From NCBI GenBank assembly GCA_904379015.1, contig CAJFHG010000024.1, forward strand, positions 1 to 38,491: a stretch of 38,491 nt of DNA. The letters run 5' to 3'. The notes below the pieces were generated by a model. It saw only the letters and a list, made by a program, of their open reading frames with translations. It did not search any database and was not told the DNA's origin. The position numbers and the translations under genes are program-made. Positions 1 to 38,491 of the stretch are shown piece by piece (position 1 is the first letter of the stretch; each line of letters starts with the position of its first letter). Origin of the DNA: Candidatus Paralachnospira caecorum (GTDB lineage Bacteria > Bacillota > Clostridia > Lachnospirales > Lachnospiraceae).

Positions 1-71
1 CCCCTTTCTGCCTGCCGGAAGGCAGTCCGGGCCAAACCGCGGGGAATTCTGCACAAATCCGCCCGGAACGC

Positions 72-99
72 TTGCAAAATACGGATTTCTGTGTAAAAT
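72..99 (+). promoter_or_regulatory. Sigma-A type promoter for the ABC-F gene
   Basis: TTGCAA (72-77) and TAAAAT (94-99) lie 16 bases apart and about 60 bases before the ABC-F start at 158. The rest of 1-157 holds no gene that I can support; it probably ends an upstream intergenic region. Confidence 0.55.
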
Positions 100-157
100 A
101 TACCTTGATGCCAAACGCACACAATCGTTTTATTAAGAAATAAGAAAGGACAGTTTC

Positions 158-1798
158 ATGATCAGTGCAAACAACATTACACTCCGCATCGGCAAAAAGG
201 CCCTTTTTGAAGATGTGAATATCAAGTTTACGGAAGGCAATTGCTACGGCCTGATCGGCGCCAACGGAGCGGGAAAATCCACGTTTCTGAAAATCCTGTC
301 CGGCCAGCTGGAGCCCAGCAAGGGAGATGTGACCATCACCCCCGGCCAGCGTCTTTCCTTCCTTCAGCAGGACCACTTTAAATATGATGATTATGTCGTT
401 CTCGATACCGTCATGATGGGAAATCCCCGTCTGGTGGAGATCATGAAGGAAAAGGACGCCATTTACGCCAAGCCGGATTTCTCCGAAGAGGACGGCATCC
501 GGGCGGCGGACCTGGAGGCGGAATTTGCCAATATGAACGGCTGGGAAGCAGAATCCGACGCCGCCACTCTGTTAAACGGTCTCGGCGTGGGGCCGGAGCT
601 CCATTATTCCGTTATGAAAGATCTCAACGGAAATGAAAAAGTCAAAGTGCTGCTGGCGCAGGCTCTGTTCGGAAATCCTGACATTCTGCTCCTCGACGAG
701 CCCACCAACCACCTGGATCTGGATGCCATCGCGTGGCTGGAAGAATTTCTGATCAATTTTGACAATACGGTGATCGTGGTGTCCCATGACCGTTATTTCC
801 TCAACAAGGTCTGCACCCACATTGCCGACATCGACTACGCGAAGATCCAGCTTTACGCGGGAAATTACGATTTCTGGTATGAATCCAGCCAGCTGATGAT
901 CAAGCAGATGAAAGAGGCCAACAAGAAAAAGGAAGAAAAAATCAAGGAACTGCAGGAATTCATCCAGCGCTTCTCTGCCAACGCCTCCAAATCCAAACAG
1001 GCCACTTCCAGAAAGCGCGCCCTGGAAAAAATCCAGCTGGATGAGATCAAGCCCTCCAGCCGCAAATATCCTTATATCGATTTCCGTCCCGAGCGGGAAA
1101 TCGGAAATGAAGTCCTGGTGGTGGAAAATCTCTCCAAGACCATCGACGGCGTAAAGGTTCTGGACAACATCTCCTTCATCCTGGGCCACAACGACAAGGT
1201 CGCCTTTGTGGGATCCGACGAGATCGCGAAGACCACCCTGTTCCAGATCCTGGCCGGAGAAATGGAGCCTGACGAAGGCCATTACAAATGGGGCGTCACC
1301 ACCTCCCAGGCCTACTTCGCCAAAGACAACACCAACGAGTTCGACAGTGATCTGACCATCGTAGACTGGCTGACCCAGTTCTCTCCCATCAAGGATGTCA
1401 CCTATGTCCGCGGCTTCCTGGGAAGAATGCTCTTTTCCGGCGACGACGGCGTGAAAAAGCTCCGGGTCCTGTCCGGAGGCGAGAAGGTCCGCTGCCAGCT
1501 TTCCAAAATGATGATCCAGGCCGCCAATGTCCTGATCCTGGATGAACCGACCAACCATCTGGATATGGAATCCATCACGGCACTGAACAATGCCCTGATC
1601 AAATATCCCGGCGTTGTGCTGTTCTCCTGCCATGACCATCAGTTCGTGCAGACCACAGCCAACCGGATCATGGAAATCACGCCAAACGGCCTGATTGACA
1701 AGGTGACCACCTACGACGAATACCTGGCCAGCGATGAAATGGCCAGAAAACGCCAGAAAACCTACAGTCTGTCCGAATCTGACGCAGAGGACAACTGA
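158..1798 (+). CDS. ABC-F family ATPase (YbiT-like)
   Basis: This is a soluble tandem ATPase with two ABC cassettes and no membrane segments, the hallmark of ABC-F proteins that act on the ribosome (translation factors or antibiotic-resistance factors). The first Walker A (GANGAGKS) is at residues 34-41, with a Walker B ending LLLDEPTNHLD near 180. The linker between the cassettes (about 245-310) is rich in Lys and Glu, as expected of the ABC-F arm. The first signature reads LNGNE instead of LSGGE, and the second Walker A is degraded (GSDEIAKT), while the second signature LSGGE is intact. I believe these deviations are typical of this Firmicutes YbiT-like branch rather than signs of decay. 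The length of 546 residues is normal. The start has AAAGGA seven bases upstream. The gene is transcribed alone and converges on the thioesterase. Its exact role (housekeeping or drug protection) cannot be told from the sequence. Confidence 0.9.
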   Translation: MISANNITLRIGKKALFEDVNIKFTEGNCYGLIGANGAGKSTFLKILSGQLEPSKGDVTITPGQRLSFLQQDHFKYDDYVVLDTVMMGNPRLVEIMKEKDAIYAKPDFSEEDGIRAADLEAEFANMNGWEAESDAATLLNGLGVGPELHYSVMKDLNGNEKVKVLLAQALFGNPDILLLDEPTNHLDLDAIAWLEEFLINFDNTVIVVSHDRYFLNKVCTHIADIDYAKIQLYAGNYDFWYESSQLMIKQMKEANKKKEEKIKELQEFIQRFSANASKSKQATSRKRALEKIQLDEIKPSSRKYPYIDFRPEREIGNEVLVVENLSKTIDGVKVLDNISFILGHNDKVAFVGSDEIAKTTLFQILAGEMEPDEGHYKWGVTTSQAYFAKDNTNEFDSDLTIVDWLTQFSPIKDVTYVRGFLGRMLFSGDDGVKKLRVLSGGEKVRCQLSKMMIQAANVLILDEPTNHLDMESITALNNALIKYPGVVLFSCHDHQFVQTTANRIMEITPNGLIDKVTTYDEYLASDEMARKRQKTYSLSESDAEDN

Positions 1799-1816
1799 TA
1801 TCCCGGAAATGGAAGG

Positions 1817-1840
1817 CAGGAAGGGTCAAAACCCTTCCTG
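1817..1840. terminator. Bidirectional hairpin between convergent genes
   Basis: A perfect 10-bp inverted repeat (CAGGAAGGGT / ACCCTTCCTG) with a CAAA loop sits just after the ABC-F stop and overlaps the last codons of the thioesterase gene on the other strand. It can serve both transcripts. The T-tracts are weak on both sides. Confidence 0.6.
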
Positions 1841-2299
1841 TCTTCTCAGTTTCCTGTATTCCTGACGTCTCTCGGCGCCTTCCCACTCTGCTTTTTCTCC
1901 CGGCGTCTCCAGGATCAGCCGGGGCACCCGGACCGGCTTCTCATTCTCATCCAGCGCCACCATCACAATGTACGCCCGGTTGATGGGTTTTCTCACCCCG
2001 TCCAGAGATTCTACATACGTGTCGACCCGGACTTCCATGGACGTATTGCCCACATGAGTCACGCGGCCGATCAGCACCACGGTATCTCCTTCGTAAGCGC
2101 CTTCCTTGAACTGAAGGTTGTCAATGGCCGCTGTGATGATATTCCGTTCGCTGTGGCGCCTCGCCACAATACCGGACACTTCATCGATCCACTGCATCAG
2201 CTGTCCGCCGAACAGCCGTCCGCTTCCGTTGAGATGGGCCGGAAACAGAAGATGCACCTGTTCCACCTGAGAATCTTCTACCCGTTTTCCTTCCTGCAT
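1826..2299 (-). CDS. Acyl-CoA thioesterase, hotdog fold
   Basis: A single-domain 4HBT/hotdog protein of about 157 residues. The sequence around HLNGSGRLFGGQLMQWID matches the BFIT/YciA-type acyl-CoA hydrolases, in which the N/D and G-rich helix forms the active site. VEVRVDTYVESLDG-like strands follow, with PINRAYIVMVALDE near the end. It would hydrolyse acyl-CoA thioesters in the cytoplasm; the chain-length preference is unknown. I choose the ATG at 2299 because AGGAGG lies 11 bases upstream and homologues begin near this point. An in-frame ATG at 2338 is possible but has only a G-run almost touching it. This is the last gene of the long minus-strand run, 76 bases after ppk1 by this start. 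Confidence 0.85.
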   Translation of the reverse strand: MQEGKRVEDSQVEQVHLLFPAHLNGSGRLFGGQLMQWIDEVSGIVARRHSERNIITAAIDNLQFKEGAYEGDTVVLIGRVTHVGNTSMEVRVDTYVESLDGVRKPINRAYIVMVALDENEKPVRVPRLILETPGEKAEWEGAERRQEYRKLRRQEGF

Positions 2300-2375
2300 A
2301 TCTGTATTTTCCTCCTCTGCTTCACTGTTTCTGTGCATTCCCCCTGTTTTCCACCCCTCATACAGCCGCTTCAGC

Positions 2376-4526
2376 CTACTCCGGGCTTTCTCTGGGTATG
2401 AACACCCTTCCTGCCGCTTCGGCCGCTTTTTTCTCCTTCTTCAGCGCTTTCGCCGCCTTCACCGCCTCATCGCAGAACTGCTGCTGGGAGTCTACCAGCA
2501 CCTTGCCCCTCTTATCCTGTTTTTCATACGTATCATTCGGCAGAAGAAGCCTTGCCTTCACATTGTCCGCCAGCTCTGTCTCCAGGATATGGAGCGCCTT
2601 CTCTTTATTCTCCTGCACTTCCACAGGAAAGACCAGCTCCACGCGCCGGTCCAGGTTTCTCGGCATCCAGTCGGCGCTTCCCATATAGATCTCATAATCT
2701 CCGCCGTTCTCAAAATAGAAGATGCGGCTGTGCTCCAGGAATGTTCCTACGATGGAACGGACAGAAATATTCTCGCTGATGCCTTCAATTCCCACCTTCA
2801 GGCAGCAGATGCCCCGGACAATGAGGTCGATCTTCACGCCGGCGGCAGAAGCCTTATAGAGGGCCTGAATGATCACCGGATCGCACAGGGAATTCATCTT
2901 GGCGATGATCCTGCCCTCATATCCCTGCTTTACGAACTTGATTTCCCGTTCGATCAGAGAGACGAATTTATTCTTCAGCCACAAAGGCGCCAGGATCAGC
3001 TTGTTCCACACCAGCGGCTCTGAATAGCCGGACAGCATGTTGAACACGGCGCTGGCATCCTCCCCGATGGCTTCGTCGCAGGTCATGATGCCTGTATCTG
3101 TGTACAGCTTGGCCGTGGAATCATTGTAATTTCCCGTGGCCATATGGACATACCGGCAGATGCCCTCTTCCTCCCGGCGCACTACCAGGCAGATCTTGCA
3201 GTGCGTCTTCAGGCCCAGAAGGCCGTAGATCACATGACAGCCCGCCTGCTCCAGTTTCTTGGCCCAGATGATGTTGTTCTCCTCATCGAATCGGGCCTTC
3301 AGCTCCACCAGGACCGACACCTGCTTTCCATTCTCCGCCGCCTTCGCCAGGGCCGCCACAATGGGCGAATTGCCGCTGACCCGGTACAGGGTCTGCTTGA
3401 TGGCGAGAACCTGCGGATCCGAAGCGGCCTGCTTCACGAATTCCACCACCGGATCGAAGGACTGGTAGGGATGATGCAGGAAAATGTCTCCTTTTTTGAT
3501 ATTGGTAAAGATGTCGTCCTCATTGGCAAATTCCGGCACAGGCTGAGGCACCCACTTTTTCAGCTTCAGATGGTCAAAGCCGTCCATGCCGTAAAGTTTC
3601 ATGAGGAAGGTCAGGTCCAGCGGCCCGTTGATGGCGTAGACCACCTCATCCTTGACGGCGAATTCCTTTTTCAGGATCTTCAGGAGACGCTTGTCCATAC
3701 TGTCCTCGGCCTCCAGCCGGATCACTTCGCCCCACTGGCGCCGCTTCAGCTTCCGTTCGATCTCCTTCAGCAGATCCTCCGCCTCTTCTTCATCGATGGT
3801 CAGATCCGCGTTTCTCATGATCCTGTAGGGATGGGCGCAGACAATATCATAATTCAGGAACAGCTTGCTGATATTCCGCTCGATGATTTCTTCCAGAAGG
3901 ATCACGCTGCGGACTCCGTCCTTCGGCGGAAGCTCCACGATCCTGGGCAGCACCGCCGGCACCTGCACCGTCGCGAAATCCAGAACGCTTTTTCCCTCTT
4001 TTCCTTTTTTCTTTTTCAGAAGAGCCGCGATGTTCAGCGTCTTGTTGCGGATCAGCGGAAAGGGCCTCGAAGAGTCCACCGCCATGGGCGTGACCACCGG
4101 ATACACGGAAGTCTCAAAATATTCATCCACAAATGCCGCCTGTTTTTCGTCCAGCAGTTCATGATGGGGGATAAACACCAGCCCCTCCTTTTTCAGCAGA
4201 GGAAGCAGAGACCGGTTCCATGCGGAATACTGACTGTCCACCAGACGGTGCATTCCCTCCCCGATCCGTTCCAGCTGTTCCTCCGCCGTCATGCCGGCGA
4301 TATCCCTTTTGGTGTAGCCCGCGTGCACCATATCCTTCAGAGAGGCCACCCGCACCATGACAAACTCGTCCAGATTGGAGGCGGTGATCGATAAAAATTT
4401 CAGCCGCTCAAACAAAAGGTTTGTCTTGTCCTTCGCCTCTTCCAGCACGCGCGTATTAAACTGGAGCCAGGACAGCTCCCGGTTCTGAAAATATTCATAT
4501 TTCTGAAATTCTCTGTCATCTGGCAT
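2376..4526 (-). CDS. ppk1: Polyphosphate kinase 1 (first copy)
   Basis: PPK1 reversibly transfers the gamma phosphate of ATP to inorganic polyphosphate. The protein of 716 residues has the four expected parts: an N-terminal helical domain beginning with the family motif NRELSWLQFN, the head domain, and two C-terminal catalytic domains. The autophosphorylated histidine lies in LKTHCK (His442) and the second catalytic histidine in LEHSRIF (His599). Their spacing of 157 residues equals that of E. coli His435/His592. The C-terminal 60 residues are a charged Lys/Glu/Ala-rich tail. The gene overlaps the end of ppx by 11 bases, so the two are co-expressed. A second ppk1 exists at 20375-22474. Confidence 0.95.
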   Translation of the reverse strand: MPDDREFQKYEYFQNRELSWLQFNTRVLEEAKDKTNLLFERLKFLSITASNLDEFVMVRVASLKDMVHAGYTKRDIAGMTAEEQLERIGEGMHRLVDSQYSAWNRSLLPLLKKEGLVFIPHHELLDEKQAAFVDEYFETSVYPVVTPMAVDSSRPFPLIRNKTLNIAALLKKKKGKEGKSVLDFATVQVPAVLPRIVELPPKDGVRSVILLEEIIERNISKLFLNYDIVCAHPYRIMRNADLTIDEEEAEDLLKEIERKLKRRQWGEVIRLEAEDSMDKRLLKILKKEFAVKDEVVYAINGPLDLTFLMKLYGMDGFDHLKLKKWVPQPVPEFANEDDIFTNIKKGDIFLHHPYQSFDPVVEFVKQAASDPQVLAIKQTLYRVSGNSPIVAALAKAAENGKQVSVLVELKARFDEENNIIWAKKLEQAGCHVIYGLLGLKTHCKICLVVRREEEGICRYVHMATGNYNDSTAKLYTDTGIMTCDEAIGEDASAVFNMLSGYSEPLVWNKLILAPLWLKNKFVSLIEREIKFVKQGYEGRIIAKMNSLCDPVIIQALYKASAAGVKIDLIVRGICCLKVGIEGISENISVRSIVGTFLEHSRIFYFENGGDYEIYMGSADWMPRNLDRRVELVFPVEVQENKEKALHILETELADNVKARLLLPNDTYEKQDKRGKVLVDSQQQFCDEAVKAAKALKKEKKAAEAAGRVFIPRESPE

Positions 4527-6057
4527 GGCTTTCGATTCCCTTCTTTTTCTTCAACACCGGACGGATGCCGTATACCTCTTCAAAGAAATCCGCTTTCTGT
4601 CTGAACTGGCTTTCCTCCAGCATGATATTTTCATCCGAATCCGTAGTCAGGAACATCTGCTGATCCTTCACGGAAACACGCACATTTTTAAATTTCTGCT
4701 TGTGGCTCCTGTCCATGGCATTGGCCACCTTCAGGATCGCCGTCAGCTTGGCGATGATGATCCTCATCTCTTTTGTCAGCGTATAGGAAGCCGCTGTATA
4801 ATCAAACTCCATGGTATTGTATTTCACCACATTGGCAATGATCTCCCGCTCCCTGTGGGAAATGCCGATGATCTCCGTGGACATGATGATATTGTAAGCG
4901 CACTCTCCCGGCGTCCGTATGCTGATATACTTTCCGCAGTCATGGAGAATGGCGCAGATCTGCAGCAGCAGCCGTTCTCTTTTTCCAAGGCCGTGATATT
5001 TCTTCACGCCGTCAAATATGGCAAGAACATTTTTTTCGAGGATCGCTGAATGATTTTTATTGCTCATATAACGTTTGGCAATGTTTCGGGCGGCCACCAG
5101 GATGTCCTGGGAAAAATCATGGGTGAAGCGGATCAGTTTTTTCTGCTCCGCGTACTCCGCCACGATGCCGTCTCCCAGGCGCACGCCGGGCAGCCAGATC
5201 ATCTCCGCTCCCGTCACCTCGATCAGCTTTCTGTAAACCATCGCCCCCGGTACGATAAGCGATACAAACTCCGATGGAATATCGTATTTCTGGGAAACCT
5301 GATCTTCATTCAGGTCCCGCAGGGATTCGTAAAACTCCTGGAACTCCTCCGCGGTGATCTTCTGCTTGTCCGCATGGGCTCCCCTTCCCAGATACAGGGC
5401 GCAGACCCCGGTCGCGATGATGTTTTTTACCTCCCGGTCCTTTAAAAAAAGCTTTTTAAAGGTCTGGATGTCATTGTCGATGAGTTCCTGGATCAGCTGC
5501 TTTTTCTCCTTTTCCGTTCCGCCCATTCCGGCCAGGATCTGATGGATCCTGAGCGCGCCCAGCTTGAGATTCTGGGTGGTCACCAGAGCGTCCTTGTCAA
5601 AGAGGGAAATCTGCATGCTGCCCGACCCGACCTCCGCGATGGCCGTTCCCTTCTGGATCATATTGTTGAACTCATTCTCCTTCGCCGCGATCGCCTTGTA
5701 GCACAGAAATCTCTGTTCGGAATTGCTCAGGATATCCACGACGATCCCGGTCCGGACTTTGATCTGATCCAGAACCACGTCCCGGTTCTCCGCCTCTCTG
5801 ATGGCGCTGGTCCCGTAAGCTTTATAACCGTCTACCTGATACTCCGTCATAACCCCCTTAAACCGCAGAAGAAGCTTGCACATCTCATCCACCCGGTCAT
5901 AGCTGATGATGCCTCTGTCGTAGGTATCCCGCCCCAGACCGATCACCTTCCTCATCCGGTCCAGCTGTACAATCCCCTTTTTGGGAGAAATCTCATAAAT
6001 GGTCAGCTCCAGCTCATAGGAACCGACGTCGATTGCCGCAAACAATGTGGCAGCCAT
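4516..6057 (-). CDS. ppx: Exopolyphosphatase / GppA family with C-terminal HD domain
   Basis: A two-part protein of 513 residues. The N-terminal half is an ASKHA-fold Ppx/GppA domain starting AAIDVGSYELELTI, with SNSEQRFLCYKA carrying the conserved glutamate and EVGSGSMQI replacing the usual GGGS loop. The C-terminal half is an HD-type domain with ILHDCGKYI near residue 360. Family members hydrolyse terminal phosphates of polyphosphate or convert pppGpp to ppGpp. Overlap with ppk1 by 11 bases points to polyphosphate. The altered glycine loop (GSGS) leaves the strength of activity open. AAAGGAGGTG before the ATG supports the start. Confidence 0.9.
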   Translation of the reverse strand: MAATLFAAIDVGSYELELTIYEISPKKGIVQLDRMRKVIGLGRDTYDRGIISYDRVDEMCKLLLRFKGVMTEYQVDGYKAYGTSAIREAENRDVVLDQIKVRTGIVVDILSNSEQRFLCYKAIAAKENEFNNMIQKGTAIAEVGSGSMQISLFDKDALVTTQNLKLGALRIHQILAGMGGTEKEKKQLIQELIDNDIQTFKKLFLKDREVKNIIATGVCALYLGRGAHADKQKITAEEFQEFYESLRDLNEDQVSQKYDIPSEFVSLIVPGAMVYRKLIEVTGAEMIWLPGVRLGDGIVAEYAEQKKLIRFTHDFSQDILVAARNIAKRYMSNKNHSAILEKNVLAIFDGVKKYHGLGKRERLLLQICAILHDCGKYISIRTPGECAYNIIMSTEIIGISHREREIIANVVKYNTMEFDYTAASYTLTKEMRIIIAKLTAILKVANAMDRSHKQKFKNVRVSVKDQQMFLTTDSDENIMLEESQFRQKADFFEEVYGIRPVLKKKKGIESHAR

Positions 6058-6075
6058 TCTCCCGCACCTCCTTTT

Positions 6076-7341
6076 TTATTTCTTCTTCCCCAACAGATAC
6101 GTAATAAACTGGACAGCTGTTCTTCCCGAAATGCCTCCGTGGGAAAGCTCCCATCTGCCGGCCTCCAAAAGCAGCTCCTCCTCCGGCATATCAATGCCTG
6201 CCCGTCTGGCCAGCGTTGTCACGATCCGCTTGAATTCCTTCGGTTCCGGCCGTCCGTAGTAAATCGTCACACCGAATCTGGCTACCAGGGACAGCTTCTC
6301 CTGGACCGTGTCAGACCGGTGCATATCCTCCCGCACCTCCTCTTTGTCGCTGAAGTTTTCCCGGATCAGATGGCGTCTGTTGGAGGTGGCATAGATCAGC
6401 ACATTGGCCGGCTTGACCTCCAGTCCGCCTTCAATGATCGCCTTCAGATATTTATATTCAATCTCAAACTCTTCAAACGAAAGATCGTCCATATAAATGA
6501 TGAATTTGTAATTCCGGTTCTTGATCTGGCTGATGACGTCGGAAAGATCCCGGAACTGGTGCTTGTAGATCTCGATCATCCGCAGTCCCTGGTCATAATA
6601 TTTATGGAGGATCGCCTTAATGCTCGAGGATTTGCCTGTGCCGCTGTCTCCATAGAGAAGACAGTTGTTGGCCTGTCTCCCCTCCACAAACGCTTCCGTA
6701 TTTTCGATCAGCTTTTTTTTCTGGCTTTCATATCCCACCAGATCATCCAGATATACATGCTCGATATTTTTAATGGGAACAATCTCCATGTGCTCCTGCT
6801 TGATCTCCAGACGGAACGCCTTATGAAGCCCGAACTTTCCCACGCCGAACCGGCGGTAAAAGTCCGTGATGATATCCAGCCAGTTTTCCGGCGTCCCCGC
6901 CTTCGACAGCGCCACGCTCAGATTCTGGATATTGTCCCGGATGCGCCGGTTGAACACCTGACTGTGGGTCCCGGTGCTTTCATAATGCTCCAGCATCCCG
7001 AATATGGGACACCCGATCCTTTCTCCCAGCGCTTTCAGATCATATTCAAACCACTGACGGAATATATCAAAATCATGGAGCGCCAGTTCATTGATGGTCC
7101 CCCGTACCTTCCCGCGGATCTCGCAGGCAATGCTGAAGGCATTTTCATTGGTGGCCAGAACATAGGCCAGAAGGCTGTGCCACAGGTTTCCTTTAAATCC
7201 ATGAGAAGCCGCGAACTCCACCAGGGCGCCCGCTGTCCCGGCGGGATCCGCCTCCCCGCTTCCCTCCATCAGCGCCGTTATCTGCTCAATAATATCCCGG
7301 TGTCCCGGCTCCCTGTATAAAACCAGATCAGTTATCTTCAT
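6076..7341 (-). CDS. DUF815 family P-loop ATPase
   Basis: A 421-residue AAA-like ATPase of the DUF815 family. The P-loop LLYGDSGTGKSS lies near residue 215, followed by a Walker B-like stretch (KFIIYMDDLSFEE) and a sensor-like segment with YATSNRRHLI. The C-terminal part has RPEPKEFKRIV and a small helical lid. The N-terminal 200 residues are specific to the family. The cellular role is unknown to me; these proteins resemble MoxR/DnaA-like ATPases. The gene overlaps the end of pheA by 14 bases and precedes ppx by 18 bases, so it is inside the operon. Confidence 0.85.
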   Translation of the reverse strand: MKITDLVLYREPGHRDIIEQITALMEGSGEADPAGTAGALVEFAASHGFKGNLWHSLLAYVLATNENAFSIACEIRGKVRGTINELALHDFDIFRQWFEYDLKALGERIGCPIFGMLEHYESTGTHSQVFNRRIRDNIQNLSVALSKAGTPENWLDIITDFYRRFGVGKFGLHKAFRLEIKQEHMEIVPIKNIEHVYLDDLVGYESQKKKLIENTEAFVEGRQANNCLLYGDSGTGKSSSIKAILHKYYDQGLRMIEIYKHQFRDLSDVISQIKNRNYKFIIYMDDLSFEEFEIEYKYLKAIIEGGLEVKPANVLIYATSNRRHLIRENFSDKEEVREDMHRSDTVQEKLSLVARFGVTIYYGRPEPKEFKRIVTTLARRAGIDMPEEELLLEAGRWELSHGGISGRTAVQFITYLLGKKK

Positions 7342-8491
7342 CGATATTCTTTCCTTTATCTGTATAATAATTTCCGAGGATCCTGAAATAATTGGCCTCC
7401 TCCAGAATTCCTCTCAGCGCGTTCTTCACGCCCGCGTCGCCGAGGTTTCCCTCAAAATCCACAAAAAAGCGGAACTCCCAGGGCCGCCCCAGAATCGGCC
7501 TCGACTCCAGCTTCAGCATATTCAGTCCGTTGTATGTCAGGTGCGAAAGCATATTATAAAGCGCCGCGTTTTCGTGCTTGGTCTCAAAACAGATGCTGAT
7601 CTTGTTGGAATTCGCCTCATACATCTTTCTGCTGGCCACCACGATAAACCGGGTGGTATTGCCTCTGCTGTTCATGATCCCCCGGTCCAGCACCTTCAGT
7701 CCGTAGAGCTTCCCGGCCATTTCGCTGGCAATGGCCGCATGAGCGGGATTTCCTTCCTCTCTTACCCGCTTCGCGCTGAGCGCCGTATTGTTGGTGCTGT
7801 ATTTGGTCCATTCCTTATGCTCGTTCAGATACTGGCTGCACTGCATCAGTCCCTGAGGGTGAGAATAAACCAGACTGACCTGGGACAGCTCCGCCTCAGG
7901 CAGCCCCAGAAGCACATGGTCCACCTTCACATAAGTTTCTCCCACAATATAATTGTCATACTTCACCAAAAGGTCGTAGACATCCGCCACGCTGCCCGCC
8001 GATGAATTCTCGATGGGAAGCATGGCAAAATCAGCCGTTCCCGCGCAGATCGCCTTCATGGCGTCGTCCCAGGTGTCCACATGGAACACCTTTGCCTTCT
8101 CTCCGAAAAACTGAAGCGCCGCCGCGTGGCTGTACGCGCCTTCCACTCCCTGGAACACCACATTGGAGCGGAATTTCTGGAGATTCGGCACCATCTCAAA
8201 GGGCAGTCCCGTGATCACGCCCTTATCAGCCAGAAGCTGATACTGCAGCTTTCTGCTGATGGCCATGATCTGCGTGAACAGCTCATGAACGCCGTAGCGG
8301 TTGAAATCAGAGTCCGCCATCTCATCGATGACCGCCAGCTTCTCTCTCTCCCGCTTCCGGTCCAGTACCTGCATGCCTGTCTCGATCTTATATTCCGCCA
8401 CGTCCCGGCAGAGGGCCATCCGTTTTTCAAATTTTTCTACCAGTTCCCGGTCTATCTCATCAATTTCTTTCCTGATGTCTCCTAAATCCAT
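7328..8491 (-). CDS. pheA: Bifunctional chorismate mutase / prephenate dehydratase (P-protein)
   Basis: The protein makes phenylpyruvate from chorismate through prephenate. An AroQ-type chorismate mutase domain covers residues 1-90 (starting DLGDIRKEIDEIDRELVEKFEKR). The prephenate dehydratase domain begins at VVFQGVEGAYSHAAA near 112 and includes LPIENSSAGSV and a TTRFIVV stretch. A C-terminal ACT domain (about 295-375, with KLESRPILGRPWEF) contains the ESRP motif that binds phenylalanine for feedback inhibition. All three parts appear intact, and 387 residues is the normal length. Upstream, GAGAGGG supports the start. It lies between folate genes and the DUF815 ATPase. Confidence 0.95.
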   Translation of the reverse strand: MDLGDIRKEIDEIDRELVEKFEKRMALCRDVAEYKIETGMQVLDRKREREKLAVIDEMADSDFNRYGVHELFTQIMAISRKLQYQLLADKGVITGLPFEMVPNLQKFRSNVVFQGVEGAYSHAAALQFFGEKAKVFHVDTWDDAMKAICAGTADFAMLPIENSSAGSVADVYDLLVKYDNYIVGETYVKVDHVLLGLPEAELSQVSLVYSHPQGLMQCSQYLNEHKEWTKYSTNNTALSAKRVREEGNPAHAAIASEMAGKLYGLKVLDRGIMNSRGNTTRFIVVASRKMYEANSNKISICFETKHENAALYNMLSHLTYNGLNMLKLESRPILGRPWEFRFFVDFEGNLGDAGVKNALRGILEEANYFRILGNYYTDKGKNIDEDN

Positions 8492-8511
8492 GTCTCTTTT
8501 CCCTCTCTTTC

Positions 8512-9327
8512 TCAGTCCTCCAGCTCCGAAAGCAGTTCTGTTACCCGTTTTTTCAGCAGCGGATGAACCTTGTAAGGGGCGATCTGAGCCAATGGCTCCA
8601 GAACGAACCTCCGTTTCTGGATCTCCGGATGGGGAACCGCAAGCTCCGGCTCCTCCAGGATCTCGTCATCATAAAACAGCAGATCCAGATCCAGGGTCCT
8701 GGGTCCCCAGTGGACCAGCCGTTCCCGCTTTTCCTTCTGCTCCGCCTTCTGAAGCACGGCAAGAAGCTCCATCGGAGTGAGCAGCGTCTCCAGTTCCAGA
8801 CATCCGTTCAGGAAATCCTCCTGTTCAACGCCGCCGTAGGGCTCTGTGACGATCATATCGGAAATCTTCCCCAGGCGGATCCGTTTTTCTTCCGACAGCA
8901 CCTGAATCCCTGATTCAATGTGCGCCTTCCGGTCCCCCATATTGGACCCGAAGGCCACATAGGCTTTATGCCAGCGCCGCTCAATCCTGACGGACACGGT
9001 TTCCAGGGGAAGCCCCACCGGCGCCCAGGGCTTTTTGATCTCAAGCATAAGTCCTCTGATCAGCGGAAACGTCAGAAGAAGATGCTCTGCCATCTGCTCC
9101 GCCGCCGCTTCTATGAGACGAAACGTATTTTCTTTCATAAATCGGGTCATCTCCTGGCTGACAAGCCCGTAATGAACGGATTTGTCCAGATCGTCCTGAA
9201 GTCCCGCCGCCCGGGTGTCCACCATGAGCTCCGCGTCCACCAGAAATTTCTGTCCCAGCTTTGTCTCTTCCGGAAATACGCCGTGATTGGCAAAAATCTC
9301 CAGATTCTGAATGGTGATTCTGTCCAT
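8512..9327 (-). CDS. folBK: Fused dihydroneopterin aldolase / HPPK
   Basis: Two consecutive folate steps are fused. Residues 1-115 are dihydroneopterin aldolase (FolB: DRITIQNLEIFANHGVFPEE). From about 125, the 6-hydroxymethyl-7,8-dihydropterin pyrophosphokinase domain (FolK) begins at AYVAFGSNMGDR, with a later RTLDLDLLFYDDE and VPHPEIQKRRFVLEPL. The product feeds FolP, whose gene lies directly upstream. I choose ATG 9327 because AAAGGAAGG precedes it and FolB proteins normally begin at this residue. An in-frame ATG at 9348 is the alternative. FolB-FolK fusions are common in clostridia. Confidence 0.93.
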   Translation of the reverse strand: MDRITIQNLEIFANHGVFPEETKLGQKFLVDAELMVDTRAAGLQDDLDKSVHYGLVSQEMTRFMKENTFRLIEAAAEQMAEHLLLTFPLIRGLMLEIKKPWAPVGLPLETVSVRIERRWHKAYVAFGSNMGDRKAHIESGIQVLSEEKRIRLGKISDMIVTEPYGGVEQEDFLNGCLELETLLTPMELLAVLQKAEQKEKRERLVHWGPRTLDLDLLFYDDEILEEPELAVPHPEIQKRRFVLEPLAQIAPYKVHPLLKKRVTELLSELED

Positions 9328-9374
9328 ACCTTTTTCCTTCCTTTGCATGTTCTCCTCTGGTCCTTCCGTCCCGG

Positions 9375-10187
9375 TCAGTCCGCCTGAAGGATCGCTTCTG
9401 TCATCCTGACGGCCCTGTAATTGGCTTTCACATCATGAACCCGCACAAAGGCGCAGCCCTTCATGACGCCCATGACCGTTGTGGCGAGGGTCCCCTCCAG
9501 CCGCTCAGAGGCCGGCAGATCCAGCGTCAGCCCGATCATGGACTTTCTGGATGTTCCCAGAAGGACCGGATATCCCAATTCATTTAAAATCTCCAGATGC
9601 TTCATGAGAATCAGATTCTGCTCATAGGTCTTGCCAAACCCGATGCCCGGATCCAGAATGATCTTGTCATCCGCTATCCCGGCTTTTTTTGCGATAGCGG
9701 CACAGTCCCGCAAATCGGACTTTACTTCTTCCAGATAATGCTCATATACAGGTTCTTTCCTGTTGTGCATCAGACAGCAGTGCACGCCGAAACGGGCGAT
9801 CACGCCGGCCATATTCTCATCATACTTGAGTCCCCAGATATCGTTGACCAGACTTGCTCCCGCCTTCACCGCCGCCTCTGCCACACTGCTTTTATAGGTG
9901 TCCACAGAGATCGGTACGTCAAACCGCGCTTTCACAGCCTCGATCACGGGAACCACCCGCTCGATCTCCTCCGCGTCGGGCAGAATATCCCCGTAGCCCG
10001 GCCTGGTGGATTCTCCTCCAATGTCGATGATATGGGCGCCTTCCGCGATCATATCCTCCGTATGCTTCAGCGCGGCGTCCAGCGTATTCCATTTCCCGCC
10101 GTCTGAAAAGGAATCCGGCGTCACATTCAGGATTCCCATAATATAAGTATGCTTTCCGATTTCAAACTCTTTTCCCGCGATGTTCAT
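9375..10187 (-). CDS. folP: Dihydropteroate synthase
   Basis: FolP condenses dihydropterin pyrophosphate with p-aminobenzoate; it is the sulfonamide target. The TIM-barrel signatures are present: IMGILNVTPDSFSDGG at residues 18-33, DIGGESTRPGY around 56-66, VNDIWG, and GFGKTYEQN plus LLGTSRKSM in the second half. At 270 residues it is complete. AAAGGAC before the ATG supports the start. It is 24 bases from the HD gene and about 47 bases before folBK. Confidence 0.95.
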   Translation of the reverse strand: MNIAGKEFEIGKHTYIMGILNVTPDSFSDGGKWNTLDAALKHTEDMIAEGAHIIDIGGESTRPGYGDILPDAEEIERVVPVIEAVKARFDVPISVDTYKSSVAEAAVKAGASLVNDIWGLKYDENMAGVIARFGVHCCLMHNRKEPVYEHYLEEVKSDLRDCAAIAKKAGIADDKIILDPGIGFGKTYEQNLILMKHLEILNELGYPVLLGTSRKSMIGLTLDLPASERLEGTLATTVMGVMKGCAFVRVHDVKANYRAVRMTEAILQAD

Positions 10188-10211
10188 ATGTATGTCCTTT
10201 CTTCTGCCTGC

Positions 10212-10694
10212 TCAGCGTCTGATACTGAAATTTTTCTTTTCGATCGGCCAGTCGCAGGAAGCCTGCGCTCTGCAGGCGAAACAGGCCCTGGACTTCTTGT
10301 CCGCGTCATAAAGGACCTTCGCCAGAAGCGCTTCCTGCGCGTTCTCCTTTGACCGGTGATTGCCGATCGCGTTCAGGATCTCATCCATTTCTTCTCCGCT
10401 GAAGCCGCAGTCCTTCAGAATCATCTCTGCCGTGCGGGCGCCTGCCTTTTCGTGAGGAATACCGGTCTCATACTGAGCCGCCCTCCCCACATCATGCAGA
10501 AGGGCCGCCGCGTAAATAATATCCTTTTTCAGCGGAAGCTGCTCCTCCAGCGCCGTTATGTAAGCGATCCTCGCCACGCTGAGAAGATGGTCGATGTCGT
10601 GGCGGCAGTAGATCCGCTCATCCTCCAGTCTCATCAGCTTTTTTAATTCCCGGATAAAAACCTCATGCTGAATAATCTGATTCACTCGTTCCAT
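10212..10694 (-). CDS. HD domain phosphohydrolase
   Basis: A compact single-domain HD protein of 160 residues. CRHDIDHLLSVARIAYI provides the first histidine and LLHDVGRAAQYETG the HD pair; HEKAGA and IGNHRSKEN follow. HD proteins hydrolyse phosphoesters, commonly nucleotides. The C-terminus carries two CxxC-like cysteines (CFACRAQASC). It leads the operon that continues with folP, so a folate-related phosphatase is possible, since the dihydroneopterin triphosphate dephosphorylation step is often unassigned. That is inference from context only. Confidence 0.85.
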   Translation of the reverse strand: MERVNQIIQHEVFIRELKKLMRLEDERIYCRHDIDHLLSVARIAYITALEEQLPLKKDIIYAAALLHDVGRAAQYETGIPHEKAGARTAEMILKDCGFSGEEMDEILNAIGNHRSKENAQEALLAKVLYDADKKSRACFACRAQASCDWPIEKKNFSIRR

Positions 10695-10728
10695 AAACCG
10701 TACTCGCCTTTCCTTTTTACTGTATTTA

Positions 10729-10757
10729 ATTATAACATACGGAAATATAAATGAAAA
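10729..10757 (-). promoter_or_regulatory. Promoter for HD-folP-folBK-pheA operon
   Basis: On the minus strand a perfect TATAAT (10729-10734) follows TTTTCA (10752-10757, four of six matches) with a 17-base spacer. It abuts the terminator of folE, so transcription restarts here. The -35 overlaps the T-tract of that terminator. Confidence 0.55.
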
Positions 10758-10797
10758 GCCTTGCCGGCTGTCTTAAATGTAAGACAACTGGCAAGGC
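10758..10797 (-). terminator. Intrinsic terminator after folE
   Basis: GCCTTGCC (minus-strand 5' arm) pairs with GGCAAGGC around an inner GTCTTA/TAAGAC stem. The minus strand then reads TTTTCATTT. This separates folC-folE from the operon starting at the HD gene. Confidence 0.75.
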
Positions 10798-10848
10798 CAT
10801 GCCTCTTATTTTCAGGAAGAGACAGGGGGCTCCTGTCCGGACTTTCCT

Positions 10849-11403
10849 TTACCTGATCATGGAAAATACCCGCTCGCACAGGACGGGATTCTCCTTGAAT
10901 ACTCCCCGGCACGCATAGGTCATCGTTTTTGCGCCGGGCTTGCGGATTCCCCGCATGGTCATGCACATATGCTCCGCCTCGATCACGACCATGGAGCCCT
11001 TCGGCTTCAGATACGTCATCAGCGCGTCGGCAATCTGTGAAGTCAGCTGTTCCTGGATCTGGGGCCGCTTCGCGTAGGCATCCACTGTGCGGGCCAGCTT
11101 GCTCAGTCCCACCACACGCTCGTCAGGCACATACGCCACATGGGCATGTCCGAAAAACGGGAGCAGATGATGCTCACACATGGAATAAAGGGCGATATCC
11201 TTTTCCAGCACGATCTCATTGCCCGACGCCGGAAATGTCTTGGACAGATGGACTGCCACCTCTTCGTCCGTGCCTCCGTATATCTCTTCACACATCCGCG
11301 CGATCCTGTCCGGTGTTCCGACCAGACCCTCTCTGTTCACGTCTTCTCCGATTCCCTCCAGGAAAAGACGAATTGCCGCTTCTATTTTCGCTTTATCGAT
11401 CAT
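10849..11403 (-). CDS. folE: GTP cyclohydrolase I
   Basis: FolE converts GTP to dihydroneopterin triphosphate, the first step of folate synthesis. The 184-residue protein contains [14 protein letters not shown] with the zinc ligands Cys and His, [23 protein letters not shown], and [13 protein letters not shown] with the third ligand Cys and the catalytic region. The zinc-binding Cys-His-Cys set is complete, so this is the ordinary zinc-dependent type IA. The start has AAAGGAG upstream and overlaps the last 11 bases of folC. A strong terminator follows. Confidence 0.96.
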
Positions 11404-12709
11404 GGATATTCTCCTTTATTTCTCTTGACAGCTCTCCCAGATAAGACAGAGAACCAAAAGCCAGGATCACATCATCCCCGCCGGCCCAGGCAAGGCTGTC
11501 CCTTACAGCCTCTCCCAGCGTATCCTTCACTTCCGTCTCTCCTTTAAATCCGATGCGCTCCGCCTGTTCGTCAATGCACTTCTTCAGTTCTCCGGCATCC
11601 AGCGCTCTGGGACTCGCGGGCGTCACCGTGTAGATCCGGTCCGCCAGAGGAGCGGTGATCCGCACGATTTCCCGGTAATCCTTGTCTGCCAGTATTCCCA
11701 TTATAAATAAAATTTTCTTATTTGTAAAATACAAGTTTATGGAATCCCGAAGCCGTCTGGCCGCGTCCGGATTATGGGCCCCGTCTATGACAAAGAGCGG
11801 TTTTTCCAGAACCCGCTGGAATCTTCCCGGCCACTGCACAGAAGCCATGCCCCGGTACAGGGCGCTTTCTTCTATCTCATATCCCAGCTTCCGCAGGACC
11901 GTGACCGCCTCCAGCGCCGTAACCGCGTTGATCACCTGATAATTTCCCGGAAGAGGAATCCTGATCCTCCGGTACGGACCGTAGTCAAATACGGTTCCGT
12001 TCATGTCGGACTGGATGATCCTGGCCTCCCCGGGCCTTGAAATGGTCAGCGGCGCGTGCCGTTCCCGGCAGATATCCGCGATCACCTCTGTCACAGTCCC
12101 GCTCTGGCCGCACAGCACGGCGGGCCTCCCCGGTTTTATGATACCGCCCTTCACCCGGGCGATCTCTTCCAGGGTATTTCCAAGGAACTGCATATGATCC
12201 ATACTCACGGAAGCGATGATGCTCAGGACTGTGGTCGTCACCACATTGGTCGCGTCTGTCTCTCCGCCCATGCCGGTCTCCAGCGCCACCAGATCGCAGC
12301 CCTGTTCCTTAAAATACTGAAAACTCATGGCCGTCTCGATCTCGAAGGCCGTCGGATGGGAAAATCCGTCTTTCTCCATGGACAGGCAGATCCCGCGGAT
12401 GTCTGTCAGGATCCTGGCCGCCTCTGTCTCCGGGATCGGCTCTCCGTTGATCTGTATTTTTTCACAGTACGAGAATACGGAAGGGGAATTGTAGCGTCCC
12501 ACCCGGTATCCCGCTGCCCCGCACACAGACGCCACAAAAGCCAGAGTGGATCCTTTTCCGTTTGTTCCCGCTATATGTATAAACGAAAGGCTGTCCTGGG
12601 GATTTCCCATACGCCCCAGCAGTTCTCTCATGGAATCCAGTCCGAGCACGATCTTTTTTGTTTTCGTAACCTCTTCCACGTAGGCAATTGCCTCTGTATA
12701 ATTCATCAT
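11393..12709 (-). CDS. folC: Folylpolyglutamate synthase / dihydrofolate synthase
   Basis: A 438-residue Mur-ligase-like enzyme that adds glutamate to dihydropteroate and folates. The P-loop [14 protein letters not shown] lies near residue 42, [12 protein letters not shown] and [14 protein letters not shown] in the central domain, and [14 protein letters not shown] near 310 starts the C-terminal domain. It heads the folC-folE transcript. GGAG upstream of two adjacent ATGs (12709 and 12706) leaves a one-codon ambiguity. Its minus-strand upstream region (12710-12780) has only weak promoter matches. Confidence 0.95.
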
Positions 12710-12837
12710 GCCTTTTTCTCCGGTTGAATCCTCTTTTTCTCTCTATACTATCACGTTTTAAAGGAAAATCAACCTCTCCCGGCGGAAATTGTTAATTTTT
12801 TTGCATATTTTCCTTTTATTCCTCCAATACTACCCAT

Positions 12838-13242
12838 ATGAACAACAATTTTATCAAATGCGGACTGGCAGGATGGGCTGCCGAACTTTGCTATACGAGC
12901 CTTGTCGCCCACTCGGACAGGCAGGATAAGCGTCTGATCGGACAGACTTCTCTTTATATGTTCCCAATATATGGCATGGCCGCGGCCATCCACCCCCTGC
13001 ACCGGGCCCTCAGCTCCCGGAGCCGGCTGATGAATAAAAGCGCCCTCTGCCGCGGCGGCGTCTATACCGGACTGATCTTCCTCACCGAATACTGCTCCGG
13101 CTGGATCCTCAGAAAAGCAGGGCGGTGTCCCTGGGACTACAGCAGATGCAGATTCAATATCAACGGGCTGATCCGTCTTGATTTCGCGCCCCTCTGGTTT
13201 GCCCTGGGCCTGTTCTACGAAAAATACACGGAACGTCTGTGA
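12838..13242 (+). CDS. Putative ABC transporter permease-like (CmpB family) membrane protein
   Basis: A 134-residue membrane protein resembling the short ABC_trans_CmpB (PF06541) proteins of clostridia, which carry a CGLAGW N-terminus, a MFPIYGMAA central motif and a C-terminal LIRLDFAPLWFALGLFYEK. Three to four hydrophobic segments are visible (about 5-20, 40-60, 75-95 and 112-130). No ATPase partner lies nearby, so the transporter name is nominal. No good ribosome-binding site precedes the ATG, yet the N-terminus fits the family. The gene stands alone between folC and the polyol block. The stretch 12710-12837 before it is AT-rich and holds the diverging starts. Confidence 0.7.
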   Translation: MNNNFIKCGLAGWAAELCYTSLVAHSDRQDKRLIGQTSLYMFPIYGMAAAIHPLHRALSSRSRLMNKSALCRGGVYTGLIFLTEYCSGWILRKAGRCPWDYSRCRFNINGLIRLDFAPLWFALGLFYEKYTERL

Positions 13243-13255
13243 GCCGCCGCAGCGC

Positions 13256-13303
13256 GATCCTGCGGAACATTTTTGCTTTATAGAGAACGCAGTTTCCTAT
13301 AAA
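13256..13303 (+). repeat. Dispersed intergenic repeat, copy 1
   Basis: The sequence ATCCTGCGGAACATTTTTG, then a variable stretch, then GAACGCAGTTTCCTAT is shared with 25803-25846. CTGCG and CGCAG (13260-13264 and 13288-13292) can pair as a small stem. Both copies lie between the stop codons of convergent genes and directly before a terminator palindrome. Confidence 0.55.
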
Positions 13304-13308
13304 ATCAG

Positions 13309-13336
13309 AAAAGGATGTGCCGCGGCACATCCTTTT
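13309..13336. terminator. Bidirectional terminator palindrome
   Basis: A perfect 28-base palindrome, AAAAGGATGTGCC joined by GC to GGCACATCCTTTT. It has the A-stem-T layout of a terminator that works in both directions, between the CmpB-like gene (+) and the SDR gene (-). Confidence 0.8.
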
Positions 13337-13363
13337 CCATATCATGTATTCCGATCAGCTGCT

Positions 13364-14131
13364 TTAGAAGCAGGTATAAGCACCGTCTACGATGATGTCG
13401 CTGCCCGTGGTGTAGCCGGAAGCGTCGCTGGCCAGGTACAGCACCGCAGGGATCAGCTCTTCGGGCTTGCCCATTCTGTGCATGGGCATCAGAGGCGTCC
13501 AGGCATCCTTCAGCTCCTGAGGGGTGTCGACAGACATGGGAGTCGCGATATATCCCGGGCTCAGGCTGTTCACGCGGATGCCATATTCTGCCCACTCAAG
13601 GGCCAGGGAACGGGTCATATGGATGACGCCCGCCTTGGAAGCGTTGTAGGAGCACTGCCACTGGGGAATGTTGGCGATGGTTCCGGACATGGAAGCCATG
13701 TTGATGATGCTTCCGTGGATTCCCTTGTCAACCATGATCTTCGCCACGGCGCGGGCCATGATGTATTCACCGGTCAGGTTGACGTCCACAACCTCTCTCC
13801 AGTCTTCGATGGAAGCTTCAAAAGTGCTCTGATGCTTGCAGATGCCCGCGTTGTTGAACACCACGTCGATGCGTCCTGATTTTTCCATGATTTCAGCCAG
13901 AGCCGCGTCCACATCCGCTTCCTTTGTCACGTCTGCTCTCACAAAGTAGCATTTTCCGCCCTCTGCCGTAATCTTCTCGATGGTCTCGTCCGCGTTGCTC
14001 CTTGCGATGATCACAACCTCCGCGCCGGCCTTTGCCAGACCGATCGCTACGGTCTGTCCAATTCCGCGTCCGCCGCCTGTTACGATTGCCACTTTACCGG
14101 ATAATCCAAAAACCTCGTCTAAATAGCTCAT
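13364..14131 (-). CDS. SDR-family polyol/ketose oxidoreductase
   Basis: A classical short-chain dehydrogenase of about 255 residues. The Rossmann motif TGGGRGIG is near residue 17, NNAGI near 92, and the catalytic Ser and YNASK are at about 140-160. The end VDGAYTCF resembles the GGYTC tail of the mannitol/sorbose reductases (Sou1-like) and L-xylulose reductases. An Arg after the second beta strand (IIARS) suggests NADP(H). It follows the zinc alcohol dehydrogenase by 23 bases and probably interconverts a ketose and a polyol. I choose ATG 14131 because GGAG is seven bases away; ATG 14137 is only one base from it. Confidence 0.88.
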   Translation of the reverse strand: MSYLDEVFGLSGKVAIVTGGGRGIGQTVAIGLAKAGAEVVIIARSNADETIEKITAEGGKCYFVRADVTKEADVDAALAEIMEKSGRIDVVFNNAGICKHQSTFEASIEDWREVVDVNLTGEYIMARAVAKIMVDKGIHGSIINMASMSGTIANIPQWQCSYNASKAGVIHMTRSLALEWAEYGIRVNSLSPGYIATPMSVDTPQELKDAWTPLMPMHRMGKPEELIPAVLYLASDASGYTTGSDIIVDGAYTCF

Positions 14132-14154
14132 ATTCATTCTCCTTTACTCTGATT

Positions 14155-15213
14155 TTATTCCGCGTCTTTGTTGATCTTGATCACAGCCTTCACAATGTCC
14201 GCTTTCTTGTTGATGCTGTCATCCATTGCCTGCTGCGCGTCGTCCAGATCGTAAATATCGGTCACGATGCCCTTCAGGTTCACCTTGCCTTCTGCCACGG
14301 CCTCGATCGCCATGGGATAGATATGGCGGTAACGGAACACCGTCTTGAAGGTCAGCTCTTTGTCCAGAGCCAGACTGATGGGAAGCGTCAGCTCACCGCT
14401 CTTGGAATAGCCGACCAGCACGATGGTGGCGCCCTTCTTGGTGAACTCGATCGCCTGTCTTGTGGTGATCTCGGTGCCGGCTGTCTCAATGACCAGATCA
14501 CAGCCCTTTCCGCCTGTCAGGCGCATCACTTCCTCCACCACGTTCTGGGTCTTTCCGTTGATCACCCCGGTGGCGCCCAGCTCCAGCGCCTTTTCCAGAC
14601 GCTTCTCCATGATATCCACCACATAGACCCTGGAAACGCCCATGGCCTTGCAGGCCATCATGGAAACAAGGCCGATGCAGCCGGAGCCTGTCACGACAGC
14701 GGTCATGCCCGCCTGGGCTCCGCCCTGTCTCGCCGCATGGAAGCCAACTGCCAGAGGCTCGATGAGGGCGCCCTCCATGGTGCTCACATTGTCCGGAAGC
14801 TTGAAGCACAGGTCCGCCTCATGGGCTACATACTCCTGGAACACGCCGTCCACCGGCGGCGTCGCGAAAAAGACTACGTCAGGGCAGAGATTGTACTTTC
14901 CCTGTCTGCAGAACTCACAGTGTCCGCAGGTCTTTCCGGGCTCCAGGGCCACTCTGTCTCCCACCTTCAGATGCTTCACATCCGCGCCGACTTCCACTAC
15001 GACTCCGCCCGGCTCATGTCCCAGCACAAAGGGCGGCTCCACCACATAATTTCCGATCCGTCCCGTCTCATAATAATGAATGTCTGAACCGCAGATTCCC
15101 ACGTAATCCAGCTTGACCAGCACTTCATTTGCCGCCGGCACCGGGATGTCCCGCTCTGTGAATCCCATTTTGCCGATGCCTTCCATGACCGCTACTTTCA
15201 TTTTGCCTTCCAT
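14155..15213 (-). CDS. Zinc-dependent polyol (sorbitol/xylitol-type) dehydrogenase
   Basis: A medium-chain dehydrogenase of 352 residues. Catalytic zinc ligands appear in GICGSDIHYYE and LGHEPGG; the structural zinc is held by CGHCEFCRQGKYNLC. The cofactor fold shows GSGCIG near 180 and an acidic residue after the second strand (YVVDIME), which favours NAD. The HYYETGRIG segment is typical of sorbitol/L-iditol and xylitol dehydrogenases. With the SDR gene it forms a two-gene operon that could move sugar between polyol and ketose forms using two different cofactors. AGGAGGG eight bases upstream fixes the start. The exact substrate is not visible. Confidence 0.9.
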   Translation of the reverse strand: MEGKMKVAVMEGIGKMGFTERDIPVPAANEVLVKLDYVGICGSDIHYYETGRIGNYVVEPPFVLGHEPGGVVVEVGADVKHLKVGDRVALEPGKTCGHCEFCRQGKYNLCPDVVFFATPPVDGVFQEYVAHEADLCFKLPDNVSTMEGALIEPLAVGFHAARQGGAQAGMTAVVTGSGCIGLVSMMACKAMGVSRVYVVDIMEKRLEKALELGATGVINGKTQNVVEEVMRLTGGKGCDLVIETAGTEITTRQAIEFTKKGATIVLVGYSKSGELTLPISLALDKELTFKTVFRYRHIYPMAIEAVAEGKVNLKGIVTDIYDLDDAQQAMDDSINKKADIVKAVIKINKDAE

Positions 15214-15270
15214 GGCTGTTTCCCTCCTGAATCCTAAAGATATGACAACAATTTCTGAAATTTATGCCCA

Positions 15271-15295
15271 CTTTTATAAAGTCTTTTATTTAAGT
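15271..15295 (-). promoter_or_regulatory. Tandem 12-13 base repeat, candidate operator
   Basis: CTTTTATAAAGT and CTTTTATTTAAGT (plus-strand sense) abut each other just downstream of the promoter -10 of the dehydrogenase operon. This is a repressor-like position. The neighbouring ROK regulator is the natural candidate to bind it. Confidence 0.45.
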
Positions 15296-15301
15296 AAGTA
15301 T

Positions 15302-15330
15302 ATTATCCCACGGCCATCCTGAAATGTCAA
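15302..15330 (-). promoter_or_regulatory. Strong promoter of the polyol dehydrogenase operon
   Basis: Minus-strand TTGACA (15325-15330) and GATAAT (15302-15307), with a 17-base spacer, lie between the ROK gene stop and the dehydrogenase start. The operon therefore has its own promoter, separate from the ROK transcript. Confidence 0.8.
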
Positions 15331-15390
15331 TACCTGTTGGCTATCTTTCCTAAATTTTCATGGTGTCTGCCATTCCGGCCGCGCGCAGAT

Positions 15391-16512
15391 TCAGGAGAGC
15401 CGGTCAAAATATTCCTCCACGAACCGGATCCCCGCGCCGATCGCCGCCGCTTCATGCTTATATCGTCCCGTCCTCACATATTTTTCATCCGCTTCAAATA
15501 TTTCATAGGCCGCCATTTTCTCTTCCAGCTCACTCATGTAACTGTCCAGATATCCGCCCACATATCCGCCCAGGATCACATCGCAGTCAAAGGCCATGCG
15601 CAGATTGGTGATGGCAATGGCCAGATAAGAAAGATATTCTGTCCAGGCATTCCGGCATACCATATTTCCCCGCTCCAGCCCGGAAAAGAACAGCTCCAGA
15701 TTGTCATTTGTCCAGCGGGACAGCACTCTGGCCGAACAATAGGAATCCATGCAGCCTTTCTTTCCGCAGTAACAGGGCTTCCCGCCGGGAACCAGGATCA
15801 TATGCCCGAACTCGGCGCTTCTGAAGTGCTGTCCGTTATAAATCCTTCCGTTTATATAGATGGCGCCTCCCACCGTATTGCTTAAGGAGAGATAGATCGT
15901 ATTCTGTCCCGCGCCCCGCAGCTCCGCGTAGGCCGCGCTATTGGCGTCATTCCGGAAGCCTGTCCTGTACGGAATATAGGCCGCCAGTTTTTTCAGGTCG
16001 AATTCCTCCAGCCTGAGCACATGAGACTGGGACATGAAGCAGCGCTCCTCGTCCACGATCCCCGGTATGGAAATCCCGACGCCCAGGATCTTATCCCTGT
16101 CGGCGCGGCACCTTTCCAGAAAGGTGTCCAGAGAACGTCCCAGCTCCCTGTAATAGGCATCGTCATTTTCAAAGGCGCAGCGGATCCGCTTCTGGAATAC
16201 CAGCCTTCCGCTCACGTCCAGAAGGACGAAGCTGATATGGTTCCTGGTGATGTCCATTCCGACCGCATAGCTGATGTCCGGCGCAATGGACAGGATCTTG
16301 GCCTTCCTTCCGCCGGTGGATTCATATTCCCCTGTCTGGATCAGGATCCCCTCCTCCAGAAGCTCCTTCACCCGCTGAAGGACAGTGGGCATGGAAAGCC
16401 CCAGATCGGCGGCAATCTCCTGCTTCGAGCTTCCGCCGTGATGATACACATATTTCGCGATTTTGATCTTATTGAGCCGCTTTGTCTCGGCATTGCTGAT
16501 TTTCTGCTCCAT
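15391..16512 (-). CDS. ROK family transcriptional regulator
   Basis: A 373-residue regulator with an N-terminal winged helix-turn-helix (about 10-65, SKQEIAADLGLSMPTVLQRVKEL) and a ROK sugar-binding domain. That domain includes GVGISIPGIV, EFGHMILVPGG and the zinc motif CYCGKKGC. It likely represses sugar or polyol genes and releases DNA on binding a sugar; the promoter and tandem repeat just downstream are the obvious target. I choose ATG 16512, one base after the hisA stop, because GAGGGG precedes it. The longer frame to 16545 would overlap hisA. Gene order suggests co-transcription with hisA. Confidence 0.85.
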   Translation of the reverse strand: MEQKISNAETKRLNKIKIAKYVYHHGGSSKQEIAADLGLSMPTVLQRVKELLEEGILIQTGEYESTGGRKAKILSIAPDISYAVGMDITRNHISFVLLDVSGRLVFQKRIRCAFENDDAYYRELGRSLDTFLERCRADRDKILGVGISIPGIVDEERCFMSQSHVLRLEEFDLKKLAAYIPYRTGFRNDANSAAYAELRGAGQNTIYLSLSNTVGGAIYINGRIYNGQHFRSAEFGHMILVPGGKPCYCGKKGCMDSYCSARVLSRWTNDNLELFFSGLERGNMVCRNAWTEYLSYLAIAITNLRMAFDCDVILGGYVGGYLDSYMSELEEKMAAYEIFEADEKYVRTGRYKHEAAAIGAGIRFVEEYFDRLS

Positions 16513-16513
16513 T

Positions 16514-17296
16514 TCAACCCCTCTTCGCCGTGTACGCCAGTACATCCCCGTATTTCATATTTCCCCCGAACAGGTCGAGGGCGCTGCCGATGGTCACGTC
16601 CACCCGGCCGCGTCCTGCATCCTCCACAGCTTCCAGATCCGCGAAGCTCCCCACGCCTCCGGCATAGGTCACGGGGATCTGATCAAACTGCCCCAGAAGG
16701 GTCAGAAGTTCTCTGTCCACTCCCGCAGCCTTTCCTTCCACATCCACCGCATGGATGAGAAATTCGCTGCAGCACCGGGCCAGCGCCGACAGCGTTTCCA
16801 GAGTGACCTGTACGTCCGTGAATCTCTGCCATCTGTCCGTCACGATATAGTAAGCGCCGTCCCGCTTCCGGCAGCTCAGGTCCAGCACAAGACGTTCTCT
16901 GCCCACGGCGTCCATCAGTCTCTTCAGATTTTCCTCCTGGATCCTCCCGTCCCTGAATACATAGGACGTAACAATAACATGGGAGGCCCCTCTCTCCACA
17001 TATTCCTTCGCGTTCCTGTCATTGACGCCGCCGCCGAACTGAAGTCCTCCGGGATAAGCCTCCAGCGCTCCAAAGGCCTGGTTCCGCGACGCCTCGTAAT
17101 ATTCAGATCCCGCCGGATTCAGGACGATCACATGACCGCCCGCAAGACCGTCCCGCTGATACATCCGCGCGTAAAAAGAAGCCTCCTTCTCCGCCACGAA
17201 ATTTTCCTGTGCCTCGCTCCCCGCGTCTCTGAGGCTTCCGCCTACGATCTGCTTTACTTTTCCGTTATGTATATCGATACAGGGTCTGAATTTCAT
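16514..17296 (-). CDS. hisA: Eukaryotic-type HisA (ProFAR isomerase)
   Basis: A 260-residue TIM-barrel protein resembling the fungal/plant HIS6 form of 5'-ProFAR isomerase (histidine synthesis step 4) more than the usual bacterial HisA. Visible are RPCIDIHNGKVKQIVGG at the N-terminus (catalytic Asp), LQFGGGVND, and TYAGGVGSFADLE with the second phosphate-binding loop. The long HVIVLNPAGSEYYEA insertion is characteristic of the eukaryotic type. No other his gene is in the window. It sits between ribU and the ROK gene; AAAGGAG supports the start. Confidence 0.85.
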   Translation of the reverse strand: MKFRPCIDIHNGKVKQIVGGSLRDAGSEAQENFVAEKEASFYARMYQRDGLAGGHVIVLNPAGSEYYEASRNQAFGALEAYPGGLQFGGGVNDRNAKEYVERGASHVIVTSYVFRDGRIQEENLKRLMDAVGRERLVLDLSCRKRDGAYYIVTDRWQRFTDVQVTLETLSALARCCSEFLIHAVDVEGKAAGVDRELLTLLGQFDQIPVTYAGGVGSFADLEAVEDAGRGRVDVTIGSALDLFGGNMKYGDVLAYTAKRG

Positions 17297-17321
17297 ATTG
17301 TTTTCTCCTTTTTTGGCGACA

Positions 17322-17350
17322 AAGGCCGGAGGGCATCTGCCTCCGGCCTT
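17322..17350 (-). other. Strong hairpin between ribU and hisA
   Basis: AAGGCCGGAGG pairs fully with CCTCCGGCCTT around a seven-base loop. The minus strand continues TGTCGCC and lacks a U-run, so it is at best a leaky terminator or an RNA-stability element separating the riboswitch-controlled ribU message from hisA. Confidence 0.45.
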
Positions 17351-17367
17351 GATTCCGTTTATCCTGC

Positions 17368-18210
17368 TTACGCTTTCCCTCCGGAGACCCCTTTCAGGTT
17401 CTCCCTGCTCCCGGACATATGCCCGGGTGTTTCGGCCAGCTTCATTATAACACGGATTCTCTTATAAATCAAAACAGTAATGAGCGAAACAACCACGCCT
17501 TTTACCAGGTTGAATGGCAGTACTGCCAGCAGCACAAAGCTCCAGAGGCCTGTGATCGCCGGATTGACCGCCGTTCCCATCCCGATCAGGCCAGACAGGC
17601 TGTCTGCGGAAAAAAGCTGGAGCACATTCATCAGCACAACCGCCGCTGCCAGAATGATGATCTCCACCACTGTCCCGATCAGTACAGGATGCATGCTTTT
17701 GTCTCTTCCGTAAAAGAAAAAGACAGGAAAGGCAATCGCTGCCGTAAAGGCGCCCATGACCAGGAATCCCTGCCATGCCCCTTCAAAAGCCTGGGCATAG
17801 GTGGGAAGCAGCACATAGGCGTTGAGGAAGCAGCCTACAAATGCCATGGTAAGGGTTCCCACCGCCAGACCAATGACCGCGCCCTTCTTTGTCCTGTTTT
17901 TCATATAGATCATAGACGCCGGGATCACCAGCGCGCAGCCGATCAGCAGATTGGCCCAGTCTCCCACGCCCATGGTCGTGGATCCCTTCAGGAACAGCTT
18001 CAGCACCACCTTCAGGACCTCGATCACAAACCCTGCCGCCGGCCCCATGGCAAACGCGCCCACCAGCACGGGAATCTCGCTGAAATCCATCTCATAGAAG
18101 GGCGGCGCGAACCACAGCGGGAATTCAATGTACATCAGCACCGCCGCCACGGCGGAAAGGACCGCGATGGTCACAAGATTTTTGACTGTCAGTAATTTTG
18201 CTCGTTTCAT
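17368..18210 (-). CDS. ribU: Riboflavin ECF transporter S component
   Basis: The substrate-binding membrane subunit of an energy-coupling factor transporter. About six hydrophobic segments are seen in 280 residues. The motif pattern IEFPLWFAPPFYEMDFSEIPVLVGAFAMGP and GDWANLLIGC are typical of RibU. The FMN riboswitch directly upstream settles the substrate as riboflavin. ATG 18210 is chosen because AGGAGG is five bases before it; a longer frame to 18330 would translate the terminator. The shared ECF ATPases and T component are not in the window. The C-terminal tail is hydrophilic. Confidence 0.93.
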   Translation of the reverse strand: MKRAKLLTVKNLVTIAVLSAVAAVLMYIEFPLWFAPPFYEMDFSEIPVLVGAFAMGPAAGFVIEVLKVVLKLFLKGSTTMGVGDWANLLIGCALVIPASMIYMKNRTKKGAVIGLAVGTLTMAFVGCFLNAYVLLPTYAQAFEGAWQGFLVMGAFTAAIAFPVFFFYGRDKSMHPVLIGTVVEIIILAAAVVLMNVLQLFSADSLSGLIGMGTAVNPAITGLWSFVLLAVLPFNLVKGVVVSLITVLIYKRIRVIMKLAETPGHMSGSRENLKGVSGGKA

Positions 18211-18254
18211 GTTTCCTCCTGACCGTTCTTCCAGGAAAATGTTCCATACAATAC

Positions 18255-18280
18255 AAAAACCGGATACTGGCAGTATCCGG
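18255..18280 (-). terminator. Expression-platform terminator of the FMN riboswitch
   Basis: CCGGATACT and AGTATCCGG flank a three-base loop (18260-18280), followed on the minus strand by TTTTTGT. It lies between the aptamer and the ribU start. FMN binding would favour it and turn ribU off. Confidence 0.8.
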
Positions 18281-18331
18281 AGCATATCGTACGCAGAAAC
18301 ACGCTTTCTTGCAAGCAATTTCTGTCCCATT

Positions 18332-18454
18332 TTCTTCTCTCATCCAGACTGTAACTGTCGGTCCCGGAATCTCACCGGGTCAGCTGCCTTTTATTTACAC
18401 TGGCAGGTCGCGGACTTTTACCGCCGGTGGGGACTTTCACCCCGCCCCGAAGAA
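18332..18454 (-). promoter_or_regulatory. FMN riboswitch (RFN element)
   Basis: On the minus strand the conserved RFN blocks appear in order: TTCTTCGGGGCGGGGTGAAA at the 5' end, CCCCACCGGCGGT, AGTCCGCGACC, GACCCGGTGAGATTCCGGG, ACCGACAGTTACAGTCTGGA, and GAGAGAAG closing P1. All six helices can be traced. It precedes ribU with a terminator in between. Confidence 0.95.
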
Positions 18455-18477
18455 CTGAATTTATTTTTCTGAAAGCC

Positions 18478-18506
18478 ATTATAGCACGCTCCCCTCCGCT
18501 TTTCAA
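18478..18506 (-). promoter_or_regulatory. Promoter of the FMN riboswitch / ribU transcript
   Basis: A minus-strand TTGAAA (18501-18506) and perfect TATAAT (18478-18483) are spaced by 17 bases. The start point would be about 15 bases before the aptamer. Confidence 0.8.
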
Positions 18507-18536
18507 TAGAAAATCAAAGGCTCCCCACATTTTTTC

Positions 18537-18567
18537 TTGACATAAACCTGACTTTAAGCGCTATAGT
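18537..18567 (+). promoter_or_regulatory. Possible promoter of the MBL-like lipoprotein
   Basis: TTGACA (18537-18542) and TATAGT (18562-18567) are separated by 19 bases, slightly longer than ideal. They lie about 48 bases before the gene start. Confidence 0.45.
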
Positions 18568-18614
18568 TATTTATGACTGACAACACAGAACTGCAATCAG
18601 CTTGAACAGGAAGT

Positions 18615-19472
18615 ATGATTTTGAAAACAGGCAGTTGGAACAACCGAACACTCAAATGCATAAGCTTGGCCTTGATTTTTGTTGCCATATCCGCACTGTC
18701 CGGCTGCGGCGGAAGTCCTGCCCGGGACACCTCCGGCGAAAATGCCCCCGGGAACGGAACGCAGACGGAGACTGTTCCCTACGCGCCCGCCGACACCAGC
18801 CTGGACCGGTTCTATTTTCTCAACGGAAATGATATTTATGAGGAAAACGGCACGGTAAGGCAGATCCAGAGCGACTGCGCCCTGATCCGGAGCAACGGCC
18901 GCTGGGGACTGGTGGATGTGGGCATTGGAAATTATGGAAATATCGGCAGCCAGATTTCCGGACAGCTGGGGCAGCTGGCGGAATCCAATGGCGGCAGCAC
19001 CGTCCTCCTGCTGACCCACGCCAACGGGACCACGCTCCTGATGATGGGAGACTGTGAGATTTCCGCCGAAAACAATCTGCTGGCCGGGGAGATGGCCGGT
19101 ATTTCCGGCATCGATATCCTGAAGGCAGGCCACCACGGCAACGCCTCTTCCTCCGGTCCCGCCTTCATGGCTCAGATGCAGCCGAAGGCAGTGATCGCCA
19201 CCGGCATCTACGGCATGTATGTGGCCGGGGAGGGAGGTTCCCTGGCTTACAAATGCCTGACCCTGGGCGCGCCCCTTTACTCGCCCCAGTTCAACCAGGA
19301 CGGCCTCGTGGTGGCTTTCGGGGACGGAGAAAAAGAATATTCCTTTTTTAACGGCATCAGCGAAGAAGCCTCAGCTGTTCAGAATCCCATGGAAGCAGGC
19401 GTAATCTCCTTCAATTCCATTTTCCAGATTGAAATTGACGACACCCTCTCCCTGGTACAGAACGCGTCATAA
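18615..19472 (+). CDS. Lipoprotein with shortened ComEC-like metallo-beta-lactamase fold
   Basis: An exported lipoprotein of 285 residues: a hydrophobic leader and lipobox LSGC at about residues 28-31, then a low-complexity linker. The rest matches parts of the ComEC-type metallo-beta-lactamase domain: ALIRSNGRWGLVDVGIGN (first strands), then abruptly STVLLLTHANGTTLLMMGDCE and DILKAGHHGNASSSGPAF, with VIATGIYG at the end. The stretch that should carry the HxHxDH metal motif is absent between these blocks. The GD and GHHG motifs that bring later ligands are kept. The frame is open throughout, so this is an in-frame internal loss, not a frameshift. The gene stands alone and overlaps the end of corA by 6 bases tail to tail. 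Its function is unknown and hydrolase activity is doubtful. Confidence 0.75.
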   Translation: MILKTGSWNNRTLKCISLALIFVAISALSGCGGSPARDTSGENAPGNGTQTETVPYAPADTSLDRFYFLNGNDIYEENGTVRQIQSDCALIRSNGRWGLVDVGIGNYGNIGSQISGQLGQLAESNGGSTVLLLTHANGTTLLMMGDCEISAENNLLAGEMAGISGIDILKAGHHGNASSSGPAFMAQMQPKAVIATGIYGMYVAGEGGSLAYKCLTLGAPLYSPQFNQDGLVVAFGDGEKEYSFFNGISEEASAVQNPMEAGVISFNSIFQIEIDDTLSLVQNAS

Positions 19473-20378
19473 AATCTTCTTTTTCTTGAATACAAAAATA
19501 CAGATGCCGATCACGATCAGGCTGAGGCCGATCACCCCCGGATAACCGTTCTGCAGCTCGGGCATATTCTCAAAGTTCATGCCGTACCAGCCGGTGATCA
19601 GAGTCAGCGGAAAAAAGATAGTGGAGATCAGAGTCAGAAACTGCATGTTCTTGTTCTGCTCCGCGTCCACCTGGGACTGATAGGCATCCCGCACCTGCCC
19701 GGCATATTCCAGCAGGTGCGCCGTCTTTCCCATAAGGCGGTCGGCCCGGTCTGTGACCGCGCCGAAATACTTCAGCTGTTTTTTCGTGAAAAAATGGTTC
19801 TCATTTTCCTCCAGCTCTTTTCCCACATCCATCATTTCATCATAATATCCCCGCAGGGTCAGGAGTTCCTTCCGGATGGGCTGGATCTTGCTCTGAAACC
19901 CTTCTGTTTTCCCATCCATCACCTTTTCCTCCATGGACATCAGGAGCTGCTCATAGCGTCCCAGAAGCTCCAGATCCCGGAGCATGACCTGCATGATAAA
20001 ATTATAAAGGAAATGAGCCCTCGACTCTCCCTGCTTCGTTTTGCGCTGGCGGATCTTCATAATGATCCGCCTCGCGTAATCGTCATCATCCACCAGAACA
20101 ATGTTGTGCTGGTTCACAAAAAACAGGATCTTATAGCGGCGTCCCAGCACATCCAGGTGCTTCGGGATATAAAGGGCACCGGCGACGCATTCCTGCTGAG
20201 TCTCAATCCTGGAAAACCCGATCTCCATCATATTGACTTCTCCGTCGTAGACAATGCCCGCCAGCTTCATGGCCTGTGAGGCGTGCCTGGAGTCTGTCAG
20301 AAATATGGCGTCCCGGCCTTCGATCTGTTCTGCCGTTTCTATATCCTCCAGCACCGTTCCCAAAGCCAGTATTTTCAC
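19467..20378 (-). CDS. corA: CorA-family magnesium transporter
   Basis: A 303-residue CorA/MIT channel. The cytoplasmic N-terminal domain and long helices lead to two C-terminal membrane segments. The selectivity motif GMN is at 266-268 (WYGMNFENMPE), with the second helix GVIGLSLIVIGICIFVF followed by a KKKK end. The start ATG overlaps the ppk1 stop (ATGA), so the pair is translationally coupled. Magnesium is the counter-ion and cofactor of polyphosphate, which makes the pairing sensible; that link is inference. Confidence 0.92.
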   Translation of the reverse strand: MKILALGTVLEDIETAEQIEGRDAIFLTDSRHASQAMKLAGIVYDGEVNMMEIGFSRIETQQECVAGALYIPKHLDVLGRRYKILFFVNQHNIVLVDDDDYARRIIMKIRQRKTKQGESRAHFLYNFIMQVMLRDLELLGRYEQLLMSMEEKVMDGKTEGFQSKIQPIRKELLTLRGYYDEMMDVGKELEENENHFFTKKQLKYFGAVTDRADRLMGKTAHLLEYAGQVRDAYQSQVDAEQNKNMQFLTLISTIFFPLTLITGWYGMNFENMPELQNGYPGVIGLSLIVIGICIFVFKKKKIL

Positions 20379-22474
20379 TTCTTCTGCGTCTCCTCTCTGT
20401 CTGCCTCCGCTGCCGGTTTCCCGCAGGCGGCAGCTTCATAGGCCATTCTGAAAAAATAATCCTGGGAATCAAGGGGTTCCTCCTGATTCTCCACCCGTCT
20501 GTAGATTCCGTCGCTTCCCAGCTCTCTTGCCTGTTCGTTGTCCCGCAGCATGATGTCAAACATCTTGAGCAGCCGCATACGGATGGTATCATCATACACC
20601 GGAGCGGCCACCTCCACCCGGCGCAGCGTGTTCCGGGTCATGAAATCAGCCGAGGCAATATAAATCTTTGCCCGTTCCTCCGTCCCGAATATATAGATCC
20701 GGGAGTGCTCCAGAAACCGTCCCACAATGCTGATAACCCGGATATTTTCCGTAGCGCCCTTCACGCCGGGGACCAGACAGCAGATTCCCCGCACGATCAG
20801 GTCGATCCGGACACCTGCGCAGGACGCCTCGATCATTTTATCGATGATCTTCTTGTCTGTGAGCGAATTGATCTTAATTCCCACATAGGCGTCTTCCCCA
20901 TTCCGCGCCCTCGCGATCTCCTCGTCGATCATATCCAGCACCGGCCCCTGCAGGCAGTTGGGCGCTACCAGAAGATCCTCCGTATGCTCGACTGTCTCTC
21001 CCATGGCCAGCGCCTGGAAGACCGCGGCCGCCTCCTGTCCGATTTCCTGGTCACAGGTCATCAGGGACAGATCCGTGTACAGCCTGGCTGTCTTTTCGTT
21101 ATAATTTCCCGTTCCGATCTGAGTATAATACTCCGGCTGCCCGTCAGCCATCCTGGTGATCAGGCAGAGCTTGGAATGGACCTTGTACCCGTCAAGGCCG
21201 TAGATCACATGGCAGCCCGCCTCCTCCAGCCGCCTGGACCATTCAATATTATTCTCTTCGTCAAATCTGGCCTTCAGCTCCACCAGAACCAGAACCTCTT
21301 TGCCGTTTTCCGCCGCTTCGATCAGCGCTTCTACGACCTTGCTCTGTCTGGCGACCCGGTAAAGGGTCATTTTAATGGACACCACATCCTCATCGTTTGC
21401 CGCTTCCCGGAGCATTTCAAGAAAGGGCTTGATGCTTTCATATGGATAAAACAGAAGCCTGTCCTTCTGCTGGATCTGCTTCAGGACGGACACTCCCTTT
21501 TTAAGCTGAGCCGGAGTCTGCGGAACCCGTTTCTCGTAAAAGAGTACCGGGATCTGACGGAGTCTGTCCTCGATCTGGAACAGAAAAGACAGATCCAGCG
21601 GCGTATTGTTCCGGAATACATATTCAGGACTGACATCCAGATATCCGCACAGCGTATCCACGATATCTCCGTCCAGTTCTCGGGACAGCTCCAGACGCAC
21701 AGGCGCCAGGCGTTTTCTTTTTTTGATGAGCTCCACCATAAAATCCCGGTAATCCAGATCTTCATCATACAGCGCGTCGGCGTCGATGTCGGCATTTCTC
21801 GTCACACGGATCAGAGATTTCGCCTTCACGAAATAGCCCTTGAATACTTTGGGAATGAAATGGAGGATCAGCTCCTCCGAGAGCATATAGGTGCCCTCGC
21901 CTCCCGGCACCTGGATCAGCCGCGGGAACACGCCGGTGCCGCAGGGAATGATCCCCAGCTTTTCTTTCCCGTTTTTCCGTTCCAGCACCACCGCGGCATA
22001 GATTTCTTTATTTCTGATAAACGGAAAGGGCTGGCGCTTCCCCACCACAGTGGGAGAAATGAGCGGCGCGATCTCCGCGTCAAAATACCGTTCCAGATAA
22101 TCGCTCTCTTTCTTTCCGATTTTGTGAAAATCCACCAGTCTGATCCCATAGGCCTCCAGACTTTCCATGAGCCGCCCGAACACCGCCTCTTTTCTGCCGT
22201 TGAGCTTTTCCACCTGCTTGAGAATCGCCCCGATCTGCTGGGCAGAAGTCATATTGGTCTTATTGTCCCGGATCTCTCCGGAAATCATCATCTGATCCAC
22301 CAGGGATCCGACCCGCACCATGAAAAATTCGTCCAGATTACTCTGATAAATGGACGCGAATGTCAATCGCTCACACAGCGGAACTTTCTCACTTTCCGCC
22401 TCTTCCAGCACACGTTCATTGAACTTCAGCCAGGACAATTCCCGGTTCATATACACTGCATTTCCTTCTGCCAC
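20375..22474 (-). CDS. ppk1: Polyphosphate kinase 1 (second copy)
   Basis: A second full-length PPK1 of 699 residues. The opening NRELSWLKFNERVLEE, VKARF-like and GTGNYNEKTARLYTD blocks are intact. The phosphorylated histidine lies in YKVHSK (His433), and LEHSRIY contains His590; their spacing of 157 residues equals that in the first copy. The sequence is clearly diverged from the copy at 2376-4526, so this is not a recent duplication. Translation starts at GTG 22474 with GGGG upstream; an ATG eight codons inside is the alternative. It is coupled to corA rather than to ppx. Confidence 0.93.
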   Translation of the reverse strand: MAEGNAVYMNRELSWLKFNERVLEEAESEKVPLCERLTFASIYQSNLDEFFMVRVGSLVDQMMISGEIRDNKTNMTSAQQIGAILKQVEKLNGRKEAVFGRLMESLEAYGIRLVDFHKIGKKESDYLERYFDAEIAPLISPTVVGKRQPFPFIRNKEIYAAVVLERKNGKEKLGIIPCGTGVFPRLIQVPGGEGTYMLSEELILHFIPKVFKGYFVKAKSLIRVTRNADIDADALYDEDLDYRDFMVELIKKRKRLAPVRLELSRELDGDIVDTLCGYLDVSPEYVFRNNTPLDLSFLFQIEDRLRQIPVLFYEKRVPQTPAQLKKGVSVLKQIQQKDRLLFYPYESIKPFLEMLREAANDEDVVSIKMTLYRVARQSKVVEALIEAAENGKEVLVLVELKARFDEENNIEWSRRLEEAGCHVIYGLDGYKVHSKLCLITRMADGQPEYYTQIGTGNYNEKTARLYTDLSLMTCDQEIGQEAAAVFQALAMGETVEHTEDLLVAPNCLQGPVLDMIDEEIARARNGEDAYVGIKINSLTDKKIIDKMIEASCAGVRIDLIVRGICCLVPGVKGATENIRVISIVGRFLEHSRIYIFGTEERAKIYIASADFMTRNTLRRVEVAAPVYDDTIRMRLLKMFDIMLRDNEQARELGSDGIYRRVENQEEPLDSQDYFFRMAYEAAACGKPAAEADREETQKK

Positions 22475-22593
22475 TGCTTTCCCCTTCGCTTTCTTCTGTT
22501 TTTGTTTTTATTTTCAGTGTACAGCCTGAACGTAAAACCTGATGTGATTTTTTCGTCAATTCCATGTAAAATTTTCATTCAGAACATGTAAAT

Positions 22594-23946
22594 TCAGCCG
22601 CCCAGCTTCTGCGCCTTCTCCCGCCATTTTCCGGTCCTGTAGCGGGTGTAGGAAATCAGGAAATTGACCAGCCAGCCCGCCGGCACCACGGCCCATACCA
22701 TCACAATGCCCCATACCGGCGCAAAAACGGCCGCCACGATCACCCGGATACTCAGATTGACCAGGTTGGCGACGGTAAAGACCGTCATATCTCCCGCGCC
22801 CCGCAGCACGCCGTCTGTGGTCATCTTCATGCCGATCAGCACATAAAACCAGCCCATATAGCGCAGGCAGTCCATTCCGGTCTTCATAGCCGCTGCAGTG
22901 CCCTCCTCTCCCAGGAACAGAAAGATCAGCGGTCTGTAGAACAGCTCCAGGATCACGCAGATCACCGCCGCGAATCCGGCCACCATCCCGATCCCGGTCC
23001 GGTATCCCGTTCTGACCCGGTCATACTGCTTCGCTCCTATATTCTGAGCCACGTAAGCGGACATGACATTTCCCATGGCGGACATGGGGACCGTGGCGAT
23101 ATTTTCGATGCGCATGGCCGCCGAATATCCCGCCAGCATTTCCTCGCCGAATCCGTTGACCACCGACTGGACCAGCATGAGTCCGATGGAGACCGTGGAC
23201 TGCTGCAGGATGGAGGGCAGGGCGACTCTGGCCATATTGGAAAATTCCTTTCTGTCAAACAGCGGAACGCGCTCTTCCCCCGTCTCATACTGCTTCAGGC
23301 CCCTCAAAAAGATCACGAAGGAAAACGCGGCCGAAATCCCCTGGGCGATCAGAGTTGCCCAGGCGGCGCCCGCCACGCCCATATGCAGGCTGCAGACCAT
23401 ATAAAGATCCAGGATCACATTAAAAACAGAAGAAAAAATCAGCAGTCCCAGCGGGATCCGGGAGCGCCCCAGCGCATTGAACATGGATGACAGAATGTTG
23501 TACATAAACAGAAACGGCAGTCCCAGGAAATAAATATTCAGATATTCCACTGCCTGCTCCATGACAGACTCCGGCGTATTCAGCGCTTCCAGGATCTGTC
23601 TGGAAAACAGAAGACCCACGCTTCCCAGAAACACACTCAGAATAAAAAAGGAAATCAGCGCGGTCCGGATCGAAGCCTTCATTTTCCGGTATTCCCGGGC
23701 CCCGAAATAACTGCCCGTGATCACAGACGCGCCCACGCCGCCTCCGATGGCGATGGAGATAAACACAGTCGTAAGCGCGTAGGAGGCGCCCACCGCGGCC
23801 AGCGCGCCCTCTCCCACAAAACGTCCCACAACCGCGGAATCCGCCATGGTATAAAACTGCTGAAACAAATTCCCGATGATCATCGGAACTGCGAATACTG
23901 TCATCGCCTTCAATGGTTTTTCTCTGATCAGATACTCTTTCTCCAT
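22594..23946 (-). CDS. MATE family efflux transporter
   Basis: An integral membrane protein of 450 residues with twelve hydrophobic segments in two homologous halves. MIIGNLFQQFYTMADSAVVGRFVG near the N-terminus is the family signature, and GAGDM plus VANLVNLSIRV occur in the second half. Such proteins export drugs or metabolites using Na+ or H+. Substrate is unknown. I choose ATG 23946 with GAGGG upstream; the frame also has a GTG at 23952. The 120 bases between it and ppk1 contain only a weak TTGACG-based promoter for ppk1. Confidence 0.9.
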   Translation of the reverse strand: MEKEYLIREKPLKAMTVFAVPMIIGNLFQQFYTMADSAVVGRFVGEGALAAVGASYALTTVFISIAIGGGVGASVITGSYFGAREYRKMKASIRTALISFFILSVFLGSVGLLFSRQILEALNTPESVMEQAVEYLNIYFLGLPFLFMYNILSSMFNALGRSRIPLGLLIFSSVFNVILDLYMVCSLHMGVAGAAWATLIAQGISAAFSFVIFLRGLKQYETGEERVPLFDRKEFSNMARVALPSILQQSTVSIGLMLVQSVVNGFGEEMLAGYSAAMRIENIATVPMSAMGNVMSAYVAQNIGAKQYDRVRTGYRTGIGMVAGFAAVICVILELFYRPLIFLFLGEEGTAAAMKTGMDCLRYMGWFYVLIGMKMTTDGVLRGAGDMTVFTVANLVNLSIRVIVAAVFAPVWGIVMVWAVVPAGWLVNFLISYTRYRTGKWREKAQKLGG

Positions 23947-24009
23947 ACCCACACCCTCTGTCTGTACTGTCGTCCTATCGTATTCTGCACTGCTGCCGTT
24001 TGATTCCTG

Positions 24010-24213
24010 TTATAATCCATAAATTTCATACAGAGCCAGCATATCCTTGTAGAGCAATTTCTTTCCCATAAGCTGGCGGTAGGTGGCCGTTCTGGTCTTT
24101 TCCTCTTCCTTCAGTTTCTCCATTTTCGCCGATATGGTCTCAAATTCCTTCCTGATGGCCTGGTGCATTGCTTCATATGCGTGCAGTCTTGTTTCATTCA
24201 TATTCTGATCCAT
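24010..24213 (-). CDS. Small helical protein of unknown function
   Basis: A 67-residue hydrophilic, probably all-helical protein with heptad-like charged stretches (EFETISAKMEKLKEEEKTRT) and a C-terminal LLYKDMLALYEIYGL. GGGGAGGG before ATG 24213 gives a clear start; an upstream in-frame ATG at 24237 lacks a site. I do not recognise a family. It sits 63 bases before the MATE gene on the same strand and may share its transcript. Confidence 0.6.
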   Translation of the reverse strand: MDQNMNETRLHAYEAMHQAIRKEFETISAKMEKLKEEEKTRTATYRQLMGKKLLYKDMLALYEIYGL

Positions 24214-24293
24214 ATGATTTCCCTCCCCGGTTTTCAATATCCTTTTGCCCAGTATATCATAAGGAAGAGGTTCCGTACAGGTATTGCCGACGG

Positions 24294-24322
24294 TTGAAAT
24301 ACCGGCAGGAATGTTTTATACT
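24294..24322 (+). promoter_or_regulatory. Promoter of the three-gene nuclease operon
   Basis: TTGAAA (24294-24299) and TATACT (24317-24322) with a 17-base spacer, 23 bases before the first ATG of the operon. Confidence 0.75.
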
Positions 24323-24345
24323 TACTGACGAAGGAGGGTTTTGTT

Positions 24346-24603
24346 ATGCGGCTTTTAAAAATTCAGGAGGCCCTGAAACAGAAAAATATCATCTTTACCT
24401 ACACGGAAGAAGACGGCTGCGGCAGTCTTGATTTCCAGTTCCGCGGACTGCGCTATCATATCTGGGAGTTCCAGGACGGGGCGGACTGGGGTGTTGATAC
24501 CAATGTCAAATGCGCCGGAAGAAGCGTGGATATCCTGGGGGATTACGAGACTGAGATCCACGACCTGATCCTCACCTGGCCGGATATGGCCATTCCCGGA
24601 TAA
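24346..24603 (+). CDS. Conserved small protein of unknown function
   Basis: An 85-residue protein (starting MRLLKIQEALKQKNI) with alternating beta-like segments: FTYTEEDGCGSLDFQFRGLRYHIWEF. I recall similar unnamed proteins in Lachnospiraceae genomes, but no function. GGAGGG precedes the ATG. It is the first gene of an operon with the 137-residue protein (16-base gap) and the nuclease. Confidence 0.7.
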   Translation: MRLLKIQEALKQKNIIFTYTEEDGCGSLDFQFRGLRYHIWEFQDGADWGVDTNVKCAGRSVDILGDYETEIHDLILTWPDMAIPG

Positions 24604-24619
24604 AGACGGAGGATTTGCC

Positions 24620-25033
24620 ATGATTCTGATCGTATGTGTAGATGACAGCATGGGAATGGCCTTCAACCACAGACGCCAGAGCATGGATTCCGCTCTGAGG
24701 GCACGGATTCTCGATCTCGCCGCGGGAAACTGCCTGTGGATGAGTCCTTACTCTGCGGCACAGTTTTCACCGGAAGACCGGAAAACGATCCTCGCAGACG
24801 AACGCTTTTTTGAAAAGGCCGGTCCCGGCAATTTCTGTTTTGCCGAGACCACTCCCGTTCTTCCTCTGGAGAGTCAGGCGGAAGAGCTGATTTTATTTCA
24901 CTGGAACCGCCGGTATCCGGCGGATTTATTTTTTGAGATTCCCCTGGAGGCCCACGGCTGGAAGCGGCTCTATGCCCGCGACTTTCCCGGAAACTCCCAC
25001 AAAATGATTACGGAAGAGAGATACAGACCATGA
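24620..25033 (+). CDS. Conserved protein sometimes labelled 'ribonuclease Z', function unknown
   Basis: A 137-residue cytoplasmic protein beginning MILIVCVDDSMGMAFNHRRQS, with CLWMSPYSAAQF and a C-terminal ARDFPGNSHKMITEERY. Homologues in clostridia are, from memory, often labelled ribonuclease Z, but none of the metallo-beta-lactamase motifs of true RNase Z are present, so I do not adopt that name. GGAGG supports the start. Its stop overlaps the start of the nuclease gene (ATGA), which points to translational coupling and a shared task. Confidence 0.7.
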   Translation: MILIVCVDDSMGMAFNHRRQSMDSALRARILDLAAGNCLWMSPYSAAQFSPEDRKTILADERFFEKAGPGNFCFAETTPVLPLESQAEELILFHWNRRYPADLFFEIPLEAHGWKRLYARDFPGNSHKMITEERYRP

Positions 25034-25800
25034 GATACAAAAAAAGACGAAAACGCACACCTGTCCTGATTTCCATATTGTTCCTTCTTTTGGCGGGCAC
25101 ATTTTCCCTGTTTTCCATGAATGTGCTTCCCCGGCCTGCATTCTGGCCGGATACCGGAACCTCCGCCGGAATCACAGCCGAACCAGATCTGACAGAATCC
25201 GGAGTTTCCGGTCTTCAGGATATCCCGCCCTTCTCCGGATCCCCCTATGTGGTCCTGAACAACAACCAGCCGGATTTTGACGCGGCTGACCTGACGACTG
25301 TCTCCTTCGAGACCTACAGCGAGCTGGACAGCCTGGGGCGCTGCGGCACCGCTATTGCCTGTATCGGCACCGATCTGATGCCCACGGGAGAGCGGGAAAG
25401 CATCAGCCAGATCAGGCCCTCCGGATGGCAGTCAGTCAAATATGACTCTGTGGACGGAAATTATTTATATAACCGCTGCCATCTCATTGGCTATCAGCTT
25501 TCCGGTGAAAATGCCAATGAAAAAAATCTGATCACAGGGACCAGATATCTGAATGTAGAAGGCATGCTGCCCTTCGAAAATATGGTGGCTGATTATGTAC
25601 AGGAAACCGGATGCCATGTTCTCTACCGGGTCACGCCGGTTTTTGAGGGAAACAATCTGGTAGCCTCCGGCGTTCAGATTGAAGCGGAATCCGTAGAAGA
25701 TCAGGGCGCGTCCATTCTCTTTAACGTTTACTGCTACAATGTCCAGCCCGGTATTTCCATTGACTACGCGACGGGAGATTCCTCTCCCGCCGCTGAATAA
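25030..25800 (+). CDS. Membrane-anchored DNA/RNA non-specific endonuclease (NucA/EndA type)
   Basis: A 256-residue secreted nuclease of the beta-beta-alpha-metal class. One membrane segment at residues 11-30 follows a highly basic N-terminus, then a linker, then the catalytic domain from about residue 70. The motif NRCHLIGYQLSGENANEKN supplies the general-base His151 and the metal-binding Asn near 166. This is the NRSHLI form seen in competence nucleases such as streptococcal EndA. It would degrade DNA outside the cell, for uptake, nutrition or biofilm control. Its start overlaps the preceding gene. No competence genes are present in the window. Confidence 0.88.
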   Translation: MRYKKRRKRTPVLISILFLLLAGTFSLFSMNVLPRPAFWPDTGTSAGITAEPDLTESGVSGLQDIPPFSGSPYVVLNNNQPDFDAADLTTVSFETYSELDSLGRCGTAIACIGTDLMPTGERESISQIRPSGWQSVKYDSVDGNYLYNRCHLIGYQLSGENANEKNLITGTRYLNVEGMLPFENMVADYVQETGCHVLYRVTPVFEGNNLVASGVQIEAESVEDQGASILFNVYCYNVQPGISIDYATGDSSPAAE

Positions 25801-25802
25801 AG

Positions 25803-25846
25803 AATCCTGCGGAGCATTTTGTTTCCCAGGGAACGCAGTTTCATAT
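25803..25846 (+). repeat. Dispersed intergenic repeat, copy 2
   Basis: AATCCTGCGGAGCATTTTG and GAACGCAGTTTCATAT match the copy at 13256-13303, with a different middle. CTGCG (25807-25811) and CGCAG (25834-25838) again can pair. As with copy 1, it starts just after a plus-strand stop codon and runs into a terminator. Confidence 0.55.
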
Positions 25847-25847
25847 G

Positions 25848-25883
25848 AAAAAACGGATGTGACTTACGTCACACCCGTTTTTT
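25848..25883. terminator. Bidirectional terminator between nuclease and pckA
   Basis: AAAAAACGGATGTGAC pairs with GTCACACCCGTTTTTT around a four-base loop, with a single mismatch. It fits transcripts from both strands. Confidence 0.8.
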
Positions 25884-25913
25884 ATTTGACGATCTGATGC
25901 AGCTGCGTTCTTT

Positions 25914-27518
25914 TTATACCTGAGGTCCTGCTGCAACCAGTGCCTTGCCGGCTTCGTTGCTCTCATATTTCGCAAAGTTTTTGATGAATCTCTGTGCAAG
26001 ATCCTTTGCCTTGGTCTCCCATTCGGAAGCATCCGCGTAAGTATCGCGGGGATCCAGGATACCTGTGTCAACACCGGGAAGCTCTGTAGGAACTTCAATG
26101 TTGAAGTAAGGAATCTTCTTTGTGGGCGCTTTCAGAATATCGCCGTTCAGGATCGCGTCGATGATACCGCGGGTATCCTTGATGGAGATTCGTTTTCCGG
26201 TGCCGTTCCAGCCTGTGTTCACCAGGTAAGCCTTGGCGCCGCTCTGCTCCATTCTCTTAACCAGCTCTTCCGCGTATTTTGTGGGATGCAGCTCCAGGAA
26301 CGCCTGTCCGAAGCATGCGGAGAAGGTAGGTGTGGGCTCGGTGATTCCGCGCTCTGTACCAGCCAGCTTTGCTGTAAATCCGGACAGGAAGTAGTACTGT
26401 GTCTGCTCAGGTGTCAGGATGGATACAGGGGGCAGTACGCCGAACGCGTCAGCGGACAGGAAGATGACTTCCTTCGCGGCCGGTCCTGCGGATACAGGGC
26501 GTACAATCTTCTCAATATGATCGATCGGATAAGATACACGGGTATTCTCTGTTACGCTCTTGTCAGCGAAATCGATCTTGCCGTTCTCATCCAGCGTTAC
26601 GTTCTCAAGAAGCGCGTTGCGCTTGATGGCATTGTAGATGTCGGGCTCGGACTCTTTGTCCAGGTTGATGACCTTCGCGTAGCAGCCGCCCTCGAAGTTG
26701 AAGATGCCGTTGTCATCCCAGCCGTGCTCGTCATCACCGATCAGCAGACGTTTGGGATCTGTGGAAAGGGTTGTCTTTCCTGTTCCGGACAGACCGAAGA
26801 AGATGGCAGTGTTCTTGCCTTCCATATCGGTATTGGCGGAGCAGTGCATGGAAGCGATGCCCTTCAGAGGCAGATAGTAGTTCATCATGGAGAACATACC
26901 CTTCTTCATCTCGCCGCCGTACCATGTGTTCAGAATTACCTGCTCACGGCTTGTGATATTGAATACAACTGCCGTCTCAGAATTGAGACCCAGTTCTTTG
27001 TAATTTTCAACCTTTGCCTTGGAAGCATTGTAAACGATGAAATCGGGCTCAAAGTTTTCCAGCTCCTCTGCAGTGGGCTGAATGAACATATTGGTAACGA
27101 AATGAGCCTGCCAAGCTACTTCCATGATGAAACGGATCGCCATACGGGTATCCTTGTTCGCGCCGCAGAACGCGTCCACTACATAAAGCTTCTTGCCGGA
27201 CAGCTCCTTCAGAGCGATTTCCTTTACAGCCTTCCATGTTTCTTCAGAAGCAGGATGGTTGTCATTCTTATATTCATCAGATGTCCACCAAACGGTATCC
27301 TTGGAATTCTCATCCATTACGATGAATTTGTCTTTCGGTGAACGTCCTGTATATTCGCCAGTCATTACATTAACTGCGCCGAGTTCACTTACCTGACCTT
27401 TGTCATATCCTTCCAGACCGGGTTTTGTCTCTTCTTCAAACAGCAGTTCATATGAAGGGTTGCGTACGATCTCTACAGTGTCTGTGATGCCATACTTGCT
27501 CAAATTAATCTCTGCCAT
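25914..27518 (-). CDS. pckA: Phosphoenolpyruvate carboxykinase (ATP)
   Basis: PckA interconverts oxaloacetate + ATP and PEP + CO2. In fermenting anaerobes it often runs in the carboxylating direction toward succinate. The 534-residue protein carries [16 protein letters not shown], the PEPCK P-loop [15 protein letters not shown] near residue 245, [22 protein letters not shown], and GWNGTGKRI in the C-terminal part. Codon use is strongly biased toward preferred codons, consistent with high expression. AGAGGT lies about 12 bases before the ATG. Confidence 0.97.
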
Positions 27519-27584
27519 CTTACATTTTACCTCTTTTCTTTCTTTATTATCCGGAAGCCAGTGGTTCCCGCTTCCCCTTTCCTA

Positions 27585-27612
27585 ATTATACATGATAAAT
27601 CAATTAAATCAA
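27585..27612 (-). promoter_or_regulatory. Promoter of pckA
   Basis: Minus-strand TTGATT (27607-27612) and perfect TATAAT (27585-27590) with a 16-base spacer. TTGATT is repeated inside the spacer. The region 27519-27649 otherwise holds only AT-rich sequence. Confidence 0.7.
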
Positions 27613-27649
27613 TAAAAATCCTCTTAATTTTTAAAAAAATGACAATTAT

Positions 27650-28411
27650 TTAACGCTGCGGGCCTGAAACCGGCCGTTCCTGCCCCGATTTTCCCCTGTA
27701 ATCCGCCTGCGCCTTCGCCGCCTGGGTCATCTGATCCTTCCGATCGATACGGTAGATCCTGTTTCCCTTTTTAAACAGCGCCCCAGTCTGTTTAAAGTGG
27801 AACGGCACATCACAGCGGACACACTGCTCCATGGTGTTCAGGATCCACGCATAATCGCAGAGCCGGGCCTCCGGGCCCGATTCTCCTCCGCAGATCACCT
27901 GCTCGATCTGTCCGTCGGCCAGATACCGCTCGATCTGGATCTGCTCCAGCATCGGCTCATGGATGATTCCCTTATGCCGCGCCGGCACTTCCAGAAACAC
28001 CGGAAGCCTGGCATCGGCATAGGCCTGGTTTTCGCAGGTGCAGAAAACCGTCACATTCTCATAACCATCTCCCCAGTCCTCCGGAATGCATTCCGCCAAA
28101 CGATGGATCCGCTTCGTAATGATGACAAACATAAGGTCCGTCCGCAACCGGATCATGTTCCAGATCTCTTCCCGCCACGGATCGGCATCCTCGATCAGAA
28201 AATCTGAGGTCATGCAGGTGTAGACCGGCCCGTCCTCCGGCTGAAGCTTGTACGCCTTCTGACGGTTCCGCTTCACCGGCAGGTCAAAGCTTTTCGTTCT
28301 GGCTATGATCCTCGTATCTTTCCCGAATTCCTCATCTCTTCTGTACACGTAACAGTTGCGGCATCCCGGACTGACCTTCCGGCAGCCGTGCCAGGGATTC
28401 CAGACAGCCAT
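27650..28411 (-). CDS. DUF5131 (phage Gp37/Gp68-like) family protein
   Basis: A 253-residue protein beginning AVWNPWHGCRKVSPGCRNCY, which is the opening of the Gp37/Gp68 family. Three cysteines with spacing C-x5-C-x2-C suggest an iron-sulfur site like those of radical-SAM and SplB-like proteins. FCTCENQAYADARLPVFLEVPARHKGIIHEPMLEQI and CGGESGPEARLCDYAWI are further family blocks. The reaction is unknown. ATG 28411 has GGCGGTGG upstream; the longer frame to 28528 would run into the preceding gene. It follows the TIGR01440 gene by 47 bases. Confidence 0.82.
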   Translation of the reverse strand: MAVWNPWHGCRKVSPGCRNCYVYRRDEEFGKDTRIIARTKSFDLPVKRNRQKAYKLQPEDGPVYTCMTSDFLIEDADPWREEIWNMIRLRTDLMFVIITKRIHRLAECIPEDWGDGYENVTVFCTCENQAYADARLPVFLEVPARHKGIIHEPMLEQIQIERYLADGQIEQVICGGESGPEARLCDYAWILNTMEQCVRCDVPFHFKQTGALFKKGNRIYRIDRKDQMTQAAKAQADYRGKSGQERPVSGPQR

Positions 28412-28458
28412 ACGCCCACCGCCTTTCCTTATGGACCGCTTCTGCCGTATATCGGAAC

Positions 28459-29043
28459 TTATCCCCGCAGCTTCGGTGAATAAGCGGCCCGCTCGCCTCC
28501 GATATATTTCAGTCTGGTTCTCGCGCATACCACATGGGCATTGCCGATGCTGTTCACCTTTGTGCGGACAGGTACCGCCACCGGCTGCAGATGCATGCCG
28601 ATCAGGGTGTCTCCGATGTCGATCCCGGCCTGGGCTTTCAGCTCCTCCACCGCGACGGCATGCTCCATGCCGTAATAAGCGGCTGTGGCAAAGGAGCCGC
28701 CTGCCTTCAGCTGAGGCACCACATTCACCATGGGGAAATGATACCGCTTCGCCGCTTCTTTTTCAATGATCAGCGCTCTGTTCAGATGCTCGCAGCACTG
28801 AGCGGCCAGATAGATCTTTCTCTCTCTGCAGCCTGCGTACAGCGTATCAAAGATGGCCTTCCCCACCTCTTCGCTGGACCAGGATCCGATTTTATGGCTG
28901 GCGATCTCACTGGAAGAGCAGCCCACAACCAGAATCTCCCCCTCTTCCAGCTCCGCCGTCTCCATCAGCTCTTCAAATATGGCCTTTGCCTGCGCCCTGA
29001 TCTCGTCAATGTGTTCAAATTTTTCAGTTGATACTCCCTTCAT
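28459..29043 (-). CDS. TIGR01440 / DUF436 family protein
   Basis: A 194-residue conserved Firmicutes protein of unknown function. The family hallmark ILVVGCSSSEIASHKIGSWSSEEVG is near residue 40, AAQCCEHLNRALIIEKEAA near 80, and AGIDIGDTLIGMHLQPVAVPVR toward the C-terminus. Homologues are commonly found beside genes for glycine/serine or ribose-phosphate metabolism, but nothing here specifies the job. GGAAG precedes ATG 29043. The promoter lies at 29125-29153. Confidence 0.88.
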   Translation of the reverse strand: MKGVSTEKFEHIDEIRAQAKAIFEELMETAELEEGEILVVGCSSSEIASHKIGSWSSEEVGKAIFDTLYAGCRERKIYLAAQCCEHLNRALIIEKEAAKRYHFPMVNVVPQLKAGGSFATAAYYGMEHAVAVEELKAQAGIDIGDTLIGMHLQPVAVPVRTKVNSIGNAHVVCARTRLKYIGGERAAYSPKLRG

Positions 29044-29124
29044 ACCCCATTCTTCCTTTCTGTTTTATTTTTGATTGGATCCCTTCTCTGCCGTTTCATC
29101 CGGCAAAGCCCGGATTCCACCCTA

Positions 29125-29153
29125 ATCATAACAGAATTCCCCTGAAACAACAA
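29125..29153 (-). promoter_or_regulatory. Promoter of the TIGR01440 gene
   Basis: Minus-strand TTGTTG (29148-29153) and TATGAT (29125-29130) with a 17-base spacer. Its -35 is 13 bases from the -35 of the opposing ABC-transporter promoter, so the two promoters are back to back and may share control. Confidence 0.65.
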
Positions 29154-29166
29154 TGGTTTTTCGCTC

Positions 29167-29195
29167 TTGACCCTGTTTTCTCATCATATTATAAT
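29167..29195 (+). promoter_or_regulatory. Promoter of the ABC transporter fusion
   Basis: TTGACC (29167-29172) and perfect TATAAT (29190-29195) with a 17-base spacer. The leader between it and the start at 29303 is about 100 bases, very GC-rich, and able to form several hairpins. I could not assign them to a known class. Confidence 0.8.
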
Positions 29196-29302
29196 GCATA
29201 GCATAGCGCACGCATCGGCGCGGGGGATTTCGGGGGATGCTGCGCCACGCGGCCGCGCAGACGCAGAAAGCCTGACAGAACAAGTAAGGAGAGGCGAAAT
29301 CA

Positions 29303-32300
29303 ATGCTTCAAATCAAACACATCCGCAAGGAATACCGGACCGGAAAGCTCGTACAGAAAGCGCTGGACGACGTGAGCCTGAATCTCCGCGACAGCGAATT
29401 TGTGGCGATCCTCGGCCCCAGCGGCTCCGGCAAGACCACGCTTCTGAATATCATCGGGGGACTGGACCGCTACGATACCGGAGATCTGATCATCAACGGG
29501 ATCTCCACAAAAAAATACAGAGACAAGGACTGGGATTCCTACCGGAACCACACCATCGGCTTTGTGTTCCAGAGCTATAACCTGATCCCCCATCAGACCA
29601 TCCTCTCCAATGTGGAGCTGGCGCTGACCATCTCCGGTATCGGAAGGGCAGAACGGAGGCAGCGGGCGATAGAGGCGCTGGAACAGGTCGGGCTTGCGGA
29701 CCAGCTCCATAAAAAGCCAAATCAGATGTCCGGAGGCCAGATGCAGCGGGTCGCCATCGCAAGAGCTCTGGTCAATGATCCGGACATTCTGCTGGCCGAC
29801 GAGCCCACCGGCGCCCTGGACAGCGATACCAGCCTTCAGGTCATGGAACTTTTAAGGGAAGTCGCCAAAGACCGTCTGGTGGTCATGGTGACCCACAATC
29901 CGGAGCTGGCAGACGCCTACGCCACCCGGATCGTCAAGCTGCGGGACGGGAAAATACGGTCCGACTCCGATCCCTTTATCGTGGATGAAGCTGCCCTGAA
30001 GGAACCGGAGCACAGAAATATGGGAAAGGCGTCCATGTCGTTTCTCACGGCGCTTTCTCTGAGCTTTCACAATCTGAAGACCAAAAAAGCGCGGACGCTG
30101 CTGACCTCCTTCGCGGGCTCCATCGGGATCATCGGCATCGCCCTGATCCTCGCCCTGTCCACAGGCGTCAACCGCTACATTCAGACCGTGGAGGAAACGA
30201 CCCTGTCTCAATATCCGCTTCAGATCCAGAGCACGGGCTTTGACATTACCTCCATGCTGGTGCCTGATGACAGCGCCGACGGAAGCGGCACATCAGGCGA
30301 CGTCAACGTGATCCAGATGGTCACCAACATGTTTTCCAAAATGGATTCCAATGACCTGAAATCTCTGAAGGAATATTTTGACAGCGGTAAAAGCGGAATT
30401 GAACCTTATATCAATGCCATCGAATATTCCTACAGCGCCGTTCCCCAGATCTACAGTCAGAACAACGGCAGGATCCGCCAGGTAAACCCGGATCATTCCT
30501 TTGACGCTCTGGGATTCGGCTCCTCATCAAGCTCCAGCAGCCTGGTCTCTTCCATGATGAGCACAGACATGTTTTTTGAGATGCCGGAAAACGCGGAGCT
30601 CTATGAGGACCAGTACGATGTCAAGGCAGGACGGTGGCCGGAAACCTACAATGAATGCGTACTTGTTCTCACCTCAGGCGGCGGGATCAGCGATTTTCTC
30701 CTGTATACCCTCGGACTGCGGGACGCCCTTGAGCTGGATGAAATGATCCAGCAGTTCATAGATGAAAAACCGGTGGAAACACCTGACAACATGGGAAGCT
30801 ACACTTACGATGACATTCTCGGGATCTCCTTCCGGCTGGTCAGCGCCACCGATTACTATCAGTACGACAGTGAATATCAGGTATGGACCGATAAATCGGA
30901 CGATGAGGCCTATATGCAGAACCTGGTGGAAAACGGAGAGGAGATCACCATCGTTGGGGTCGTGCAGCCCTCTGAAGACGCCACTGCGTCGATCCTGACC
31001 AGCGGCATCGGCTATCCGGCGTCTCTGACCACCCATGTCGCGGAGCGGGCCAATCAGAGCCAGATCGTCCAGGATCAGCTCGCGAACCCGGAAATCAACG
31101 TATTCACCGGCAGAGCCTTCGGAGAAGAAAGCAGCCAGAATGAATTTGACATCAACTCGCTCTTCTCTGTGGATACGGACGCGCTCCAGAACGCGTTTTC
31201 CTTTGACGAGAGCGCGCTCTCCGAAGGGCTGGACAGTTCCTCTCTCAATCTGGAAGATTATATTAATATGGAAGGCGGAACAGCCGATCTGTCCGGCCTG
31301 GCTGATCTTTCTTCCATCAGTCTGGATCTGCCGGAGTTTTCAGGTCTGTCTCTGGGAGATATGATGAGCAGCATTTCCATCACGGCCTCCCAGGATACCC
31401 TCTCCCAGATGGCGTCCGGGCTCCTGACCGGGTATCAGGAATACGCCGCCGCCCATCCGGAGGCCGACTACTCCGGTCTCCTCCAGAGTTTTTCAAACTA
31501 TCTGAATACAGAAGAAGCGAAAAATATCTTCTCCGAAACGATTCTGGAGATCATCCAGTCCGGCGGCGGCATTTCCGTGTCTGCCGACCAGCTGCGGGAA
31601 CTGATCCGGAGTGTCATGTCCGGCTATCAGCAGTACGCTCTGGAGCATGGATATACGGATCCGTCCCGTTTCGATGAATACCTCGCGGAATACCTTCAGA
31701 CGCCCCAGGCTGCCCAGGTCCTGGAGCAGTGGGCTTCCGAAAACCTGCAGATCGATACGGACATTACCATCACGCCGGAGCAGCTTCAGAAGCTTGCCGG
31801 GCAGATCGCGGCCGGTTATCAGCAGTATGCTGTTTCCAACGGTCTGCCTGACCCCTCCCGGATGGGCGAACATTTCATGAACTATTTAAATACGGAAGGG
31901 ACCCAGAAGCAGCTTTCCGACGGAATCGCGTCCATGGTGGACACCGGCAGCCTGGAAGCCCAGATTTCCGGCGCTCTGGAAAGCTACATGCAGAACGCCG
32001 CGGCCTCCCTTGGAAACGCCGTCTCATCCGCTGTGGAAAGCCAGATGTCATCTGTCATCAGCCAGCTGACCGCTCAGATCAGCGCGGGACTGCAGAACGC
32101 CATGACGAACGCGGTGGCTCAGATCGGACAGAATATGCAGAATGCCATGCGCATCGACACAGAAGCATTCCTGAACGCATTCCAGATGAAAATGAACAGT
32201 TCAGAGCTTTCCGAGCTTCTCATGTCCATGAGTTCCGGCCGGAACGCCACTTATGAAAGCAACCTGGCCACACTGGGTTATGTGGATTTTTCCGAACCCG

Positions 32301-32872
32301 ACGGAATTGAAATTTATCCAAAGGATTTTGAGAGCAAAGAGCAGGCAGTCGCCGTCCTGGATGCCTACAACAGCAGAATGGAGGCAGAGGGAAAAGAGGA
32401 TCAGGTCATCACTTATACGGATATGGTCGGAACCCTCATGTCCTCTGTGACCGATATCGTGGACATTGTCAGCTATGTTCTGATCGCCTTTGTGGCCATT
32501 TCCCTTGTGGTCTCCTCCATTATGATCGGCGTCATCACCTATATCAGCGTGCTGGAGCGGAAAAAAGAGATCGGCATCCTGCGGGCCATCGGCGCCTCAA
32601 AGCGGAATATTTCCCAGGTATTCAACGCGGAGACCTTCATCATCGGCCTCTGCGCCGGACTCATCGGGATCGGGCTTTCCCTGCTGATCCTGATCCCCGG
32701 CAATGCCCTGATCCATCATCTGGCCGGAACCAATGATGTCAGCGCAGTGCTGCCCGCCGCGCCCGCCCTGATCCTGATCGCCCTCAGCGTCATCCTCACC
32801 CTGATCGGCGGTCTGATTCCTTCCAGGAAAGCGGCCAAAAGCGATCCGGTAGCCGCGCTCAGAACAGAATAA
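29303..32872 (+). CDS. ABC transporter ATP-binding/permease fusion (MacB/FtsX-type)
   Basis: A 1189-residue single-chain transporter. Residues 1-230 are a LolD/MacB-type ATPase: Walker A GPSGSGKTT near 39, signature MSGGQMQRVAIARAL near 142, Walker B ILLADEPTGALD. A membrane helix follows at about 262-285 (SIGIIGIALILALSTG). Then comes a very large extracellular domain (about 290-1035), and a C-terminal FtsX-like permease with three helices ending PSRKAAKSDPVAALRTE. Such mechanotransmission exporters handle peptides, lipoproteins or envelope stress. The outer domain contains three 64-residue repeats and a Met/Gln/Ala-rich coiled-coil-like stretch near 890-960. No two-component system lies beside it. 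The gene is alone on its transcript. Confidence 0.92.
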   Translation: MLQIKHIRKEYRTGKLVQKALDDVSLNLRDSEFVAILGPSGSGKTTLLNIIGGLDRYDTGDLIINGISTKKYRDKDWDSYRNHTIGFVFQSYNLIPHQTILSNVELALTISGIGRAERRQRAIEALEQVGLADQLHKKPNQMSGGQMQRVAIARALVNDPDILLADEPTGALDSDTSLQVMELLREVAKDRLVVMVTHNPELADAYATRIVKLRDGKIRSDSDPFIVDEAALKEPEHRNMGKASMSFLTALSLSFHNLKTKKARTLLTSFAGSIGIIGIALILALSTGVNRYIQTVEETTLSQYPLQIQSTGFDITSMLVPDDSADGSGTSGDVNVIQMVTNMFSKMDSNDLKSLKEYFDSGKSGIEPYINAIEYSYSAVPQIYSQNNGRIRQVNPDHSFDALGFGSSSSSSSLVSSMMSTDMFFEMPENAELYEDQYDVKAGRWPETYNECVLVLTSGGGISDFLLYTLGLRDALELDEMIQQFIDEKPVETPDNMGSYTYDDILGISFRLVSATDYYQYDSEYQVWTDKSDDEAYMQNLVENGEEITIVGVVQPSEDATASILTSGIGYPASLTTHVAERANQSQIVQDQLANPEINVFTGRAFGEESSQNEFDINSLFSVDTDALQNAFSFDESALSEGLDSSSLNLEDYINMEGGTADLSGLADLSSISLDLPEFSGLSLGDMMSSISITASQDTLSQMASGLLTGYQEYAAAHPEADYSGLLQSFSNYLNTEEAKNIFSETILEIIQSGGGISVSADQLRELIRSVMSGYQQYALEHGYTDPSRFDEYLAEYLQTPQAAQVLEQWASENLQIDTDITITPEQLQKLAGQIAAGYQQYAVSNGLPDPSRMGEHFMNYLNTEGTQKQLSDGIASMVDTGSLEAQISGALESYMQNAAASLGNAVSSAVESQMSSVISQLTAQISAGLQNAMTNAVAQIGQNMQNAMRIDTEAFLNAFQMKMNSSELSELLMSMSSGRNATYESNLATLGYVDFSEPDGIEIYPKDFESKEQAVAVLDAYNSRMEAEGKEDQVITYTDMVGTLMSSVTDIVDIVSYVLIAFVAISLVVSSIMIGVITYISVLERKKEIGILRAIGASKRNISQVFNAETFIIGLCAGLIGIGLSLLILIPGNALIHHLAGTNDVSAVLPAAPALILIALSVILTLIGGLIPSRKAAKSDPVAALRTE
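31397..31972 (+). repeat. Three tandem 192-base coding repeats in the transporter outer domain
   Basis: Three units of exactly 64 codons begin at 31397, 31589 and 31781. Each carries GYQ(E/Q)YA at the same place, then a DYSG/DPSR motif and a YL(N/Q)T motif. The DNA is diverged, so the units are old, but the length is kept without a single indel. Confidence 0.8.
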
Positions 32873-32897
32873 AATAGAAATAAGGTAAAAAATTGAA

Positions 32898-32925
32898 CGG
32901 GGCGCTGCCTGATGCAGACGCCCCG
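32898..32925. terminator. Bidirectional terminator between the ABC transporter and hydrogenase
   Basis: CGGGGCG and CGCCCCG form a GC-rich stem with an inner CTGC/GCAG pairing between two convergent genes. No long T-run follows on either strand. Confidence 0.6.
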
Positions 32926-32958
32926 CTCCCATATATAGAAGGTAAATATAATGGGCTG

Positions 32959-34707
32959 TTATGATTCGGATGTCTCTTCCTCACCCGGCATCTTCCACGC
33001 ATGATGATCTGTGTGCAGAAGCTCATGGGCTCTGTGGGAAAGAGGCGCTTCCAGATAATCCTGATAGCACTTCTGGACGGACGGATTTTCATGAGAAAAT
33101 CTCAGGTTGTTGACTTTGTCCAGACCATACAGCACTTCGCAGCGCTCTCCGGCCTGTTCTTTGCCGTCCTTGATCGGCTGTCCGCCGCCGCCCGCGCAGC
33201 CGCCGGGACATGCCATGATCTCCACAAAATCATAGGAAACTTTCCCTTTGCGGATGGCGTTCATCAGCTTTCTGGTATTGCCCAGTCCGCTGGCCACCGC
33301 CACCTTCAGATTCTGACCGGCCAGATTGAATTCCGCTTCCTTCCAGCCTTCCATGCCGCGGACCTTTTTGAAGGAGTCCGGATCCGGATTTCTGCCCGTC
33401 ACCAGGTAATAGGCGCTTCTGAGCGCCGCTTCCATCACGCCGCCTGTCGCGCCGAAGATCACGCCCGCGCCGGAACCCACGCCGAGAGGCGAATCGAATT
33501 CTTCTTCCTTCAGATCCGCTGGAATGATATGCTCCGCCCGGATCAGCCGGTCGATCTCCCGGGTCGTCAGGACCAGATCCACATCCTGTCCCGCTCCCGC
33601 GTCATTCATCACCGGAAGGGCGCACTCATGCTTCTTGGCAATGCAGGGCATGATCGAAACGCTGTAAATCCGGGAAGGATCCACATCCAGAAGCTTGGCG
33701 TAATAGCTCTTGGCCACCGCGCCGAACATCTGCTGGGGAGACTTGGCCGTAGAAAGCTGATCGACCATATCCGGGAACTGGGATTTCATGAATCTTACCC
33801 AGCCGGGGCAGCAGGATGTAAACATGGGGAACTTTTCATGTTCTTTATTTTTCAATTTCTCCAGGAATTCGCTTCCCTCTTCCATGATGGTCAGGTCCGC
33901 GCTGAAGTTGGTGTCAAATATGTAGTCAAAACCCATCTGCCGCAGGGCGGATACCAACCGCTTCACAGTGGCAAACTCTCTGGGAAGGCCGAAGGGCTCG
34001 CCCCAGGCCGCCCGCACCGCCGGCGCCACCTGAACAACGGTGATCTTGTCCGGATCTGCCAGAGCGTCCAGCGCCTTCTGGACATCGTCCCGCTCCCGGA
34101 GAGCGCCTACAGGACAGTGGGTGATGCACTGACCGCACAGAGCACAGTCAGATTCGGTAATCTTCCGGTTTTTGGAAACGTCAACCGTTGTCCTGGAACC
34201 AGTTCCCGCCACATCCCAGATATTCAGACCCTGGATCTTGTCGCACACCTGTACGCACCGCATACATTTGATGCATTTTGCCGCGTCCCGGATCAGCGGG
34301 AAATCCTGGGGCCATCTGGACTTGGGAAGCTTCTTCTCAAATGGCAGCTCAAGGATCCCCAGATCATTGGAAATCGTCTGCAGGCTGCAGTTTCCGCTCC
34401 GCACGCAGGTCGCGCACTGACAGTCATGCTGAGACAGGATCAGCTCTACATTGTTTCTCCTGCTCTCTCTCACCTTGGGACTGTTGGTATGGATCACCAT
34501 GCCTTCCCAGACTTTATTATTGCAGGCCGTCACCAGCTTGGCGCAGCCTTCCACCTCTACTACGCACACCCGGCACGCGCCGATCTCATTGATATCCTTC
34601 AAATAGCAGAGGGTCGGAATGAAAATTCCGGCGGATGCCGCCGCATCCAGAATCGTAGTCCCGTCTTTTGCCTGAATCTGTTTTCCGTTGATTACGAGAT
34701 TTACCAT
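32959..34707 (-). CDS. hydA: [FeFe]-hydrogenase, group A
   Basis: The enzyme makes or oxidises H2. The 582-residue protein has the full M3-type modular set. There is an N-terminal [2Fe-2S] domain (Cys34, then GACRVC), and a His-ligated [4Fe-4S] cluster (SQHDCQCATCVRSGNC). Two ferredoxin-like clusters follow (CIKCMRCVQVCD and CALCGQCITHCP). In the H-cluster domain the three signatures are intact: TSCCPGWVRF, MPCIAKKHEC and MACPGGCAGGGGQP. The start overlaps the last bases of the flavoprotein gene, so the two are coupled. Maturases HydE/F/G are not in the window. The flavoprotein partner suggests NAD(P)H or ferredoxin as electron source. Confidence 0.96.
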   Translation of the reverse strand: MVNLVINGKQIQAKDGTTILDAAASAGIFIPTLCYLKDINEIGACRVCVVEVEGCAKLVTACNNKVWEGMVIHTNSPKVRESRRNNVELILSQHDCQCATCVRSGNCSLQTISNDLGILELPFEKKLPKSRWPQDFPLIRDAAKCIKCMRCVQVCDKIQGLNIWDVAGTGSRTTVDVSKNRKITESDCALCGQCITHCPVGALRERDDVQKALDALADPDKITVVQVAPAVRAAWGEPFGLPREFATVKRLVSALRQMGFDYIFDTNFSADLTIMEEGSEFLEKLKNKEHEKFPMFTSCCPGWVRFMKSQFPDMVDQLSTAKSPQQMFGAVAKSYYAKLLDVDPSRIYSVSIMPCIAKKHECALPVMNDAGAGQDVDLVLTTREIDRLIRAEHIIPADLKEEEFDSPLGVGSGAGVIFGATGGVMEAALRSAYYLVTGRNPDPDSFKKVRGMEGWKEAEFNLAGQNLKVAVASGLGNTRKLMNAIRKGKVSYDFVEIMACPGGCAGGGGQPIKDGKEQAGERCEVLYGLDKVNNLRFSHENPSVQKCYQDYLEAPLSHRAHELLHTDHHAWKMPGEEETSES

Positions 34708-36545
34708 TTTTCGATCCTTCCTCCTTTCAGAATGCCAAAGCCGAAATGATCACATCTCAGGCACCGTCTCGCCTCCTGACCGGCCTCTTCACAGGTCATG
34801 CCGCACTCGATCAGCTCAAAATCCTTTGCCCGCTCTGACGCCTGACGTTCTTTCATATTGACGCGGGCGCAGCTCTTTCTGTCGTCCAGCCGTACCTTCG
34901 GAATCTCCACATCCGCAGAAATCGTATGGTTGAATCCAAGGAAATCATCAATATTGGCCGCAGCCACCTTTCCGGCTGCAATGGCTCTGATCACAGTCGC
35001 CGGTCCGGTCACACAGTCGCCGCCTGCAAATACGCCAGTAATATCTTTCGCGTTCACGCCGCTCCAGTTGAGGGCTTCGATGACGCCTTTTCCCCGTTTC
35101 ACGGGAATGCCCTGTTTTTCAAATGCCTTGGATTCAATGCCCTGTCCGATTGCCACGATCACCATATCGCAGGCCAGACGCACATCCTCCTGGGAAGAAT
35201 CCATGGGCACCGGCCTTCCGTTCTTGACCGGTCCGATGATCTGGGGCTTCACCCAGACAGCCGCCACATTGCCGTTCTCATCCTTCTCGATCCTGAGCGG
35301 CGCGTGGAGATCCAGAAGCTCACAGCCCTCGGCTATGGCGCCCTCCACCTCCTCAGGCATGGCGGTCATATCCACGGCCCTCCGCCTGTAGGCAATGCGC
35401 AGCCGCTTCGCGCCAAGGCGGACTGCCGAACGGGCCACGTCCATGGCCACATTTCCGCCGCCGATCACGACAATATCCTTTCCTGTAAAATCAGGCATCT
35501 CATCGTCGCCGATTCCCCGCAGAAGCTCAACTGCGGAAATCACGCCGCCGGCATCCTCCCCCTCGATGCCGATCTTTCTGTCGATGTGAGCGCCGATCGC
35601 GATATAAACCGCGTCATACTCCTTCCTCAGCTCCACAATACTGGGGTTCTCCCCCACCGTTACTCCTGTCTTGACCTTGATCCCAAGGCTCAGGATGTGA
35701 TTGATCTCTCTGTCCAGCTCTTCTCTGGGCAGCCTGTAATTGGGAATGCCGTAGCGGAGCATGCCGCCCAGCTTCTTCCTCTGCTCAAAAATAGTCACTT
35801 CATGTCCCATCAGGGTCAGATAATAAGCCGCGCTGATTCCGCCCGGTCCGCCGCCGATCACCGCCACCTTCTTGCCGGTGGAAACGGCAGGAACGGGAAG
35901 CGGTACATCGCCCGCGTGATCCACCGCGAATCTCTTGAGCCCCCGGATATTCACCGGATCGTCGATCATGGTACGGCGGCAGCGAACCTCGCAGGGATGC
36001 TCGCAGATCAGACCGCACACGGCGGGCAGCGGATTGTCCTTCCGGATCAGCCGCACCGCGTCGCCGTAACGTCCCTCCGCCACCAGGGCAATATAGCCGG
36101 GTATATCCACTCCGGCGGGACATTGGGATACGCAGGGCACCGGCTGGTTCAGCTCCAGTTTGCACCTGCCCCTCAGCACATGTTCTTCAAAATCATCGCG
36201 GAATCCTTTGATCCCCTTCAGAACCATTTTGGCCGCCTCATATCCAATGGCACAGTCTGCTGAATAAAAAATATTTTTTGCTGTCTTTTCGATCAGATCG
36301 ATCGTCTCCAGCGTCCCCTCCCCATCGAGAACCGCTTCCATCAATTCCTGAAGCTGTCCCAGGCCGACACGGCAGGGCACACACTTGCCGCAGGACTGCG
36401 CATGGCACATTTTCAGAAATGATGACGCCAGATCAACCGGACATAATCCGGGCGGACTGGCACTGATACGCCGCTCAAGATCCTTGTAAAGCTCTTCTAC
36501 TGTGGTCTGAGCCTGATTCTGCGTAATGATACTCAATCTGCTCAT
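34701..36545 (-). CDS. NuoF-tail / GltD-like FAD-NAD(P) oxidoreductase, hydrogenase partner
   Basis: A 614-residue electron-transfer protein in three parts. Residues 1-130 match the C-terminal iron-sulfur domain of NuoF/HydB (SCGKCVPCRVG, then FYSADCAIG). Residues 130-210 resemble the GltD/NfnB N-terminal double [4Fe-4S] region (CVSQCPAGVDIPGY, CGLICEHPCEVRCRR). The rest is a GltD-like flavoprotein with VAVIGGGPGGISAA (FAD) and IVVIGGGNVAMDVARSAVRLGAKR (NADPH-type site). A CLRCD motif ends the protein. It has no FMN-binding NuoF core and no NuoE. ATG 36545 follows GGAGGAGG; the frame continues further upstream only through the leader terminator. It shares an operon with hydA and probably passes electrons to it. 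Confidence 0.88.
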   Translation of the reverse strand: MSRLSIITQNQAQTTVEELYKDLERRISASPPGLCPVDLASSFLKMCHAQSCGKCVPCRVGLGQLQELMEAVLDGEGTLETIDLIEKTAKNIFYSADCAIGYEAAKMVLKGIKGFRDDFEEHVLRGRCKLELNQPVPCVSQCPAGVDIPGYIALVAEGRYGDAVRLIRKDNPLPAVCGLICEHPCEVRCRRTMIDDPVNIRGLKRFAVDHAGDVPLPVPAVSTGKKVAVIGGGPGGISAAYYLTLMGHEVTIFEQRKKLGGMLRYGIPNYRLPREELDREINHILSLGIKVKTGVTVGENPSIVELRKEYDAVYIAIGAHIDRKIGIEGEDAGGVISAVELLRGIGDDEMPDFTGKDIVVIGGGNVAMDVARSAVRLGAKRLRIAYRRRAVDMTAMPEEVEGAIAEGCELLDLHAPLRIEKDENGNVAAVWVKPQIIGPVKNGRPVPMDSSQEDVRLACDMVIVAIGQGIESKAFEKQGIPVKRGKGVIEALNWSGVNAKDITGVFAGGDCVTGPATVIRAIAAGKVAAANIDDFLGFNHTISADVEIPKVRLDDRKSCARVNMKERQASERAKDFELIECGMTCEEAGQEARRCLRCDHFGFGILKGGRIEKW

Positions 36546-36589
36546 GATAACCTCCTCCTTCACAACAAAACATCTGCGCACCGTTAGAC

Positions 36590-36626
36590 AAAAAGGGCAG
36601 CATTCGTTTTTCAACAAACACTGCCC
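36590..36626 (-). terminator. Leader terminator in the ZTP riboswitch platform
   Basis: A 14-bp stem (GGGCAGTGTTTGTT with AACGAATGCTGCCC, including G-U pairs) capped by GAAA and followed by TTTTTGTCT on the minus strand, 45 bases before the flavoprotein ATG. Its first four bases (GGGC) are also the 3' side of riboswitch helix P3, so aptamer and terminator exclude each other. Confidence 0.88.
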
Positions 36627-36698
36627 AGACGGTCGGCTGTCTCCGGCTCTCCATCACCCTGTGGTTTTTTCCACGAATCCGTCAGCGATGAAAAGCCG
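36623..36698 (-). promoter_or_regulatory. ZTP (pfl) riboswitch aptamer
   Basis: The minus strand folds as follows. P1 is a 12-bp helix between 36687-36698 and 36644-36655 (CGGCTTTTCATC with GATGGAGAGCCG). Inside it are the CUGACGG segment, the P2 hairpin GTGG-AAAAAA-CCAC and a following AGGG. A short linker leads to P3, GCCGACCGTCTGGGC, where the loop CCGTC pairs with GACGG upstream as the pseudoknot. This matches the architecture and conserved 3' block (GCCGCCCGCCUGGGC) that I know from the Fusobacterium ZTP riboswitch, with compensatory changes in the pseudoknot. The ligand should stabilise P3, block the terminator and turn the hydrogenase operon on. Confidence 0.88.
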
Positions 36699-36711
36699 CT
36701 CTGTTTCCCCA

Positions 36712-36740
36712 AACATATCATATCGTTATTAAATTGTCAA
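36712..36740 (-). promoter_or_regulatory. Promoter of the riboswitch-hydrogenase transcript
   Basis: Minus-strand perfect TTGACA (36735-36740) and TATGTT (36712-36717) with a 17-base spacer. The start point falls just before the aptamer. Confidence 0.8.
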
Positions 36741-36748
36741 GTTGTAAT

Positions 36749-37019
36749 TCAAAAGTTTTTCGTAAATAAATAATCCAGACTGACTCTGAAATCCTCCTCC
36801 GACAGGTTCTCCACAGTCGCCGAAACTTCTCTCCGGCAGCACCTGCCGACGGCCCCGAAAACCCGCTCCCATGAGATCGTTCCCTCACCGATCGGCCCCC
36901 AGCCTCACCGCGCTGGCATAGGCCTGTTCAAACCGCGTCCTGGTCGCGTCCGCAATCAGAGAATCAAAGCTGCCCGGATTCAGATCCAGAAGATGAGAAA
37001 GATACACTGTTCTGTTCAT
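36749..37019 (-). pseudogene. Small gene broken by a one-base frameshift in a G5 run
   Basis: From ATG 37019 the minus strand encodes MNRTVYLSHLLDLNPG and on to a stop at 36885 (44 residues). If one base of the G-run at 36896-36900 is removed, the reading continues as LGPIGEGTISWERVFG to TGA at 36749, giving an 89-residue protein that ends DYLFTKNF. Both halves look coding (no stops, plausible composition). I do not recognise the family. The break may be real decay, phase variation or a sequencing error. The intergenic stretch 37020-37262 holds only the promoter below and no other gene that I can support. Confidence 0.5.
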
Positions 37020-37114
37020 CGTTTCCGTCCCCTGCGTCCCTGCACGTCATCATCCGCGCAAATACCCTTGTCCGCCATTCTGCGCATCCTGTGCGTCCAG
37101 TCTCATATTCTGCC

Positions 37115-37123
37115 ATTTTACCA
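37115..37123 (-). promoter_or_regulatory. Extended -10 promoter before the frameshifted gene
   Basis: The minus strand reads TGGTAAAAT, an extended -10, about 95 bases before ATG 37019. A clear -35 is missing. Confidence 0.35.
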
Positions 37124-37262
37124 CAGATTTTCCCGAATGGCCAGCGGCCGGAAGGCGGAGTACAATGCGTTCCGCTTTCCGCTTTCCGGCTCTTCTGTCC
37201 GTTTGCCGGATCTGCTCCGGGCCGCTCCGTTTTTCTGGGCAGCGTCTATAACCGCGCGCCTT

Positions 37263-38093
37263 TTATTTTGACAGATAAGACGCGTTCACATATCCGGTAT
37301 ACTGATCCGCAATGAGGACCAGTACCCATCCATTGTCATATTTCACCAGAACGGACACCAGATTCCCCGCGCTCAGCGCCGGCCACGTCTTCAGAAGCGG
37401 CGCCGAAGCGTCCGGTGCCACTCTCACCGTCAGAGTATCGCCGTCCTGCAGCCCGGCCACCCGCCTTACCGCAAAGGGACTGAACTGCTGTATCACTTTT
37501 CTGGCGTTCCAGATCTCCGCGATCTTCATATCTTCTTCCTCTCCTCCGCTTTCACCGCCCGGCTGGATCTCGCCGCTGCCGAGCAGGAGCCTGACATCAT
37601 TTCTGAAATCATCCATGTTTTTTCCGAACCGGCTGAAATAAGGATCCGGATCACTGTGATTGGAGGCGAATCCCTTCTCATGGGCCTCATGGTGTCCCAA
37701 AACCCGGTCCGCGGTCAGACCATAGGTCCTGCACAGTCCGGCGTAATGTTCTGCGGCATAATTCCAGACCTTCGTGAACTCCTCCTCCGTATCAAGCTCA
37801 CACAGCTCATAGCCGATACAATGACTGTTTCCCCAGCTGGTGCCGATCTGCCAGCAGGCCATGGTATGCGGCGCGAAATGATAAATGCCCGTATCATCGA
37901 TGAATCCATGCACCAGTTTTTCCACTCCGGCCTTGTTCCACCGTTTGTACCATCCGCCCCCGGCGCCGGACCGGGCGCGGATGACCGTAGGGTATACTGC
38001 CGGGCTGTGCACGATCAGATAATCGACACCCGCCAGCTTCTGCCCCGCCAGGTAGCAGTCATTTTTTGTACAGTAAAGAGTCTCCTCACTCAT
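37263..38093 (-). CDS. Phage-type N-acetylmuramoyl-L-alanine amidase (endolysin)
   Basis: A 276-residue cell-wall hydrolase that cuts the amide bond between N-acetylmuramic acid and the stem peptide. The Amidase_2 domain spans about residues 20-175: YLIVHS with zinc ligand His29, HFAPHTMACWQIG, NSHCIGYELCE, and GHHEAHEKGFASNHSDPDPYF with the later ligands. A Gly/Glu-rich linker follows, and an SH3-like wall-binding domain covers 212-276 (LTVRVAPDASAPLLKTW, WVLVLIADQYTGYV). No signal peptide is seen, as expected for a holin-dependent endolysin. Its ATG overlaps the holin stop. Confidence 0.9.
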   Translation of the reverse strand: MSEETLYCTKNDCYLAGQKLAGVDYLIVHSPAVYPTVIRARSGAGGGWYKRWNKAGVEKLVHGFIDDTGIYHFAPHTMACWQIGTSWGNSHCIGYELCELDTEEEFTKVWNYAAEHYAGLCRTYGLTADRVLGHHEAHEKGFASNHSDPDPYFSRFGKNMDDFRNDVRLLLGSGEIQPGGESGGEEEDMKIAEIWNARKVIQQFSPFAVRRVAGLQDGDTLTVRVAPDASAPLLKTWPALSAGNLVSVLVKYDNGWVLVLIADQYTGYVNASYLSK

Positions 38094-38368
38094 TCCGCAT
38101 CCTTCTCCTCCTTTTTCACAGTCAGATTTTTCAGCGCGTCACACAGGCCAATGCTTGCAAGCCCCGAAAACATACCGCCCATCAGAATGCCGGGAGTAAA
38201 ATCCATATTGAGCCACGCGTTCAGGCCGACTCCCAGGACCGCCATGATGAGCGGTATGTACCTGCCCGCTTTATCGGACGGTATCATCTTCTTTAATATA
38301 TATCTCACGCACAGGCAGATGCCGACCACGATCGGCACCGCGTATTCACTTAAAAAGCTGTAATCCAT
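38090..38368 (-). CDS. Phage holin
   Basis: A 92-residue membrane protein with three hydrophobic segments (about 8-26, 37-53 and 60-78) and a charged tail KNLTVKKEEKDAE, the layout of clostridial phage holins. It would form membrane lesions that release the endolysin encoded directly downstream (ATGA overlap). AAAGGAGAGG lies before the ATG. No other phage genes are visible, although the window ends 123 bases upstream. Confidence 0.82.
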   Translation of the reverse strand: MDYSFLSEYAVPIVVGICLCVRYILKKMIPSDKAGRYIPLIMAVLGVGLNAWLNMDFTPGILMGGMFSGLASIGLCDALKNLTVKKEEKDAE

Positions 38369-38474
38369 AACGGTTCCTCTCCTTTATTCGCTGTCTTCTT
38401 CTTGTTTGCTCTTGTTTTATTATTATGCAGGCACGGCCAATTGGTTCGTTCCCATCCATTTCCATTGATTTTTG

Positions 38475-38488
38475 CAAACATTTGTTCG
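38475..38488 (-). promoter_or_regulatory. LexA/SOS-like box upstream of the holin
   Basis: The minus strand reads CGAACAAATGTTTG, which fits the Gram-positive LexA (DinR) pattern GAAC-N4-GTTC with one change (GTTT). It lies about 106 bases before the holin start, at the very end of the window. No convincing -35/-10 pair can be placed around it with certainty. Confidence 0.5.
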
Positions 38489-38491
38489 ATA

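Follow-up and report, generated by a model that had tools for sequence, protein, structure and literature searches.

A ZTP riboswitch very probably turns on a GltD-linked [FeFe]-hydrogenase operon in Candidatus Paralachnospira caecorum

A GltD-linked [FeFe]-hydrogenase operon of Candidatus Paralachnospira caecorum is very probably turned on by a ZTP riboswitch. The element lies in the window, i.e. the whole stretch of 38,491 nt of contig CAJFHG010000024.1 that we analysed, and all features of the leader and its operon are located on the minus strand. That riboswitch control of this operon is genuine we hold with high confidence; the anatomy of the leader and its covariation were computed, and ligand binding and switching are carried over from the riboswitch family.

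Scanning the window against 4227 Rfam families yielded a full-length match to RF01750 (ZMP-ZTP, model positions 1-86 of 86) at 36616-36699 (-), with 53.5 bits compared to a gathering score of 39 and an E value of 4.2e-6. A covariance model of our own, built from 28 ZTP leaders of non-hydrogenase genes (alignment A3), scored the same aptamer at 53.7 bits. Its parts are readable as a 12-bp P1, a P2 hairpin, P3 with GCC:GGC pairing and the pseudoknot GACGG:CCGUC. Upon free folding the leader formed P1, P2 and P3 at -33.1 kcal/mol (z -2.7), and 3 of 200 shuffled sequences were equally stable.

A sequence scan located a promoter, TTGACA-17-TATGTT with a TG before the -10 element, at 36712-36740 (-), promoter-like sites having a mean of 0.2 per shuffle of the 401-base region. 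An intrinsic terminator hairpin (GGGCAGTGTTTGTTGAAAAACGAATGCTGCCC + TTTTTGTC; 36595-36626 (-), -20.4 kcal/mol) begins with a GGGC that is at the same time the 3' strand of P3, and it is followed by a T-rich tail (36594-36587 (-)), the putative ribosome site GGAGGAGG (36551-36558 (-)) and the ATG of gene 1 at 36545. On the minus strand the promoter comes first, then the aptamer, the terminator that overlaps P3, the ribosome site and gene 1, and a terminator that shares P3 is what the expression platform of a ZTP riboswitch entails. The initial annotation had placed a ZTP (pfl) aptamer at 36590-36740 and had proposed the Rfam scan as a check; its coordinates, the 12-bp P1, P2, P3 and GACGG/CCGTC pseudoknot, the strong terminator having its GGGC in common with P3 and the order from promoter to gene were all confirmed. 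Together, these features support the assignment of the window leader as a predicted ZTP (pfl) aptamer whose platform is of the ON type and would act by transcription termination.

In studied ZTP riboswitches ZMP stabilises the pseudoknot, which otherwise gives way to the terminator (PMC7337938, PMC10085676). By analogy, the invading strand of the terminator would displace P3 and the pseudoknot in the absence of ligand and transcription would stop, and a shortage of 10-formyl-THF would raise ZMP/ZTP, which would bind, lock the pseudoknot and allow the operon to be transcribed. As OFF-type ZTP systems have also been predicted (PMC9481103), the ON direction is one that we infer for this leader.

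Gene 1 (34704-36545 (-), stop codon at 34701-34703) codes for a 614-residue flavoprotein, in which domain searches identified a NuoF-type 4Fe-4S domain, Fer4_20 and a GltD/Nfn-like pyridine-nucleotide reductase; it matches PRK12771 of NCBIfam with 621.9 bits (cut-off 516). Residues 137-536 align with the solved chains NfnA (9n5u) and NfnI alpha (5jca), an Nfn chain being the best solved relative and formate-dehydrogenase-type fusions (9bov, 8oh5) ranking second and third. Gene 2 (32959-34707 (-)) overlaps gene 1 by 7 nt if the stop codon of gene 1 is counted and by 4 nt if it is not. Its product is a group A [FeFe]-hydrogenase of 582 residues, the H-cluster domain of which scored above cut-off with both PF02906 (315.7 bits) and TIGR02512 (497.4 bits), and it contains TSCCPGW, MPCIAKK and ACPGGC, which we take to be the H-cluster motifs of group A [FeFe]-hydrogenases. 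HydDB group A2, 'glutamate synthase-linked (putative)', appears to be the nearest label for gene 2; NCBIfam assigns it to 'group A6' (785 bits, cut-off 765). With a GltD-like flavoprotein and an [FeFe]-hydrogenase, the domain searches bear out the flavoprotein-hydrogenase pair that the initial annotation had named as target. Elsewhere in the window, a phage-type lysis pair of an Amidase_2/SH3-like and a Phage_holin_5_2 protein lies upstream of the hydrogenase leader at 37263-38368 (-), and an FMN riboswitch (116.5 bits) is found at 18328-18458 (-).

The genome holds four ZTP matches in all. The other three leaders precede fhs (formate-THF ligase, PF01268), purH (PF01808, AICARFT/IMPCHase in Pfam) and a FocA-type formate/nitrite transporter gene (PF01226, Form_Nir_trans). 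In 61 genomes, including this one, 56 ZTP matches were listed, and among the 55 outside the window a PurH-cluster protein occurs within the first four ORFs in 27, and in nine of these an IMP-cyclohydrolase-like gene comes first (the one searched being PF07826). The others lead to FTHFS-cluster proteins (8), DUF1576-cluster proteins (10), a FocA-type transporter (1), the hydrogenase pair (2), a PFL-like protein with an activase-like protein (2) or had no assignment (5); the cluster names rest on one Pfam-searched representative each, with the exception of the activase. On the contigs of the two other hydrogenases of this genome (C46 and C38) there was no ZTP match.

The DUF1576-cluster proteins (one of them Pfam-searched) stand behind ZTP leaders in 10 of the 11 genomes of the genus, i.e. 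in all but the one studied here (L056, L059, L061, L063, L066, L068, L070, L074, L076 and L078). Four of the ten genes are followed by a small protein, which we take to be DUF1858-like. L052 (G000:C2) and L074 (G008:C4) represent the same chromosomal locus, with flanks that are 78.5% and 71% identical, and the gene behind the ZTP leader there codes for a FocA-type formate channel in one species and in the other for a DUF1576 protein. This swap makes the DUF1576 protein a candidate formate permease; the literature searched contains no mention of DUF1576. At L098 (G043:C5:170043) a canonical GCCGACCGUCUGGGC core is located ~35 nt past the end of the aptamer match and the P3 of the match itself is off-consensus, so the match may have taken the wrong P3, or P3 may be doubled.

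Through its leader the hydrogenase operon would join the regulon of fhs, purH and the FocA-type formate channel, the leaders and genes of which are observed and their regulation presumed. The probable task of gene 1 is electron transfer between NADPH and the hydrogenase. Discharge of NADPH as H2 would then raise NADP+ and pull FolD towards 10-formyl-THF, and this pull would work for a one-carbon unit derived from serine or from imported formate. We tentatively prefer this role via NADP+ and FolD over others; FolD scored above cut-off in 15 of the 18 genomes, this one included, that carry the leader upstream of gene 1 (duplicate records merged). For the whole clade, one may speculate that the GltD-linked [FeFe]-hydrogenases constitute a folate valve, where ZTP-induced H2 release drains NADPH and FolD turns to 10-formyl-THF. 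If true, the ZTP alarmone response would include H2 metabolism as a branch, and this group of hydrogenases would gain a physiological role.

The main rival reverses the direction, so that under one-carbon stress H2 uptake would supply NAD(P)H for folate reduction, glutamate and purines. Hydrogen in the gut could favour uptake on thermodynamic grounds, and gene 1 is GltD-like. The entry for HydDB group A2 reads 'Undetermined role. May couple H2 oxidation to NAD reduction', with reductant for glutamate synthase (PMC5037454), which is in line with uptake. More NADPH, however, would push FolD away from 10-formyl-THF, the compound that ZTP reports missing, and in the ORF list no further same-strand gene lies directly 3' of the hydrogenase; the adjacent gene encodes an ABC transporter and is on the opposite strand. 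We regard H2 uptake as rather doubtful and retain NADPH discharge as the preferred reading.

Covariation was analysed with 19 hydrogenase leaders, 16 of them distinct, comprising 19 pairs and 301 cells; P2 was left out of the count because its columns were not aligned. Pairing was found in 94.4% of the cells, 13 of the 19 pairs, including the pseudoknot, had changed on both sides, and the 500 shuffles stayed lower on every measure. Since related sequences can beat shuffles without structure, versions slid by 1-3 columns served as further control, and at most 50% of their cells were paired. The changes on both sides are found in P1 and the pseudoknot, P3 hardly varying. The pseudoknot occurs as GACGG:CCGUC, GGCGA:UCGCC, GACGU:ACGUC and GAUGG:CCAUC; some rows contain wobble pairs, and L128 and L147 have a single mismatch each. 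A hairpin that starts within the GGGC of P3 and is followed by a T-rich tail was present in 15 of the 16 leaders folded; judged by eye, L201 has a different, larger terminator hairpin.

We also compared the ligand contacts. U16 and U70 were counted among the contacts of the F. ulcerans ZTP riboswitch. Further contacts named for this riboswitch are G17, G63, C69 and G71 (PMC12304844). If mapped with a constant offset onto the F. ulcerans numbering, the contact bases are identical in all 19 hydrogenase leaders.

Within the genus gene 1 is present in 3 of 11 genomes and preceded by the ZTP leader in all three, i.e. in the window and in two further species. Named genomes were scanned for relatives of gene 1, and of the 255 obtained the best 80 were used; the hydrogenase gene stands behind gene 1 in 77 of these loci, the remaining three being near contig ends. 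With our own model the aptamer was detected upstream of gene 1 in 17 of the 80 loci and in the window. Named carriers are Ca. Choladousia, Ca. Paralachnospira, Ca. Pullilachnospira, Blautia spp., uncultured Clostridia and Ca. Merdiplasma; the Blautia spp. include Blautia sp. An81 (L145), presumably a cultured chicken-gut isolate.

Among 397 sampled genomes of the family 122 contain gene 1 (136 matches). A second set of 96 gene-1 loci combined 80 of these matches with a further 16 loci, 13 of which are likewise among the 136 (93 in total), the other three being the same-genus G001, and G052 and G049 from outside the family; G157 and G279, which are close to a contig start, and 41 lower-ranked matches were left out. 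This set was scanned for the leader before gene 1 alone, whatever gene follows, and our model detected the aptamer in eight loci, all with a gene-1 identity of at least 87%, and none in the other 88, which fall below 87%. A leader could be missed at L282, with only 45 bases upstream, and at L267 and L270, with about 500, and the named non-carriers L158, L182, L195 and L199 have <400 bases upstream. Identity alone is not decisive, as 14 named loci of the same clade, with a gene 1 that is ~87-89% identical to that of the window, lack a match. The absence of the leader from 63 of the 80 named and 88 of the 96 gene-1 loci indicates that the enzyme does not need it. Homologous operons had been proposed as a test of the initial annotation, and the outcome is divided: the element is present in such operons (17 of 80 named, 8 of 96 gene-1 loci), but confined to one clade plus one outlier. 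We also looked for ZTP leaders near other [FeFe]-hydrogenases and found none in 20 of 22 loci; with flanks of ~1.5 kb this test is weak, as it missed the window locus (L109) and that of G001 (L107), too, whose known leaders lie farther off.

In a gene-1 tree of 81 rows, calculated by a quick method and without L205, 17 of the 18 carriers fall into one clade of 31 rows (SH-aLRT 99), which includes a subclade of 13 rows without the ZTP leader. By eye, L130 has a decayed-looking copy. The tree requires four changes of the ZTP label, three of them forced by well-supported branches, and the simplest reading would be a single gain followed by losses and, in addition, a second, separate gain, which Ca. 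Merdiplasma L201 looks like; the placement of L201 is unsure owing to its long branch. L161 belongs to the same MAG as L134, and as the L161 leader is identical to that of the Blautia loci L144-L146, L161 may be contamination. In the leaderless subclade the hydrogenase alignments of L131-L133, L135-L140, L142 and L169 exceed the matched part of the window protein by ~40-100 positions, suggesting insertions.

This distribution allows for neutral promoter capture, by which a ZTP leader was duplicated to a site before the operon and now confers a response without benefit: the leader is limited to one clade and L201, and some members of that clade lack it or have a decayed copy. However, pairs in P1 and the pseudoknot changed on both sides, terminators are conserved across the clade, ligand contacts are unchanged, and L201 represents a second apparent gain. 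Neutral capture is improbable.

A variant pfl-fold aptamer with a changed ligand we consider very unlikely. The base after GCCG is A in 8, G in 9 and U in 2 of the 19 hydrogenase leaders as compared to A in all 28 other leaders of A3 (which represent 28 of the 56 Rfam matches), and this varying base would be the sole hint of an aptamer variant. It is opposed by the mapped contact positions, every one of which is unchanged, and by the conformation of the residue after the contact G, which reportedly varies among ZTP riboswitches (PMC12304844). Moreover, the Rfam scores of the three hydrogenase leaders of the genus (53.5, 53.5 and 46.7 bits) are within the span of 37.2-68.1 bits that the other 53 matches cover.

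Searches of this genome gave no match to PF00384, the molybdopterin family that holds the formate dehydrogenases, and no PFL-like enzyme (PF02901), leaving the hydrogenase with no visible partner that makes or breaks formate. The proposal of the initial annotation that the operon serves to adjust formate thus fails in this genome; its NAD(P)H branch may still hold, FolD being present and gene 1 being of GltD/Nfn type by sequence. PF00384 was absent from all 18 carrier genomes, this one included, many of the assemblies being incomplete, and the same search was positive for 11 of 14 control genomes as well as for 4 of 24 non-carriers with gene 1; the difference between carriers and non-carriers (0 of 18 vs. 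4 of 24) can be called suggestive only. A PFL-like enzyme is present in 13 of the 18 carriers as compared to 20 of the 24 non-carriers with gene 1. The idea that the carriers as a group are devoid of formate sources was thus not upheld, and the setting of this genome, with no visible formate-making enzyme, is not general. A hydrogenase supplying a formate dehydrogenase, by which H2 + CO2 would be turned into formate or back and ZTP would adjust formate supply, is extremely improbable and for this genome, which is 95.7% complete, close to refuted, since PF00384 is lacking in the carriers while the search works in controls and non-carriers, even if fhs and the formate channel carry ZTP leaders in the same genome and ~47-52%-identical gene-1 paralogues occur near PF00384 genes in three non-carrier genomes. 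These paralogues lie within ~1 kb of the PF00384 matches (G032:C43, G326:C1 and G168:C17); hydrogenases and formate dehydrogenases may both be partners of the GltD-like module.

A conserved ZTP switch would tell when the cell wants this hydrogenase, namely when 10-formyl-THF is short, and would tie H2 metabolism to an alarmone of one-carbon stress. It would also widen the ZTP regulon to redox enzymes, and to DUF1576 proteins as candidates for formate channels. For the glutamate-synthase-linked [FeFe]-hydrogenases, to which HydDB gives an 'undetermined role', the ZTP wiring provides a testable lead, e.g. in Blautia sp. An81.

In P1, P3, the pseudoknot, the mapped contact bases and the invasion of P3 by an ON-type terminator, the leader resembles the ZTP riboswitches of RF01750, from which it differs in its target. 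The pfl targets named by Weinberg 2010 are purH, fhs, pfl, glyA, folD and other genes of purine synthesis and THF conversion, and one published pfl riboswitch precedes gcvH; as anticipated by the initial annotation, an [FeFe]-hydrogenase operon is outside that list. The usual, albeit not defining, purine or one-carbon target is not found here, and any one-carbon link is indirect. In the literature searched, which did not extend to Kim et al. 2015 and its supplements, there is no report of a ZTP/pfl riboswitch with a hydrogenase, and the pairing is likely, not certainly, new. The tandem Wco riboswitches are alike in preceding a hydrogenase gene, but their aptamer and their ligand, the tungsten cofactor, are different (PMC9481103). 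Formate-hydrogen lyase and hydrogen-dependent CO2 reductase have a formate dehydrogenase partner, which is missing in this genome and 17 further carriers. Gene 1 aligns with the GltD-like subunit of Nfn-type NADPH:ferredoxin oxidoreductase, but here a NuoF-type cluster domain is attached, the partner is a hydrogenase, and no other gene belongs directly to the operon. Like HydDB group A2 (glutamate-synthase-linked), the operon combines a hydrogenase of group A with a partner gene of GltD type; that group is recognised by the gene following the catalytic subunit, which has a GltD but no NuoF domain (PMC5037454), whereas here the GltD-type partner is encoded upstream and carries only the C-terminal cluster domain of NuoF.
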